A DNA stretch of 64,000 nt from NCBI RefSeq assembly GCF_023660105.1, contig NZ_JAMHGA010000034.1:62001-126000 (forward strand). Reading direction: 5' to 3'. This DNA is from Desulfovibrio aminophilus (GTDB taxonomy: Bacteria; Desulfobacterota; Desulfovibrionia; Desulfovibrionales; Desulfovibrionaceae). Below are positions 1 to 64,000 of the stretch, piece after piece. The translations under genes were made by a program, and so were the position numbers. Positions within the stretch are counted from its first letter, which is position 1. Every line of letters starts with the position of its first letter. The notes under the pieces were generated by a model. It was not told where the DNA came from, searched no databases, and worked only from the letters and a program-made list of their open reading frames with translations.

Positions 1-580
1 AGCGGCCCCGGGCCGTGACCTCGCGGATGTTGATCTCGGGGTTGAAGTTGGTGGCGAAGTGCTGGCCGTGGTCGCCCGCGTTGCAGTCGATGATGTCCAG
101 GGTGTCCATGCGCCGGAAGTGGTGCTTCCTGGCGTGAGCCGTGAACACGTTGGTCACGCCCGGGTCGAAGCCCGAGCCGAGCAGGGCCATGATCCCGGCC
201 TTCTCGAAGCGCTCCTGGTAGGCCCACTGCCACTTGTACTCGAACTTGGCCACGTCCGGCGGCTCATAGTTGGCGGTGTCCAGGTAGTCCACCCCGGTCT
301 CCAGGCAGGCGTCCATGATGTGCAGATCCTGGTAAGGCAGGGCCACGTTGAGCACGAGCTTGGGCTGGAAGTCCTTGATGAGCGCCACCAGCTCGGGGAC
401 GTCGTCGGCGTCCACCCCGGCGGTGTGGATGGGCCGGGGCAGCTCCCGGGCGATGGCGTCGCACTTGGATTTCGTGCGCGAGGCCAGCAGGATGTCGGAG
501 AAGATCTCCGGGGCCTGGGCGCACTTGTGCGCCACCACGCGGCCCACGCCGCCCGCTCCGATGATGAGCACCTTCGACAT
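1..580 (-). CDS. Carboxynorspermidine dehydrogenase / saccharopine dehydrogenase-like protein (C-terminus outside window)
   Basis: About 193 residues of an NAD(P)-dependent reductase are present; the C-terminal half lies beyond position 1. The N-terminus begins MSKVLIIGAGGVGR, a Rossmann dinucleotide loop at residues 8-13, and continues with saccharopine-dehydrogenase-like segments such as LLGSGFDPGVTNVF. In this family the enzyme condenses a diamine with aspartate semialdehyde to give carboxynorspermidine or carboxyspermidine. The start at 580 is preceded by AAGGAGG at the right spacing. It lies directly downstream of speA on the same strand, which supports the polyamine role over lysine metabolism. 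The exact diamine substrate is inferred, not seen. Confidence 0.85.
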   Translation of the reverse strand, partial: MSKVLIIGAGGVGRVVAHKCAQAPEIFSDILLASRTKSKCDAIARELPRPIHTAGVDADDVPELVALIKDFQPKLVLNVALPYQDLHIMDACLETGVDYLDTANYEPPDVAKFEYKWQWAYQERFEKAGIMALLGSGFDPGVTNVFTAHARKHHFRRMDTLDIIDCNAGDHGQHFATNFNPEINIREVTARGR

Positions 581-610
581 GATGTCCACCTCCTTGGCGC
601 GAAGCGCCGC

Positions 611-629
611 TGCGGGGACCCTCCCCGCA
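611..629 (-). other. Intercistronic hairpin between speA and the dehydrogenase gene
   Basis: An 8-bp perfect GC-rich stem (611-618 with 622-629) encloses a 3-base loop in the 83-base gap between speA and the next gene. No T-tract follows in the direction of transcription, so it is more likely an RNA-stability or partial-attenuation element than a terminator. Confidence 0.4.
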
Positions 630-663
630 TTTCTGGAAAAGCCGGGAACCGGCCCGGCCCGGC

Positions 664-2583
664 TCAGCGTTCGTAATAGGTGTAGCCGCGCAGCCCGTCC
701 TCGAAGGCGCGCATGATCTCGCGGCGTTCGCGGGCGGTGATGCGGCCCTCGCGCACCCCACGCTCGGCGGTCTCCCGGAAGCGCGTGAGCAGGCGCTTGG
801 GATTGAACTCCACGTAGGAGAGCACGTCGGCCACGGTGTCGCCCTCGGCCTCGCGCACGAAGTCGAAGGTTCCGTCCTCGTGGATGCGGATGGAGACCAC
901 GTTCGTGTCGCCGAGCAGGTTGTGCAGGTCGCCCAGGGTCTCCTGGTAGGCTCCGACGAGGAACACGCCGAGGTAATATTCCTCGCTGTCGGCCAGCTCG
1001 TGCACGGGCAGGGCCTTGGCCACGCCGTGGGGGTCGATGAAGCGGTCGACCTTGCCGTCGCAGTCGCAGGTGATGTCGGCCAGGATGGCGCGGCGCGAGG
1101 GCATCTCGTCCAGACGGTGCACCGGCATGATCGGGAAGACGTGGCCGATGGCCCAGGAGTCGGGCACGGACTGGAACACGCTCATGTTGGCATAGTAGAT
1201 GTCCGAGATGGCCTCGTCCAGGTCGTCCAGCTCCGGCGGGGTCTGCTTGAGCTGCTTGAGGAGCACGGCGGCCTTGTTGACCATGTGCCAGAAGATGGTC
1301 TCGGCCAGGGCGCGCTGGCGCAGGCTCACGTGGCCGTGGCGGAAGAGCCCCCGGATCTCGTCGCGGTAGTAGACCGCGTCGTTGAGGCTCTCCTGCACGT
1401 TGCGCACGCTCATGGTGCGGGCCGCGTCGTAGAGGTTCTCGATGAGCGTCGGGGTGTCCCCGGGCAGGGCCTTGGGCAGGGGCTGGGCCTCGAAGCGCGC
1501 GGAGTCCAGGATGTTGAAGAGCAGCACCGAGTAGTAGGCCACCAGGGCGCGGCCGGACTCGGTGATGAGCACCGGGTGCTCCACGCCCTTCTCGTCCATG
1601 GTCTGCATGACCGCCTCGACCACGTCGGCGCAGTATTCGTCCAGGGTGTAGTTGCGGGAGTTGATGAAGTTGGTGTGCGAGCCGTCGTAGTCCACGGCCA
1701 GGCCGCCGCCGAGGTCCAGGTAGCCCATGGCCGCGCCCTCGTCCACCAGGCCGGAATAGACCCGGCTGGCCTCGATGACCGCCGCGCGGATGTCCCGGAT
1801 GTTCGGGATCTGGGAGCCCAGGTGGTAGTGGAGCAGGCGCAGGCAGTGGAGCATGCCCTCGGAACGCAGGCGGTCCACCACCTGGACGATCTGGGCCGTG
1901 TCCAGGCCGAAGATGGAGCGGTCGCCGCCGGAGTCGGTCCAGTGGCCCCCGGCCTTGGCCGCCAGCTTCATGCGCGCGCCGAGCATGGGCTCCACGCCCA
2001 GGGCCCGGGAGCGCTCCAGGATGAGCTCCAGTTCCGAGGGCATCTCCAGGACGAAGAAGATGTTGAAGCCCATCTTGCGGGCGTGCAGGCCCAGGTCGAT
2101 GAACTCCTCGTCCTTGTAGCCGTTGCAGACCAGGCAGGCCTCGGGGTCGCGGAGCATGCCCAGGGCCGCGATGAGTTCGGCCTTGGAGCCCGCCTCCAGG
2201 CCGTGGTGGTGGCGGCCGCCGTGGCGGGTGATCTCCTCGATGACCTGTTCCTGCTGGTTCACCTTGATTGGGAACACGCCCCGGAACACGTTGCGGTAGG
2301 AGAGCCGCTCCATGGCCGTGCGGAAGGCCTCGTGCAGGTGGGAGATCTGGGAGTCCAGGATGTTCTCCACGCGCAGGAGCACGGGCATGTCCAGGCCGCG
2401 TTCACGCAGTCCCTTGATGATGCGGGGAATGGAGACGCGGACCTTCTTGTTGTCCAGGAAGGGGGTGATGACGACGTGGCCCTCGCGGGAGACGTCGAAA
2501 TAACCCGCGCTCCAGTTGCGGATGCTGTAGAGCTCGGCGGATTTTTCCGCGTTCCAGCGCTCCAGGGTGTCCTTCTTGACCAT
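664..2583 (-). CDS. speA: Biosynthetic arginine decarboxylase
   Basis: This 639-residue protein matches the size of SpeA (E. coli about 658). It decarboxylates arginine to agmatine using pyridoxal phosphate, the first step of the agmatine route to putrescine. The PLP lysine is in the motif VFPIKVNQQ (K107), and the C-terminal part keeps family blocks such as CDCDGKVDRF. The open frame extends upstream to 2763, but the ATG at 2583 has GGAGGAG just before it and begins the recognisable family sequence (MVKKDTLERW), so the extension is rejected. It is followed after 83 bases by the carboxynorspermidine dehydrogenase, forming a polyamine operon. Confidence 0.95.
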   Translation of the reverse strand: MVKKDTLERWNAEKSAELYSIRNWSAGYFDVSREGHVVITPFLDNKKVRVSIPRIIKGLRERGLDMPVLLRVENILDSQISHLHEAFRTAMERLSYRNVFRGVFPIKVNQQEQVIEEITRHGGRHHHGLEAGSKAELIAALGMLRDPEACLVCNGYKDEEFIDLGLHARKMGFNIFFVLEMPSELELILERSRALGVEPMLGARMKLAAKAGGHWTDSGGDRSIFGLDTAQIVQVVDRLRSEGMLHCLRLLHYHLGSQIPNIRDIRAAVIEASRVYSGLVDEGAAMGYLDLGGGLAVDYDGSHTNFINSRNYTLDEYCADVVEAVMQTMDEKGVEHPVLITESGRALVAYYSVLLFNILDSARFEAQPLPKALPGDTPTLIENLYDAARTMSVRNVQESLNDAVYYRDEIRGLFRHGHVSLRQRALAETIFWHMVNKAAVLLKQLKQTPPELDDLDEAISDIYYANMSVFQSVPDSWAIGHVFPIMPVHRLDEMPSRRAILADITCDCDGKVDRFIDPHGVAKALPVHELADSEEYYLGVFLVGAYQETLGDLHNLLGDTNVVSIRIHEDGTFDFVREAEGDTVADVLSYVEFNPKRLLTRFRETAERGVREGRITARERREIMRAFEDGLRGYTYYER

Positions 2584-2655
2584 TTCTCCTCCATGCCGGA
2601 CAGGCCCCAAAGGAATGACGCACGGGAAAACCGGGTTACACACGCCGGGGACATG

Positions 2656-2684
2656 CGGATAGGGTTTCCTTCTTGTTTTGTAAA
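2656..2684 (-). promoter_or_regulatory. Candidate sigma-70 promoter for speA
   Basis: On the minus strand TTTACA (2684-2679) is followed after 17 bases by TATCCG (2661-2656), leaving a leader of about 65 bases before the speA start. The -35 is good and the -10 is weak. An imperfect palindrome, GGAACG-TGAG-CGTTCC (2725-2740), lies just upstream of the -35 and might be an operator. Confidence 0.4.
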
Positions 2685-3256
2685 GGAAAAAAATGAGCAT
2701 GTATGCATTTTTTTCACGACGCGCGGAACGTGAGCGTTCCCGCCTCAACGCGGACCGTTTCAAATCCTCTTCAAGACATGATGGTTATGAAATGTTGTAC
2801 ACCGAGACACGGAAAAAAATCGCCTTGAGCGAATCAGAACCAGTGTATTTTATGTCCATATGAAAAGTTAAAGAAGGAGAAAAATACGCATCCTAGCGTC
2901 ATATCGTGCAGAGAGTGAACGCATGATGGACATTGATTGGACGCATGAGGGCGTATCTCCGGTCAGTGGCAATGGTCGAATCTGCTGAAAAAAGGCTATT
3001 TGCTGAAAAAACGTGGCCATTTAAAAGAACATACACCCGTTATTCTTGCACCGTCATCTGGATGTGCGCGCCACGCGGCATGCGCTTCCACCCGGCGCAA
3101 GAATGCGGCGCGCCGATCGGCGGCGGGACTGCGTGGCGATCCGACGCAATGTCCCCTTTGATTGGGGCGCGGCGCTCGCCCGCTGGAACGAATTGCTTTT
3201 ATCGGGGCCTGCGGATAGGAAGGATGCGTTCGCCGCCGACCGCGCAAAGGAATCCC
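2685..3256. other. Long intergenic region between divergent speA and glycan locus
   Basis: This is about 570 bases without a credible gene. The part up to about 3040 is clearly richer in A and T than the flanking genes; the part after 3050 is GC-rich. A weak plus-strand promoter candidate is TTGAGC (2825-2830), 17 bases, TTTTAT (2848-2853). I see no RNA gene or mobile-element end. Confidence 0.5.
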
Positions 3257-5416
3257 ATGCCCGAACTCCCGCGCCGTTTCCGTGATTTTCAGGACTCCCT
3301 CGGCCTGCCCCCGTCCCTGAGGACGGACTGGGCCTGGCTGCTTTTGCTGAGCGTGCTCACCTACGCCTTCGCCTGCTCCGTGCGTCTGGCCGACGTGCCG
3401 GTCTGGCGGCATCCGGCCCTGTCCGTGGGCGGCGAGTTCATCGCGGGCACTCACGACGCCTACGCCTGGCTGGCCGGGGCGCTGGGCGTCGGCGACTTCA
3501 CCGGCTACGCCTTCACCCGCCTGACCCGCTTCCTGCTCTGGCTCACGGGCGCCAAGCCGGGCAACCTGGCCTTCTGGGGCCCGGCCTTCCTGGGGGCCCT
3601 GGCTGCCCCGGTGACGCTCTTCTGGGGCTGGCTTCTGGGCGGCCGTACGGCGGGCGTGGCCGCCGGACTCCTGGGAGCCATCCTGCCGGGCTTCTTCGTG
3701 CGCACCCGCCTGGGCTACTGGGACACGGACCTGTTCACGCTCTTCGGCCCCCTGCTGGCGGCCCTGCTGCTGGCCTGCCTCGTGGGCCTGCGCACGGGCC
3801 GCTTCGGCGACCCCGCCGGGCGTTCCCGGCCCGTGTCGCCGCTTTGGGCCCTGGCCGCCGGAACCCTGGCGCGGTTGGCCGCCCTGCCGCACTCCGACAT
3901 CTTCAGCCTGGACATCCTGGCCTTCGCCCTGGCTGTTCCGCTCCTGCTCGTCTTCTCCCGGGGCGGGGAACGCCGCCAGGGCCTGCGCGACCTGACCGTG
4001 TTCGGCCTGGCCGCCTTCGCGGGCTGGCGTCAGGGCGATCCCGCCTGGCATTACGCCGTGGGCCTGGGACTGGCCGCGCTCCTGGCCTTCGCGGAACGCC
4101 TGCCCTGGCCTTCGGCGCGGCGTCTGGCCGGGAGCGCCTGGACCTGGGGCGTCTGCCTCCTGCTCCTGGGAGCGGGCGTCCACGTCCTGGACCCGGTCTG
4201 GACTTTCCTGGGCAAGGCCGGGGTCTATCTGCACCCCGTGGCCGAGAACGCCCGCGTCGCCGACGGCGGGCCGCTCTGGCCCGGCATCACCCAGAGCATC
4301 CGCGAGGCCAGGACCGTGCCCCTGGATGATCTGCTCTCCCGCCTGAGCGGGTCGCTCCGGGCCTCCTGCCTGGGCCTGGCCGGGTTCGCGGCGGTGCTCG
4401 TGCTGCGGCCCGAGGCGGTTCTCCTGCTGCCCACCCTGGGGCTGGGCCTGTCGAGCTTCTGGCTCGGCAACCGCTTCGGCATGTTCGCCGGACCGGCCGT
4501 GATGCTCGGCCTGGGCGTGGGCGTGGACTTCCTGCTGCGCCGGATCCTGCGCGGACGGCGGCCCGAGGCCTTCCTGGCCCTGGTGGGACAGGGGCTTCTG
4601 GCGGCGGTCCTGGCCCTGCCCCTGGGCGACATGTACCGGGGCCTGCCCGCCACGCCGGTGCTGGATCGGGTGCATGCCGAGACCCTCCAGAACCTCCGGC
4701 TCGCGGCTCCGCCGGACGCCCGGATCTGGACCTGGTGGGACTTCGGCTACGCCACGCAGTATTACGCCCAGCGGATGACCCCCACGGACGGCGGCCGCCA
4801 CGCGGGCCGGGACATCTTCCCCCTGGCCCTGGCCCTGACCACGCCCGACGCCCGGCAGGCCGCGGCCATGATTCGTTTCGCGGCCGCGCACGGCGACGAC
4901 CCGGCCTCGGAGTGGGACCGCCTGCCCGCCGCCGAGACCGAGGACGCCATCCGGGGCCTGGGCCGCGCCGACTCCGGCCCGTGGACCGGACCGCGCCAGT
5001 ATCTCGTCGTCACCTGGGAGAACCTCGAACTGGCCTGGTGGATCACCTTCTACGGCGGCTGGGACGTGGTCCACGGCGAGGGCCGGGGGCTGCGGGCCAA
5101 GCGGCTGGCCGAGGACTTCCGCCTGGACCGCGACAACGGCACCCTGACCCCGGAGAACGCCTCCTTCCCCATCGCCCTGGGCGGTCTGGACGTGCTCTCG
5201 TCCGAGGGCTCGGAGCGCAAGGACTTCGGCCGGGAGAACGCCCCCCGCCTGCTCCTCAACCCGGACCGCGAGGACGCCTTCCTGGTGGACGCCGCCCTGG
5301 CCCGGAGCATGCTCGTGCGCCTGCTCCTGGACGACCCGGCGGCCCCGGACATCGCCGCCTCGTTCCATCTTGTCCTGGACTCCTTCCCGCACGTGCGGGT
5401 CTACGAGGTCCGCTGA
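3257..5416 (+). CDS. pglB: PglB/STT3-family oligosaccharyltransferase
   Basis: This is a 719-residue polytopic membrane protein, close to the roughly 713 residues of Campylobacter PglB (family GT66). It is predicted to move a lipid-linked glycan onto asparagine of periplasmic proteins. The hallmarks are visible: an acidic first loop THDAYAW (D67), the DxD-like element GYWDTD (D156, D158) and the sequon-binding WWDFG motif (W493-W494-D495) followed by a PglB-like TPTDGGRHAG stretch. Many hydrophobic segments occupy residues 25-560 with a soluble C-terminal domain after that. The start at 3257 is chosen because AAAGG precedes it; an upstream extension lacks family character. It heads a run of glycan genes that share overlapping starts. 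Confidence 0.88.
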   Translation: MPELPRRFRDFQDSLGLPPSLRTDWAWLLLLSVLTYAFACSVRLADVPVWRHPALSVGGEFIAGTHDAYAWLAGALGVGDFTGYAFTRLTRFLLWLTGAKPGNLAFWGPAFLGALAAPVTLFWGWLLGGRTAGVAAGLLGAILPGFFVRTRLGYWDTDLFTLFGPLLAALLLACLVGLRTGRFGDPAGRSRPVSPLWALAAGTLARLAALPHSDIFSLDILAFALAVPLLLVFSRGGERRQGLRDLTVFGLAAFAGWRQGDPAWHYAVGLGLAALLAFAERLPWPSARRLAGSAWTWGVCLLLLGAGVHVLDPVWTFLGKAGVYLHPVAENARVADGGPLWPGITQSIREARTVPLDDLLSRLSGSLRASCLGLAGFAAVLVLRPEAVLLLPTLGLGLSSFWLGNRFGMFAGPAVMLGLGVGVDFLLRRILRGRRPEAFLALVGQGLLAAVLALPLGDMYRGLPATPVLDRVHAETLQNLRLAAPPDARIWTWWDFGYATQYYAQRMTPTDGGRHAGRDIFPLALALTTPDARQAAAMIRFAAAHGDDPASEWDRLPAAETEDAIRGLGRADSGPWTGPRQYLVVTWENLELAWWITFYGGWDVVHGEGRGLRAKRLAEDFRLDRDNGTLTPENASFPIALGGLDVLSSEGSERKDFGRENAPRLLLNPDREDAFLVDAALARSMLVRLLLDDPAAPDIAASFHLVLDSFPHVRVYEVR

Positions 5417-5462
5417 CCGGCCGCGACTTGCTTTGCCCGGGGTTTTCCGTAGAAGAACGGTC

Positions 5463-6773
5463 ATGCCGGTTCCATCGCCCGTCGCGGAGACGCGACGCCA
5501 CTTCGCCCTGGCCGCCCTGGCGGGCTGCAACCTCCTGGCCGGGTTCCTCTGGCAGGCGGTGATCTACGCCCGCGTGGGGCCCGGAGCGTCCACCGACGCC
5601 CTGGTGGCGGCCGCCGTGGCTCCCCAGGCCTTCACCGGCATGGTCGGGGTGGCCCTGACCAGCGTGCTCATCCCGCTCTTCGCGGGCGAGGAACGCTCCG
5701 GCCAGAACGCCGACGGCCGCCGCTGCCACCTCCAGGTCGGCCTGCTCGGCCTCGCGGCGGCCCTGGCGCTCTGCCTCGCGGCCCCCTGGTGGACCGGCCT
5801 GCTGTTTCCGGGCTTCGACCCCGACACGGCCCGGCTCTGCGCCGGACTGGCCCGCATCCAGGCCTTCTGCGTCCCATTCCAACTGGCCACCGTGATTCTC
5901 TCGGCCCTGCTCTATGCCCGCGACCGCTACGTCCTGGTGGAGGCGGCGGCCCTGGCCGCCAGCGTGCCGGGGCTGGCGCTTCTCTACCTGCTCCTGCCGG
6001 GTCGGGGCGTGGAGGCGGCGGCCTGGCTCGGCGCGGCGCGCGCGGCCGTGGTTTGGGCGGCGCTCCTGCCCGCCCTGGGCCGCGCCGACGGGGCTCCCCG
6101 CCAGGGACTGACCGGGCTGATCTGGCGGCGCGCGCGGCCGGTCCTGGCCAACACCGCCTACGCCAAGGCCGACGTGTTCGTGGACCGCTCCCTGCTGTCC
6201 ATGAGCGCCGGGGGCCATCTTTCGCTCTACGACCTGGCCCAGCAGATGGCGGGCACGGGCGCGAGCCTCCTGGGCAAGGTCTGGGGGGCCACGGCCGTGG
6301 CCGGTCTGGCGGCCCGGGCCAAGGCGGGCGACGCGGCCGGATTCCTGCGCCTCTATCGGCGGCGGCTGGCGCTGCTGCTGGCCCTTTCCGGGCTGGCCTA
6401 TCTCCTGCTCCTGGCTGTGGGCCAGCCCCTGCTCGGCCTGCTGGCCGGGCGCGGCCGCCTCACCGGCACGGACATGCACACGCTTTGGACCTTCCTGGTC
6501 CTGCTGGGAGGGGTGCTCGTCTTCGGCTGCGCCGGAGTGGTCACGGCCGGGGCCTTCTTCGCCTTGGGCGACACGCGCACCCCGAGCCTCACGGCGGCCG
6601 CCGCCTTCACCCTGTTCATGGTCGGCAAGGTCGCGCTGTTCCCCGTGTTCGGGGTGGCCGGGGTCTGCGTGGCGGCCAGCGCCTGTTCCCTGGCCTGCGC
6701 CCTGGCCCAGCATCTCCTCTTCCGGCGGCGTCTGCGCCGGGGGCTCGCCATCGGAATGGGGGGCGCGGCATGA
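5463..6773 (+). CDS. MurJ/MviN-like lipid-linked glycan flippase
   Basis: This 436-residue protein is almost entirely hydrophobic, with about 12-14 predicted membrane helices, and has the layout of the MOP superfamily MurJ/MviN branch (early segments AALAGCNLLAGFLWQ and LTSVLIPLFAGEE). These proteins flip undecaprenyl-linked saccharides across the inner membrane. Its position between the oligosaccharyltransferase and a glycosyltransferase suggests that it exports the glycan used by the PglB-like enzyme, a job done in Campylobacter by the ABC flippase PglK. It is shorter than typical MurJ (about 510 residues), so a dedicated glycan flippase is more likely than the housekeeping lipid II flippase. 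The stop overlaps the next start (ATGA). Confidence 0.8.
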   Translation: MPVPSPVAETRRHFALAALAGCNLLAGFLWQAVIYARVGPGASTDALVAAAVAPQAFTGMVGVALTSVLIPLFAGEERSGQNADGRRCHLQVGLLGLAAALALCLAAPWWTGLLFPGFDPDTARLCAGLARIQAFCVPFQLATVILSALLYARDRYVLVEAAALAASVPGLALLYLLLPGRGVEAAAWLGAARAAVVWAALLPALGRADGAPRQGLTGLIWRRARPVLANTAYAKADVFVDRSLLSMSAGGHLSLYDLAQQMAGTGASLLGKVWGATAVAGLAARAKAGDAAGFLRLYRRRLALLLALSGLAYLLLLAVGQPLLGLLAGRGRLTGTDMHTLWTFLVLLGGVLVFGCAGVVTAGAFFALGDTRTPSLTAAAAFTLFMVGKVALFPVFGVAGVCVAASACSLACALAQHLLFRRRLRRGLAIGMGGAA

Positions 6774-7864
6774 GGATCTGCTGCGTCATTCATTCCCTGG
6801 CCCGGAGCGGAGGGGCCGAGAAGATCATGGCCTGGCTGGCCGAGGGGCTGGCCGGACGGGGGCACGAAGTCACGCTCCTGACCCTGGCCGCGCCCGGGGA
6901 GGAGGCTTGGCTCCAGCCCAAGCCGTCGGTGCGTGTCCTGTCCCTGGGCCTCGCCTCGGCGTCTCCCAACGTTCTGGCCGCGACCCTCGCCACCATCCGC
7001 CGGGTCCGGGTCCTGCGCGCGGCCATTCTGGCCCAGGCCCCGGACGCGGTCCTGTCCTTCATGGACCGGGTCAATGTCCTGACCCTGCTGGCCGTGGCGG
7101 GCCGCCTGCCCGTGGTCGCGGCCGAGCGGACCGATCCCGGCGTCCATCGCCCCGGCCGGGTCTGGTCCGCGCTGCGCCGCCTGACCTTTTCCCGGGCCCG
7201 GGCCGTGGCGGTGCAGACCCCGGCGGCGCGGGACGGGTTCCCGGCCGCCGTGCGCGGCCGCTGCCGGGTCATCGCCAATCCCGTCTTCCCCCCCGCGCCC
7301 GGAGGGGCGGCCTGGACGCCCGGCGGGCCGCTCATCGCGGGCCTCGGCAGGCTGGAGCGGGAGAAGGGCTTCGACGTGCTGCTGCGGGCCTTCGCCCTGT
7401 CGGCCCCGGAGCGTCCGGACTGGCGGCTGGCGGTGTACGGTGATGGTTCCGAGCGGGCGAATCTGGAGCGGCTGCGCGACGACCTGGGCCTGTCGGAGCG
7501 GGTCTTTTTCCCCGGCTTCACGGACGCGCCCCAGACCGTGCTGCGGGAGGCGGACGTCTTTGTCCTGCCCTCGCGCTACGAGGGCTTTCCCAACGCCCTG
7601 GCCGAGGCCCTGGCCCAGGGCGTGGCCTCCTTGGCCACGGCAACCGCCGGGAGCGCGGCGATCGTCCGCCACGGCCGGGACGGCCTGCTGGTTCCGCCCG
7701 GAGACGAACGGGCCCTGGCCCGGGAGCTGGCCCGGCTCATGGATGACGGCGCGTTGCGGGCGCGGTTGGCCGGAAACGGGCCCGGGGTCCTGGAGCGCTT
7801 CACCCCGGAGGACGTGCTCGATCAATGGGAACAACTCCTGTCCGCCGCGCGCGGGCAGGGATGA
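6770..7864 (+). CDS. GT4-family glycosyltransferase
   Basis: A 364-residue two-domain GT-B enzyme. The N-terminal acceptor domain starts MRICCVIHSLARSGGAEK, and the C-terminal donor domain has LIAGLGRLEREKGFDVLL and the nucleotide-sugar motif PSRYEGFPNALAEALAQG, typical of GT4 retaining glycosyltransferases such as PglA, PglJ and PglH. It probably adds a hexose or HexNAc to the lipid-linked glycan on the cytoplasmic face. The ATG overlaps the flippase stop, and its own stop touches the next gene, so translational coupling is likely. Sugar specificity cannot be read from sequence. Confidence 0.88.
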   Translation: MRICCVIHSLARSGGAEKIMAWLAEGLAGRGHEVTLLTLAAPGEEAWLQPKPSVRVLSLGLASASPNVLAATLATIRRVRVLRAAILAQAPDAVLSFMDRVNVLTLLAVAGRLPVVAAERTDPGVHRPGRVWSALRRLTFSRARAVAVQTPAARDGFPAAVRGRCRVIANPVFPPAPGGAAWTPGGPLIAGLGRLEREKGFDVLLRAFALSAPERPDWRLAVYGDGSERANLERLRDDLGLSERVFFPGFTDAPQTVLREADVFVLPSRYEGFPNALAEALAQGVASLATATAGSAAIVRHGRDGLLVPPGDERALARELARLMDDGALRARLAGNGPGVLERFTPEDVLDQWEQLLSAARGQG

Positions 7865-7875
7865 GGGGAGACGGG

Positions 7876-8574
7876 ATGAGCGGCGGGAATGACCTGCGTT
7901 TCGGTTTCGGCGCGAACTGGCGGGCCTTCCTCGCCACCCTGGACGAGGACCGCATGGCCGTCGCGCGGGACTCCATCCGGGAGCTGCGCGGTCGCTTCTT
8001 CCCGGACGACCCGGACTGGGACATCCGCCAGGGCTCGGCCCTGGACCAAGAGTTCCTGGGCGGCCTGGGCCGGTTCGACCTGGTCTATTCCTGGGGCGTG
8101 CTGCACCACACCGGGGACATGTGGCGGGCCCTGGCCCAGATGCCGCCGCTGCTCGCGGAGCGGGGCCTGCTCGTCGTCTCCCTGTACAACGAGTGCGGCT
8201 TGAGCAGCCGCGTCTGGCGGCGGATCAAGCGGCTCTACTGCCGGTCTCCGAAGCCCGTGCGCTGGATGATTCTGCTGGGCGCGGTGGGATGTTGCGAGAC
8301 TGTCTCCGCCGCGTTTCGGTTGGCGCGCGGGCAGAACCCCCTGCCGTTCAAGCGCTGGCGCGAGTACCGTCGCAACCGGGGCATGAGCAAATGGCACGAC
8401 TGGGTGGACTGGGTGGGCGGCTATCCCTTTGAGACGGCCCTGCCCGGCGAGGTGGTGGAGTTCTACCGCCGCCTGGGGTTGCGCCTGGAGCGCCTGAAGA
8501 CCCCGGGGCCGGGCCACTGCTGCAACGAATACGTGTTCGTCCGCCGCGAGGGCGCACCGCCGTGTGCGGCATAG
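7876..8574 (+). CDS. Class I SAM-methyltransferase homologue lacking the SAM-binding motif I
   Basis: This 232-residue protein belongs to a family of class I methyltransferases found in glycan clusters, recognisable from an N-terminal FGFGANWRAFLATLDEDR block, DLVYSWGVLHHTGDMWRAL and a C-terminal DWVGGYPFE region. In relatives the first block is followed by a glycine-rich loop of the LDIGSGSGLFSL type; here residue 34 runs directly into RELRGRFFPDD, which normally lies after that loop. About 45 residues therefore appear to be missing in frame. The start at 7876 has GGGGAG upstream; ATG 7861, overlapping the previous stop, is an alternative. The protein is probably catalytically dead or altered. 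Confidence 0.7.
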   Translation: MSGGNDLRFGFGANWRAFLATLDEDRMAVARDSIRELRGRFFPDDPDWDIRQGSALDQEFLGGLGRFDLVYSWGVLHHTGDMWRALAQMPPLLAERGLLVVSLYNECGLSSRVWRRIKRLYCRSPKPVRWMILLGAVGCCETVSAAFRLARGQNPLPFKRWREYRRNRGMSKWHDWVDWVGGYPFETALPGEVVEFYRRLGLRLERLKTPGPGHCCNEYVFVRREGAPPCAA

Positions 8575-10442
8575 CCGGAGTCTGGAGCCCGGGCGGGGCG
8601 GACCTTTCGGCCCTGGCCCGGGGCATGGCCGGAACCCTGGCCCATCGCGGCCCGGACGGGGAGGGGGCCTGGGCCGAGCCGGACGCGGGCCTGGCCCTGG
8701 GGCACCGGCGGCTGGCCGTGCTGGAGCTTTCGCCCCTGGGCGCGCAGCCCATGCTCTCGGCCGACGGCCGCTACGTCCTGGCCTTCAACGGCGAGATATA
8801 CAACCACCTGGACCTGCGCCGGGAGCTGGAGAGTCTGGGCCACCGCTTCCGGGGCGGCTCGGACACCGAGACCGTTCTGGCGGCCTGCCTCCAGTGGGGG
8901 CCGCGCGGGGCCGTGGAGCGCTGCGCGGGCATGTTCGCCCTGGCCCTCTGGGACCGCCGGGAGCGGGCCCTGCGCCTGGTGCGCGACCGCCTGGGGGTCA
9001 AGCCGCTGTATTACGGCCGGGCCGGGCGCGACCTTGTGTTCGGCTCGGAGCTCAAGGCCCTCGCCGCGCACCCGGAATTCGACCGGGGAGTGGACCGCGA
9101 CGCCCTGGCCCTGTTCTTCCGCCACGCCTACATCCCCGCGCCGCGCACCATCCATCCGGATGCGCGCAAGCTCCGGCCCGGGAGCATCCTGACCCTGCGG
9201 AGCCCTTCGGACCCCGGTGTGGAGGAGGTCTACTGGGATGCGGAGCGGGTCTGGCGGGCGGGCGCGGCCGCGCCTTTCGCCGGCGGCGAGGAGGAGGCCG
9301 CCGAGGCGCTGGAATCCCTGCTGGCCCGGGCCGTGGAGCAGCGCCTGCTCTCCGACGTGCCCCTGGGCGCGCTCCTCTCCGGGGGCGTCGACTCCTCCCT
9401 GGTGACGGCGCTCATGAGCAAGCGTGGCGGTCCACCGCCCAGAACCTACACCATCGGCTTCCGCGAGGCGGGCTTCGACGAGGCCCCCCAGGCCCGGGCC
9501 GTGGCCGCGCACCTGGGAACGGAGCACGTCGAGCTGTACGTGGGCCCGGGCGAACTGCTGGAGGCCGTGCCGGAGATTCCCCGGCATTGGGACGAGCCCT
9601 TCGGGGATTCCTCCCAGGTGCCCACGCTCCTGGTCTGCCGCCTGGCGCGGCGGCACGTCACGGTCTGCCTGGGCGGGGACGGCGGGGACGAACTGTTCCT
9701 CGGCTACGAGCGCTACCGCCTCGGGATCGCGGCCTGGAACATGCTGCGCCGGATTCCGGCCCCGTTGCGCGCCGCGCTGGCGGGCCTGGGCCGGAGGATT
9801 CCCTGGTCCTGGTACCGGACCCTGGGGGTCTGGGGCGCGCGCGTCGGCTGGCGCATGGAGGCCCTGCGTTCCCGCGACCTGCCCGGCCTGTACCGCTACC
9901 TCTGTTCCCACTCCAAGACCCCGGAGCGCCTGGTCCCGGGAGCCGTGGAGCCGCCCACGGCCTTCACCTCCACCGATCCCTCGGGCCTGGACCATTGGGC
10001 CTACATGAGCCTGGTGGATGTGAAGAGCTACCTGCCGGACGACATCCTGGTGAAGGTGGACCGCGCCGGAATGGCCTTCGGCCTGGAGCTGCGTTCGCCG
10101 TTCCTGGACCATCGGCTTGTGGAGTTCGCCGCGACCCTGCCCACGGAGATGCGCGCGGGCAAGCGGCTGCCGCGCCGCGTGCTCCACCGCCACGTGCCGC
10201 GATCCCTGGTGGATCGGCCCAAGATGGGCTTCGGCGCGCCCGTGGCCCGCTGGCTGCGCGGGGAGCTGCGCCCCTGGTGCGAGGACCTGCTCGCCCCGGC
10301 CCGGCTGCGGCGGCAGGGATTCCTCGACCCGGGGGAGGTGGGCCGCATGTGGCGGGAGTTTTTGGGCGGCCGGGAATACTGGCAGGCCCATCTCTGGGAC
10401 GCTCTCATGTTCCAGGCCTGGCTGGCGGCGCGGGGGGATTGA
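8562..10442 (+). CDS. asnB: Asparagine synthase (glutamine-hydrolysing) family protein
   Basis: This is a 626-residue AsnB-like enzyme. It begins at a GTG that places the catalytic cysteine at residue 2 (MCGIAGVW), forming the N-terminal class II glutamine amidotransferase, and carries the ATP-pyrophosphatase loop LSGGVDSSLV near residue 272 in the synthetase domain. Members of this family inside glycan clusters often amidate a sugar acid or amino-acid substituent rather than making free asparagine. Its start overlaps the preceding methyltransferase gene by 13 bases, and its stop lies one base before the next ATG. The family is certain; the acceptor is inferred. Confidence 0.88.
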   Translation: MCGIAGVWSPGGADLSALARGMAGTLAHRGPDGEGAWAEPDAGLALGHRRLAVLELSPLGAQPMLSADGRYVLAFNGEIYNHLDLRRELESLGHRFRGGSDTETVLAACLQWGPRGAVERCAGMFALALWDRRERALRLVRDRLGVKPLYYGRAGRDLVFGSELKALAAHPEFDRGVDRDALALFFRHAYIPAPRTIHPDARKLRPGSILTLRSPSDPGVEEVYWDAERVWRAGAAAPFAGGEEEAAEALESLLARAVEQRLLSDVPLGALLSGGVDSSLVTALMSKRGGPPPRTYTIGFREAGFDEAPQARAVAAHLGTEHVELYVGPGELLEAVPEIPRHWDEPFGDSSQVPTLLVCRLARRHVTVCLGGDGGDELFLGYERYRLGIAAWNMLRRIPAPLRAALAGLGRRIPWSWYRTLGVWGARVGWRMEALRSRDLPGLYRYLCSHSKTPERLVPGAVEPPTAFTSTDPSGLDHWAYMSLVDVKSYLPDDILVKVDRAGMAFGLELRSPFLDHRLVEFAATLPTEMRAGKRLPRRVLHRHVPRSLVDRPKMGFGAPVARWLRGELRPWCEDLLAPARLRRQGFLDPGEVGRMWREFLGGREYWQAHLWDALMFQAWLAARGD

Positions 10443-10443
10443 G

Positions 10444-11589
10444 ATGGCGGGGCGTCGTCTGCGCGTCTTTTTTCTCATCCGGGACCTGAATCTGGGCGGG
10501 GCCGAACGCCAGCTCGTGCTCCTGGCCAACGGATTGGCCGCACGAGGCCATGTGGTGGCCGTGGCCGTGTTCTACGGCGGCGGGGCGCTGGAACGCGACC
10601 TGCGGGGCGTCGAGCTGTTCGATCTCGGCAAGCGCGGCCGATGGGACCTGACGGCGTTTTATCGCCGCCTGGCGGCCCTGGTCCTCCGTTTCCGGCCGGA
10701 CGTGCTCCACGGCTATCTCGGCACGGCCAACGTCCTGACCGTGGCGCTGCGGCCGTTCGCGCCGCGAGCCAGGATATTCTGGGGGCTGCGCGCCTCGGAC
10801 GTCGATTGGAGTCATTACGGTCCGGCCTGGCGGCTGTCGGCCCGGCTGGAGGCCCTGTGTTCGCCCCTGGCCCACGGGATCGTGGCCAATTCACACGCCG
10901 GGCTGGAGGCCGCCGCTCGGCGGGGTTTTCCCCGCAACCGGCTGGTCCACGTGCCCAACGGCGTGGACGGCGCGGTTTTCGCCCCGGACCGCGAGCGCGG
11001 CGCGCCGCTGCGCCGGGAGTGGACGGCGGGCGGCGCTCGGACCCTGGTGGGCCTGGTGGGCCGCACCGACCCCATGAAGGATCATGAAACCTTTCTGCGC
11101 GCCGCGGCCCTGGCCCGCCGCGAGCGGCCGGACCTGGGCTTCGTCTGCGTGGGCGGAGGGGAGGCGGGTCTGGCCGGGCGGTCGCGGGAGCTGGGCCGGG
11201 AACTGGGATTGGGCTCCGCGCTGGTCTGGGCCGGGCCGCGCGTGGACATGCCCGCGGTCTACAACGCCCTGGACCTGCTTTGCCTGTCCTCAGCCTTCGG
11301 CGAGGGGTTTCCCAACGTGGTTGGCGAGGCCATGAGCTGCGGCCTGCCCTGCGCGGTCACGGACGTGGGCGACGCGGCCGCCATCGTCGGGGACCTGGGC
11401 GTGGTGGTTCCGCCGCGCGATCCCAAGGCCCTGGCCGACGGCCTGCTGGCTCTTGTCGGACACTTGGAGCGCGAGGGCGGGGCGCTCCGGGAACGGGTCC
11501 GGGCGCGGGTGCTGGAGCGCTTCGGGGTGGATGCCCTGGTGGAGCGGACCGAGGCCCTGCTCCTGGAAGCGGCTATTCGCCGTCCTTGA
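10444..11589 (+). CDS. GT4-family glycosyltransferase
   Basis: A 381-residue GT-B glycosyltransferase. The N-terminus LRVFFLIRDLNLGGAERQLV is the classic GT4 acceptor-side motif, and the donor domain contains VGLVGRTDPMKDHETFL and SSAFGEGFPNVVGEAMSCG. It is the last gene of the glycan locus and overlaps the convergent small gene at 11573 by 17 bases. The first 327 bases of the longer open frame lie inside the asparagine-synthase gene in another frame and are rejected; ATG 10444, directly after that stop, is the natural start. Confidence 0.87.
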   Translation: MAGRRLRVFFLIRDLNLGGAERQLVLLANGLAARGHVVAVAVFYGGGALERDLRGVELFDLGKRGRWDLTAFYRRLAALVLRFRPDVLHGYLGTANVLTVALRPFAPRARIFWGLRASDVDWSHYGPAWRLSARLEALCSPLAHGIVANSHAGLEAAARRGFPRNRLVHVPNGVDGAVFAPDRERGAPLRREWTAGGARTLVGLVGRTDPMKDHETFLRAAALARRERPDLGFVCVGGGEAGLAGRSRELGRELGLGSALVWAGPRVDMPAVYNALDLLCLSSAFGEGFPNVVGEAMSCGLPCAVTDVGDAAAIVGDLGVVVPPRDPKALADGLLALVGHLEREGGALRERVRARVLERFGVDALVERTEALLLEAAIRRP

Positions 11590-11833
11590 TGAGCCGCTGG
11601 GCCACGTCCAGGTCGTAGAGCGCCAGGGGGTTGCGGTCCTGGCCGCGCTCCCGGAACATCTCGGCCGCGGCCTTGACGATCTCCAGGGAGAGCCAGCCGT
11701 GGCGCTCCCAGATGTCCGGGTCCTCGCGGCTCCAGAGCCGGAATTCGATGCGCCCCAAGTTGTCGCGCACGTACATGCGCGTGTCGTGGTTCTGCAAGCT
11801 GGGGTGGTAGTAGAGTCCTCTGTCGTCCTTCAT
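11573..11833 (-). CDS. Small conserved protein of unknown function
   Basis: An 86-residue soluble, mildly acidic protein beginning MKDDRGLYYHPSLQN, with no signal peptide or membrane segment. I do not recognise a named family. The ATG overlaps the stop of the upstream cysteine-cluster gene (ATGA at 11830-11833), indicating translational coupling and joint function. The central LGRIEFRLWSRED stretch and the aromatic residues suggest a folded domain. Its 3' end overlaps the convergent glycosyltransferase gene. Confidence 0.75.
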   Translation of the reverse strand: MKDDRGLYYHPSLQNHDTRMYVRDNLGRIEFRLWSREDPDIWERHGWLSLEIVKAAAEMFRERGQDRNPLALYDLDVAQRLIKDGE

Positions 11834-12459
11834 GCGTGTCTCCGTGCGGCGGTGAGTGCGGGCGTCAGCCGTTCCAGCGGGCGTCCGAACAGGAAGTCCA
11901 GGATCGCGGGGTCCATGCCCGATTTTTCCGTCAGGAGCAAGCGGACCTCGCGGTCCCAGGCCAGCATGGCGGCCCGGCTTCGCCGGTCTTCGGGAGTGTC
12001 GCCCTCCAGCAGCGCGGCATAGGCGGACACCGGGCAGCGCCGCTCGTGCTCGGCCACGAGCTCCAGCAGGGGATGCCCGGCGGGCAGGATGTCGCGCCGG
12101 GTCAGCCGGTTCCGGGCGTAGACCCGTTCGATCTCCCGGGTGTCGCGGCAGGACAGGGCCCGGCATTCCAGCGGCCGGGCCGCGTAGATGGCGCAGGCCG
12201 CGCCCTCGTCGGAGAGGAAGAGGCAGGTCCAGGCCCCGTCGCGGCCCTTGATCTTGACGATTTCCCCCTCCAGAGGCGCGACCGTCCCGGTGATCTGATC
12301 CAGGGCGGGCTCCCCGGCGCGCAGGGTCACCAGATGGACGAGGTCCGGCCCGCCGGGAGCGCGCAGCAGGGGCAGGTCGTCCGTGTGCAGGGCCGGGCCG
12401 CCCTTGCGGCAACATTCCCCGCAGCGGGCGCAGGTGGTGGTGTTTCGTTCCGAACTCAA
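11830..12459 (-). CDS. YkgJ-type cysteine-cluster protein
   Basis: This 209-residue protein has an N-terminal CARCGECCRKGG motif (residues 10-17) and later cysteines (CAIYAARPLECRALSC), the pattern of the YkgJ/UPF0153 cysteine-cluster family thought to bind Zn or an Fe-S centre. The biochemical function is unknown in the family. It is the promoter-proximal gene of a two-gene unit with the small protein at 11573 and is transcribed divergently from the dsr operon. Confidence 0.82.
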   Translation of the reverse strand: MSSERNTTTCARCGECCRKGGPALHTDDLPLLRAPGGPDLVHLVTLRAGEPALDQITGTVAPLEGEIVKIKGRDGAWTCLFLSDEGAACAIYAARPLECRALSCRDTREIERVYARNRLTRRDILPAGHPLLELVAEHERRCPVSAYAALLEGDTPEDRRSRAAMLAWDREVRLLLTEKSGMDPAILDFLFGRPLERLTPALTAARRHA

Positions 12460-12639
12460 GTTTTTCTTGAAATGGGGGTGACTTTTGGGTAATAATTCAC
12501 AAGCGCCCGCTCATGCGGGCGACGCCCCCCTGGTTACCCGCATGGCCGACGGATGGCAAGGGAGGTCCGGAAGGCCCTTTTGGGAGGCCGCCGCCTGACG
12601 CGGCGTTCTTCCGATGGGTCGCTGTCCGGCGTTTTTCGG

Positions 12640-12669
12640 TTGACAAAAAATGCGGCTCTTCCGTACATT
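12640..12669 (+). promoter_or_regulatory. Sigma-70 promoter in the dsr leader region
   Basis: TTGACA (12640-12645, perfect) is followed after 18 bases by TACATT (12664-12669). The predicted start, near 12676, is about 187 bases ahead of dsrA. It is the best promoter between the divergent cysteine-cluster gene and dsrA, and lies just before a terminator-like hairpin. Confidence 0.65.
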
Positions 12670-12697
12670 GTGGAGCCTGCATTCTGTTTACCGCTTT

Positions 12698-12741
12698 GGG
12701 CTTTCGCGGGTGGCTGAAGAACGCGCAAGCCCCTGTTTTTT
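12698..12741 (+). terminator. Terminator-like hairpin in the dsrAB leader (possible attenuator)
   Basis: GGGCTTTCGCG (12698-12708) pairs with CGCGCAAGCCC (12722-12732) except for one internal T-C mismatch, leaving a 13-base loop. CTG and then six T residues follow (12736-12741). This is the form of an intrinsic terminator, located between the promoter at 12640 and the dsrA start at 12863. It either attenuates dsrAB or ends a small RNA of about 65 bases. Confidence 0.6.
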
Positions 12742-12862
12742 CTCCGTTCCTTGACTTCAGAGGATATTCGTCCGGGCATGACGGCCTCCGCCGCGGGTCG
12801 ATGGTCTGGGCGTGCGAGAGTTGGCTGGTAACATTTTAAAAAAAACAATGGAGGTTAAGGGA

Positions 12863-14176
12863 ATGGCGAAACACAAAACCCCCTTGTTGGACCAGCTGGA
12901 AAGCGGGCCGTGGCCCAGCTTCGTGTCCGACATAAAGCAGGAATGCGACAGCAGGGCCAAGAACGCCAAGGGCGTCGACTATCAGATCCCGGCCGACTGC
13001 CCGGACGACCTGCTGGGCGTCCTTGAAATGTCCTATGTGGACGGCGAGACCCACTGGAAGCACGGCGGCATCGTGGGCGTGTTCGGCTACGGCGGCGGCG
13101 TCATCGGCCGCTACTGCGACCAGCCCCAGATGTTCCCCGGCGTGGCGCACTTCCACACCGTGCGCGTGAACCAGCCCTCCGGCCTGTACTACAAGACCGA
13201 CTTCCTCCGTCAGCTCTGCGACCTGTGGGAGCTCCGCGGTTCCGGTCTGACCAACATGCACGGCTCCACGGGCGACATCGTGCTCCTGGGCACGACCACC
13301 CCGCAGCTGGAAGAGATCTTCTTCGAGCTGACCCACAACATGAACAACGACCTCGGCGGCTCGGGCTCCAACCTGCGCACCCCGTCCTGCTGCCTGGGCC
13401 AGTCCCGTTGTGAGTTCGCCTGCATCGACACGCAGCAGCTCTGCTACGACCTGACCAACACCTATCAGGACGAGCTGCACCGCCCGGCCTTCCCCTACAA
13501 GTTCAAGTTCAAGATCGACGGCTGCCCGAACGGTTGCGTGGCCGCCATCGCCCGTTCCGACTTCTCGATCATCGGCACCTGGCGCGACGAGATCCGCATC
13601 GATCAGAAGGTCGTGGCCGCCTACGCCGGCGGCGAGATCAAGCCCAACGCCGGCGCCCACGCCGGTCGCGACTGGGGCAAGTTCGACATCCAGAAGGAAG
13701 TCGTCGAGCGCTGTCCCTCCGGCTGCATCCGCTACGAGGGCGGCAAGCTGGAGATCAACAACAAGGAGTGCGTGCGCTGCATGCACTGCATCAACACCAT
13801 GCCGCGCGCCCTGCGGATCGGTAACGACCGCGGCGCCAGCATCCTTTGCGGCGCCAAGGCCCCCATCCTGGACGGCCCGCAGATGTCTTCCCTGCTCGTG
13901 CCCTTCATCAAGGCCGAGGAGCCCTACTCCGAGATCAAGGAAGTCATTGAGAACATCTGGGACTGGTGGATGGAGGAAGGCAAGAACCGCGAGCGTCTGG
14001 GCGAGACCATGAAGCGTCTCTCCTTCCAGAAGCTCCTGGATGTGACCAATATCAAGGCCGATGCCCGCCACGTCCGCGAGCCGCGCCACAACCCGTACAT
14101 CTTCTGGAAGGAAGAGGAAGTGACGGGCGGCTGGAAGCGCGAAATCGCCGACTACAGAAAGAAGCACCAGAAGTAA
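12863..14176 (+). CDS. dsrA: Dissimilatory (bi)sulfite reductase alpha subunit
   Basis: At 437 residues it has the length I recall for Desulfovibrio vulgaris DsrA, and the opening MAKHKTPLLDQLESGPWPS is near-diagnostic. DsrAB reduces sulfite, with DsrC, in the last stage of sulfate respiration in the cytoplasm. The siroheme-[4Fe-4S] ligand motifs are visible as CLGQSRC and CPNGC, and a ferredoxin-type insert has C303, C306 and C309 (CVRCMHC). The start at 12863 has GGAGG at 12850-12854; the 17-residue upstream extension is rejected. dsrB follows after 18 bases. Confidence 0.99.
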   Translation: MAKHKTPLLDQLESGPWPSFVSDIKQECDSRAKNAKGVDYQIPADCPDDLLGVLEMSYVDGETHWKHGGIVGVFGYGGGVIGRYCDQPQMFPGVAHFHTVRVNQPSGLYYKTDFLRQLCDLWELRGSGLTNMHGSTGDIVLLGTTTPQLEEIFFELTHNMNNDLGGSGSNLRTPSCCLGQSRCEFACIDTQQLCYDLTNTYQDELHRPAFPYKFKFKIDGCPNGCVAAIARSDFSIIGTWRDEIRIDQKVVAAYAGGEIKPNAGAHAGRDWGKFDIQKEVVERCPSGCIRYEGGKLEINNKECVRCMHCINTMPRALRIGNDRGASILCGAKAPILDGPQMSSLLVPFIKAEEPYSEIKEVIENIWDWWMEEGKNRERLGETMKRLSFQKLLDVTNIKADARHVREPRHNPYIFWKEEEVTGGWKREIADYRKKHQK

Positions 14177-14194
14177 CAAGAGGGGGACACCACT

Positions 14195-15340
14195 ATGGCC
14201 TTCATCTCTTCCGGATACAATCCCGAAAAACCGATGGAAAACCGGATCACGGACATCGGTCCCCGGCACTTCGAGGAGTTCCTGCCTCCGGTCATCAAAA
14301 AGAACAAGGGCACCTGGGCCTACCACGAGATCCTCGAGCCCGGCGTCCTGCTGCACGTGGCCGACTCCGGCGACAAGGTCTACACCGTGCGTTGCGGCGC
14401 CGCCCGCCTGATGACCATCACGCACATCCGTGAGATCTGCGACATCGCCGACAAGTTCTGCGGCGGTCACCTGCGGTTCACCACCCGCAACAACATCGAG
14501 TTCATGGTCACCACCGAGGACGAGGCCAAGGCCCTGAAGAAGGAGCTCAACGGCCGCAAGTTCTCCGGCGGTTCCTACAAGTTCCCGGTCGGCGGCACCG
14601 GCGCCGGCGTGACCAACATCGTGCACACCCAGGGCTGGGTCCACTGTCACACCCCGGCCACGGACGCCTCCGGCACGGTCAAGGCCACCATGGACGCCGT
14701 GTTCGAAGAGTTCACCAGCATGCGTCTGCCCGCTCCGGTGCGCATCGCCATGGCCTGCTGCCTGAACATGTGCGGCGCCGTGCACTGCTCCGACATCGCC
14801 ATCCTGGGCATTCACCGCAAGCCCCCGATGATCGACCACGAGCACCTGGACAACATGTGCGAAGTGCCCCTGGCCGTCGCCGCCTGCCCCACCGGCGCCA
14901 TCCGTCCCACGAAGACCGAGTGGCAGGGCAAGCAGGTGAACACCGTCGCGGTCAAGGAAGAGCGCTGCATGTTCTGCGGCAACTGCTACACCATGTGCCC
15001 GTCCATGCCGCTTTCCGACAAGGAAGGCGACGGCATCGCCATCATGGTCGGCGGCAAGATCTCCAACCGCATCACCCGCCCGGCCTTCTCCAAGGTCGTG
15101 GTGCCCTTCATCCCGAACGAGCCGCCCCGCTGGCCCACGATGACCAAGGTCATCACGCAGATCCTGGACGCCTACTCCAAGGGCGCCCGCAAGTACGAGC
15201 GCCTGGGCGACTGGGCCAACCGTATCGGCTGGGAGCGCTTCTTCGAGGTGTGCGGCCTGGAGTTCTCGCATCACCTGATCGACGACTTCCGTGATCCGGC
15301 CTACTACACTTGGCGCCAGACCACGCAGTTCAAGTTCTAG
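14195..15340 (+). CDS. dsrB: Dissimilatory (bi)sulfite reductase beta subunit
   Basis: A 381-residue partner of DsrA in the alpha2-beta2 sulfite reductase. It has the DsrB blocks [20 protein letters not shown] and [16 protein letters not shown], with a ferredoxin-like cluster site [12 protein letters not shown] in the second half. AGAGGGGG precedes the ATG. It is co-transcribed with dsrA; a strong hairpin without a T-tract separates it from dsrD. Confidence 0.99.
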
Positions 15341-15346
15341 GAAAAC

Positions 15347-15379
15347 GGAGGGCGCGGGGAGGATCTTCCCGCGCCCTCC
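15347..15379 (+). other. Strong hairpin between dsrB and dsrD
   Basis: A perfect 12-bp GC-rich stem (15347-15358 with 15368-15379) and a 9-base loop occupy the 60-base gap between dsrB and dsrD. No U-tract follows, so it probably acts as a 3'-end stabiliser or processing barrier that sets the amount of dsrAB mRNA relative to dsrD. Confidence 0.6.
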
Positions 15380-15400
15380 ACAAACCAAGGGGCTAACGCT

Positions 15401-15643
15401 ATGGCGCTTGAACTCAATGAGGCGAAACAGAAGATCGTTGATTATTGCAACTCCAAGTCCAAGACCAAGACCAAGTTCTACTTCAATGACTTTACGGATC
15501 TGTTCCCGGATGAGAAAGCCCGCGAAGTGAAGAAGGTCCTCACCGCTCTCGTGAACGAGGGCGAGATGGTCTTCTGGTCCAGCGGCAGCACGACCATGTA
15601 CGGCCTCAAGGGCGCCGGCAAGCACGCCGAGGGCGAGGACTAA
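15401..15643 (+). CDS. dsrD: DsrD, winged-helix protein stimulating sulfite reductase
   Basis: An 80-residue protein matching DsrD (about 78 residues), including NEAKQKIVDYCNSKSKTKTK and FYFNDFTDLFPDEKAREVKK. DsrD has a winged-helix fold and is reported to activate DsrAB in sulfate reducers that work in the reductive direction. AAGGGGC lies before the ATG. Its presence supports sulfite reduction rather than sulfur oxidation as the physiological direction of this Dsr system. Confidence 0.97.
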   Translation: MALELNEAKQKIVDYCNSKSKTKTKFYFNDFTDLFPDEKAREVKKVLTALVNEGEMVFWSSGSTTMYGLKGAGKHAEGED

Positions 15644-15675
15644 ACCGCCTTCCGTCCGCAAGGACGTTCGAGAGG

Positions 15676-15705
15676 GCCTTGCCCAGTTCCCTGGGCAAGG
15701 CTTTT
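15676..15705 (+). terminator. Intrinsic terminator after dsrD
   Basis: A perfect 11-bp stem (GCCTTGCCCAG with CTGGGCAAGGC), a TTCC loop and then TTTT form a classical terminator 32 bases after dsrD. The next start codon is only 20 bases further, so the amidase gene has no room for its own promoter downstream of it and would depend on read-through or an upstream internal start. Confidence 0.85.
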
Positions 15706-15725
15706 CTCGTTCCAGGATCAGCGAG

Positions 15726-17117
15726 ATGGCCTCTTTTCCGCGACTCATCCTGGCCGGGCTTTCCGGCGGCTCCGGCAAGACCATCGTGAGCCTCGGGCTC
15801 TGCCGGGCCCTGCTCCAGGCCGGGCACGCCCCGCGCCCCTTCAAGAAGGGGCCGGACTACATCGACGCCACCTGGCTCGGCCTGGCCGCCCGCGCCGGCT
15901 GCTCCAACCTGGATCCCTTCCTGCTCGCTCCCGAAACCCAGCTTTCCCTGTTCGCGGACAAGGCCCGGGGCTACGACCTCGCCGTCATCGAGGGCAACCG
16001 GGGCCTGTTCGACGGCAAGGACCTGGGCGGCAGCTGTTCCACCGCCGAGCTGTCCCGAGTCCTGGCCGCGCCGGTGATCCTGGTCATGGACTGCACCAAG
16101 ATGACCCGCACGGCCGCCGCCGTGGTGGCCGGGTGTCGCCACTTCGAGGCCGGGCTGAACCTGGCCGGGGTGGTGCTCAACCGCACGGCGGGCGAACGCC
16201 ACCGGCGCATCCTGCGCGAGGCCATCGAAGCCTACTCCGACGTGCCCGTGCTGGGCATGCTGCCCAAGATGGCCGAGAATCCCATCCCGGAACGGCACAT
16301 GGGGCTCGTGTCCGACCAGGAGCATGCGGACCGCGAGGCCGCCCTGGACGAGCTGGGACGGCTGGCCGCGCGCTGGCTGGACCTGGACCGCATCCTGGAC
16401 GTGGCGCGCCGGGCCCCGGACCTGCCCGGTCCGGCGGCCCCGCTCTGGACCGGCGCGATCCCGGCCGACGGGCCGGTGATCGGCTATGTCCAGGACGCCG
16501 CGCTCTGGTTCTACTACCCGGAAAATCTGGAAGCCCTCGAACGCGCCGGGGCCCGCCTCGTCCGGCTGAGCCTGCTGGATTCAGCGCCCTGGCCCGAAAT
16601 CCACGGCCTGTATCTGGGCGGTGGATTCCCGGAGACCCAGGCCGAAGGCCTGTCCGCCAACACGGCCATCCGCAACCACGTGCGCGGCCTGGCCGAGGCC
16701 GGACTGCCGATCTACGCCGAGTGCGGCGGCTTCATGTACCTCTGCCGCGCCCTGGAGATGCACGGCCGGGTCTATCCCCTGGCCGGGGTCTTCGACCTGT
16801 CCACCACGCTCTGTCCCAGGCCCCAGGGCCTGGGCTACGTGGAGGCCCTGGTGGAGCGGGACAATCCCTTCCATCCCACGGGGGCCACGGTGCGCGGCCA
16901 CGAGTTCCACTATTCGGCCTGCCTGGCGGCCACCGTCGCCGGATCCGCCGACTTCGCCCTGCGCATGACCCGCGGCCAGGGCCTGTTCCAAGGCCGGGAC
17001 GGCCTGCTGCGGGCCAACGTTTTCGCCGGGTACACGCACATCCACGCCCTGGGCGAACCGCACTGGGCCCCGCGTTTCGCGGCCGCCGCCCAGGCCTACC
17101 GCCTTGCCTCCCGCTGA
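15726..17117 (+). CDS. CobB/CbiA-family amidase, probable siroheme amide synthase for DsrAB
   Basis: A 463-residue protein with the two domains of cobyrinic acid a,c-diamide synthase: an N-terminal ATP-binding domain with P-loop LSGGSGKTIVS, and a C-terminal class I glutamine amidotransferase with nucleophile C333 in YAECGGFMYL. In Desulfovibrio and in DsrN of sulfur oxidisers, this family sits beside dsr genes and is thought to amidate a siroheme carboxylate to give the amidated siroheme of DsrAB. Position directly behind dsrD supports that role; classical cobalamin synthesis is the alternative. The intrinsic terminator upstream suggests low expression relative to dsrABD. Confidence 0.85.
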   Translation: MASFPRLILAGLSGGSGKTIVSLGLCRALLQAGHAPRPFKKGPDYIDATWLGLAARAGCSNLDPFLLAPETQLSLFADKARGYDLAVIEGNRGLFDGKDLGGSCSTAELSRVLAAPVILVMDCTKMTRTAAAVVAGCRHFEAGLNLAGVVLNRTAGERHRRILREAIEAYSDVPVLGMLPKMAENPIPERHMGLVSDQEHADREAALDELGRLAARWLDLDRILDVARRAPDLPGPAAPLWTGAIPADGPVIGYVQDAALWFYYPENLEALERAGARLVRLSLLDSAPWPEIHGLYLGGGFPETQAEGLSANTAIRNHVRGLAEAGLPIYAECGGFMYLCRALEMHGRVYPLAGVFDLSTTLCPRPQGLGYVEALVERDNPFHPTGATVRGHEFHYSACLAATVAGSADFALRMTRGQGLFQGRDGLLRANVFAGYTHIHALGEPHWAPRFAAAAQAYRLASR

Positions 17118-17561
17118 AACGATAACCGTCTGATTTTTCTGCTATCTTTCTTGGAAGGTGACGCGGCGCTGCTCCTCTGGTCCGCGCCTGCGGCCCGATG
17201 ATCCGGCCGATGTCCAAATCTTCTTCATCGCCTTTGTATCTAGAATTTTTCTTGATAATTTCAAGAGTTGACGCTGCTGGGGCGGCGTTGAGCCGGGCTG
17301 CGCAGCATGAACCTGCCGGATTGCGCGAACGAGTCCGGGAAGCCGCGTCCGGAAAAGATCGGCGATTTTGCGAGATTATTATATATAAAAATAACGAGTT
17401 ATGGATAAGCCGAGGCCCGCCGAGGCTTGCTGGGCCGGAGGGGGCGGAACGTCGTTCCGGACCACGGGAATGCGGCAAGGATTCCTGCTCTGCGATGGGA
17501 ATGGGCTGGATTCATTTGTTTCTTGCCTCCACGGGGCGCCCTGCCGGACACCGGGCAAAGG
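17118..17561. other. Intergenic region without recognised features
   Basis: About 440 bases between the amidase stop and the terminator of the acyl-CoA ligase gene. It has a pronounced AT-rich patch at about 17375-17405, unusual for this GC-rich window, and another near 17215-17265. Short open frames here lack ribosome sites and family character. No RNA gene or transposon end was seen. Confidence 0.5.
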
Positions 17562-17585
17562 AAAAGGCCGGGATGGCCCGGCCTT
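17562..17585 (-). terminator. Intrinsic terminator of the acyl-CoA ligase gene
   Basis: Read on the minus strand, AAGGCCGGG pairs with CCCGGCCTT across a 4-base loop and runs into TTTTCC. It lies about 40 bases past the stop of the ligase gene at 17625. Confidence 0.8.
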
Positions 17586-17624
17586 GTGGACGTGATCGTG
17601 GGGTGCGGCCAGGGCCGCCCGGGT

Positions 17625-19349
<1,725 letters not shown>

Positions 19350-19382
19350 GGTTTCCTCGTGAGTGGGGAAGAATGGGGGCCG

Positions 19383-19411
19383 AGTATAGGGAGGAAGGCA
19401 CTTCCTGGCAA
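19383..19411 (-). promoter_or_regulatory. Sigma-70 promoter of the acyl-CoA ligase gene
   Basis: On the minus strand TTGCCA (19411-19406) is followed after exactly 17 bases by TATACT (19388-19383). The predicted start lies about 27 bases before the ATG at 19349. Confidence 0.7.
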
Positions 19412-19698
19412 GGTGTGCGCGCTCACTTTCATAAATCGCCGTGGTTTTCCAATGGATTGCGGCGGAAAAAGCCGGAGCGGGAAAACCCTGCCGCCGGATT
19501 CGGTCCTGGGATTAAAGAAAAGTGTCAAAACAGCCGATGTTTCATTGTGTGGGCGAATGAATGAACCGTCCGGACCAGGGGCCGTTGGAACTGGCGTAGA
19601 AAAAAGTTCTTTAAATTCAAAGAGTGGTGAAAAGAGCCCCAGGACGTTTTTACCGCTGGACCGGAACTTGCTATGGAAACTCTGCCGGGGAATGATCG
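19412..19698. other. Divergent intergenic region
   Basis: This stretch between the two divergent promoters has moderate AT content in its second half (19500-19640). I see no gene or structured RNA in it. Confidence 0.45.
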
Positions 19699-19728
19699 TT
19701 GACTGAATGAACAGCTGCCCGGTATACC
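19699..19728 (+). promoter_or_regulatory. Sigma-70 promoter for the regulator/NeuB operon
   Basis: TTGACT (19699-19704) is followed after 18 bases by TATACC (19723-19728), giving a leader of about 25 bases before the ATG at 19760. Confidence 0.6.
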
Positions 19729-19759
19729 CTGAAAAGTTGAATTCGGATGGACGTTTCTC

Positions 19760-20383
19760 ATGAATCAGATGCCGCTCGCTGATGGAAAGTACCTGAAACC
19801 CAGCAAGGAGACCCGGGTCCTGGCGATCCTCGACTCCCTGGCCTCGGAGAGCGATCTCTCGCAGTACGAGCTGGGGCGCAGGCTCAAGCTTTCCGGCGCG
19901 ATGATCAACCAGTACCTGAACAGTCTCCAGTCCGAGCGGCTGGTGGAGTTCCTGCCGGTCAACGGCAAGAGCTTCCGCTACGTGCTCACGCCCGACGGCG
20001 ACGCCGTGCGGCGGCGCATGTTCTCGGACTATTCCTCGGAAACCATTCGTCTGTACTCCACGGTGAAGTCCTTCATCCAGAACCGCCTGCGCGGGCTCAA
20101 GACGCGCGGCGTCAAGCGGCTGGCCCTGTTCGGGGCCTCCGAGACCTGCGAAGTGGTGCTCTCGGCCCTGCGCGAGAGCGACTTCACCGTGGTGGCGCTT
20201 CTCGACAACGATTCAGCCAAGCACGGCCGCAATTTCCACGGCCACGTGGTGGCGCACCCCCAGGTGCTCGAATCGCTGCGCTGCGACGCCGTGGTCGTCA
20301 CCTCCTTCGGCAAGCAGGACGAGATATACGAGCAACTCAAGCCCCTCTGCGAGAGCCGGGGGATCGACATCATGAGATTCTGA
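19760..20383 (+). CDS. Winged-helix regulator with C-terminal Rossmann-like domain
   Basis: A 207-residue protein. Residues 15-75 form a MarR-like winged helix (SQYELGRRLKLSGAMINQYL, then the wing SFRYVLTPDG). Residues 108-207 form a nucleotide-binding-like Rossmann domain (VKRLALFGASETCEVVLSAL and VVALLDNDSAKHG) resembling the sugar-nucleotide-linked domains found near surface-sugar genes. It sits one base upstream of the NeuB-family gene and probably regulates, or senses a metabolite of, nonulosonic acid or glycan synthesis. DNA-binding regulator is a confident call; the ligand is unknown. Confidence 0.72.
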   Translation: MNQMPLADGKYLKPSKETRVLAILDSLASESDLSQYELGRRLKLSGAMINQYLNSLQSERLVEFLPVNGKSFRYVLTPDGDAVRRRMFSDYSSETIRLYSTVKSFIQNRLRGLKTRGVKRLALFGASETCEVVLSALRESDFTVVALLDNDSAKHGRNFHGHVVAHPQVLESLRCDAVVVTSFGKQDEIYEQLKPLCESRGIDIMRF

Positions 20384-20384
20384 C

Positions 20385-21479
20385 ATGAACAGAAACCAGC
20401 GGTCCATCACCCTGCGTTCCGGTGCGAAGATCGGTCCCGGCCAGCCCTGTTTCGTCGTGGCCGAGGTCGGCAACAACCACCAGGGCGAGTTCGAACTCGC
20501 CAAGCGCATGATCGAGGAGGCCGCCAAGGCCGGAGTGCAGGCCGTCAAGTTCCAGAAGCGGGACGTGGAGGCCCTGCTCACCCGCGCCGGGCGCGAGGCC
20601 GCCTACACGGGCCGCAACAGCTTCGGAGCGACCTACGGCGAGCACCGCGAGGCCCTGGAGCTGTCCATGGAGCAGATGGCCGACCTGAAGGCTTACACCG
20701 AGTCCCTGGGACTCGTCTTCTTCGCCTCCTGCTGGGACGAGCCCAGCCTGCGCGGCATCCTGGAACTGGACGTGGAGCTGCTCAAGATCTGCTCCGCGGA
20801 CCTGGTCAACGTGCCGCTCCTGCGCCGCTCCGCCGAGGCCGGGGTGCCGATCATCCTCTCCACGGGCATGAGCGCCTTCGAGGACATCGACATCGCCATG
20901 GCCGAGCTGCGCCGCTCCCATGACGAGATCATCCTCCTGCACTGCAACAGCACCTATCCCTGCCCGGAGGAGTGCATCGGCCTGCCGGTCATGGACAGCC
21001 TGCGCGAGCGCTACGGCGTGCCCGTGGGCTATTCCGGCCACGAGCGCGGCATCGCCCCCAGCGTGGCCTCCGTGGCCCTGGGCGCCTGCGTGGTGGAGCG
21101 CCACTTCACCCTGGACAAGACCATGAAGGGCACCGACCACCAGGCCTCCCTGGAGCCCGCCGAACTGGCCCAGATGGTCTCCATGATCCGCGAGGTGGAG
21201 CGGGCCGTGGTCATCAAGGGCAAGAAGGTCTTCCCCGAGGAGCAGGGCGCGGCCAAGAAGCTGCGCAAGAGCATCGTCTTCTCGCGCGACCTGCCCGCCG
21301 GGCACGTGCTCACCGAGGCCGACCTGACCACCCGCAGCCCCTGGGTGGGCATCTCGCCCGTGCATTGGGACGAGGTCCTGGGCGCGACGCTCAAGCGGCC
21401 GGTGAAGCACGAGGAGCCCCTGCAGTGGGACATCCTCTCCCTGATCCCGGCCGTGGGCAGCAACGTGGCCACCTCCTGA
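20385..21479 (+). CDS. NeuB/PseI-family nonulosonic acid synthase
   Basis: A 364-residue TIM-barrel enzyme plus C-terminal SAF (antifreeze-like) domain. The motif FVVAEVGNNHQGEFELAKRM and the barrel segments GVQAVKFQKRD, LLHCNSTYPCPEE and GYSGHERGI are those of N-acetylneuraminate, legionaminate and pseudaminate synthases, which condense phosphoenolpyruvate with an amino sugar. SAF features (SIVFSRDLPAGHVLTEADL) begin near residue 290. No other nonulosonate genes lie next to it, so the product may be another 2-keto-3-deoxy acid. It is in an operon with the upstream regulator. Confidence 0.85.
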   Translation: MNRNQRSITLRSGAKIGPGQPCFVVAEVGNNHQGEFELAKRMIEEAAKAGVQAVKFQKRDVEALLTRAGREAAYTGRNSFGATYGEHREALELSMEQMADLKAYTESLGLVFFASCWDEPSLRGILELDVELLKICSADLVNVPLLRRSAEAGVPIILSTGMSAFEDIDIAMAELRRSHDEIILLHCNSTYPCPEECIGLPVMDSLRERYGVPVGYSGHERGIAPSVASVALGACVVERHFTLDKTMKGTDHQASLEPAELAQMVSMIREVERAVVIKGKKVFPEEQGAAKKLRKSIVFSRDLPAGHVLTEADLTTRSPWVGISPVHWDEVLGATLKRPVKHEEPLQWDILSLIPAVGSNVATS

Positions 21480-21537
21480 GGGAGTTGCCTTTCCTGCCGT
21501 CTTGGCCGATGAAGCGGGGAAAATCGAGGAGCCCCGC

Positions 21538-21924
21538 GTGAAACCGCTCACCCTGTCCCTGGCGCCCGGCCGCCTGGCCGTCTGCCGCCTGCCCGAGGAT
21601 TCCTCCCCGGCCGAGGTCGCCGCCGCTCTCGGCCCGGGCTTCTGGGCCCTGGTCCGCACCCCCGCCGAGCTTTCCCTGGTCTGTCCCGAGGACTCCGCCC
21701 CGGCCGCCGCGTCCGCGGAGACGGGCTGGCGCGCTCTGGAAGTCCAGGGCCCCCTGGACTTCGGCCTGACCGGCGTCCTGGCCTCCCTGGCCGCGCCCCT
21801 GGCCGAGGCCGGGGTGAGCATCTTCGCCGTGTCCACCTTCGACACGGACTACGTCCTGGTGCGGGAATCCGCCCTGGAGACGGCCCAGGACGCCCTGACC
21901 CGGGCCGGGCACCGCTTCAGATAA
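21538..21924 (+). CDS. Small ACT-like domain protein
   Basis: A 128-residue protein from a GTG with GAGGA at 21526-21530; a TTG 12 codons earlier is possible but has no ribosome site. The C-terminal half (LDFGLTGVLASLAAPLAEAGVSIFAVSTFDTDYVLV) is the ACT/CASTOR-type fold that binds amino acids. This matches the standalone ACT-domain family of about 130 residues. It follows the NeuB-family gene by 58 bases and may be its distal operon partner. The ligand is unknown. Confidence 0.75.
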   Translation: MKPLTLSLAPGRLAVCRLPEDSSPAEVAAALGPGFWALVRTPAELSLVCPEDSAPAAASAETGWRALEVQGPLDFGLTGVLASLAAPLAEAGVSIFAVSTFDTDYVLVRESALETAQDALTRAGHRFR

Positions 21925-21985
21925 TAAATGCCTTCGCCGGAGAGGCGGCTATAGTGGATCCAAACCAGACACGCGGGAGCGCAGC

Positions 21986-22933
21986 ATGGCCGCCACGGAC
22001 ACGGGCATCCTCCTGGAGACCGGGACCAACGAGCTGGAGATCATCGAGTTCTTCGTGGACGAGTCCACGCCGGACGGGCCGTCGCGGCATCATTTCGGTG
22101 TGAACGTGGCCAAGGTCCTGGAGGTGGTCGAGGCCCCGGAAGGCCTGGCCCCGTCCCCGGCCGCCAGCCATCCGAGCTTCCTCGGAGCCGTTCCCCTGCG
22201 CGATCTCATCCTGCCCGTGGTGGACCTGGCCGTCTGGCTGGGCATGGAGCGGCAGCCGACCCGCAACGAGCCGATCATCGTCACCGAGTTCAACAACACC
22301 ATCACCGGTTTTCTCGTCTCCGGCGTGACCATGATCCACCGCGTCAACTGGACCGACGTGGAGCCGCCCAGCCATTTCGTGGCCAACATGCACGGCAACT
22401 GCATCACCGGCACCCTGGACATGGACGGCCACTTCGCCCTGCTCCTCGACCTGGAGTTGGCCCTGGCCGAGCTGGACAAGACCTACGCGGCCCAGGATCA
22501 GGCCGACATCCCCCGGGCCGAGGAGCGCTTCCGGGCCCTGGTGGCCGACGACTCCACCTCCGTGCGCCAGCTCCTGCGCCAGAATTTCGAGACCGCCAAC
22601 TTCGAGGTGCGGGTGGTCAACGACGGCCAGGAGGCCTGGGAGGCCCTGGCGGCCATCCGCGACCAGGCCCGGAGCGAGGGGCGGCCGGTGTCGGACTTTC
22701 TGGACGTGCTCGTCTCCGACGTGGAGATGCCCCGCCTGGACGGCTACACCCTGACCCGCCGCGTCAAGGAGGACAAGGACCTGTCCGGGCTGCCGGTGGT
22801 CCTCTTCTCCTCGCTCATCTCCAAGGGCCTGCGCCACAAGGGCGAGGCGGTCAAGGCCGACGATCAGGTCACCAAGCCGGAGTTCGCCATGCTCACCGAG
22901 CGGGTGCTGGCGGTGATCCGCGCCCGGCGCTGA
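21986..22933 (+). CDS. cheV: Chemotaxis adaptor CheV (CheW-REC fusion)
   Basis: A 315-residue protein with an N-terminal CheW domain (residues 1-165, with FGVNVAKVLEVVEAP and LILPVVDLAVWLG) and a C-terminal receiver domain (about 180-312) with the phosphoacceptor aspartate in VSDVEMPRLDG. CheV couples chemoreceptors to the kinase CheA and tunes adaptation through receiver phosphorylation. CGGGAG lies before the ATG. No other chemotaxis genes are adjacent. Confidence 0.93.
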   Translation: MAATDTGILLETGTNELEIIEFFVDESTPDGPSRHHFGVNVAKVLEVVEAPEGLAPSPAASHPSFLGAVPLRDLILPVVDLAVWLGMERQPTRNEPIIVTEFNNTITGFLVSGVTMIHRVNWTDVEPPSHFVANMHGNCITGTLDMDGHFALLLDLELALAELDKTYAAQDQADIPRAEERFRALVADDSTSVRQLLRQNFETANFEVRVVNDGQEAWEALAAIRDQARSEGRPVSDFLDVLVSDVEMPRLDGYTLTRRVKEDKDLSGLPVVLFSSLISKGLRHKGEAVKADDQVTKPEFAMLTERVLAVIRARR

Positions 22934-23146
22934 CCGGGCCTTCCGGCGATCCTGCCGCCTTTTCAGGCCCCCCGGTCTTGCCAGCCTCCCCCCGGTGTCT
23001 GGTATGATGCCTTCCAGGCAGGGCGTTTTTTCCCGCAAAATCGCGCCGACGGTCCTGGCTTCATTTGTTCGTGTAGATTGCAATATATCGTTTTTCCTTG
23101 AAAAGGATTGTTTCTCCAAGGGAAGTTTCGCGACCCTCTTGTCGGA

Positions 23147-23184
23147 GGATGGGAAAGAGCGTAAGCAGCGCTTCGCGCCCATCC
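23147..23184 (+). other. Hairpin upstream of the small secreted protein gene
   Basis: GGATGGG (23147-23153) pairs with CCCATCC (23178-23184), and the intervening 24 bases can form a smaller AAGC/GCTT hairpin. It ends 20 bases before the next ATG and has no T-tract; it could be a leader structure. The flanking region 22990-23130 is AT-richer than its surroundings. Confidence 0.35.
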
Positions 23185-23204
23185 CCTGCGGATGAGCCCA
23201 CCCT

Positions 23205-23489
23205 ATGAGAACCACAGCCCTCGTCCTGCTCCTCCTGCTCGTCGCCCTTTGCCGGGGGGCCGGGGCGTGGTGTCTCCAGCCCGACGACACGCCGCCCGCC
23301 TGCACGGACCAGAGCGTGAACCGCGAGTTCACCTCCGAAGAGGAATACAACGCCTGCCGCGCCGAGGTGGAGCGCTACGTGAAGCGCATGCAGGACTGGT
23401 CCGCCTGCGTGCGGGACGAGTCCCTGACACGCTCCAACGAAGTCATCGAGAAGTTCAACTGCAAGGTGCGGGGCGAGTACTGCCCCTGA
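23205..23489 (+). CDS. Small secreted cysteine-rich protein, function unknown
   Basis: A 94-residue protein with a clear Sec signal peptide (MRTTALVLLLLLVALCRGAGA) and a mature part of about 73 residues carrying six cysteines, consistent with a disulfide-stabilised periplasmic protein. I do not recognise the family. It is flanked downstream by the groEL terminator, which reads the other way. No operon partner is evident. Confidence 0.65.
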   Translation: MRTTALVLLLLLVALCRGAGAWCLQPDDTPPACTDQSVNREFTSEEEYNACRAEVERYVKRMQDWSACVRDESLTRSNEVIEKFNCKVRGEYCP

Positions 23490-23512
23490 CCTCCCGTCCG
23501 TCCCGGAGCACG

Positions 23513-23542
23513 AAAAAAGGCCGGGCGCGAGCGCCCGGCCTT
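23513..23542 (-). terminator. Intrinsic terminator of groES-groEL
   Basis: On the minus strand an 11-12 bp stem (AAGGCCGGGCGC with GCGCCCGGCCTT) is followed by six T residues. It lies 27 bases after the groEL stop and may also serve the small secreted gene on the plus strand, where the T-tract is poorer. Confidence 0.85.
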
Positions 23543-23568
23543 GATTTCGGCGGCGGTGCGGCCGCCGT

Positions 23569-25179
<1,611 letters not shown>

Positions 25180-25455
25180 CTACTTCTCGATCACGGCGAG
25201 GATGTCCTCCTCGCGCAGGATGACCAGTTCCTTGCCGTCGACCTTGAATTCGTTGCCCGCGTATTTGCCGATCAGGACCATGTCGCCCTTCTTCACGGTC
25301 ATCTTGGCCTTGCCCTTGCCGGGGCCGACGGCCACGACCTTGGCCTGCATGGGCTTTTCCTTGGCGGTGTCGGGGATGATGATGCCGCCCTTGGTCTTCT
25401 CCTCGCCTTCCAGGCGCTGAACGAGCACGCGGTCGTGAAGCGGTTTCAGAGACAT
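25180..25455 (-). CDS. groES: Co-chaperonin GroES
   Basis: A 91-residue Hsp10 starting [19 protein letters not shown], with the mobile loop ([17 protein letters not shown]) that docks on GroEL. It has a strong ribosome site, AAGGAGG, before the ATG. No CIRCE inverted repeat for HrcA control was found in the 105 bases upstream; a sigma-70 promoter is present instead. Confidence 0.98.
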
Positions 25456-25521
25456 GTTTCCTCCTTATGGCAGATGACGAATTTTTGTTCTGACGATCGG
25501 CCGAACGGCCGGACCGGGTGG

Positions 25522-25549
25522 AAGGTAAACAGTGGGGGCCGGTTGTCAA
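25522..25549 (-). promoter_or_regulatory. Promoter of groES-groEL
   Basis: On the minus strand TTGACA (25549-25544) is followed after 16 to 17 bases by TACCTT (25527-25522), about 60 bases before the groES start. The -35 is perfect and the -10 weak. Confidence 0.5.
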
Positions 25550-25583
25550 TAGCGGCGGGTGGAAATTTTCCCCGCCGCGCGGT

Positions 25584-26171
25584 TCAATTCGCGACCCGGC
25601 GCGCGCCGATGTAGCGGCCGACCCAATAAGGCTGGAGAAAGGACTCCTCGCGCACCCGGTCGCCCCGGTTGGGGCTGTGGATGAAGGTGCCCGGCCCGGT
25701 GACGATGCCCACGTGCAGGCCCTGGTTGCGGCGGCGGATGCGGAAGAAGACGAGGTCCCCGGGCTTGAGCGACTCGATGCCCACGGGCTTGCCCACCTCG
25801 AATTGCTCCACCGAGGAGCGGGGGAGGTCCAGGCCGTGCTGCTCGAAGACCCAGCGGGTGAAGCCGGAGCAGTCGAAGCCGGACTGGGGCGCGATGCCCC
25901 CGTATCTGTAGCGGGTGCCCATCATGGTCCGGGCCGTGGAGACGAGTTCCGTGCCCGGGGTCGGCGTGGCGGACGCCTTGCGGGCGCTGTCCGGGGGCGG
26001 GCAGGGCGCCGTGGCCGTTGGCTTGCAGACCGGGGCCGGGGGATAGGCGCGCATGGGCTCCAGACCGGAGCAGCCCGCGAGCAGCAGGGCCGCCAGGGGC
26101 AGGATCAGGAACAGGAATCCGGCGCGGGCCTGCTCGCGCCGCTCGCGGGAACGGAACGGGAAATGCGCCAA
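25584..26171 (-). CDS. NlpC/P60-family cell-wall peptidase lipoprotein
   Basis: A 195-residue protein. A TTG start at 26171 with GAGG five bases upstream gives a signal peptide ending in the lipobox LLLAGC. The NlpC/P60 domain is C-terminal, with catalytic cysteine in FDCSGFTRWVF, the histidine in HVGIVTGPG and a third site in FIHSPNRG. Such enzymes cut peptide stems of peptidoglycan in the periplasm. A longer reading upstream overlaps the BON-domain gene and is rejected. It follows that gene by 17 bases and is probably co-transcribed. Confidence 0.85.
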   Translation of the reverse strand: MAHFPFRSRERREQARAGFLFLILPLAALLLAGCSGLEPMRAYPPAPVCKPTATAPCPPPDSARKASATPTPGTELVSTARTMMGTRYRYGGIAPQSGFDCSGFTRWVFEQHGLDLPRSSVEQFEVGKPVGIESLKPGDLVFFRIRRRNQGLHVGIVTGPGTFIHSPNRGDRVREESFLQPYWVGRYIGARRVAN

Positions 26172-26188
26172 CGACGCCTCGATCCGCT

Positions 26189-26740
26189 TCAGCGCGCCAC
26201 GCGCAGGAAGGATTTCACGCTGCGCACGCCGTCCACGCCCTTGGCGTGGTTCACGGCGCGGCCGGCCTCGGCCTGGGAGCCGACGATGCCCAGGAGCACC
26301 ACGTTGCACTGGACGACCTTGGTGTTCACGTTGGTGGACTTGATGTCCCCGTCGGCGATGAGCTCCTTCTTGACCTTGGCGTAGATGAGCAGGTTGTCCG
26401 AGGTGCCGCAGAGCTCGTCGTCCTTCTTGGGCAGCATATAGGTGGTCACGCCGCGCACGCCGTCCACGGCCCGGGCGATCTGCACGCTGCGGGCGATCTG
26501 CTCCCGGGACTCGTACTCGCCCAGGATGTAGGCGTGGCCGTCGTACACGGCGGCGTCGAAGTCCATGTACTTGATGAGCTCGTCCTGGAGAAAGTCGGCC
26601 TTGATTTCGGCGGTGATGATTTCGTCGTCGGTCTGGGTGCCGATGCTCCGCTCGTCCACGGCGGCCTTGTAGGCCGTGGTGCAGCCGGCGGCGGAGAAGA
26701 GGAGCATGGCGAAGATCAGGAGCAAGAGGAGGCGCTTCAT
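26189..26740 (-). CDS. BON-domain lipoprotein (OsmY/YraP-like)
   Basis: A 183-residue lipoprotein with signal peptide and lipobox FSAAGC. It has two BON domains: one around residues 40-105 (AEIKADFLQDELIKYMDFDAA, then VDGVRGVTTYML) and one around 115-180 (IYAKVKKELIADGDIKS, then VDGVRSVKSFL). BON proteins bind phospholipid or peptidoglycan and protect the envelope under stress; the layout equals E. coli DolP. The start at 26740 has GGAGGAT upstream. Confidence 0.87.
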   Translation of the reverse strand: MKRLLLLLIFAMLLFSAAGCTTAYKAAVDERSIGTQTDDEIITAEIKADFLQDELIKYMDFDAAVYDGHAYILGEYESREQIARSVQIARAVDGVRGVTTYMLPKKDDELCGTSDNLLIYAKVKKELIADGDIKSTNVNTKVVQCNVVLLGIVGSQAEAGRAVNHAKGVDGVRSVKSFLRVAR

Positions 26741-26841
26741 GGTATCCTCCCGGATTGTTTCGGTGTTGTTCGTTTCCAGGCGGCGGTTCGCGGGCGCCAG
26801 TCTAGCCGAGGCCTTGCGGAACGGGCAAGGGAAAAATGCTT

Positions 26842-27741
26842 TCATTCCGGAAAGGCCCGCAGGGCGATCCCCAGCACCTTCTCGGGAACCACGCGGATTC
26901 CTTCCCAAAACGGCGGGCAGAGCAGGACCAGGCCGGGCAGGGCCAGCCGCCAGGCGTGCAGGCGCAGCCCGCCGGGATCGGCCTGGCCGTATTTCGGGTC
27001 GCCCACCACGGGGTGGCCCCGGGAGGCGAGCTGGACGCGGATCTGGTGCGTGCGGCCGGTGCGCAGCCGCACGGCCAGGAGGCTTTCCTCCTCGCCCACG
27101 ACGAGCGGCGCGACCTCGGCCAGGGCCTGCTTGCCGCTGCCCGCGCGCACCCGTTCCCGTCCGGGCTTCCCGGACTTCTCCAGCAGGTCCTCCAGAAGCG
27201 TGACTCCGGCATGGGGCCAGCGGCCGCGCACCCAGGCGAGGTAGGTCTTGCCCGCCAGGCCCTGGCGGAAAAGCTCGTTCAGGCGGCGCAGGGCGGTGTG
27301 GGTCTTGGCCGCCAGGAGCAGGCCGGAGGTGTCTCGGTCCAGGCGATGGGCCAGGGCCGGGGCGAAGTCCGCGCCCGCGAAGCGGGCCTTGAGCCGGGCG
27401 TCCACGGAGTCGGCGTGGCCGGTCCCGGCGTGGGAGGGCAGCCCGGCGGGTTTGGCCACCGCCAGGATTTCCTCGTCCTCGTAGATGATCTCCAACCCGC
27501 CCGTGGGGGCTGGGAGTTCCGGCGCGATCTCGCCGGGGCGGTGCGGGGGCACGCGCACGGTCTGCCCGGCCTCCACCCGGTCGAAGGGCTTGCGCCGCCC
27601 TCCGTCCACGCGCACCTGGCCGGTGCGGATCCAGCGCATGATCGCCGGGCGCGGCACGCCCTCCAGGCGGCGCTCCAGGAACTGGAGCAGCTTCTGCCCG
27701 GCCTCGGCGGGGCTCACGGACAGGTGGGCGACCTCGGGCAC
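26842..27741 (-). CDS. RluA/RluC-family pseudouridine synthase
   Basis: A 299-residue enzyme that isomerises uridine in rRNA or tRNA. It has an S4-like N-terminal RNA-binding part (residues 10-70) and the catalytic motif HRLDRDTSGLLL, whose second aspartate is the nucleophile, plus RTGRTHQIRVQLA. The start is GTG at 27741 with GAGG eight bases upstream. It follows dctM by only 10 bases, so it is likely co-transcribed with the TRAP transporter, an odd functional pairing. RluC versus RluD specificity cannot be settled here. Confidence 0.9.
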   Translation of the reverse strand: MPEVAHLSVSPAEAGQKLLQFLERRLEGVPRPAIMRWIRTGQVRVDGGRRKPFDRVEAGQTVRVPPHRPGEIAPELPAPTGGLEIIYEDEEILAVAKPAGLPSHAGTGHADSVDARLKARFAGADFAPALAHRLDRDTSGLLLAAKTHTALRRLNELFRQGLAGKTYLAWVRGRWPHAGVTLLEDLLEKSGKPGRERVRAGSGKQALAEVAPLVVGEEESLLAVRLRTGRTHQIRVQLASRGHPVVGDPKYGQADPGGLRLHAWRLALPGLVLLCPPFWEGIRVVPEKVLGIALRAFPE

Positions 27742-27751
27742 GGCGGCGTCC

Positions 27752-29056
27752 TCAGCCCACGAAGCGCGGCAGCCAGAGGGCCAGGTCCGGGACGAGCAGG
27801 AGCAGGAGCACGCAGACGAGATAGGCGGCCATGAACAGGGACACGCCGAGGAAGACCTTGGGCATGGGCACCTCCGGGGCCATGGAGGCCACGATGAAGG
27901 TGTTCACGCCCACCGGCGGGGTGATGGCCCCCATGGTGGTGACCACGGTGATGACCACGCCGAACCAGATCGGGTCGAAGCCCAGGGCCAGGGCCACGGG
28001 ATGGAAGATGGGCAGGGTCACCAGGAGCAGGGCCAGGGCGTCCATGAGCATGCCGCCCAGGGCGTAGATGGCGCAGATCACAAGCACCACCAGGGCCGGA
28101 GGGGCCTGGAGCGCGGAGACGTAGGCCGCCGCCTCGTAGGGCAGCCGGGTCACGGCCAGGAAGCGGCCCAGGATCACGGCTCCCAGGATGATGACCATGA
28201 TCATGCTGGAGACCTTGATGGTGTCGGTGACGGCCCGGAGAAAGTCCCTGACGCTCAGCCGCCGGGTTCCGGCGGAGAGCAGCAGGGCAGCGGCGGCTCC
28301 GGCGGCCCCGGCCTCGGTGGGGGTGAAGAAGCCCGCGAACAGCCCGCCCATGACCAAGCCGAACAGCGCGAGCATCTCCAGGGCGCCGGGCAGGGCGCGC
28401 AGCCGCCGGCCGAGGCTCGCGCGGGGGGCGATGGGGCCCCACTGCGGCCGCAGGCGGCAGGCCGCGGCCACCACGAGCAGGAAGAGCAGGGCCAGGAGCA
28501 TTCCGGGCAGGAGGCTGGCCCAGAACAGGCGGGCGATGGAGGCGCCGGTCTGCAGGCCGATGATGAGCAGGACCACGCTGGGCGGGATGACCACGCCCAG
28601 GGTCGAACCGGCGGCCACCGCTCCGGTGGCGAGCACGGGGCTGTACTTGTACTTGCGCATTTGGGGCAGGGCCACGGTGCTCATGGTGGCGGCCGTGGCG
28701 GTGTTCGAGCCGCAGATGGCCGCGAACCCGGCGCAGGCCAGGACAGTGGCCATGGCCAGCCCGCCCCGGATGTGGCCCATCCAGGCGTAGGCCGTGGTGT
28801 AGAGCCGCTCGTTGACCCCGGAGTAGAAGCAGATCTGGCCCATGAGGATGAACAGCGGGATCACCGTGAGGCCATAGGACGAGAAGACGTTCCAGACCTC
28901 GGTGCCGAGCATGCCCAGGGCGGCCTTGGGCCCGAGCACGGCGGCGAAGCCCGCGAAGCCCACCATGCCCATGGCGAAGCCCACGGGCAGCCGGGTGAAG
29001 AGGAAGAGTGCCAGGAGGACGGCGATGCCCGTCAGGGCCAGGGTTCCGGGTTCCAT
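27752..29056 (-). CDS. dctM: TRAP transporter large permease DctM
   Basis: A 434-residue polytopic protein with about 12 membrane segments. The family blocks PVGFAMGMVGFAGF, GSNTATAATMSTVALPQM and GVVIPPSVVLLIIGLQT are clear. DctM is the Na+-driven transport subunit of tripartite ATP-independent periplasmic transporters, which import organic acids. Its start abuts the dctQ stop, so translational coupling is expected. Confidence 0.95.
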   Translation of the reverse strand: MEPGTLALTGIAVLLALFLFTRLPVGFAMGMVGFAGFAAVLGPKAALGMLGTEVWNVFSSYGLTVIPLFILMGQICFYSGVNERLYTTAYAWMGHIRGGLAMATVLACAGFAAICGSNTATAATMSTVALPQMRKYKYSPVLATGAVAAGSTLGVVIPPSVVLLIIGLQTGASIARLFWASLLPGMLLALLFLLVVAAACRLRPQWGPIAPRASLGRRLRALPGALEMLALFGLVMGGLFAGFFTPTEAGAAGAAAALLLSAGTRRLSVRDFLRAVTDTIKVSSMIMVIILGAVILGRFLAVTRLPYEAAAYVSALQAPPALVVLVICAIYALGGMLMDALALLLVTLPIFHPVALALGFDPIWFGVVITVVTTMGAITPPVGVNTFIVASMAPEVPMPKVFLGVSLFMAAYLVCVLLLLLVPDLALWLPRFVG

Positions 29057-29545
29057 CTAGACCTTGGTCCGGCCCACGGCCGTCAGGAGGAAGTCCGTGA
29101 AGAGGGCCAGGGCCATGACCAGGCAGCCCAGGGCCGAGGCCAGGACAAAGGGGTGGAAGGGCCAGTGCAGGGTTTCCGAGACCTCGCCGGTCTCCACGAG
29201 GAAGGCGGCCCAGCGCCTGGACTGTTCGGCCAGGAGCAGGAAGAAGGCGCAGGAGGCCAGGCTCGCGGCCGCGTCCAGGGAGCGCCGGACGGGGCGCGGC
29301 AGGCGGCCGAAGAGGATGCCCACGCTGATGTGGCTCTTGTTCAGCTGGGCCCAGGCCATGGAAAAGGCCGCCGACATGGCTCCGAGAAAGCCCATGACCT
29401 CGAAGGTCCCCTCCAGGGGAACCCATACGGCGCGGGCGAGCATGTTGGCGCAGGCCAGGACCGTCATGGCCACCAGCAGGGCGCCGGACAGGACCGCCAG
29501 GGCCTTGGCCAGCCGTGAGGTGAGAAGGGCGAGGGCGTCGATCAT
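29057..29545 (-). CDS. dctQ: TRAP transporter small permease DctQ
   Basis: A 162-residue protein with four predicted membrane helices, the standard form of DctQ, including the family-like AQLNKSHISVGILFGRLP segment. It forms the membrane complex with DctM. The gene lies between dctP and dctM. Confidence 0.92.
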   Translation of the reverse strand: MIDALALLTSRLAKALAVLSGALLVAMTVLACANMLARAVWVPLEGTFEVMGFLGAMSAAFSMAWAQLNKSHISVGILFGRLPRPVRRSLDAAASLASCAFFLLLAEQSRRWAAFLVETGEVSETLHWPFHPFVLASALGCLVMALALFTDFLLTAVGRTKV

Positions 29546-29561
29546 GGCGTCCCTGAAAAGA

Positions 29562-29585
29562 GCGGGCGCTCCCCGGAGCGCCCGC
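29562..29585 (-). other. Intercistronic hairpin between dctP and dctQ
   Basis: An 11-bp inverted repeat (GCGGGCGCTCC with GGAGCGCCCGC) with a 2-base centre lies in the 46-base gap. On the minus strand it is followed by TCTTTTC, so it could cause partial termination and raise binding-protein mRNA relative to the permeases. Confidence 0.55.
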
Positions 29586-29591
29586 CGTGTG

Positions 29592-30647
29592 TTACTTGGC
29601 CTCGGCCGCCTCGTGCTCGGCCTTGAGCCGGTAGAGGTCGGCCAGGACGGCGTCGGCGGGCACTCCCGCGGCGGTCGCCTGGGCCTTCCATTCCTCGATC
29701 AGCCCGGCGGTCTTGTCCCGGGCCTGGGCCCGTTCCGCTTCGGACAGCTCGAAGATCTGGATGTCGTAGGTGTTCTTGGACCAGGTCAGGGCCTCGTGGA
29801 CATGGCCGTCCATGTAGGCGCCGGTCCATTCGGACTGCTCCCGGGCGAGCCCGTCCAGCGCGGCCTTCACGTCCGCGGGCAACGAGTCCCATTTGGCCCG
29901 GTTCATGACCACGGCGAAGGGATAGACCGGGAAGTCGGTCACGGTCTCGTAGCGGCAGGACTCCGCGAAGTTGAAGTCCTTGAGCACCTCCAGGGAGGAG
30001 AGCAGCCCCTTGACCAGCCCCTTCTGCAGGGCCTCGGGGGCCTGGGACATGGGCATGGACACGGGCGTGGCCCCCAGGGCCGAGAGCATCTTGGAGGGCG
30101 TGCCCGAGGCCCGCAGCTCCAGTCCGGCGAGGTCCGCCAGGGATTTCACCGGGACGGTGCTCATGATGTTCGAGGGCGCGGAGGTGAACAGGGTGAGCAC
30201 CTTCACGGCCTTGAACTCGGTCGGGTCGTATTTCTGGAACAGGTCGAAGAGCACGAGGCTGGCGGTCCGCGAGGAACGGAAGCCCACGGGCTGCTCCGCC
30301 ACGGTGGTCATGGGGAATACGCCGGGCTGGTAGGACATGGACAGGCAGCCGATGTCGGCCTGTCCGTCCTGCACGCCCTTGAACATGTTCTTGGCCTCCA
30401 GCAGCGTGCCGCCGGGGTAGGTGTCCACCACGACCCTGCCGTTGGTGCGCCGTTCCACCTCCTGCTTCCAGCGTTCCATCTGCACGCAGGGGAACGTGGA
30501 GGCGGGCGGGAAGTTGGCGTAGGACAAGCGGATCACGGCCGCCTTGTCCTGCTTGGGGGCCTCGGCCTTGGGCTCGTCGCGGCCGCAGCCAACGAGCAGG
30601 ATTGCGGCCGCCAGCAGGGCGGCGGCCAAGCGGATCGTGGTGCGCAT
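29592..30647 (-). CDS. dctP: TRAP transporter substrate-binding lipoprotein DctP
   Basis: A 351-residue periplasmic binding protein anchored as a lipoprotein (lipobox LLVGC). The DctP family pattern is seen in IRLSYANFPPAS, QDGQADIGCLSMSYQPGVFP and LELRASGTPSKMLSALG. It captures the substrate, probably a carboxylate, for DctQM. The arginine in the LRASG block is the usual carboxylate clamp. It starts 15 bases after the upstream FG-GAP-like gene and is in the same operon. Confidence 0.94.
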   Translation of the reverse strand: MRTTIRLAAALLAAAILLVGCGRDEPKAEAPKQDKAAVIRLSYANFPPASTFPCVQMERWKQEVERRTNGRVVVDTYPGGTLLEAKNMFKGVQDGQADIGCLSMSYQPGVFPMTTVAEQPVGFRSSRTASLVLFDLFQKYDPTEFKAVKVLTLFTSAPSNIMSTVPVKSLADLAGLELRASGTPSKMLSALGATPVSMPMSQAPEALQKGLVKGLLSSLEVLKDFNFAESCRYETVTDFPVYPFAVVMNRAKWDSLPADVKAALDGLAREQSEWTGAYMDGHVHEALTWSKNTYDIQIFELSEAERAQARDKTAGLIEEWKAQATAAGVPADAVLADLYRLKAEHEAAEAK

Positions 30648-30662
30648 GTGATGTTCTTCCGC

Positions 30663-32297
30663 CTACTTCTGGACCGCGTCGGTGTTCAGCTCGTAGCCCA
30701 TGAGCACGGTCTTGCGGTACTCCAGGCCCACGGTGCCGGGGTAGGTGTTCACCAGGACGCAGAGGTCCTGCTTGCCGTCGTTGTTCGGGTCCGCCACCTG
30801 GAAACCCACCACGGTGCCCTTGATGCGCCGAGTCTTCCAGGCCAGGTTCATGCCCACGCCGTCCCAGAACAGGGCGTGCAGCTCGCCCTGGGTGAAGGTG
30901 CGGAAACGGCCGAAGATCTGGGCGGCCACGGAGATGTCCTTGTTCACCAGGAGTTCGTACTTGCCCTTGGCCGAGAAGGACGTGATCTTCATGGGCATGG
31001 GAAGGTAGTAGCTCTGCTTGGTGAAGTCCGAGCCGCCGCCGGTCATGCCGGGCAGGGCCGTGGTCACGTCCAGGTCGATGGCCGAGCTGTTGTAGGTTTC
31101 GTCCGAGGAGGATTGCAGGTCCAGGGCCTGGTTGAAGACCTGGATGTGGCTGTCCTCGTTGATGAGCACGACCTTGTAGCCGTTCTGGTCCGGGAAGTAG
31201 GCGAAGTTGTAGACGTTGGCGAACTCGGGCAGGGCGATGTGCTTGCCTTCCACGAGATTCTTGCCGCTCAGGTGGTACTCATAGATGTTCTTGGAGCTGA
31301 AGAGTTCCGAGGAGCCCTGTTTCTGTCCGATGAGCGTGGGAGAGTAGGTCGGGGGCATGGCCACGACGGAGAGATAGACGCGGGCGCCGTCCAGGATTCT
31401 CTCCAGCTTGTTGCCGACGAAGGAGAAGATCATGGAGTAGGGCTGGCCGTCGCGGAAGGACGAGATCACGATGTCCTGGACGCCGTTGCCGTCGGCGTCC
31501 ACCGCGCCGATGTAGAGCAGCTCGTACTTCTGGGTGAAGTCCACGCTGTCCAGGGGATCCAGGCGGCCGTTCTTCAGCGAGTATGCATAGAGGGCGTGCT
31601 GGCCGAGGATGAAGACTTCCTGGCGGCGGTCGCCGTTGGCGTCGGCGATGACCATGCCGCGCGAGGCGTACTTGAGGTTCTGGGTGCGCCACTGGCCCGG
31701 GGTTTCCGCGCCGCCTTCATAGCGGAACTGCGGGTTCACGGCCGCGATCGGGTCGGCGGGGTTCGTTCCCTGGGCGGCCAGGAAGGCGGGGTTGGAGGGC
31801 GCGGCGGCGCGCTGTTCGGCCTGGGCCGCGGGCTGGCTGGGCGCGCCGAAGAGCTCGGCCAGCTGTTCCTTGGCCAGGGCGTCCAGGCCGGGCACCAGGC
31901 CCTCCATGGACATGTCCTTGGTCACGACCTTGGATTGGCCCTTGGCGTCCGCGCGCTGGAGCTCCAGGGTGACGTGGTCGCCCAGGACGTTCACCGTGCC
32001 CCAGTAAAGATACTGGCCGTTCACCCGGGCGAGCATGGACTGGGCCTGGGTGCCGCCGGCGGGCGGGGTGACGCCCAGGGAGGCGGCGGCCTCCTTGGGC
32101 AGGGCTTCGAACTTGCCGGGAGCGGTCAGGCGGGAGGTGAGCATGGACTGCACCGCCGGACCGAGATAGAGGAACTTCTCCGGGCCGTTGACCTTGAAGG
32201 GCAGCACGGCGTAGGTCTTGGCCGTCTGGGCCAGGGCCGTGCCCGCCAGGGTCAGGGTCAGGATCAGGGCGATGGATATATTCCTCAATAATTTCAT
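30663..32297 (-). CDS. Secreted FG-GAP/VCBS-repeat protein
   Basis: A 544-residue protein with a Sec signal peptide (cut after GTALA). Residues 25-150 resemble a small domain that begins KTYAVLPFKVNGPEKF. The remainder contains VCBS/FG-GAP-like repeats with calcium-type DxNxD motifs: IADANGDRRQEVFILG, GAVDADGNGVQDIVIS and VADPNNDGKQDLCVLV, consistent with a beta-propeller. Function is unknown. It leads the operon containing dctPQM and rluC, which suggests an envelope or substrate-related role, but this is inference. Confidence 0.8.
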   Translation of the reverse strand: MKLLRNISIALILTLTLAGTALAQTAKTYAVLPFKVNGPEKFLYLGPAVQSMLTSRLTAPGKFEALPKEAAASLGVTPPAGGTQAQSMLARVNGQYLYWGTVNVLGDHVTLELQRADAKGQSKVVTKDMSMEGLVPGLDALAKEQLAELFGAPSQPAAQAEQRAAAPSNPAFLAAQGTNPADPIAAVNPQFRYEGGAETPGQWRTQNLKYASRGMVIADANGDRRQEVFILGQHALYAYSLKNGRLDPLDSVDFTQKYELLYIGAVDADGNGVQDIVISSFRDGQPYSMIFSFVGNKLERILDGARVYLSVVAMPPTYSPTLIGQKQGSSELFSSKNIYEYHLSGKNLVEGKHIALPEFANVYNFAYFPDQNGYKVVLINEDSHIQVFNQALDLQSSSDETYNSSAIDLDVTTALPGMTGGGSDFTKQSYYLPMPMKITSFSAKGKYELLVNKDISVAAQIFGRFRTFTQGELHALFWDGVGMNLAWKTRRIKGTVVGFQVADPNNDGKQDLCVLVNTYPGTVGLEYRKTVLMGYELNTDAVQK

Positions 32298-32349
32298 GAT
32301 GTTCCTCCGATAGAGTGAACGCTTTTGGATTCAGAACGCGCGAGGCGGC

Positions 32350-32379
32350 ACTTTAGCAGGCCCCCATGCGTTCTGTAAA
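32350..32379 (-). promoter_or_regulatory. Promoter of the FG-GAP/TRAP operon
   Basis: On the minus strand TTTACA (32379-32374) is followed after 18 bases by TAAAGT (32355-32350), with an extended TGC just before the -10. The leader would be about 45 bases. Confidence 0.6.
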
Positions 32380-32393
32380 GCAAGGACGCCGGG

Positions 32394-33659
32394 ATGGGCC
32401 ATTCGTTACGGAGCTTCCGCCTGGTGGGCGGCGCGGCCGAGGCCGAGGGCATCGAGAATCTCCTGCGGGCCCAGGGCTTCGCCTTCGAGCCCGAGCCGTT
32501 CTGGCCCCTGGCCCGGCGTCTGGCCGAAGAGCCTTTTCCCCTGGGCGGGAGCCTGGCCGCCCGCTTCGGTCGGGTCTACATCCAGGACCGCTCCTCCATG
32601 CTGCCGCCCCTGCTCCTTGCCCCGCCGCCCGGGGCCGTGGTCCTGGACATGTGCGCCAGCCCCGGGAGCAAGACCGGCCTCCTTTCCCAACTGGTGGGGC
32701 CCACGGGCTTCGTGCTGGCCGTGGAGGCCTCGGCCGACCGCCTGGCCACCCTGCGCGCCAACCTGCGGCGCATGGGCGCGGTGAACACGGCCACCATCGG
32801 TCATTCCTCGGAGCGCCTGCCCCTGGCCGACGGCTCCTTCGACCACATCCTCCTGGACCCGCCGTGCAGCGGCTGGGGCACGGTGGAACGCAACCCCAAG
32901 GTCCTCGAACTTTGGGCCGGGGACAAGACCGCGCCCCTGGTGCGACTCCAGCGCGCGCTTCTGGCCAAGGCCGCCGCGCTTCTGGCCCCCGGCGGAAGGC
33001 TTTTGTATTCCACCTGCACCACCAACGTGGAGGAGAACGAGGAGCAGACGGCCTGGGCCCTGTCCGAGCTGGACCTGGAGCCCGCGCCCCTGGCCCCGCC
33101 GCCGGGATTCATCTTCGACACCCCGTTGCTCGGGCTCTCCGGGGTCCTGCGCGTGGCCGAGGAGTCCGAGGGCCAGGGGTTTTACCTGGCGGCCTTCACC
33201 CGGCGGGGCGGAAATCGTGCCGAGGCCCCGGAGCGCGCGGACCTGCCGGGCAGGCTCCTGGACCCGGCCCGGCTGGGCGGCGACGCCCCGGTGGACTGGG
33301 CGGCCCTGCCGCCCGGCCAGCTTCGCGACTTCAACGGCAAGGCCTTCTTCCTTCATGAGACGGCCCTGGGGCTGATGCCGCCGGGCCTGCGCTGGCAGGG
33401 ATTCGTCCTGGGCAAGGTCGCGGCCGGGGTGTTCCGGCCCGATCCCCTGTGCCGCCCGCTGCTGCCGCCCCTGGAGGGGCTTGCCGCCGGGCGCGCGCTC
33501 GACGCCCGCGAGCCCGCCGTGCTGGAGGCCCTGCTCTCCGGCCAGGCCGTGCCCTGCGGTGAGGGCAAGGGCGCGGCAGCGCTGTATTTTCGCGGCCTGG
33601 GCCTGGGCTATGTGAGCCGCAAGGGCCGCCGTTTTCTCTGGACCGGCGCGGGGTTGTGA
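32394..33659 (+). CDS. RsmB/RsmF-type RNA m5C methyltransferase
   Basis: A 421-residue NOL1/NOP2/Sun-family enzyme that methylates cytosine C5 in rRNA or tRNA. The SAM loop is DMCASPGSKTGLLSQ; the two catalytic cysteines are in LDPPCSGWGTVERNP and YSTCTTNVEENE. A C-terminal domain (about 300-421) resembles the PUA-like extension of RsmF. The start is divergent from, and close to, the promoter of the FG-GAP/TRAP operon. The exact RNA target is not determinable. Confidence 0.9.
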   Translation: MGHSLRSFRLVGGAAEAEGIENLLRAQGFAFEPEPFWPLARRLAEEPFPLGGSLAARFGRVYIQDRSSMLPPLLLAPPPGAVVLDMCASPGSKTGLLSQLVGPTGFVLAVEASADRLATLRANLRRMGAVNTATIGHSSERLPLADGSFDHILLDPPCSGWGTVERNPKVLELWAGDKTAPLVRLQRALLAKAAALLAPGGRLLYSTCTTNVEENEEQTAWALSELDLEPAPLAPPPGFIFDTPLLGLSGVLRVAEESEGQGFYLAAFTRRGGNRAEAPERADLPGRLLDPARLGGDAPVDWAALPPGQLRDFNGKAFFLHETALGLMPPGLRWQGFVLGKVAAGVFRPDPLCRPLLPPLEGLAAGRALDAREPAVLEALLSGQAVPCGEGKGAAALYFRGLGLGYVSRKGRRFLWTGAGL

Positions 33660-33715
33660 TGAAAAATCAAGAAATCGAATATGTTGTCTGTTGGAGAAAA
33701 TTTTGACGATTTCTT

Positions 33716-33744
33716 TTGACAAGCTGTTCTGGCTGTGTCATATG
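33716..33744 (+). promoter_or_regulatory. Candidate promoter of the tRNA-Val/tRNA-Asp unit
   Basis: TTGACA (33716-33721), 17 bases, CATATG (33739-33744), about 60 bases before mature tRNA-Val. A second perfect TTGACA occurs at 33773-33778 with a poor TAGCTC -10 at 33796, too close to the tRNA to be preferred. Confidence 0.45.
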
Positions 33745-33809
33745 AGCTTTCCGCCGGGGGTACCGGGGTTCGTTGACAGAGCCTGCCCATGTGAGTAGCT
33801 CCTTCCCGG

Positions 33810-33885
33810 GGGCGGATAGCTCAGCTGGGAGAGCACCGGCCTTACAAGCCGGGGGTCGCAGGTTCGAGCCCTGTTCCGCCCACCA
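33810..33885 (+). tRNA. tRNA-Val (anticodon TAC)
   Basis: A 76-base cloverleaf: acceptor GGGCGGA pairs with TCCGCCC, discriminator A and encoded CCA (33883-33885). The anticodon loop reads CTTACAA, giving TAC, which decodes valine. The T-loop is TTCGAGC. Confidence 0.97.
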
Positions 33886-33900
33886 GCGGATGCATAGCGC

Positions 33901-33977
<77 letters not shown>

Positions 33978-33986
33978 GCAAGAAAT

Positions 33987-34020
33987 AAGCCTCTACGTCA
34001 GTAGGGGCTTTTTCTTTTTT
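33987..34020 (+). terminator. Terminator of the tRNA unit
   Basis: AGCCTCTAC pairs with GTAGGGGCT (one G-T pair) over a GTCA loop, followed by TTTTTCTTTTTT. Confidence 0.85.
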
Positions 34021-34107
34021 GGAAGCAGGGCTGGGGTCGAGGAATGCCTGAGAAGCGCTGTTCTTCCGCATGCCGCCAGACGCGCGGCTGTGAAGATGAG
34101 GGAATCC

Positions 34108-34875
34108 ATGTTTGAGGAAATACGCCGCCGGTTGTCCAGGATCGAGTCTGAAGAAGACGTTAGAATTCTTTACGCCTGCGAATCTGGAAGTCGGGCGTGG
34201 GGTTTCGCCTCCGGCAACAGTGACTGGGATGTGCGGTTTATCTATGCCCGTCGTCCCGAGTGGTATCTAAGCGTCGATCTGGAAAAGAAGCGCGATGTGA
34301 TTGAACTGCCCATCGTCGATGACCTGGATGTCAACGGATGGGATATCCGCAAGGCCCTCCGCCTGTACAGGGGATCGAATCCTCCGCTCTTTGAGTGGGT
34401 GCATTCGCCGATCGTGTACCACGCCCATACGGATTTCATCGCCCGGTTGCGGGGCGGCCTGCGGGCCTATTATTCATTGAAATCATGCCATTATCACTAT
34501 CTGAGCATGGCGAGGAAGAATTACCGCGAATATCTGCAAGGTGAACGTGTCAGGCTCAAAAAATATCTTTATGTGCTGCGCCCATTGCTTGCCGTGATGT
34601 GGCTGGAGCAGGGGCGTGGTCGGGTTCCCGTGGAATTCGCCGTTCTTCTGGACTGTCTCGGGGATATACGGGTCAAAGCCGAGATTGACTCGCTCGTCCA
34701 GAGGAAAATCCAGGGCGACGAATTGGCGCAGGGAGCCAGAATCGATGTCCTGAACCGTTTCATCGACGGCGAGTTGGAACGGTTGGACCGGATTGAGCCG
34801 CCTGCCGCTGACGCCTCGGAGGTTGAGCCGCTGAATCGGATTTTTCGCGAGACGCTTATCGCCGCGTGGGCGTAA
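34108..34875 (+). CDS. Nucleotidyltransferase-superfamily protein (COG3541/YcgL-like)
   Basis: A 255-residue protein with the pol-beta-type motif ESGSRAWGFASGNSDWDVRF near residues 24-45, in which Gly-Ser and the two aspartates of DWD bind the nucleotide-metal complex. The rest (YYSLKSCHYHYLSMARKNYREYL) matches the predicted nucleotidyltransferases of the YcgL/COG3541 type, of unknown substrate. ATG 34108 has GAGGG upstream; GTG 34090 and ATG 34096 are alternatives. Codon use is noticeably less GC-biased at third positions than in neighbours, and the gene is next to tRNA genes, hinting at horizontal acquisition. Confidence 0.78.
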   Translation: MFEEIRRRLSRIESEEDVRILYACESGSRAWGFASGNSDWDVRFIYARRPEWYLSVDLEKKRDVIELPIVDDLDVNGWDIRKALRLYRGSNPPLFEWVHSPIVYHAHTDFIARLRGGLRAYYSLKSCHYHYLSMARKNYREYLQGERVRLKKYLYVLRPLLAVMWLEQGRGRVPVEFAVLLDCLGDIRVKAEIDSLVQRKIQGDELAQGARIDVLNRFIDGELERLDRIEPPAADASEVEPLNRIFRETLIAAWA

Positions 34876-34957
34876 AGCCTGCGACGAAGTGCGCGGCGTA
34901 GTCGGCCGCGTCCGTTCGCGGAAGGCCGGGGCGGGCTTTTTCTCAAAGCAAGGCATG

Positions 34958-34984
34958 AGGCCCGGCGCAAGCCGGGCCTTTTTT
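34958..34984 (+). terminator. Intrinsic terminator after the nucleotidyltransferase gene
   Basis: AGGCCCGGC, loop GCAA, GCCGGGCCT, then five further T residues: a perfect 9-bp stem with U-tract. Confidence 0.85.
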
Positions 34985-35004
34985 CGTCCGTGGCCGGGCC
35001 TCGC

Positions 35005-35427
35005 CTAATCGTCCATATTCGCAGTCAGGAACATGGCCTTTTCCAGGGACTGGAAAAACTGCTGGTAGGGCAGGGGGGCCTCCACGGCCTCCAGGCCGAG
35101 CTGGGCGTTGGCCCGCACCCGGGTCTGGGTCGTGCCCTTGAGCTGCACCGTGACGGTCATGCGCATCTGGTAGCCGCTGAGCTTGGTGGCGCTCACGGTG
35201 CCCAGGGCGCCGTCGGCCTTGTCGATGACGAAGCCGAGGTCCTGGAGGGTGGCGATGACCGTGCGCAGGGTCTTTTCCCTGTCCGTGGTGTCGAAGGCGC
35301 GGGACTGGATGCTGCGCAGCTGGACCTGGGATTCGGAGGTGGCCAGGGCCTGCTTGTTCGGGTTCACGCAGGCGGAGGCCGGCAGGACCAGGGCGAGGAT
35401 GAGGGTGAGGGCGCGCGCGGTGTTCAT
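35005..35427 (-). CDS. Probable lipoprotein, paralogue of the upstream gene product
   Basis: A 140-residue exported protein with a signal peptide ending LPASAC, an imperfect lipobox. The segment QLRSIQSRAFDTTDREKTLR...LQDLGFVIDKADGALGTVSA closely parallels the N-terminal half of the neighbouring 253-residue protein, and the ends QFFQSLEKAMFLTA and EFFEKLSKSVFLEA also match. Function is unknown. The ATG overlaps the upstream stop (35424-35427). It is the last gene of a three-lipoprotein operon. Confidence 0.75.
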   Translation of the reverse strand: MNTARALTLILALVLPASACVNPNKQALATSESQVQLRSIQSRAFDTTDREKTLRTVIATLQDLGFVIDKADGALGTVSATKLSGYQMRMTVTVQLKGTTQTRVRANAQLGLEAVEAPLPYQQFFQSLEKAMFLTANMDD

Positions 35428-36185
35428 ATCTCTTGGGCCTCCAGAAAGACGGACTTGGAGAGTTTCTCGAAGAATTCCTGATACATCACCGGATTGGTCA
35501 GGGCCTCCAGGCGCGTGGCCTGGCCGTGGGTGTTGACGACCACGCGCTGGAAGGTCACGCGCACGCTGGTGGCCCCGAAGTCCACACTGTTCATGCGCAG
35601 GGTGAGGTCCTTGCGCAGTTCCGCGAGGTTGCCGGTGGTCAGTTCCGCGCTCAGGTTCTTGGCGGTCTTGGGGTCGAAGAGCGGCGACAGCTCCTCGTAG
35701 TAGCTCCGGTCCAGCTTCGCTTGCAGCTTGGCGCAGGCCGAGTCGATGCCCGCCTTGGTCAGGGGCTGCGGCCTGGCGGGCTGGGCGGCGTTCTCGGCCG
35801 CGCGGGCCACGGGCCGGGTCACCAGGGAGACGCGGATGGTCTGGGCCGAGTCCACGGGCATGGCCCCGCCGCCCAGGGCGGCGATGATGATGGCCGCGGT
35901 CACCTGGCCCGCGTTGGTGGCGTCGCGCTGCTTGGAGCAGACCAGCACGCCCAGCTCGTGGTTCGACTCGTCGATGGTGAAGCCGAGATCCTGGAGCACG
36001 GCGGCCGAGGCCGACAGCATGGCGGGCTCGTCGCTCGTGTCGAAGCGGCGGGTCTGCAACTGGCGCATCTGCAGACTTTCCGGGGCCAGGGTCAGGGCCT
36101 CCGTGGCGACCTTGGTGTGGTTGGCGCAGCCGCAAAGGGCCAGCGCCGCGAGGACCGCGAGGCACGGAAGGAGTCTGATGTTCAT
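35424..36185 (-). CDS. Lipoprotein of unknown function
   Basis: A 253-residue lipoprotein (lipobox ALCGC). An N-terminal block (MRQLQTRRFDTSDEPAM ... LQDLGFTIDESNHELGVLV) is shared with the 140-residue protein downstream; a central insertion (about residues 85-170) is unique, and the C-terminal QRVVVNTHGQATRLEAL region again resembles its neighbour. The pair therefore looks like a duplication. The middle gene of the operon; function unknown, probably envelope-located. Confidence 0.75.
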   Translation of the reverse strand: MNIRLLPCLAVLAALALCGCANHTKVATEALTLAPESLQMRQLQTRRFDTSDEPAMLSASAAVLQDLGFTIDESNHELGVLVCSKQRDATNAGQVTAAIIIAALGGGAMPVDSAQTIRVSLVTRPVARAAENAAQPARPQPLTKAGIDSACAKLQAKLDRSYYEELSPLFDPKTAKNLSAELTTGNLAELRKDLTLRMNSVDFGATSVRVTFQRVVVNTHGQATRLEALTNPVMYQEFFEKLSKSVFLEAQEI

Positions 36186-36194
36186 GGCGTTCCC

Positions 36195-36653
36195 CTAGAA
36201 GCTGGACTGGCGGTAGGCGAAGTCCCGAACCTTGCCCGCCGCGTCGAACTTGACGATGATGGTCAGGGTGCGCTGGGTCGTGGACGCGGCTCCGGCCGAG
36301 CGGTTGCCGCCGGCTCCGCCCAGTCCGCCGCCGATTCCGTCCCCGAAGCCCGCGCCGCCGAGGATCAGGGCCGAGACCCCGCCGGAGCTGGTGGAGTAGA
36401 CCGTCTCGGTGGAGACCTTGTCGTAGACCCAGACCTCCCGGCGCTGTTCGTCGGTGGTCACGACATTGGGCGATCCGAGCACCTCGGCGACCTGGGCGTT
36501 GGTCATGCCCACGCGGATTTCGCGCTGCACCTTGCCGACCGTGAGGCGGTCCCCGGAGTCGTCGCGGAGCTCGGCCCGGTGTTGCGCGGCCGACATGCAC
36601 CCGGAGAGGGCGAGAGCGAGGCAGATCGAAAGGGACAGGAACAGACGTTTCAT
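36195..36653 (-). CDS. BamE/SmpA-like lipoprotein
   Basis: A 152-residue lipoprotein (lipobox ALSGC). Residues 42-78 (QREIRVGMTNAQVAEVLGSPNVV ... VWVYD, split here) are the SmpA/OmlA/BamE-type signature found in outer-membrane assembly and related lipoproteins. A glycine-rich stretch (residues 92-120) is followed by a strand-rich end (LTIIVKFDAAGKVRDF). It is the first gene of the three-lipoprotein operon; the two others start 9 bases after it and with a 4-base overlap. Related to, but not necessarily, the housekeeping BamE. Confidence 0.75.
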   Translation of the reverse strand: MKRLFLSLSICLALALSGCMSAAQHRAELRDDSGDRLTVGKVQREIRVGMTNAQVAEVLGSPNVVTTDEQRREVWVYDKVSTETVYSTSSGGVSALILGGAGFGDGIGGGLGGAGGNRSAGAASTTQRTLTIIVKFDAAGKVRDFAYRQSSF

Positions 36654-36690
36654 GCACTCCTCCCTGGCTGGTGAATTCGTCAGGCTTGTT

Positions 36691-36719
36691 TATATAGGAT
36701 GATTTGATAAAGCAAGCAG
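36691..36719 (-). promoter_or_regulatory. Candidate promoter of the three-lipoprotein operon
   Basis: On the minus strand a good -10 TATATA (36696-36691) lies 38 bases before the ATG in a locally AT-rich stretch. The matching -35 (CTGCTT, 17 bases upstream) is poor. Confidence 0.35.
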
Positions 36720-36876
36720 TCTATATTCGTCTTCATTTTGCGTTCCGGCGACGCGCGGAACGCCCGGCCGGAACGGGCGCAACGGTCTGGCGGAGGGGGA
36801 TCGGTTGGCGTATGGTGCGCCGGACCGGTCCGCTTCGCGGAACCCCAATCCGGCAGACCATGAGGAGACCGCCACA

Positions 36877-38346
36877 ATGAAGGAAACGGAGCTCGCGGCG
36901 TTGCGGTTCCCCGAAGATCCGGCATACATCCCCGTGGCCGTCCAGGCCGCCCGGGTCTGCTCCGCGCGGCTCGGCTTCGGCGAGGCGGACGCGGGCCGCA
37001 TCGGCTTGGCCCTGGAAGAGGCCCTGACCAACGCCCTGGCCTTCGGCTTCGGCGATCCCTCGGCGCAAGTCTCGGTGGTCTTGTCGCGCACCGCCGCGGC
37101 CTTCTGCATGTCCGTCCGATCACAGGGCCTGCCCCTGGAGGCCGCCAGGCTGCCGAAATACGATCCGCAACGCGCCCGCGACCACGCCGATACCGCCGGG
37201 CTGGACTCCCTGCTCATGGAGGCGGCCGTGGACAAGGTGCTCTATTCCACCCTGGACTCGGGACGGCGGGAAGTGAGGCTGCTCAAGTCCCTGCCCGCCG
37301 AGCCTCCGGCCCGGCCCCGCCGTGAGGCCCCGGCGCCGGAGCTGGAGCCCCGGTCCGTGCGCTTCGCCGTCCGCCCGGCCCGTCCCGAGGACGCCGAGGG
37401 CATCGCCAGGCTGGCGCTCACCGCCCACGGGGCGCTCCTCTTCGCCGAGCACATCTATTATCCCGAACGGGTGCGCGAGATGCTCATTTCCGGCGAGTTG
37501 GCCTCGGGCCTGGCCGTGAGCGAAGACGGCGAATTCATGGGGCACCTCGCCTTGGCCTTCAAGACGCCGGACGCCCGGCTGGCGGAGATGACCTATGCCT
37601 TCGTGGGCGAACGCTTCCGAGGCCAGGGCTGCGGCGGCAAGCTCACGGCCCTGTTGCTGGAGGAGGCGCGGCGGCGCGGCCTCCGCGCGCTCACCGGTCT
37701 GGCCGTGACCAACCATGTGAACTCCCAGCGCATGGTCGTTGCCGCCGGATTCGCGGAGAGCGCCCTGCTGCTGGCCCCGAGCCCGGCCTCCCGCACCTGG
37801 GACCGGAACGGAACGCCCGGCCGCATCGGCAACCTGGTGCTGGTCCTGGGCCTGGGGTCCCGGGAGGAGGTCCCGGTTCATGCGCCCGCGCGACACCGGG
37901 AGATGATCGAGCGGATCTATTCCCACCGGAACGTCCCGGTGCGGTTCGAGGAAGCGCCCGCCGGGGATGCGGCGCTGGACGGCCCGGGCCGCCTGGAAGT
38001 GGAAAGCGATTTCAAGGAGGGCTGGACCGCGCTCATCGTGGAGCGGCATGGCGCGGACACCCTGGCCCAGGTCGCCGAGGAGCTTCGGAGGGCCCGCGCC
38101 CAGGGCGTTCCCTCCATCCATGTCCTGCTGCCCCTGGGATCGCCCGCCACGCCGGCCCTTGCCGGGGCCTGCGAACAGCGCGGCTTCTTCTTCTCCGGCG
38201 TGGTCCCCGGGGACAACGGGGGAGAGTTCCTGGTCCTCCAGTGCGTGAACACGCCGGGCACGGACTACGCGTCCATCCACCTGCTCACGGAGTTCGCCCG
38301 GGAGTTGAAGGACTATGTCCGCTCCTGCGATCCCCGGGAGGGATGA
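36877..38346 (+). CDS. Fusion of RsbW-type ATPase domain with GNAT acetyltransferase domains
   Basis: A 489-residue protein. Residues 1-130 form a GHKL ATPase of the anti-sigma/RsbW type (IGLALEEALTNALAFGFG is the N-box). Residues about 165-325 form a GNAT acetyltransferase with acetyl-CoA loop FRGQGCGGKLTALLLEEA. Residues 330-489 look like a second, degenerate GNAT-like fold. In this family the ATPase domain may sense or bind a partner switch protein while the GNAT domain modifies a target; neither is known. ATG 36877 with GAGGAG upstream is preferred to the longer frame from 36805. Confidence 0.75.
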   Translation: MKETELAALRFPEDPAYIPVAVQAARVCSARLGFGEADAGRIGLALEEALTNALAFGFGDPSAQVSVVLSRTAAAFCMSVRSQGLPLEAARLPKYDPQRARDHADTAGLDSLLMEAAVDKVLYSTLDSGRREVRLLKSLPAEPPARPRREAPAPELEPRSVRFAVRPARPEDAEGIARLALTAHGALLFAEHIYYPERVREMLISGELASGLAVSEDGEFMGHLALAFKTPDARLAEMTYAFVGERFRGQGCGGKLTALLLEEARRRGLRALTGLAVTNHVNSQRMVVAAGFAESALLLAPSPASRTWDRNGTPGRIGNLVLVLGLGSREEVPVHAPARHREMIERIYSHRNVPVRFEEAPAGDAALDGPGRLEVESDFKEGWTALIVERHGADTLAQVAEELRRARAQGVPSIHVLLPLGSPATPALAGACEQRGFFFSGVVPGDNGGEFLVLQCVNTPGTDYASIHLLTEFARELKDYVRSCDPREG

Positions 38347-38445
38347 TCCCGCAACCCCCCGAAGGGTCTTGACTTGCGGGGCGTTGCGCGAAAGACTGCC
38401 GAACGTGACGGTTTCCGTCGAAACGGCCAACCGGAGGCGTTGTCC

Positions 38446-39111
38446 ATGAAGCGCTGGCTTGTGTGTGCCCTGTGCCTGACCGTCTTTGCGGCCTGCGCGG
38501 CGGAGGCCCTGGCCGCGCCCATCTCCGCCGTGGGCCGGAAGAATTTCGAGCGGGCCCGCCGGGCCGAACAGCGCGGCGCGTTCGACGAGGCCCGGGCGGC
38601 CTACGCCAAGGCCGCCGAGGCCCTCGGCCAGTACGTCGCATCCATCGACAGCCACGACGGCGATCCTTTTTCCTCGGACCTGATCATGCTCGGCATGTCC
38701 CTCTACAAGTCGGGCCGCTACGACCAGGCCGCCCAGGTCTGCGACCGGGTGGCCGGGAAGGACCCCGACGTCTTCGAGGCCTTCGTCTACGGGGGGCTGG
38801 CCCGGCTGCGCCTGGGGCGGACGGGCGAGGCCCTGGATCTGTGGAAGCGCTTTCCCCTGTCCCGGCGGCAGATGTTCCTCACCGACGCCATGCATGCCCA
38901 GTCCCGGGCCCTGGAGCGGGGCGAAACCGACGCGGCCTCGGCCATCCGCGAGGTGGAGGCGGCCGTGCTGCATCAGGACGCCTGGAATCTCTCGCACGCC
39001 AAGGGCGTGAATCTCCCCTGGCCGGACCTGTGCAGCGGCGCGTTCTGGTGGCGCTCTGCGGACAGCCCCTGCGACTCCTCGCCGGATCCGGTGGGCGGGG
39101 TCGCGTGGTAG
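38446..39111 (+). CDS. Periplasmic TPR-like protein
   Basis: A 221-residue exported protein with signal peptide (cut after AAEALA). Residues 30-130 have tetratricopeptide-like helices (ARRAEQRGAFDEARAAYAKA, LYKSGRYDQAAQVCDRV and LARLRLGRTGEALDLW). Function unknown; such proteins act as envelope scaffolds. The C-terminal 25 residues are not TPR-like. The stop overlaps the GTG start of the amidohydrolase by seven bases, implying coupling. Confidence 0.75.
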   Translation: MKRWLVCALCLTVFAACAAEALAAPISAVGRKNFERARRAEQRGAFDEARAAYAKAAEALGQYVASIDSHDGDPFSSDLIMLGMSLYKSGRYDQAAQVCDRVAGKDPDVFEAFVYGGLARLRLGRTGEALDLWKRFPLSRRQMFLTDAMHAQSRALERGETDAASAIREVEAAVLHQDAWNLSHAKGVNLPWPDLCSGAFWWRSADSPCDSSPDPVGGVAW

Positions 39112-40295
39112 CCGCGCCGGAACGCGCGGCCCTGCTGCGCGACGCGGCCGCGTTCGGCCCGATGCTCAAGGCCTGGCGGCGCGATCTGCACCGGCGGCCG
39201 GAACTGGGCCTGAGCTGCCCGCGCGCGGCGGCCCTGGTCGCGGGCGAACTGCGCGGCCTGGGCCTGGAGGTGCGCGAGGGGCTGGCCCGCAGCGGCGTGG
39301 CCGGAATCCTGCGCGGCGGCCCCGGCCCCACGGCGGCCCTGCGCGTGGACATGGACGCCCTGCCGCTGGAGGAGCAGACCGGCCTGGACTTCGCCTCGGA
39401 AATCCCTGACCGGATGCACGCCTGCGGCCACGACGGGCACACGGCCCTGGGCCTGGGCGCGGCCCGGCTCCTGGCCGCCCGGCGCGATTCCCTGCCCGGC
39501 ACGCTGCTCTTCCTCTTCCAGCCCGGCGAGGAGTATCCCGGCGGAGCCCGGCCCATGATCGCCGACGGCGCGCTGGATGATCCGAGCCCGGACGTGATCC
39601 TCGGCTGCCATCTCTTCCCGGGGCTGGAGCGCGGCCGGGTCGGGGTCTGCTCGGGCCCGGCCACGGCGGGCAACGAGGAGTTCACCCTGACCGTCACGGG
39701 CCGGGGCGGGCACGCGGCCCGGCCGCATGAGTGCGCCAATCCGATCCAGGCCGCGTCCCGGCTCGTGCTCGACCTCCAGGGCATCGCGGCCGGACGGGTG
39801 GACGCCCGCGAGCCGCTGGTGCTCACGGTGGCCGAGTTCCAGGCCGGGGCCGGGCACAACGTCATTCCCGAGCGGGCCGTGCTCCGGGGCACGCTCCGCT
39901 TTCTGACCGAGGCGGCCCGCGAGGCGGCCATGCGCGAGGTCCGTCGCCTGGCCCGAGGTGTGGAGGCCGCCTGGGGCGTCCGGGTCGAGCTGGAGAGCCG
40001 GGTGGACGGACCGCCCATGATCCTGCCCCCGGATTTGGCCGACCGCGCGCGCGGCTGGTGCGCCGAACTCCTGGGTCCGGAGCGGGTGGAGCTGCTGGCC
40101 CGGCCCTCCATGGGCGCGGAGGACTTCGCCTATTTCGCCGAAGCCCGTCCGGCGGCCTACCTGCGCCTGGGCTGCCGTGACGCGGCCCACTCCGCCGGAC
40201 TGCACACGCCGTTCTTTGATTTCGACGAGGCCCTCCTGCCCGAGGCCTGCGCCACGCTGGCTTGGTGCCTGTGGCGTTTTTTGCGGGAATCGTGA
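39105..40295 (+). CDS. M20-family amidohydrolase (hippurate hydrolase-like)
   Basis: A 396-residue protein from a GTG start that overlaps the preceding stop. It has the M20D metal-site motifs DLHRRPELG, MHACGHDGHTALGLG and FQPGEEYPGGARPMI, and a closing MGAEDFAYF block. Members cleave N-acyl amino acids, such as hippurate or N-acetyl-diaminopimelate, using two metal ions in the cytoplasm. The long open frame upstream of 39105 is the TPR gene read in the wrong frame. Substrate not identifiable. Confidence 0.88.
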   Translation: MVAAPERAALLRDAAAFGPMLKAWRRDLHRRPELGLSCPRAAALVAGELRGLGLEVREGLARSGVAGILRGGPGPTAALRVDMDALPLEEQTGLDFASEIPDRMHACGHDGHTALGLGAARLLAARRDSLPGTLLFLFQPGEEYPGGARPMIADGALDDPSPDVILGCHLFPGLERGRVGVCSGPATAGNEEFTLTVTGRGGHAARPHECANPIQAASRLVLDLQGIAAGRVDAREPLVLTVAEFQAGAGHNVIPERAVLRGTLRFLTEAAREAAMREVRRLARGVEAAWGVRVELESRVDGPPMILPPDLADRARGWCAELLGPERVELLARPSMGAEDFAYFAEARPAAYLRLGCRDAAHSAGLHTPFFDFDEALLPEACATLAWCLWRFLRES

Positions 40296-40342
40296 CTCCC
40301 GCGGAACTCCCTGTGAGACAATGAGAATCTTGCGCCCGCTCC

Positions 40343-40371
40343 TTGAGGTTTTGCGCCGGAGGGCGTAACGT
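40343..40371 (+). promoter_or_regulatory. Candidate promoter of the binding-protein/kinase/REC-STAS operon
   Basis: TTGAGG (40343-40348) is followed after 17 bases by TAACGT (40366-40371), 48 bases before the ATG at 40419. Confidence 0.4.
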
Positions 40372-40418
40372 CGCCCGAACCGCAAGCCGCGCGGCGCGCG
40401 GCGCCGGAGGGAGGACGA

Positions 40419-41666
40419 ATGGCGGTGGTGGCGCGACTGGCCCTCATTCTGGCCATGCTGCTGCTCGGGGCCTGTGGCCCGGAGCGCGAGGCCGCGCCGC
40501 GCCAGAACCGGGCTCCCGGAGTCACGGACAGGGAGATCGTGCTCGGCTCATCCCTGGCGCTCAAGGGCCACGCCGGGTACCTCGGCACCCAGACCCTGCG
40601 CGGGGCCCTGGCCTACCTGAACGAGGTGAACGAGCAGGGCGGGGTCTTCGGCCGCGGAATCCGGGTCATCGCCTCCGACGACTCCTACGATCCGCCCCGC
40701 TGCCTGGCCAACACCCAGAAGTTCATCGTGGACGACGACGTCTTCGCGCTGTTCTGCTACGTGGGCACGCCGACCACGGTGAAGATCATCCCCCTGGTGA
40801 CCGAGGCCCGCATCCCCCTGGTGGGCATGTTCACCGGGGCCAACGCCCTGCGCGAGCCCTTCAACCGCTATCTGATCAACGTGCGCGCCTCCTACTACCA
40901 GGAGACGAAGAACGCCGTGAGCCATCTGGTCAAGGACCTGGGGCTCAAGCGCATCGCGGTCTTCTACCAATATGACGCCTTCGGCTTCGACGGGCTCACC
41001 GGCACGGAGCTGGCCCTCAAGGAGTTCGGCCTGGAGCCCGTGGCGCGCGGCTCCTATGTGCGCGGCTCCCTGGACGTGGAGGAGGGCCTGTCCCGGATCA
41101 TCAACTCCGGGGCCGAGGCCGTGGTCATGATCGGCACTTCCGAGCCTTGCGCCAAGTTCATCCGCCTGGCCGCCGAGCGCGGCTTCAAGGCCATCTTCTA
41201 CAGCGTCTCCTTCGTGGGAGCCGAGGAACTGGCCAGCCGCCTGGCGGGCCTCAAGGATGAAATCGTGATCATGTCCCAGGTGGTGCCGCCGCCCGAGGGC
41301 GTCGAGGGCACCCGGCCCGAGGACATGTCCGAGTACGTGCGCCTGCTGCGCAAGCACTTTCCCGGCGACCGGCCGAGTTTCGTGGGCCTGGAGGGTTACG
41401 CCAACGCCCGCGTGCTGGTGGAGGGGCTCAAGCGCGCCGGGCCCAGGCTCACCCGCGAGGGATTCCTGGACGCCATCGAGTCCATCCGCGACTACAGCCT
41501 GGGTCCGGGCATGTCGGTGTCCTTCGGTCCCGGCGGGCACCAGGGCATGGAGCGGGTCTACTTCACCCGGCTGGAGAAGGGTTCCTTCGCGCTGATGCAC
41601 GACTGGAGCGCCCTGGGCAGGGCCTTCCAGGCCGCCCGCGCCGGGGCGGCGGGGAACGCGCCATGA
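40419..41666 (+). CDS. Periplasmic branched-chain-type binding lipoprotein, probable sensor component
   Basis: A 415-residue type I periplasmic binding protein (LivJ-like), a lipoprotein with lipobox LLLGAC (C19). Typical blocks include ITEIVLGSSLALKGH-like VTDREIVLGSSLALKG, LAYLNEVNEQGGVFGRGI and RIAVFYQYDAFGFDGL. In ABC systems such proteins bind amino acids or ureas, but no ABC permease or ATPase lies nearby. Instead its stop overlaps a sensor kinase gene (ATGA), so it probably presents a ligand to that kinase. GGAGGGAGG lies before the ATG. Confidence 0.87.
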   Translation: MAVVARLALILAMLLLGACGPEREAAPRQNRAPGVTDREIVLGSSLALKGHAGYLGTQTLRGALAYLNEVNEQGGVFGRGIRVIASDDSYDPPRCLANTQKFIVDDDVFALFCYVGTPTTVKIIPLVTEARIPLVGMFTGANALREPFNRYLINVRASYYQETKNAVSHLVKDLGLKRIAVFYQYDAFGFDGLTGTELALKEFGLEPVARGSYVRGSLDVEEGLSRIINSGAEAVVMIGTSEPCAKFIRLAAERGFKAIFYSVSFVGAEELASRLAGLKDEIVIMSQVVPPPEGVEGTRPEDMSEYVRLLRKHFPGDRPSFVGLEGYANARVLVEGLKRAGPRLTREGFLDAIESIRDYSLGPGMSVSFGPGGHQGMERVYFTRLEKGSFALMHDWSALGRAFQAARAGAAGNAP

Positions 41667-43687
41667 AGACCCGCTTCGCGCGCATGAGCCTGAAGAACAA
41701 GATCCGCTTCTCGATCCTGGCCGGGATCGTGGCGGTGAGCGTGGCCGTGGCCCTGCTCACGCGTTGGATCCTCGTCTCCTCGCTCACCGGCGAGCTCATC
41801 CTGCGCGGCAGCGCCATCGCCCACTCCGTGGCCGAACGCGGCGGAGCCTTCGTCCTGGACAAGGACACCCCCAAGCTCCTGAGCCTGATCTTCGACGAGG
41901 CCAAGCTCATGGAGCGCGACCGGCTGGTGTCCTACATCTTCGTCACCGGCCAGCACGGCGACGTCCTGGCCCACACCTTCACCCGGCCCTTCCCCGAGGC
42001 CCTGGAGGGCGTCCGGGGCCTGGCCCCGGAGAACGGCAGGATGGTGAACGGCGTCTTCCTGGACGAACGAGCGGTTTCGGACATCGCCGTGCCCATCAAG
42101 GAGGGCCTCTACCGCATCGGCACGGTGCACGTGGGCCTGTCCCAGGACCACATCGACCGGCTGGTGGCCAAGCTGCGGATCACCTTCCTGGGGTTCATCT
42201 CGCTCATCATCCTGCTGCTCTTCTTCATCTCCTCGCGGCTGTCGCGCAACATCACCAGGCCGCTCACCCGGCTCACGCGCATCTCCGACGAACTCTCCCG
42301 GGGCAACTTCGACATCCCCCTGGACCTGGCGGGCCAGGAGGCGGGCTGGACCCCCTCGTCCTGCCCGGCCTACCGGAACACGGACCTGCCCTGCTGGAAC
42401 CTGGACGAGACCGGGACCGCCGAGCGGCCCCAGGATCCCGAAAGCCTGCACACCTGTCGCCAGTGCTCCTTCTACCGCAAGCGCGAGGGCGACGAGGTGG
42501 TCCAGCTGGCCGACTCCTTCCGCAACATGGTCTGGAGCATCAAGCTCTACCGGCGGCGGCTCTCGGAGTCCGAGGGCAAGTACCGCTCCCTGTTCGACGC
42601 CGGGCCGGACCCGGTCTTCGTGGTGGACCTGGCCGACGGGACGATCATCGACGCCAACCCCCGGGCCCTGGACCTCTATGGTTATCCCAAGCAGGAGCTG
42701 ATCGGAAAGCCCTTCCTGGAACTCGGCCCCGAGAGCAACCGCGAGTTCCTGGCCCAGTTCCGGGCGGCCGGCCTGTCCGCCGGGAGCTGCGTGTACCGGC
42801 CCAAGATGATCCACTACCGCAAGGGCTCCCAGCCCTTCTACGTCAACGTCCACGCCTGCCCCACCGCCTACCGGGGACGCACGGCGGTGATTCTGGCCGT
42901 GACCGACGTGACCGAGATGATGGAGAAGGACGCCCAGCTCATCCAGGCCAGCAAGATGAAGTCTCTGGGCGAGATGAGCGCGGGCATCGCCCACGAGCTG
43001 AATCAGCCGCTGAACGCCATCAAGATGGGCAGCGAGTTCTTCCTGCTCATGGCCGAGCGCGACCTGGAGGTTTCCCGGGAGCAGTTCGCGGAGGTGGCCC
43101 GGGAGATCAGCCTCCAGGTGGACCGCGCGGCCGAGATCATCCAGACCCTGCGCTCCTTCGGCCGCAAGGCCGAGCTGGCCCGCGAGACCCTGGACCCCAA
43201 TGTCCCGGTGCGGGCGGTGCTCGGCTTGGTGGGCCGCCAGTTCGAACTGGACAGCGTGCGCTTCGAGCTGGACCTGGCCGACGACCTGCCGCCGATCATG
43301 GCCCAGAACAACCGGCTGCAGCAGGTCTTCTTCAACCTCGTGACCAACGCCCGGGACGCGGTGAACGAGCGCGCCGCCGCCGAGGGGGCCGCCTTCCGGA
43401 AGATGCTCCGGCTCTCCAGCCGCCTGGACGGCAACCGCGTGGTCATCGCCGTGGAGGACAACGGCCCGGGCATTCCCGAGGACTTCCGGGACAAGATTTT
43501 CGAGCCCTTCTTCACCACCAAGGAGGCCGGCCAGGGCATGGGCCTGGGCTTGGCCATCAGCTACGGCATCGTGCGCGACTACGGGGGGGACATCCGCATT
43601 CAGGCCCGCCCCGGCGGGGGAACGGTCTTCTGCGTCAGCTTCCCGGCGCGGGCTGAAACAAGGACGGAGATGCATGGACAAGGATAG
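41663..43687 (+). CDS. Membrane sensor histidine kinase with cysteine-cluster insert
   Basis: A 674-residue kinase. Two membrane helices (about 15-38 and 172-194) flank a periplasmic sensor domain; a HAMP-like region follows, interrupted by a cysteine-rich insert at about 231-273 ([13 protein letters not shown], then CRQCSFYRK). A PAS domain spans about 305-425, with [20 protein letters not shown]. HisKA has H444 in [13 protein letters not shown], and the ATPase domain has [11 protein letters not shown] and [11 protein letters not shown]. It overlaps the binding-protein gene upstream and the response-regulator gene downstream, so all three are one unit. Confidence 0.92.
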
Positions 43688-44405
43688 GATGGTGCTGCTC
43701 ATCGACGACGAGAAGCCCACGCTGAACATGTTCCGGCTCATGCTCGGGGTCTACGGCTACGGCGTGCTCACGGCCGAGGATGGCGAGGAGGGCGTGGAGA
43801 TCTTCGCCGCCAACCGTCCGCCCCTGGTCATCACGGACATCAAGATGCCCGGCCTGAACGGCATCGAGGTGCTCAAGCGCATCAAGGCCTTGGATCATCG
43901 CACCGAGGTCATCGTCATCACCGGCCACGGCGACATGGACCTGGCCATTGAGGCCCTCAACCTGGACGCCACGGACTTCATCAACAAGCCCGTGCACCGG
44001 CACGCCCTGGAGCAGGCCCTGCAGCGGGCCCAGGCGCGCATCGCCCTGGCCCGCAACCGCGAACGCGAGATCAGCGTGCAGGACCTGGGCCAGGCCGCGG
44101 TGATCCGCTTCCAGGGCAACGTGACCTCGCACTGCGAGCCGTTCCTGCAGGAGGCCTACGCCAAGGCCGTGGCCCTGAACCGGCCGCTGCTCGTGCTGCA
44201 CTTCGAGGACTCCGCCTCGATCAACGGGGCGGGCATCTCCTGCCTGACCCAGCTGGTGGGCCAGGCCCGGGCCGCCGGGATCCGGCTGGCCGTGAGCGGG
44301 CTGTCGGGGAACTTCCGTCAGGTGTTCGAGGCCGTGGGCATCGCCGGACCCTCCGACTTCCACGAGGGCGTGGAGGCGGCCGTGGCCGCCGCCCGCCCGT
44401 CCTGA
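43674..44405 (+). CDS. Response regulator with REC and STAS domains
   Basis: A 243-residue protein. The receiver (1-125) has the acidic pair at D11-D12, phosphoacceptor D55 (ITDIKMPG) and a C-terminal lysine in INKPVH. Residues 137-243 form a STAS domain (VIRFQGNVTSHCEPFL, then SINGAGISCLTQLV), as in anti-anti-sigma factors. At the usual phospho-serine site (consensus IDSSGL) it reads INGAGI, so serine control seems absent. There is no DNA-binding domain: the output is likely partner switching. It overlaps the kinase by 14 bases and the convergent transposase-derived gene by 88. Confidence 0.88.
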   Translation: MDKDRMVLLIDDEKPTLNMFRLMLGVYGYGVLTAEDGEEGVEIFAANRPPLVITDIKMPGLNGIEVLKRIKALDHRTEVIVITGHGDMDLAIEALNLDATDFINKPVHRHALEQALQRAQARIALARNREREISVQDLGQAAVIRFQGNVTSHCEPFLQEAYAKAVALNRPLLVLHFEDSASINGAGISCLTQLVGQARAAGIRLAVSGLSGNFRQVFEAVGIAGPSDFHEGVEAAVAAARPS

Positions 44406-45292
44406 GCCCCGGTTTCGGGCAGGTCGGGCACGAGCGCGCTGAGGGCCTCCAGGAACAGGCGGTGGAGGTCCTGGTCGCGCCGGTTGTACCGGAATTCCAA
44501 CTCCTTGAGATAGAGCGGAAAGCGCTGGGGCGAGAGCCCCTTGTAGCGCTTGATGCGCTCCTGGGCGAAGGTCCAGAAGCCGTGCTGTTCCGCGTCCACG
44601 TAAGGAATCCGGTCGTAGTTGCTGATGTAGCGCAGGGGCAGGGACTCGTCCGCGCAGAAGACCAGGGCGTGGTAGCGGCGGTAGCGGTCGGTGTAGATGA
44701 TGTTGTTCATGCGGATGAGCTTGAGCTGGAAATTGGCGTGGAAGTGGAACACGGTCTCGGCCTCGATTTCCGGGACCAGGTCCACGAAGACCAGCCCGCC
44801 CTCCTCGATGAGCCCGAAGACAGGCACCCGGCCCGGCGGCAGGTCGCCGGGCTGCCCCGTGAGCTTGCGGCCTCGGATGCACTCGCCGAGGCCCGTGGCC
44901 GGGCCCAGCAGGAGCCGGGCGTCCAGGGCCTGGACCAGCAGGGCGTAGCGCAGGGCCGTGAGGGCCTTGTAGGTGGCGTTGTAGGAGGCCCCGATCTCCT
45001 TGGCGATGCCGTGGGCCGTGGCCTCGCCCGCGAACAGCCCGGCCAGCCGCAGCCATTGGCGGCAGGACAGTCCGCCGTTGTTGATCCAGCGCCCGGTGAA
45101 CTCTTGGAAGGTATAGCGGCAGCCGCCGCAGCGCATGCGCCCCTCGGCCAGGTGGTAGACGCGGCGTTCGCCGCAGCGCGGACAGAAGGGCACCCCGTCG
45201 GGAAAGCAGAAGTCGCGCAGCAGGGCGCGCGCCTCCTCCTCCGAGGAAGCGGCCCGCGCCAGGTCGAGTGACGTGGGGAGCCGCACCGCCAT
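44318..45292 (-). CDS. Domesticated IS1595/ISXO2-like transposase-derived protein
   Basis: A 324-residue protein with an N-terminal zinc ribbon (C37, C40, C55, C58) and an ISXO2-like RNase H-fold region. Where active relatives have LDETYIGGK this reads LGECIRGRK (D to G at 136). The second aspartate is kept (D202, YTDRYRRYH); the position of the third acidic residue before FW is His238 (EQHGFWTF). The last 35 residues are antisense to the STAS coding region. It starts 9 bases after fdhE, whose stop overlaps its ribosome site (TAGGAG). No terminal inverted repeats were seen, so it is probably a fixed host gene. Confidence 0.7.
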   Translation of the reverse strand: MAVRLPTSLDLARAASSEEEARALLRDFCFPDGVPFCPRCGERRVYHLAEGRMRCGGCRYTFQEFTGRWINNGGLSCRQWLRLAGLFAGEATAHGIAKEIGASYNATYKALTALRYALLVQALDARLLLGPATGLGECIRGRKLTGQPGDLPPGRVPVFGLIEEGGLVFVDLVPEIEAETVFHFHANFQLKLIRMNNIIYTDRYRRYHALVFCADESLPLRYISNYDRIPYVDAEQHGFWTFAQERIKRYKGLSPQRFPLYLKELEFRYNRRDQDLHRLFLEALSALVPDLPETGAQDGRAAATAASTPSWKSEGPAMPTASNT

Positions 45293-45301
45293 GATCCGCT
45301 C

Positions 45302-46189
45302 CTAGAATCCCCAGGCCGAGAGCGTGGGACGCCGGAAGCCCTGCTTCTGGGCCAGGTAGTCCAGGGGCAGGGATTCGAGGTCGTCGAGCACCGGCACGGA
45401 CGGCCGGTCCATCTCCCGGAAGTCGGCCGTCTTCATGTACGAGTGGCAGGAGTCGCAGACCTCCACCCGGTAGCCGGGAATCTCCCGGACCGTGAAGGAG
45501 CGCGAGCCCTGGGGATCGGCGTGGTCGCAGAAGGGGCAGGCCAGGCGGCGGATGCGGTAGGAGGTGCGGCAGAAGGAGCAGGTGACCTCGCGGCGGCCTT
45601 CCTTGCCCGCGAGGTTCGAGATGAGCGGCAGGCTGCCGCAGACCGGGCAGTGGCCGTGCTGGCGGGGCGTCTCCAGGTCGAGGCCCGGGGAGAGCCGGGC
45701 GGCGGCCTCGGCCAGGCCCGGCGTGAGCGCGGCCTGGACCAGGAAATTCAGGACGCGCGGGGCGTTGGGCGTGCGCCGGCCGAAGCGCGCGAACCAGGCG
45801 TCGTCACCGGCCAGGAAGGCGCCCTCGGCCCGCTCCAGGTCCAGCTCCCCGGCTGCCGACGCCGCGCGCACCACGCGGGCGGCCTCTTCCAGGTCGCCGC
45901 CCAGGTCCGCGAGCATGGCCAGGAATTCCTCGAACAGCGCGCGGGACAGGGCGCTGTCCACGGGAAAGGACTCCCGGGCCAGGAGCGGGCGGCCCTGGAG
46001 GTTGTCCTCGGCCGAGGCCAGCCCGGCCGGGGCCGGGAGTTCGATGCGGACCTCGGCCCGGGCCTCATCCTGGCGGCGGGCCACGCCGCTCACCAGGCGC
46101 ACGAGATCCGGCGGCAGGTATTCGTTTTCGCGCAACTGGCCGAGCTTCTTTTCCAGCTCCGCCACAGTGTCTTTCGGGTCTGTCGACAT
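45302..46189 (-). CDS. fdhE: Formate dehydrogenase accessory protein FdhE
   Basis: A 295-residue FdhE. It has four CxxC-type pairs for metal binding in the C-terminal half: HCPVCGS, CSFCRTS, CPFCDHAD and CDSCHSY. FdhE is needed for assembly of periplasmic formate dehydrogenases. ATG 46189 with GAGAGG upstream is preferred over the ATG seven codons earlier, which lacks a ribosome site. It lies between fdhD and the transposase-derived gene on the same strand. Confidence 0.93.
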   Translation of the reverse strand: MSTDPKDTVAELEKKLGQLRENEYLPPDLVRLVSGVARRQDEARAEVRIELPAPAGLASAEDNLQGRPLLARESFPVDSALSRALFEEFLAMLADLGGDLEEAARVVRAASAAGELDLERAEGAFLAGDDAWFARFGRRTPNAPRVLNFLVQAALTPGLAEAAARLSPGLDLETPRQHGHCPVCGSLPLISNLAGKEGRREVTCSFCRTSYRIRRLACPFCDHADPQGSRSFTVREIPGYRVEVCDSCHSYMKTADFREMDRPSVPVLDDLESLPLDYLAQKQGFRRPTLSAWGF

Positions 46190-46262
46190 GGGGGCCTCTC
46201 GCGGGGACATGGTCTTTCAGACTAACCCCTCTTCGGCGCGGAAACAAATCAGAGCTTATTGT

Positions 46263-47087
46263 TCATGTTTTGGCACCAGACGAAACAGGGGGGAAGAAGG
46301 GCTGGAGGCCGGCGATCCGCCCGGCGGCGTTGTAGACCCAGAGCCCGTCATCCTGGATGTTGCCCACCAGGGTGATGCCGATTTCCCGGGCCAGCTCCAC
46401 GGAGAAGCGGGTGGCCACGGCCGTGGAGGCCAGCACGGGGACGCCGATGCGCGCGGCCTTGAGCAGGATTTCGGAGGCCACGCGGCCGGTGGAGACGATC
46501 ATCTTGTCATGGGTGGGAATGCCTTCCAGGAAGCACTGGCCCACGATCATGTCGATGGCGTTGTGTCGTCCGATGTCCTCTCGGAAGATGAGCATCTCCT
46601 CCGGCGTGCAGAGGGAGGAGTTGTGGCAGCCCCGGGTGCGCTCGTAGAGCGTGGAGCGTGCGTGCAGCTCGGCGGCCAGGCGCAGGAGCTGGTCCGGCGT
46701 CACGCTCAGGGGGGCGTCGATGCGCCGCCGGGACACGGTGGCCACGTTGCGGTCGAAGTTCGTGCCCTTGCCGCAGCCGGAGGTGATGGCGCGCTGGAGC
46801 GTGCGGCCTTCCAGGGGATCGTGGCTGGTCTCCACGCGGGCCAGGATGCGGTCGCCCCGGTCCTCCACGCGCACGTCCTTGAGCTGGCCGGGCTCGGTGA
46901 TGAGGGCGTCGGACTTGCAGAAGCCCACGGCCAGATACTCCGGGTGCTTGGCCGTGCAGAGCAGGGTGACCACCTCGCGGCCGTTGAGCAGGATGGTCAG
47001 GGGCGCCTCGCGGATGGCCTCGATGCGTTCGCGTCGAAAGCCGCGCGGCCCATAGGCGTCGATCTCGTATTCGTAGGCGTCGGGCAT
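46263..47087 (-). CDS. fdhD: Formate dehydrogenase sulfurtransferase FdhD
   Basis: A 274-residue FdhD, which passes sulfur from IscS to the molybdenum or tungsten bis-MGD cofactor of formate dehydrogenase. Family blocks TAKHPEYLAVGF, FREDIGRHNAID and STGRVASEILLKA are clear. The mobile loop has TSGCGKGTNF: one cysteine, C107, where E. coli has a CxxC pair. It heads a unit followed by fdhE after 73 bases. Confidence 0.94.
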   Translation of the reverse strand: MPDAYEYEIDAYGPRGFRRERIEAIREAPLTILLNGREVVTLLCTAKHPEYLAVGFCKSDALITEPGQLKDVRVEDRGDRILARVETSHDPLEGRTLQRAITSGCGKGTNFDRNVATVSRRRIDAPLSVTPDQLLRLAAELHARSTLYERTRGCHNSSLCTPEEMLIFREDIGRHNAIDMIVGQCFLEGIPTHDKMIVSTGRVASEILLKAARIGVPVLASTAVATRFSVELAREIGITLVGNIQDDGLWVYNAAGRIAGLQPFFPPVSSGAKT

Positions 47088-47109
47088 GCTGACTCCCTGG
47101 GGTTCCGCA

Positions 47110-47139
47110 AGGATAGCGGAAACGCCGCGCCGGGCGCAA
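47110..47139 (-). promoter_or_regulatory. Candidate promoter of the fdhD-fdhE unit
   Basis: On the minus strand TTGCGC (47139-47134), 18 bases, TATCCT (47115-47110), 22 bases before the fdhD ATG. Confidence 0.4.
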
Positions 47140-47150
47140 CGCCTTTCGAC

Positions 47151-49796
<2,646 letters not shown>

Positions 49797-49987
49797 CAGC
49801 GGGGCCCCCGGGCCTGGGCGGGACCGCCGGATCGGCCTGGGGGCGCTTCCTCCTCCCGGGCTCCCGCGGCGCGGCGTAGGGCGTGTCTGCTCCTCATGAC
49901 GCTGTCCCTTGGAAGTCGGTGGTCGCGCGGTTTTCCGGCGGCCTGTTCAGGTTATGTACGGCATTGCTCCTGAAAAAAGAAGGCCTT

Positions 49988-50012
49988 CGCGGGTTCAAAT
50001 CGCGTCCCGGTC
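49988..50012 (+). other. tRNA 3'-end-like fragment
   Basis: The stretch around GGTTCAAATC resembles the T-arm of a tRNA: bases flanking TTCAAAT can pair at four of five positions (one G-G mismatch), followed by a CCCGGTC acceptor-like segment but no CCA and no upstream tRNA body. It could be a decayed attachment site or a coincidence. Confidence 0.25.
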
Positions 50013-50015
50013 AGG

Positions 50016-50054
50016 AAAAAAAGACGGGCCCCCGGGAGCGCCCGGGAGCCCGTC
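50016..50054 (-). terminator. Intrinsic terminator of the TauE/SafE operon
   Basis: On the minus strand a long GC-rich stem (GACGGGC...GCCCGTC, about 15 bp with one mismatch) is followed by seven T residues. It lies 23 bases after the stop of the last gene. Confidence 0.85.
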
Positions 50055-50077
50055 CACAAAGGCGCGCGATGGTGCGT

Positions 50078-50803
50078 CTACACTTCTTCCTTGGCCTTGG
50101 ACTTCTTCATGGACAGGCCCACGCCGTCGAACAGCTCGAAGATCGCGAAGCCGTACCACATGGTGTAGATTACGTAGAAGACGAGCAGCGCGGTGAGCAC
50201 GCCGGCCTTGTCCAGAACCCGCTGGGCCTGGATGCCGTAGAAGTTGAAGGCGGGTTCGATGGCCTTCTTCATCACCAGATCGACGCCCTGGGCCTCCTGG
50301 ATCAGCTTCTGCTTCTGCAGGGGCTTGATCATGGCGTTGAGCATCTCCCACCAGGCCGTCATGGCCTCCTTCTCGTCCATGCCGCGGCGGCCCTGCACGG
50401 TGGCGCCGTCGTTCTTGTACATGGCGTCGGAGTCCTCGAGCGCGGCGGCCAGCAGGGAGCCGAGGTCGCCCTTCACGGCCAGTTCGCCGGGGGCCTTCTC
50501 GACCACCTCGACGCCGGACTTGGAGCCCAGGGTCACCATGGCGCCGGCCAGCTCGGCCTTTTTGGGCTTGATGGTCACTTCGATGGCCTTGCCCTGGATG
50601 GGGGCGACCTTGTCCCGGACAGCCGGGATGAAGTAGGAGGAGCCCTTGGACAGCTTGTTGAACAGGTCGTCGGCGTAGGACAGGCCGTTTTCCGCGACGC
50701 CCCGGTCGGTCTTGAAGATGGGGGTCAGGATCAGGACGAAGATGACCGCGAAGGAGGCCATCAGCAGGACGCCCTTCGTGAAGCTTTTCTTGTTGTGCAG
50801 CAT
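50078..50803 (-). CDS. Membrane protein of unknown function linked to TauE/SafE exporter
   Basis: A 241-residue protein with one N-terminal membrane helix (ASFAVIFVLILTPIF), an approximately 165-residue extracytoplasmic region, and a C-terminal helix (GVLTALLVFYVIYTMWYGFAIF) ending in a lysine-rich cytoplasmic tail. I do not recognise a named domain. It begins two bases after the exporter stop, so it is almost certainly a translationally coupled partner, perhaps an accessory or gating subunit of the transporter. Confidence 0.75.
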   Translation of the reverse strand: MLHNKKSFTKGVLLMASFAVIFVLILTPIFKTDRGVAENGLSYADDLFNKLSKGSSYFIPAVRDKVAPIQGKAIEVTIKPKKAELAGAMVTLGSKSGVEVVEKAPGELAVKGDLGSLLAAALEDSDAMYKNDGATVQGRRGMDEKEAMTAWWEMLNAMIKPLQKQKLIQEAQGVDLVMKKAIEPAFNFYGIQAQRVLDKAGVLTALLVFYVIYTMWYGFAIFELFDGVGLSMKKSKAKEEV

Positions 50804-50805
50804 GA

Positions 50806-52059
50806 CTAGGCCTCCCCTCTCAGCTTGCCGATGTTGGCGAAGAACTTGCCGAACACCCAGACGCCGAAGATGGCGACAACCACCCAGAAGATGATGTTGC
50901 CCACGAATTCGACGTTGGTCACGAAGGACTTGGAGAGATCGACCATCTCCAGCTCCGTGAGCTTCTTGGGCAGCGTGGCGGCGCGGTTGATGAAGCCCGC
51001 GATGATCGAGACGGCGTAGAAGCCGCGGATGTGGATGCCCTTGACGACCTTGGTGGTCAGCGCGCCGATCTGGATGCCCAGGAGCGAGCCAAGGAGCATG
51101 CCCATGGCCAGGGTATAGAACACGAAGCCGTAGATGGCGTACTGGGCGATGGCCGCCAGGCCCGCCGTGAAGATGATCTGGAGGATGTCGGTGCCCACCG
51201 TGGTCATGGAGGACACGCCGAAGATGTAGACGAACATGGGGAAGGTGACGAAGCCGCCGCCCACGCCCATGATGGCAGCCAGGACGCCGACCACGGCGCC
51301 GCCGGCCGCCACGATCCAGCCGGAGATCCGCCGTCCGCCGGGGACCAGGTCCTCGTCGAAGGTGATCATGGGCGGAATCTGCATGTTCTGGAGCTTCACG
51401 GCCAGGGCCGTGGTGCCGCCACCGCCGCCGTGGGCGTCGCCGCCACCGCCGCCGGGCTTGCGGCTGGCCTTGATGAAGTCGAACAGGGCGTAGAAGCCCA
51501 GGAAGCCGAGCAGAACGGCGTAGATGGAGCTGATGAACAGCTCGGAGAGCAGCGGGTCCTTGTTGTATAATCCCTTGTTGATCGCGCCGCCGACGAATGT
51601 GCCCGCTCCCGATCCCACCAGGAAGGCCACGGCCAGCTTGGCGGAGACGTTGCCGAGCTTCTTGTGCACCGTGGTGCCCATGATGGCCTTGGCGAAGATG
51701 TGGAAGAGGTCCGTGCCCACGGCCAGGATGCCCTTCACGCCCGCGGCCATGAGCGCCGGGGTGATGATGAAGCCGCCGCCCGCGCCGATGCAGCCGGTGA
51801 TCAGGCCCGCGGCCAGGCCCACGGCGATGGAGACGAGAAAGATCTTCGTGGAGTAGAAGGCCGGGGCGTAGGCCGTCTTGCCGCCCAGGAAGTCGCCCGC
51901 CTCGGCGAAGCCGAAGAACAGGCAGGGCAGGGCCAGCAGCAGAAGCAGCAGGAGCTTCTTGCGGTTCTTCAGGATGGACATGGACACCTCGAGGTCCCAC
52001 TTGGCGTGGGCCACCGAGGCGGCTTTCATGAATTCAAAGAGCTGTCTTCCGAATCCCAT
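50806..52059 (-). CDS. TauE/SafE-family sulfite/organosulfonate exporter
   Basis: A 417-residue membrane protein with the two TauE/SafE repeats: AGLITGCIGAGGGFIITPALMAAG-type (residues near 85) and GVLAAIMGVGGGFVTFP (near 260). A glycine- and histidine-containing linker (two poly-Gly runs) joins the halves. The family moves sulfite, sulfoacetate or related sulfur anions, fitting a sulfate reducer. An N-terminal soluble extension and a first helix (KKLLLLLLLALPCLFFGF) precede the repeats. ATG 52059 with GGAGGAGG upstream is chosen over the longer frame. Confidence 0.85.
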   Translation of the reverse strand: MGFGRQLFEFMKAASVAHAKWDLEVSMSILKNRKKLLLLLLLALPCLFFGFAEAGDFLGGKTAYAPAFYSTKIFLVSIAVGLAAGLITGCIGAGGGFIITPALMAAGVKGILAVGTDLFHIFAKAIMGTTVHKKLGNVSAKLAVAFLVGSGAGTFVGGAINKGLYNKDPLLSELFISSIYAVLLGFLGFYALFDFIKASRKPGGGGGDAHGGGGGTTALAVKLQNMQIPPMITFDEDLVPGGRRISGWIVAAGGAVVGVLAAIMGVGGGFVTFPMFVYIFGVSSMTTVGTDILQIIFTAGLAAIAQYAIYGFVFYTLAMGMLLGSLLGIQIGALTTKVVKGIHIRGFYAVSIIAGFINRAATLPKKLTELEMVDLSKSFVTNVEFVGNIIFWVVVAIFGVWVFGKFFANIGKLRGEA

Positions 52060-52180
52060 GGAATTCCTCCTCCTTGCCGAATCCGTCCAGATTTTTTTCC
52101 TCGAAGGGCCCCGGCGCCTCCGTCGCGCCCCGGCCCGAGCCGTTACCGAATCGGGAGCACCCCCGCTCCCGGGATGGACC

Positions 52181-52217
52181 GATATGTTGAAAGGCAAGAC
52201 GTGTGCCAAAAGGCACA
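52181..52217 (-). promoter_or_regulatory. Promoter with overlapping palindromic operator ahead of the TauE/SafE operon
   Basis: On the minus strand TTGGCA (52209-52204), 17 bases, CATATC (52186-52181). A perfect 16-base palindrome of the form TGTGCC-N4-GGCACA (52202-52217) covers the -35, the position expected for a repressor operator. The leader would be about 115 bases. Confidence 0.5.
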
Positions 52218-52259
52218 AGCAGTTCGCCAAGGCTGCTTTTGTTGAAATGATTCGATTTT

Positions 52260-52688
52260 TTACTCCACTCCCGATGCGCCGCCGCTGGCCGGGCCCGACT
52301 CCTCTGTCAGCATTTTTTCCACCCCGCCGCCGGGGGTCCCGCCGCGCAGCAGGTCGAGCACGGCGGCCAGCAGGGGCGAGGGATCGCCGGTCTTCTCCAC
52401 CAGGACGTGGGCGCAGACGATGCCCGCCTCCGGACCGTCGCCGGGGTAGGTCAGGACCACCATCGGGGAGGCCGGGCAGAGTTCCGAGGCCCAGCCCGGC
52501 CCGCCGGACAGGGCCTCGGCGTCGCAGATCAGGACGTCCGGCGGCCGTTCGCGACCCAACAGCTCGCGGGCCTGGTGCCGGTCGCGGGCCAGGAGCGCGC
52601 GCACGCCGAGGCTCTCCAGTTCGCGGGCCAGGAAGGCCCGCACCCGGGGATTGCGGTCCACGATGAGCACGCAGGGATCCGCGGCCAT
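52260..52688 (-). CDS. Stand-alone receiver-domain protein
   Basis: A 142-residue protein with a CheY-like receiver (CVLIVDRNPRVRAFLARELE at the start, VLICDAEALSG with the likely phosphoacceptor aspartate, VEKTGDPSP with the conserved lysine). A short 20-residue tail follows and there is no output domain. The start pair is D-R rather than D-D, so metal binding may be weakened. It lies downstream of the NtrC-like regulator gene on the same strand. Confidence 0.7.
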   Translation of the reverse strand: MAADPCVLIVDRNPRVRAFLARELESLGVRALLARDRHQARELLGRERPPDVLICDAEALSGGPGWASELCPASPMVVLTYPGDGPEAGIVCAHVLVEKTGDPSPLLAAVLDLLRGGTPGGGVEKMLTEESGPASGGASGVE

Positions 52689-52861
52689 GCCTTCATACCT
52701 CGCTGCCCGGGCGAGGCAATGGCCGTGCCAGCGGGGACGCCGGCGCAACATGCCGGAATTTCAGATGGAATGTGGGAGCCCATGCCGGCCGGAGGCTCCC
52801 GCCGGTGTCAGGTTTCTTTACACTTCGTCAAGGCTGGAAAACCGAACCGGAAGGGGAGGGA

Positions 52862-54286
52862 TCAGGAGACCTGGGCCCCGATGCGCAGGCCGTACTTCTC
52901 GATGCGGGCCAGGAGCGTGGGCCGGGAAAGGCCCAGAAGCCGGGCCGCGCGGGTGCGGTTGCCGCCGGTGATCTCCAGGGCCTCGCGGATGACGAGGCGG
53001 CCCACGTGGTCCATGAGTTGGTCGAAGGCGTTTTCGCCCGCCTTCTCGGTGAGCGTGCGGCGCACGAAGGCGGCCAGGGGCTCGCCGCCCTCGGATCCGG
53101 CCGGGGCGGTTCCGGTTCGCGGCCCGCCCACGGCCGCCAGCACGTCCTCGCGGGTGAGCGGCGCGCCCCGGCTGAAGATGAGGGCCTTGTGCAGCGAGTT
53201 GCCCAGCTCGCGCACGTTGCCGGGCCAGGGGTGGGAGGCCAGGGCCTCCACGGCCTCGGGGGTCAGGCCCGGGTTGGGCATGTCCATCTCGCGGCTGTAG
53301 CGGGCCAGGAAGAAGTCCGCCAGGAGCGGGATGTCCTCGCGGCGTTCGCGCAGCGGCGGCAGATTCAGGGTCACGACCTTGAGTCGGTAGTAGAGGTCCT
53401 CGCGGAAGCGGCCCTCGGTCACGGCGGCCTCCAGGTCGCGGTTGGTGGCCGCGATGATGCGCACATCCACGGGAATGGGCTCCCGGCCGCCGAGGCGCTC
53501 GATCTTCTTCTCCTGGAGCAGGCGCAGGATCTTGGCCTGGATGCTCAGGGGCATGTCCCCGATCTCGTCCAGGAACACGGTGCCCCGGTTGGCCTGCTCG
53601 ATCTTGCCCACGCGCCGGGCGGCCGCGCCGGTGAAGGCTCCCTTCTCGTAGCCGAACAGCTCGCTTTCCAGGAGCGTCTCCGGGATGGCCACGCAGTTGA
53701 TGACCAGGAACGGCCGGTCCGCGCGCAGGCTGTGCTGGTACACGGCCCGGGCCACCAGCTCCTTGCCCGTGCCGGACTCGCCCCGGATGAGCACCAGGGC
53801 GTCGGTGGGCGCGGCCCTGCCGATGGCCTTGTAGACCTCGTTCATGGCCTTGCCCGTGCCCACCAGCGCCTCGCCGGGCTCGGCCTCGGCCGAGGGCCCC
53901 AGGCCCACGCGGCCGCGCATGAGCGCCCCGGCCTCCAGGGCGCGATGGATGAGGTCCAGGATGTCCGGGATGTCGAAGGGCTTGAGCACGTAGTCGAAGG
54001 CCCCCATCTTGGTGGCCTCGATGGCCGTCTCCGTGGTGCCGAAGGCGGTCATGATGATGGCCTGGAGCTTGGGGTCCACCTTGCGCATGGCCTGGAAGGC
54101 GGCCAGCCCGTCCATGCCCGGCATGCGCACGTCCATGACCACGAGATCCGGGGAACGCTCCTCCACCAGGCGCAGCCCGGCCTCGCCCGAGGCCGCCGCC
54201 CGCACCGTGTGCCCCTCGCCCGCGAGGAGTTTCTCGAAGCTCTCGCGCAGGTGCAGGTCGTCGTCCACGATCAGGATCTCAGCCAT
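52862..54286 (-). CDS. NtrC-family sigma-54 response regulator
   Basis: A 474-residue regulator: receiver (1-120, D52 in [11 protein letters not shown]), AAA+ domain with Walker A GESGTGKE and the sigma-54 contact loop GAFTGA, Walker B-like [10 protein letters not shown], and a Fis-type helix-turn-helix at the end ([22 protein letters not shown]). It activates RNA polymerase holding sigma-54 from upstream sites. Its start overlaps the end of the sensor kinase gene by 16 bases. The target genes are unknown. Confidence 0.95.
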
Positions 54287-55776
54287 GACGTGTCCTCCTT
54301 GCAGGGCAAGGCCAGGACGAATGTCGCGCCCTTGCCCTCCACGGCGTGCAGGTGGAGCCAGCCGCCGTGCTCCTCCAGGATGCGCTTGGCGATGGGCAGG
54401 CCCAGGCCCGTGCCCTCCTCCTTGGTGCTGAAGAAGGGCTGGAAGACCTCCTCGCGCAGTTCGGGAGCGATGCCCGGGCCGGAATCGCCGATGCGGATGA
54501 CCACGGCCCGGCCCAGGGGCGGGACGATGCCCTTTTCCTCGCTGATGACGATGTGGCCGCCGTGACCCATGGCGTCGCAGGCGTTGAGCAGGAGGTTCAC
54601 CAGGGCCTCCTTGAGCTGCTCGGGGTCCACGTCCACCTCGGGCAGGGCGTCCTCGCGGTTCACCTCCACGTCCACGCCGAAGGATTCCAGGCGGTGGTGG
54701 AGAAGCTGGAGGGTCATGTCCACCACGGCCGAGGGGCTGACGCGCTGGATCTTGAGCTTGGGCCGCCGCGAGAACTCCAGGAAGTTGCGGATGATGGTGT
54801 CCAGGTGCTTGATCTCGTCGGCGATGACCTCGAAGTCCTCCTTCTGGCGCGGTTCGAGCTGCAGCCCGCGCTCCAGGGAGAAGAGGCGCATCTTCACCGA
54901 GGTCAGGGGGTTGCGGATGCTGTGGGCCACGCCCGCGGCCAGCTTGCCCACCAGGGCCAGCTTCTCGGTCTGGCGCAGCGTTTCCCGACTCTCGGCCAGG
55001 AGGGTCTTGGCCTTGTTCACGTCCTCCAGCAAAGTGCCCACCCGGTCGGAGAGCGCGCCCACCTCGTTGAACAGGGCCCCGGGCGAGGGCTGGGGCGTGT
55101 CCGCCGCCAGGCGGCGGATGGGCGCGAGGATCTGGCGGTAGAGCACCCAGCAGAGGCCGAAGCCCAGGATCACGGTGAGCACGATGGCCGCCAGGGACAG
55201 GCCCGTGACCACCCGGGCGCGTTCGCGGTAGGTCGCGCTGGCCTGGGTGATGCTCTCGTTGTGGATCTGCTTGTACTGCTCGGCCAGGGCCGTGATCTGG
55301 AGGAACTGCTCGCGGATGATCCAGTGCTTGGCCTCGCCCTCGCGCTTGCGGCCTTCGCGGTAGAGTTCGATGACCTCGTCGCGGGCCCCGGCGTAGCGGA
55401 AGTATTCGGCCTCGATGCGGTTGAGGATTCCGCGGCCGCCTTCCAGGTTCTCGGTCTCCCGCGCCCGGCCGAGCCAGTTCTCGAAGGCTCGGCGCTGCGC
55501 GTCGAGCCTCTTGATCCACTCCTCGTCGCCGGTGAGCATGTAGTAGGTCACGTAGCCCTTCTGCATGACGAAGGCGTTCTCCAGGGCCTGGGCGGCCAGG
55601 AGCGGGGCGACCTCGTACTGCTCCAGCTCGGTGAAGATGGCCTGGGTGCGCCCGGCGTAGAGGAGGGTGTAGACCGCGCCCGCCGTGGTGGCCAGCATGA
55701 GTCCCACGAGCAGGGCCGCGATGCGCGCCCGCAGGCTGAGCCAGCCCAGGCGGGCCTTGGAGTGCTGATCGGACAC
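54271..55776 (-). CDS. Membrane sensor histidine kinase (NtrB-like partner)
   Basis: A 501-residue kinase with two membrane helices (about 18-38 and 185-206) flanking a helical periplasmic domain of the 4HB type. HisKA has H285 (GVAHSIRNPLTSVKM), and the ATPase domain has NLLLNACDAMG, GDSGPGIAPELREE and GTGLGLPIAKRIL. It pairs with the downstream sigma-54 regulator, whose start overlaps its 3' end. Confidence 0.94.
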   Translation of the reverse strand: MSDQHSKARLGWLSLRARIAALLVGLMLATTAGAVYTLLYAGRTQAIFTELEQYEVAPLLAAQALENAFVMQKGYVTYYMLTGDEEWIKRLDAQRRAFENWLGRARETENLEGGRGILNRIEAEYFRYAGARDEVIELYREGRKREGEAKHWIIREQFLQITALAEQYKQIHNESITQASATYRERARVVTGLSLAAIVLTVILGFGLCWVLYRQILAPIRRLAADTPQPSPGALFNEVGALSDRVGTLLEDVNKAKTLLAESRETLRQTEKLALVGKLAAGVAHSIRNPLTSVKMRLFSLERGLQLEPRQKEDFEVIADEIKHLDTIIRNFLEFSRRPKLKIQRVSPSAVVDMTLQLLHHRLESFGVDVEVNREDALPEVDVDPEQLKEALVNLLLNACDAMGHGGHIVISEEKGIVPPLGRAVVIRIGDSGPGIAPELREEVFQPFFSTKEEGTGLGLPIAKRILEEHGGWLHLHAVEGKGATFVLALPCKEDTSWLRS

Positions 55777-55831
55777 GCGAATCCTCCGGGTCTGGCGATT
55801 GGGCTAGCGCAAATCCGGCGCGCGGGCAAGC

Positions 55832-57370
55832 TCAGGGCAGGAAGGGCGCGAGGGCGCGCCAGAATTCCCGGGCCGGGGCGGGCAGGGAGGGCGAGACCGT
55901 CCGCAGCGCGGCGCGGAAGGCCTCCGCGTCGGCCTGTTCCACGTCCCGGCGCATGGCCTCCAGCTCCTCGCCGCTGAACTTGTGCTCCATCTTGAAGTGG
56001 TTGGCCTGGGCCTGGGCCAGGGAGAGCGGGGTGCGCCGCGCCGGATCGCCGGTGTCCTGGAGGTGGACGACCCCGGAGCGGCCCTCGAAGAGGACCATGC
56101 CGCCCGCCTTCCAGATCTGGAGGTCGTGCTCGATGTCGTCCACCTGGGAGGGCGAGAAGCGCGGGTCGAAGCCGGGAACGCCCAGGCGCTCCAGCCGTTC
56201 GCGATGCAGGAGGTGGCAGCAGCCCATGACCGAGAGGCAGGGCCGGAGGTGGTCGTACTGCCCCAGGTCGAGGACCGTGGGCGCGTTGGGCGTGAAGCGG
56301 ATGCGCCCCTCCCCGGTCTCGGCGAAGAAGCGCCAGGCGTACTGGATCACCAGGGGCGAGCGCGGGTGGAGCACCTTGACTCCGGCGGCGCAGGCCCGGG
56401 GCTCGGCCTCCAGGGCGCCCAGGAGTCCGGCCAGCCAGCGCCGGGGCAGGAGCACGTCGTCGTCCAGGAAGGCGACGTACTCGGCCTCCCTCGACGCGGG
56501 CAGGGACCAGAGCCAGTTGCGCGCGGGCGGCGCGCCCACGTTCACCGGCAGGTGCAGCACGTCCAGGGCGAGGTTCGGGGCCGCGCGCCGGGCCAGGGCC
56601 TCCAGCTCCTCCTGCGGGATCGAGGTGGAGCCGTTATTCAGGAGCGTGACCCGGGCCGGGCCCAGCTCCGTGGCGGCCAGGCTCTCCAGGGTCCGGGCCA
56701 GGGCCTCGGGCTTGTTCCAGGAATAGAGGCAGACGTGGACTCGGCGCGACCCCGGCAGGGACGGGTCGGGCTCGGGCGCGGCCAGCTGCATGATGGCCGA
56801 GGGCTGGAGGGGCTCCATCTCCAGGGAGGCCAGGAGGTGCCCCCGGGCCTCGGCCGGACGGTCCGCGTCCAGGGCCAGCCGGGCGCGCAGGTTGCGGGCC
56901 AGGAAGTTCTCCGGGGCGCGCTCCAGGGCCCGGGCCGCCTGGTCCGGCTCCCCGGCCGCGCGCAGTCCCCAGGCCAGCAGGGGCGCGGCCGCCGCTCCCT
57001 GGGGAGAGGCGAGCAGGCTTTCGGTTTCGGCCAGGAAGGCGGCGCGCCCGCCGGTCTGCCAGGCGTTCAGGGCCTGGGCCAGCGTCCGCGCCGGGTCCGT
57101 TCCGGTCGAACCGGGCAGCCCGTCCAGCCAGCGGCTGAAGCCGGGGGGCGGGGGCGCGGCCGGAAAAAGCCGCCGGGCCTGGGCCGCCAGGGCCGGGTCA
57201 AAGGGCAGGAAGACCACCGCCTGGCGCAGCAGGGCTCCGGCGGTGAACAGGCGCTGGGGCTGGTCCGGCCGGGCGTCGGCCAGGAGCGCGGCGGCGGCCT
57301 CCAAGGCCTGTCCGGGGTCCAGGAAACCCGCCAGACGCAGGCGTTGGAAGACGTCCCGGAACGGCCGCAT
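55832..57370 (-). CDS. GT2-family glycosyltransferase with N-terminal helical repeat region
   Basis: A 512-residue protein. Residues 1-200 are helical, TPR-like (PENFLARNLRARLALDADRPAEARGHL, split). Residues 205-470 are a GT-A domain: VHVCLYSWNKPEALARTLESL, then the metal-binding VAFLDDDVLLPRRWLAG. It is predicted to move a sugar from a nucleotide donor in the cytoplasm. ATG 57370 lies five bases after the ankyrin stop. The target is unknown. Confidence 0.8.
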   Translation of the reverse strand: MRPFRDVFQRLRLAGFLDPGQALEAAAALLADARPDQPQRLFTAGALLRQAVVFLPFDPALAAQARRLFPAAPPPPGFSRWLDGLPGSTGTDPARTLAQALNAWQTGGRAAFLAETESLLASPQGAAAAPLLAWGLRAAGEPDQAARALERAPENFLARNLRARLALDADRPAEARGHLLASLEMEPLQPSAIMQLAAPEPDPSLPGSRRVHVCLYSWNKPEALARTLESLAATELGPARVTLLNNGSTSIPQEELEALARRAAPNLALDVLHLPVNVGAPPARNWLWSLPASREAEYVAFLDDDVLLPRRWLAGLLGALEAEPRACAAGVKVLHPRSPLVIQYAWRFFAETGEGRIRFTPNAPTVLDLGQYDHLRPCLSVMGCCHLLHRERLERLGVPGFDPRFSPSQVDDIEHDLQIWKAGGMVLFEGRSGVVHLQDTGDPARRTPLSLAQAQANHFKMEHKFSGEELEAMRRDVEQADAEAFRAALRTVSPSLPAPAREFWRALAPFLP

Positions 57371-57375
57371 GCGGG

Positions 57376-58116
57376 TCAGCGCGCCCCGTGGGCTTCGAGG
57401 AAGCCGCGCACCCGGGGGTCCTTGGCCCAGCCCAGGGGGGTGGCTCCGTTGGGGCCGCGGGCGTTCACGTCCGCTCCGCGCTGGACCAGGGCCTCGACCA
57501 GGGAGATGTCGCCGGACTTGGCCGCCCAGTGCAGGGGCGTGAAGGGGGTCAGGGGGCAGCCCTTGGGGTCCGCGCCCTGCTCCAGGAGATAGAGGGCGAT
57601 GTCCACCTTGCCCTTGCGCACGGCCCAGGAGATGGCCGTGGCCCCGAACGTGTCCGTGGCGTGCAGGTCGCAGCCGCGCGCGAGCAGCTCGCGCACCAGC
57701 GCCAGGTCGCCCTTGCTGCCGCAGGCGGCGTGCAGGGTGGTCTTGCCGTAGTAAGTGCGGGCCTGGGCGTCCGCGCCGCGCTCCAGGAGGACCTTGGCCG
57801 TGGCGAAGTTGCCGAACTCTGCGGCCGAGACCAGGGGGGTCATGTCGAGCTTGTCGCGGCCCTCGATGGAGGCCCCGGCGTCCAGGAGCCAGACCACGAT
57901 CTCCGGGGTGCCGCACTGGGCCGCCCAGGTCAGGGGCGTGGCCCCGGAGGCGTCGTCCACCGCGTCCAGCAGGCCGCGCGGCGGGGTCATGGCCTTGACC
58001 CGGGCCAAGTCGCCCTCGCCGATGGCCATGAACAGGCCGGTGAAGCGGGCGGCCTCGGCCCCGGCGGGCAGGCAGAGCAGGACCGCCAGGAGGAGGCAGA
58101 GAGTCCGTGTGCGCAT
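57376..58116 (-). CDS. Periplasmic ankyrin-repeat protein
   Basis: A 246-residue protein with a signal peptide (cut after AGAEA) and about six ankyrin repeats (GATPLTWAAQCGTPEIVVWL, TPLVSAAEFGNFATAKVLLE, FTPLHWAAKSGDISLVEALV and others). Ankyrin proteins mediate binding; in the periplasm they often serve as scaffolds or immunity factors. The start at 58116 begins the signal peptide; the upstream extension is rejected. It is five bases ahead of the GT2 gene. Confidence 0.87.
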   Translation of the reverse strand: MRTRTLCLLLAVLLCLPAGAEAARFTGLFMAIGEGDLARVKAMTPPRGLLDAVDDASGATPLTWAAQCGTPEIVVWLLDAGASIEGRDKLDMTPLVSAAEFGNFATAKVLLERGADAQARTYYGKTTLHAACGSKGDLALVRELLARGCDLHATDTFGATAISWAVRKGKVDIALYLLEQGADPKGCPLTPFTPLHWAAKSGDISLVEALVQRGADVNARGPNGATPLGWAKDPRVRGFLEAHGAR

Positions 58117-58243
58117 GGAAGGAGAATACACCAGCCGGGCCGGGGCTGCCAAGAGCGGCGCGCGCGGCCGGAATTCGCCGTTGAATCCGGGCGGATGGAG
58201 TGGTAGAAAACGCGGAAACCCCAATCTTCAAAGGGAGCGGCGC

Positions 58244-58804
58244 ATGAGCACGGCCTTCGACTTCCAGCGGCTCTGGGACGACTCGCTGGCGATCCTGCGG
58301 GAACCAAAAAAGTTCTTCTCCTCCATGCCCGCCTCCGGCGGCTTCGGCGACCCGGTGCTGCGGGCCGTGGTCTACGGCTTGGCCGCCGGGGTGGTGAACC
58401 TGCTCTGGGGGCTCTTCGGCATGGGCCACGGCCGGATGATGACTTCCTTCGGCGGCCTGGGGATCGGCGGGCTGGCGGGCATGCCGCTGGTGGCCCTGGC
58501 CGGGGTCTTCGTGGGCGGGGGCCTGCTCTGGCTGGCGGCCCGCCTGTGCGGCTCGCGGCCCGGATACGAGGCCGCGGCGCGGGCCTCGGCCGCCTGCCAG
58601 GTGCTGCTGCCCGTGCGCGCGGCCTTCAACGTCTTTCACGCCGCCAGCCCGAGCCTGGGCCTGGCCATGGGCGTGGCCCTGAACCTGTTCGGGGCCTGGC
58701 TGGCCTACCACGCCCTGGGCTCCGCCCTGGGGGTGGAGGAACGCAAGGCCCGCGTGGCGGGTGTGGTCCTGGCCGTGCTCTCCCTGGCCGGAATGGCCTC
58801 CTGA
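58244..58804 (+). CDS. Yip1-like integral membrane protein
   Basis: A 186-residue protein with about five membrane helices. The N-terminal FQRLWDDSLAILREPKKFFSSMP segment and the helix arrangement resemble the Yip1/YIPF family, of unclear function in bacteria. AAAGGGAG precedes the ATG at 58244; the longer frame from 57755 overlaps the ankyrin gene and is rejected. It is transcribed divergently from the ankyrin-GT2 unit. Confidence 0.75.
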   Translation: MSTAFDFQRLWDDSLAILREPKKFFSSMPASGGFGDPVLRAVVYGLAAGVVNLLWGLFGMGHGRMMTSFGGLGIGGLAGMPLVALAGVFVGGGLLWLAARLCGSRPGYEAAARASAACQVLLPVRAAFNVFHAASPSLGLAMGVALNLFGAWLAYHALGSALGVEERKARVAGVVLAVLSLAGMAS

Positions 58805-58819
58805 GCCCTTAGGCCTCGG

Positions 58820-60193
58820 CTATTCCTCGCGGTCCGGGATGCCGTACTTCTTGATCTTGTAGTGGATGGCGCGGCGGCTGATGCCCAGCAGGTCGGCCGC
58901 CGCCTTCTTGACCCAGCCGGTCTTCTTGAGCGCCCGCAGAATGGCCTGGTGCTCGCTCTCCTCCAGGGAGAGCGACTGCTCCTCGCGTGGGGCCGCCTCC
59001 GGGGAGAGGGGCGCGTCCAGATCCTCCAGGGCCAGGTCGCCCGGCCGGAACACGTCGTCGCGGGCGAAGACCACGCCCGCCTCGATGGCGTTCTTCAGCT
59101 CCCGCACGTTGCCCGGCCAGTGGTAGCCGAGCATGCGCTTGACCGTTTCGGCGGCCAGGCTCATGGGCGGCCGGTTCTGGGACGTGCAGGCCTCCTCCAG
59201 GAAGCGCTCTGCCAGGACCGGGATGTCCTCGGTGCGCTCGCGCAGGGGCGGCACGGAGAGGGTGGCCACCTTGAGTCGGAAATAGAGGTCCTCGCGGAAG
59301 GAGCCCTTGCGGACCATGGCGGGCAGGTCGGCGTTGGTGGCCGCCACCACCCGGCAGGAAACCGGAATCTCCTTGGTGTCGCCGATGCGGCGGATGGTCC
59401 GCTCCTGCAGGAAGCGCAGAAGCCGGGTCTGCATCTCCGGGGAGATGTTGCCGATCTCGTCCAGGAGCAGGGTGCCGCCGTCGGCCTCCTCGATGAGGCC
59501 CTTCTTGTCCTTGAGGGCGTGGGTGAAGCTGCCCTTGACGTGGCCGAAGAGCTCGCTTTCCAGGAGCGTGGCCGGGGTGGAGCCGCAGTCCACGATCACG
59601 AAGGGGCCCTTGGCCCGGGGCGAGAGCTGGTGGAGGATGCGGGCCACGAGCTCCTTGCCCGTGCCGGACTCGCCGGTGACGAGCACGTTCACGTCGCCGT
59701 GGGCCACGCGCTCCAGGCGGTCCAGGAACTCGCGCATGCCCGGGCTCTTGCCGCCCCAGAGCATGGACAGGGGGCCGTTCTTGGCCTGGGGGGCCTTCTT
59801 GCGGGCCGGGGCGCGCCCGGCCAGGATGGAGTCGATCTTGGCCACCAGCTGGCGGCCGTCGAAGGGCTTGGTCAGGTAGTCGGCCGCGCCGGTGCGGATG
59901 GAGGCCACGGCGTCCGGAATGCTGCCGTAGGCCGTGAGCAGGATGACCCGCACCTCGGGCCAGTTGGCGAGCACTTCCTTGAGCAGGCCCGCCCCGCCCA
60001 TGCCCGGCATCTTCACGTCCGAGACGATGCAGTCCACGGGGCCGTCGGCCAGGGAGGACAGGGCGTCCTCGGCGCTGCCCGCCAGGCGCGTGCGGTAGCC
60101 CGCGGCGACCAGCCGCGCCTCCAGCACCTGGAGGATGTTCGGGTCGTCGTCGACCGCGAGGATCGTGTACTGCTTGCGTTCGTTCTGTTCCAT
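58820..60193 (-). CDS. GlrR/QseF-like sigma-54 response regulator with altered GAFTGA loop
   Basis: A 457-residue NtrC-type regulator: receiver (D59 in VSDVKMPGMGG), AAA+ domain with GESGTGKE, and Fis-type helix-turn-helix (KKAAADLLGISRRAIHYKI). The sigma-54 contact loop reads GSFTHA (residues 221-226) in place of GAFTGA, so activation of sigma-54 polymerase may be changed. It follows a lipoprotein gene and a sensor kinase gene in the same order as enterobacterial glrK-qseG-glrR. Confidence 0.92.
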   Translation of the reverse strand: MEQNERKQYTILAVDDDPNILQVLEARLVAAGYRTRLAGSAEDALSSLADGPVDCIVSDVKMPGMGGAGLLKEVLANWPEVRVILLTAYGSIPDAVASIRTGAADYLTKPFDGRQLVAKIDSILAGRAPARKKAPQAKNGPLSMLWGGKSPGMREFLDRLERVAHGDVNVLVTGESGTGKELVARILHQLSPRAKGPFVIVDCGSTPATLLESELFGHVKGSFTHALKDKKGLIEEADGGTLLLDEIGNISPEMQTRLLRFLQERTIRRIGDTKEIPVSCRVVAATNADLPAMVRKGSFREDLYFRLKVATLSVPPLRERTEDIPVLAERFLEEACTSQNRPPMSLAAETVKRMLGYHWPGNVRELKNAIEAGVVFARDDVFRPGDLALEDLDAPLSPEAAPREEQSLSLEESEHQAILRALKKTGWVKKAAADLLGISRRAIHYKIKKYGIPDREE

Positions 60194-60212
60194 GCTCGGG
60201 TGGGGGAGGGGG

Positions 60213-60785
60213 CTAGTTGATGTCCTGCTTGCGGATGGTGATTTCCTTGTGCAGCTGCTCCAGGGCGTCCAACTGGCTTTTCAGCGCGTCGAGATCCTGG
60301 GACTTCTCCTTGAGACGGGCGCGCAGCCGGTTCATCTCCTTCTCCATGGAGCGCACGGTCTCCCGCGAGTCCTCGCCGTCCGGGGCCAGGCGCGGCAGGA
60401 GCGGGGAGAGCAGGCGGGGGTCCTCGATGTCCGGGTTGTCCGGGGCCAGGCTGGCCCAGCGCTTCCAGACATCCAGGGCCTCGGCCATGTCCTCGTCGGA
60501 TTCGGCCAGGGCCAGCTTGGAGCAGGCCAGGCCGTAGAGGGCCTTGCGCGAGAGCACGGGGTCGGAGCTGACCAGGGAGAGAGCCAGGAAGAGGTCGGCG
60601 GCCCGGTCGTAGTCCCCGGCCCGGTAGGCCTCCGCGGCCGACGTCAGGGCGTTCAGGGATTCCGGGGTCTGTCCCTGGGCGTGGGGTTCGCTCTTGGGCG
60701 TCAGGTGCACGGCGCAGCCGCCCAGGGCCAGGGCCAGGACGAGCGGCAGGAGCGCGAGGCGGAAAGGACGTCGCATGCCGTGCAT
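60213..60785 (-). CDS. QseG-like lipoprotein of the kinase-regulator operon
   Basis: A 190-residue lipoprotein (lipobox LALGGC). Residues 40-115 contain TPR-like helices (AAEAYRAGDYDRAADLFLAL), and the C-terminal 45 residues form a predicted coiled coil (EKEMNRLRARLKEKSQDLDALK, split here). Position between the sensor kinase and the sigma-54 regulator is that of QseG, which stimulates the GlrK kinase from the outer membrane. ATG 60785 abuts the kinase stop; ATG 60776 is possible. Confidence 0.8.
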   Translation of the reverse strand: MHGMRRPFRLALLPLVLALALGGCAVHLTPKSEPHAQGQTPESLNALTSAAEAYRAGDYDRAADLFLALSLVSSDPVLSRKALYGLACSKLALAESDEDMAEALDVWKRWASLAPDNPDIEDPRLLSPLLPRLAPDGEDSRETVRSMEKEMNRLRARLKEKSQDLDALKSQLDALEQLHKEITIRKQDIN

Positions 60786-62219
60786 CTACTCCAACTCGGC
60801 GACCTTGGGAAGGGAGAAGCAGAAACAGCTGCCCTTGCCCTCCTCGCTGGTGAGCCACATCTCGCCGCCGTGGGCGTCCACGATGCGCTTGGCGATGGAC
60901 AGGCCCAGGCCCACGCCGTCCACGCTGGCCCGCACCGAGGGCTCCCGGTAGTACTTGCGGAAGACGTAGGCCTGCTCGGCCTCGGGGATGCCGCGTCCCT
61001 CGTCGCGCACGCAGAAGACCACCCGGTCGTCCCGGGCCTCCACCGAGACCGTGATGCGCGAACCCGTGGGCGAGAACTTCACGGCGTTGCCCAGAAGGTT
61101 CAGGAGCACCTGCTGGGTGTGCTCGAAGTCGGCCAGGGCCCGGCAGGGCGCGGGCGGCATGCGCAGGGTGATGTGGATGCTCTTGGCCGTGGCCGCGGGC
61201 TGGATGCGTTCGATGACCGAGCGGGTGAAGATCTCGGCGTCCAGGGGCTCGGGCCGCAGCTTGAGGTCGTTGGCCTCCATGCTCGACACGGTCATGAGCC
61301 GGGTGAGCAGGCTGGTCAGGCGCTGGATCTCCTTCTTGGAGATTTCCAGGAAGTGCAGCTGGCGCTCGTTCAGGTCTCCGAACACGCCGTCGGCCACCAG
61401 CTCCACGGACTCCCGGATGCTCGTCAGCGGGGTGCGGATTTCGTGCGAGAGCATGGAGATGAAGTCCGAACGCATCTGCTCCTCCTGGCGGAGGCGGGCG
61501 GTCATGCTGTTGAAGGCCCGGGCCAGCTCGCCCAGCTCGTCGGAGGAGAGCACCCGCACCGGCTTCATCTCGCCGCCCTGGGCCAGGTCGCGGATGCCGC
61601 GCCGGACCTCGGAGAGGGAGCGGTTCAGCCGGTAGGCGATGAGGACCGATCCCGCCAGTCCGGCGGTGATCGAGGCCATGAGCCCGAAGAAGCCCATGCG
61701 GGCCGCGTCGCGTCCGGCCTGGTTCAGCTCGTGCAGCTGGGTCTCGGTCTCGGCCTGGTTGGCCTGGCGGCTTTCGGCGAGCAGGGTGATCCAGGAGTTG
61801 ACGGTCTTGTCCGGCAGGACCAGGGACTCCGGCCCGGAGTCGGTGGAGAGGATGATGGAGAATTCCTCGGTGAGGGGCTTCCAGCGCTCCCGGTACTCGG
61901 GGTAGCGCTCCAGGACCCGGTCCAGGGTTTCCTTGAACCCGGCCAGGTCATTGATCATGTACTGGATGTAGTCGTCCTTCTTGAGGATTTCGTAGCGCTT
62001 GCGGTTCTCCTCCAGGGACAGGAGGGTGCGGATCATGCGCTGGGTGGCGCTGTCGATCTCGTGGTGCGCCGTGGCCACCGAGCCGGAGACGTCCACGATG
62101 TCGCGGATGCGCAGGAGCAGGAAGGTGGTGGTGGCGTAGAAGATGACGATGAGCGCCAGGCACCAGAGGAGGAGCTTGGTGGTGATGGAGAGGCGTTTGG
62201 GCCAGGGGATCGAGCGCAT
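60786..62219 (-). CDS. GlrK/QseE-like membrane sensor histidine kinase
   Basis: A 477-residue kinase with two membrane helices (about 13-35 and 175-197), a helical periplasmic sensor between them, HAMP (about 198-250), HisKA with H259 (SMLSHEIRTPLTSIRES) and the ATPase domain (LLGNAVKFSPTG; RDEGRGIPEAE; GVGLGLSIAKRIV). Gene order with the lipoprotein and sigma-54 regulator matches the GlrKR/QseEGF module. Confidence 0.93.
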   Translation of the reverse strand: MRSIPWPKRLSITTKLLLWCLALIVIFYATTTFLLLRIRDIVDVSGSVATAHHEIDSATQRMIRTLLSLEENRKRYEILKKDDYIQYMINDLAGFKETLDRVLERYPEYRERWKPLTEEFSIILSTDSGPESLVLPDKTVNSWITLLAESRQANQAETETQLHELNQAGRDAARMGFFGLMASITAGLAGSVLIAYRLNRSLSEVRRGIRDLAQGGEMKPVRVLSSDELGELARAFNSMTARLRQEEQMRSDFISMLSHEIRTPLTSIRESVELVADGVFGDLNERQLHFLEISKKEIQRLTSLLTRLMTVSSMEANDLKLRPEPLDAEIFTRSVIERIQPAATAKSIHITLRMPPAPCRALADFEHTQQVLLNLLGNAVKFSPTGSRITVSVEARDDRVVFCVRDEGRGIPEAEQAYVFRKYYREPSVRASVDGVGLGLSIAKRIVDAHGGEMWLTSEEGKGSCFCFSLPKVAELE

Positions 62220-62313
62220 GCAAACCCCGCGTCGCGGTGAAAACGACCGGGGAGGGAGGATACAGGAGTTGGGCTCCGGGGTCCAGCGCCGCCGGGCGCC
62301 GGACCCCGGGCGG

Positions 62314-62811
62314 TCAGTGCACGGTGGTGCTGGTGTTTTCCTGGCCCGCGGTGCCGGCCTGGAGCTTGAAGATGTACTCGCGGACCTCGTCCATCTTCTT
62401 CCAGTTCTCGTACATCTCCTTCCACTCGGCGAAGCCGCGGCGCTCGGCGTCCAGGTAGCTCTCGTGGCCCTTGAGCCAGAGGGAGAAGACGTACTGCTCG
62501 ATCTTGAACGGCTTGCTGTCGAAGACCGTGGCGACCACGCCGTCGGCGTACTTGCCGCCGTCCAGGGTCGAGGCCATGAAGGTGCAGACGTTGTCCTGGC
62601 ACTTCTGATAGGTGATCTCCTGGTTGTTCACCGGCTCGGCCAGGGTGAACAGGGCCGGGTGCTCGCGCCGTATCTCGTCCAGCACGTCCTCGGGAATCTC
62701 CAGGAACAATTTTCCGTCGCGCTCGATGGCGAAGTAATGACGCATCCACTGGTCGAACATGATGACCTCGATGACGTCGGCCACGGCACGGTCGTAGCGT
62801 AAATCCTGCAT
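62314..62811 (-). CDS. Conserved protein of unknown function
   Basis: A 165-residue acidic, soluble protein (MQDLRYDRAVADVIEVIMFD). It has no signal peptide, helix bundle signature or known motif that I recognise. The sequence is rich in aromatic residues and has two cysteines (CQDNVC). A strong promoter lies just upstream, with AAGGAG before the ATG, so it is a real single-gene unit. Confidence 0.7.
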   Translation of the reverse strand: MQDLRYDRAVADVIEVIMFDQWMRHYFAIERDGKLFLEIPEDVLDEIRREHPALFTLAEPVNNQEITYQKCQDNVCTFMASTLDGGKYADGVVATVFDSKPFKIEQYVFSLWLKGHESYLDAERRGFAEWKEMYENWKKMDEVREYIFKLQAGTAGQENTSTTVH

Positions 62812-62842
62812 GACGGCTCCTTGGTGTGGAAATGGCTGGGGG

Positions 62843-62871
62843 ATAATGGGCACGGAAAGGCCAGGAGTCAA
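62843..62871 (-). promoter_or_regulatory. Promoter of the unknown gene at 62314
   Basis: On the minus strand TTGACT (62871-62866), 17 bases, CATTAT (62848-62843), about 30 bases before the ATG. Confidence 0.55.
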
Positions 62872-63003
62872 GAGGTCCGAGGGCTTTCTTGCAATTCGGA
62901 GCGGCTTCGGGTAAGGGGCTGGACAGCCGGGCCGTTCTGCGCTATCTGCACACCCTTCCGATGAAACCAACGGCCGCGGCCGGAATCTTGCAAGGAGACA
63001 CGC

Positions 63004-63123
63004 ATGTCCAAGCACAAGAAGATTGAGCGCATGAAGGAGCTGGCCCGCCGCCGGAAGCGTCGCGAGGAGCGGCTCAAGGAGCGCATCAAGGTCGCCAAGG
63101 CGGCCGCCGCCAAGGAAAAGTAG
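63004..63123 (+). CDS. Small basic protein (39 residues)
   Basis: A 39-residue protein, MSKHKKIERMKELARRRKRR and onward, so rich in Lys and Arg that nucleic-acid or ribosome binding is likely. AAGGAG sits seven bases before the ATG, and the codon bias is normal for the window. It is one predicted amphipathic helix with an Ala-rich end. No function is known to me. Confidence 0.7.
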   Translation: MSKHKKIERMKELARRRKRREERLKERIKVAKAAAAKEK

Positions 63124-63188
63124 TTTTCCGCGGCGCAACCTCCCGCCCCGGCGGGAGAGATTCAGCAGCATTGCAAGGAGGGGACGCC

Positions 63189-63458
63189 ATGCCCATCTAC
63201 GAATACGCTTGCCAGGAATGCAAGCAGACCTTCGAGGAGTGGCAGAAAGGGTTCGAGGACCGGGAATTGCCGTGCCCCGTGTGCGGCGGCAAGTCCACCC
63301 GGCTCATCTCCAACTCTTCCTTCATCCTCAAGGGCGGCGGCTGGTACGTCACCGACTATTCCGGCCGCAAGGCGTCCGCGTCCGGGGACGAATCCCCGAA
63401 GAAGGCGGACACCTCCGGACCGGCACAGCCGGCCGAACCGGCCGCGAAGGCCGATTAG
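63189..63458 (+). CDS. FmdB-type zinc-ribbon protein
   Basis: An 89-residue protein with the FmdB/CxxC-CxxC zinc ribbon: MPIYEYACQECKQTF and LPCPVCGG, followed by the usual strand pair (STRLISNSSFILKGGGWY) and a disordered Ala/Lys/Pro tail. Function in the family is uncertain (putative regulators). AAGGAGGGG precedes the ATG at 63189, which is preferred over ATG 63171. Confidence 0.85.
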   Translation: MPIYEYACQECKQTFEEWQKGFEDRELPCPVCGGKSTRLISNSSFILKGGGWYVTDYSGRKASASGDESPKKADTSGPAQPAEPAAKAD

Positions 63459-63469
63459 GCCAGACAGAA

Positions 63470-63493
63470 AAGGCAGCCCCGGCTGCCTTTTTT
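63470..63493 (+). terminator. Intrinsic terminator after the zinc-ribbon gene
   Basis: AAGGCAGC pairs with GCTGCCTT over a short CCCG loop, followed by TTTTTT in total, 12 bases after the stop. Confidence 0.82.
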
Positions 63494-63526
63494 CATCTGC
63501 AAGGGCCGCACGGCCCGGGGGACGAG

Positions 63527-64000
63527 ATGATCGAGCGCTACTCGCGGCCGGAAATGGCCGCCCTGTGGACCCTGGAGAACAAGTTCGCGGTCTGGCTCGA
63601 GGTGGAGCTGGCCGTGTGCCGCGCCTGGAACCGCCTGGGCCAGGTTCCCGACGCCGACCTGGCCGAGATCACGGCCAAGGCCGGTTTCGACGTGGACCGC
63701 ATCCTGGAGATCGAGAAGAAGACCCGCCACGACGTGATCGCCTTCCTCACCGCCGTGGAGGAGAAGGTGGGCCCGTCGGCCCGCTACATCCACCTGGGCT
63801 GCACCTCCTCGGACATCGTGGACACGGCCAACGGCGTGCTCCTGACCCGCGCCGGCCGGATCATCCTGGACGGAACGGACCGCCTGCTGGCCGTGCTCAA
63901 GGGCATGGCCCTCAAGCACAAGGGGCGGTTGTGCATGGGCCGGACCCACGGCGTGCACGCCGAGCCCGTGAGCTTCGGGCTGAAGATGGCGAGTTTTTAC
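63527..64000 (+). CDS. purB: Adenylosuccinate lyase, N-terminal part (cut by window end)
   Basis: The first 158 residues are present. The start MIERYSRPEMAALWTLENKF and the blocks HLGCTSSDIVDTANG and GRTHGVHAEPVSFG (substrate-binding histidines) are those of PurB of the bacterial short type. It cleaves adenylosuccinate and SAICAR in purine synthesis. The gene runs past position 64000. It is preceded by the zinc-ribbon terminator, so its promoter lies in the 33-base gap or read-through supplies it. Confidence 0.96.
   Translation, partial: MIERYSRPEMAALWTLENKFAVWLEVELAVCRAWNRLGQVPDADLAEITAKAGFDVDRILEIEKKTRHDVIAFLTAVEEKVGPSARYIHLGCTSSDIVDTANGVLLTRAGRIILDGTDRLLAVLKGMALKHKGRLCMGRTHGVHAEPVSFGLKMASFY

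Follow-up and report, generated by a model that had tools for sequence, protein, structure and literature searches.

In the window analyzed here (a stretch of 64,000 nucleotides from a Desulfovibrio aminophilus contig), dsrA appears to carry a gene-specific structured 5′ leader that, in the reading we favor and hold to be fairly probable, acts through translation or mRNA stability and not through termination at its first hairpin (P1). Comparison of related leaders suggests that it probably tunes the amount of sulfite reductase, the key enzyme of sulfur respiration. DsrAB makes sulfide in sulfate reducers, and dsrAB is a central respiratory gene. A single transcript would begin near 12676 and run through a leader of ~187 nt into dsrA, in which the 5′ hairpin P1 is followed by a purine collar, then by a second hairpin with covariation (P2), and finally by a conserved stretch that leads into the Shine-Dalgarno site. 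The leader would act after initiation, on ribosome access and/or mRNA lifetime; we place its function there because termination is unsupported and the conserved block reaches the ribosome site. The features are as follows.

12640-12669 (+): sigma-70-type promoter, TTGACA-18-TACATT, boxes kept in relatives
12676-12682 (+): CCTGCAT, putative conserved 5′ end of the transcript, CCTGCRT in relatives
12698-12732 (+): hairpin 1 (P1), earlier taken as a terminator stem; read from the letters, with a hairpin kept at the same place in relatives
12736-12741 (+): T6 tract, 3 nt (CTG) past P1; other genera do not keep it as a U tract
12760-12768 (+): purine collar GAGGATATT (alignments A2 and A8); most relatives read GAGGAAAGR
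12769-12812 (+): hairpin 2 (P2), from folding and covariation across 56 leaders
12821-12862 (+): near-invariant block TTGGCTGGTAACATTTTA...CAATGGAGGTTAAGGGA in the relatives' alignment, containing the Shine-Dalgarno
12850-12854 (+): Shine-Dalgarno GGAGG, inside the near-invariant block
12863-14176 (+): dsrA, dissimilatory sulfite reductase alpha subunit (TIGR02064, 628.5 bits, above cut-off)
14195-15340 (+): second subunit gene, which we take to be dsrB by its position (TIGR02064 also matches there, more weakly)

Relatives are referred to below by genus-level group numbers (g1, g5, g8, g14, and g29), of which g5 corresponds approximately to Pseudodesulfovibrio and g29 to Humidesulfovibrio, their leaders being identical or very close to those of named records; L064, L075, and L081 are placed in g5 by sequence only, and the window's own genus is handled with 3 leaders.

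The promoter is convincing as judged from its letters, and is the stronger half of the original prediction, which had given its boxes and coordinates correctly. The boxes TTGACA (12640-12645) and TACATT (12664-12669), separated by 18 nt, match the consensus at 10 of 12 bases, and a scan of the region yields 2 promoter-type sites of such quality in 1.2 kb against 0.1 expected. The pair is found in all 3 genus members and in 17 of the 20 g5 leaders, so that it is both beyond chance and conserved. We infer a transcription start at ~12676, at the CCTGCRT motif, which every one of the 3 genus members and the majority of g5 leaders have. A pairing of this motif with AUGGAGG is a prediction only, made on invariant letters. 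Further upstream, ~140 bp 5′ of the promoter and adjoining the start of a divergent gene (11830-12459, − strand), lies TTTTGGGTAATAATTCACAAG (12485-12503, + strand), with the same letters in all three genus members; we liken it to the Rex operator, whose pattern is TTGTG..CACAA.

P1 and the T6 tract are present in the letters exactly where they had been predicted, the stem being GGGCTT-T-CGCG (12698-12708) and CGCG-C-AAGCCC (12722-12732) around a 13-nt loop, and the tract ending 121 nt before the dsrA ATG (12863). Promoter, hairpin, and T6 thus stand in the proper order for a transcription attenuator, in which P1 and T6 would form a conditional intrinsic terminator cutting dsrAB transcription, and relatives retain a hairpin at the P1 place; one compensatory pair is seen in the genus alignment (G-C to C-G, both sides exchanged in sister genome G001). 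We nevertheless consider this explanation distinctly unlikely. The folding of P1 is no better than chance (z = +0.67; 149 of 200 shuffles fold equally well), as is that of the 75-nt segment containing it (z = +0.78) and of the whole leader (z = +0.51), so the window's P1 is ordinary for DNA of such composition; its mean z is −0.1 over the 3 leaders of the genus and −1.2 to −2.6 in other lineages. The T tract decays even inside the genus, from T6 in the window to T5 in G001 and TTTGTTT in G002, and is absent from the hairpin found at the P1 place in other genera. An intrinsic terminator is a stable GC-rich stem followed directly by a U tract and retained in relatives, and neither property is found at P1. 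A conserved antiterminator pairing is likewise not seen in the leaders.

Terminator scores point the same way. They were calculated with the d'Aubenton-Carafa/Lesnik formula and are used only comparatively, their meaning resting on a comparison within the same contig, where each run of at least 5 T in 180 kb was scored with its best preceding hairpin. Among the 67 T-run hairpins so obtained, 12 score above 0. The T6 run at 12736 ranks 15th with a best hairpin of −7.9, the stem of which differs from the named P1 stem, and the latter scores only −40.6; in the sister genomes, the T5 run gives −25 at best and TTTGTTT −66. Not one of 54 clade leaders scores above 0, nor does any of 78 further distinct dsrA leaders, a set which passes over loci with less than 200 nt of upstream sequence. 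A simple terminator scan of the region, permitting loops of at most 8 nt, also reports none. P1 with T6 is therefore rejected as an intrinsic terminator on its folding, its 3-nt spacer, its score, and the loss of its T tract. A possible pairing between the U tract and the A run 5′ of the Shine-Dalgarno was dropped, being mismatched in each of the two sister genomes.

The original prediction had offered a separate RNA of ~65 nt as the other outcome of termination. Such a small RNA, leader-derived and acting in trans, is suggested by nothing but the distance from promoter to T tract, and is not expected because the termination it needs is unsupported; moreover, the letters of P1 differ between genera, unlike a trans-acting seed. 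We hold it to be very improbable. Alignment across relatives, the check that had been suggested, bears out the hairpin, which is kept in place (with one compensatory pair inside the genus), but not the T tract, which is lost, and better covariation is found downstream.

On the alignments, the best-conserved part of the leader is in fact 12760-12865, downstream of the proposed stop and overlooked in the original prediction. Leaders of relatives share one plan: hairpin 1 is followed by a GAGGAAAG-like collar, then by hairpin 2, and lastly by a near-invariant block that ends in the Shine-Dalgarno. P2 has an outer stem (12769-12777 with 12804-12812) and an inner stem (12782-12787 with 12795-12800). 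All 8 modelled pairs of the outer stem change on both sides in the 56-leader alignment, which was fitted to the model and so leans towards it, and 2 of the 8 do so in the unfitted 13-row alignment. Across the 56 leaders, 88.7% of paired cells hold standard pairs, against 82.5% in shuffles and 27% to 57% when partners are slid, and both-side changes occur in 10 of 15 pairs against 5.1 in shuffles, P2's eight being 8 of the 10. For both helices together, 63 cells are altered on both sides; shuffles give 19 such cells, and the signal disappears when partners are slid. On this comparative evidence the compensatory changes demonstrate that P2 is an RNA helix. P2 also folds better than shuffles in g29 (mean z = −3.3), g8 (−2.4), and g5 (−1.7), weakly so in the window's genus (−0.7, 3 leaders), and no better in g14.

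The 3′ part is conserved as sequence. Across 17 g5 leaders, the last 46 nt ahead of the ATG are 90.6% identical, whereas the four-fold sites of dsrA reach 72.6%; this stretch is thus more conserved than the synonymous sites of the gene. A weak hairpin around the Shine-Dalgarno (P3; −0.2 to −0.8 kcal/mol in the window's genus) is better formed in relatives, and its pairs are mostly invariant in the 56-leader alignment; the leader structure is weakest in the window's own genus. In that genus ATGGAGGTTAAGGGAATG (12848-12865, + strand) contains an in-frame ATG that shares bases with the Shine-Dalgarno, and in g8 an extra T makes ATG GAG GTT TAA, a three-codon frame directly 5′ of the dsrA start. 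A GNRA-type tetraloop in the 3′ block fits well in g5 and g29 and not in g8 or g14, and is not claimed.

Hairpins that persist while their letters drift, with P1 starting ~22 nt from the likely transcription start, could also belong to a constitutive stabilizer or translation enhancer that slows decay of a very abundant message, as would suit a central respiratory gene, and that senses nothing. This is possible though doubtful, as the near-invariant single-stranded collar and pre-Shine-Dalgarno block exceed what a plain stabilizer needs. More speculative, and in our view rather unlikely, is that P1, the GAGGAAAG collar, and P2 form the receptor of a new class of sensing RNA and that the 3′ block relays its state to the ribosome through competing hairpins; siroheme, sulfite, or a metabolite linked to redox state might then serve, for instance, as the signal of sulfite reduction. 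The hairpins that would compete in the Pseudodesulfovibrio-like group are GGUUGAUG-GCAA-CAUC..AAUC and CUUAAUC..GGUUAAG. Such competing Shine-Dalgarno hairpins can be drawn in g5 and less clearly in g14, g29, and L055, with letters too conserved for covariation. Folding had hinted at sequestration of the Shine-Dalgarno in the clade, and this was abandoned when comparison with dinucleotide-shuffled leaders gave no effect: no clade group has its Shine-Dalgarno more hidden than shuffles (mean z = −0.2 to +1.3; −0.2 in the window's genus).

The conserved purines invite a protein-bound explanation as well, in which CsrA would bind the GGA of the collar (12762-12764) and that within AUGGAGG beside the start codon, and block translation. 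The genome does have a csrA gene; however, 9 of 20 g5 leaders have lost the GGA from the collar (GCAAAG or GAGAAG) and a GGA is inherent in every Shine-Dalgarno of such kind. We regard this explanation as possible but unlikely.

The distribution of the element agrees with a leader specific to dsrA. Alignment A1 (17 rows) was reduced to A2 (13 rows) by dropping L045, L054, L079, and L081, the stems of which did not align in register; A8 regains these four and lacks L035, L053 (whose leader is that of L172), L078, and L101. Among family genomes, a covariance model of the last part (3′ half) of the leader built from 13 leaders (R1) matches 58 of 199 (E ≤ 0.01), and among order genomes 19 of 120. 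Its successor R2, built from 56 leaders and used at E ≤ 0.001, detects a single copy per genome, in 69 of 297 order genomes (7 of 55 genera) and in 57 of the 199 class genomes. The reading frame after the element is DsrA in all 72 loci checked, a set that includes duplicates as well as L035 and L078 and leaves out L148 and L161, both of which also start as DsrA. The element is thus constantly tied to one gene and kept in part of the bacterial family. Groups g22, g26, and g42, with weak R1 matches (E = 0.002-0.007) that are absent from the R2 search, are not counted as members. Rfam searches at the gathering scores of the families match only 2 tRNAs in the 64-kb window and nothing in 20 loci with dsrA; for the leader alone at E ≤ 5, the best match (E = 0.58) is under its cut-off.

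Homology of all Desulfovibrionales dsrA leaders is not supported, as the models miss those of Nitratidesulfovibrio, Desulfovibrio, and Desulfonatronospira. Other leaders have features of their own. In Nitratidesulfovibrio, each of five leaders (L008, L009, L010, L013, and L015) contains CCTTACCTCC, which complements its own Shine-Dalgarno perfectly over 10 nt; these are 5 of the 7 tested (shuffle p ≤ 0.003) among 8 distinct loci (L008-L011, L013-L016; L011 left out), and the same leaders have, by eye, a Rex-like TTTGTCCAAAAAATCACG. Six dsrA leaders from Desulfonatronospira, Desulfonatronovibrio, and Desulfohalobiaceae (L070, L071, L083, L086, L091, and L092) share a CCGTCACC...GGTGGGGCGG hairpin, mostly followed by T4-T6, which is the closest approach to a dsr terminator seen (best score −3.1, L091). 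In Desulfobacterales, L094, L100, L101, L113, and L122 have a GAGRGGAGGTGAC block ~70-100 nt 5′ of the dsrA start codon, which, from its letters, may be another conserved leader element.

Regulation of the sulfate-reduction pathway by Rex and HcpR, as described in the papers found, acts on transcription (PMC545781, PMC7531388, PMC4215793), and DsrAB is noted to be missing from the predicted HcpR regulon (PMC545781). In the available part of a survey of noncoding RNA in Oleidesulfovibrio alaskensis G20, dsr goes unmentioned (PMC11124144). No description of RNA-level control of dsrAB, or of such a leader, was found in the literature searched, which covered few subscription papers. If conserved and specific to dsrA, such a leader would offer a point at which control of sulfite reductase output can be tested, with the covariance model as a guide to the genera that carry it and the bases to alter.

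Among known systems, the trp and S-box leaders are intrinsic-terminator attenuators, and the dsrA leader resembles them in having a promoter, a hairpin, and a T run ahead of the first gene; it differs in its negative terminator score, its unconserved T tract, and an antiterminator that was not found. With translational riboswitches and other Rfam Cis-reg leaders it shares gene specificity, covarying hairpins, and unpaired blocks beside the Shine-Dalgarno, whereas it has no Rfam family match, and any ligand or switch would be hypothetical. The Nitratidesulfovibrio dsrA leader is likewise a candidate for RNA-level control, with the perfect anti-Shine-Dalgarno that the window's clade lacks. The ompA-type 5′ untranslated region is an mRNA stabilizer and, like the dsrA leader, places 5′ hairpins on an abundant message; the conserved unpaired blocks are what sets the dsrA leader apart from it.
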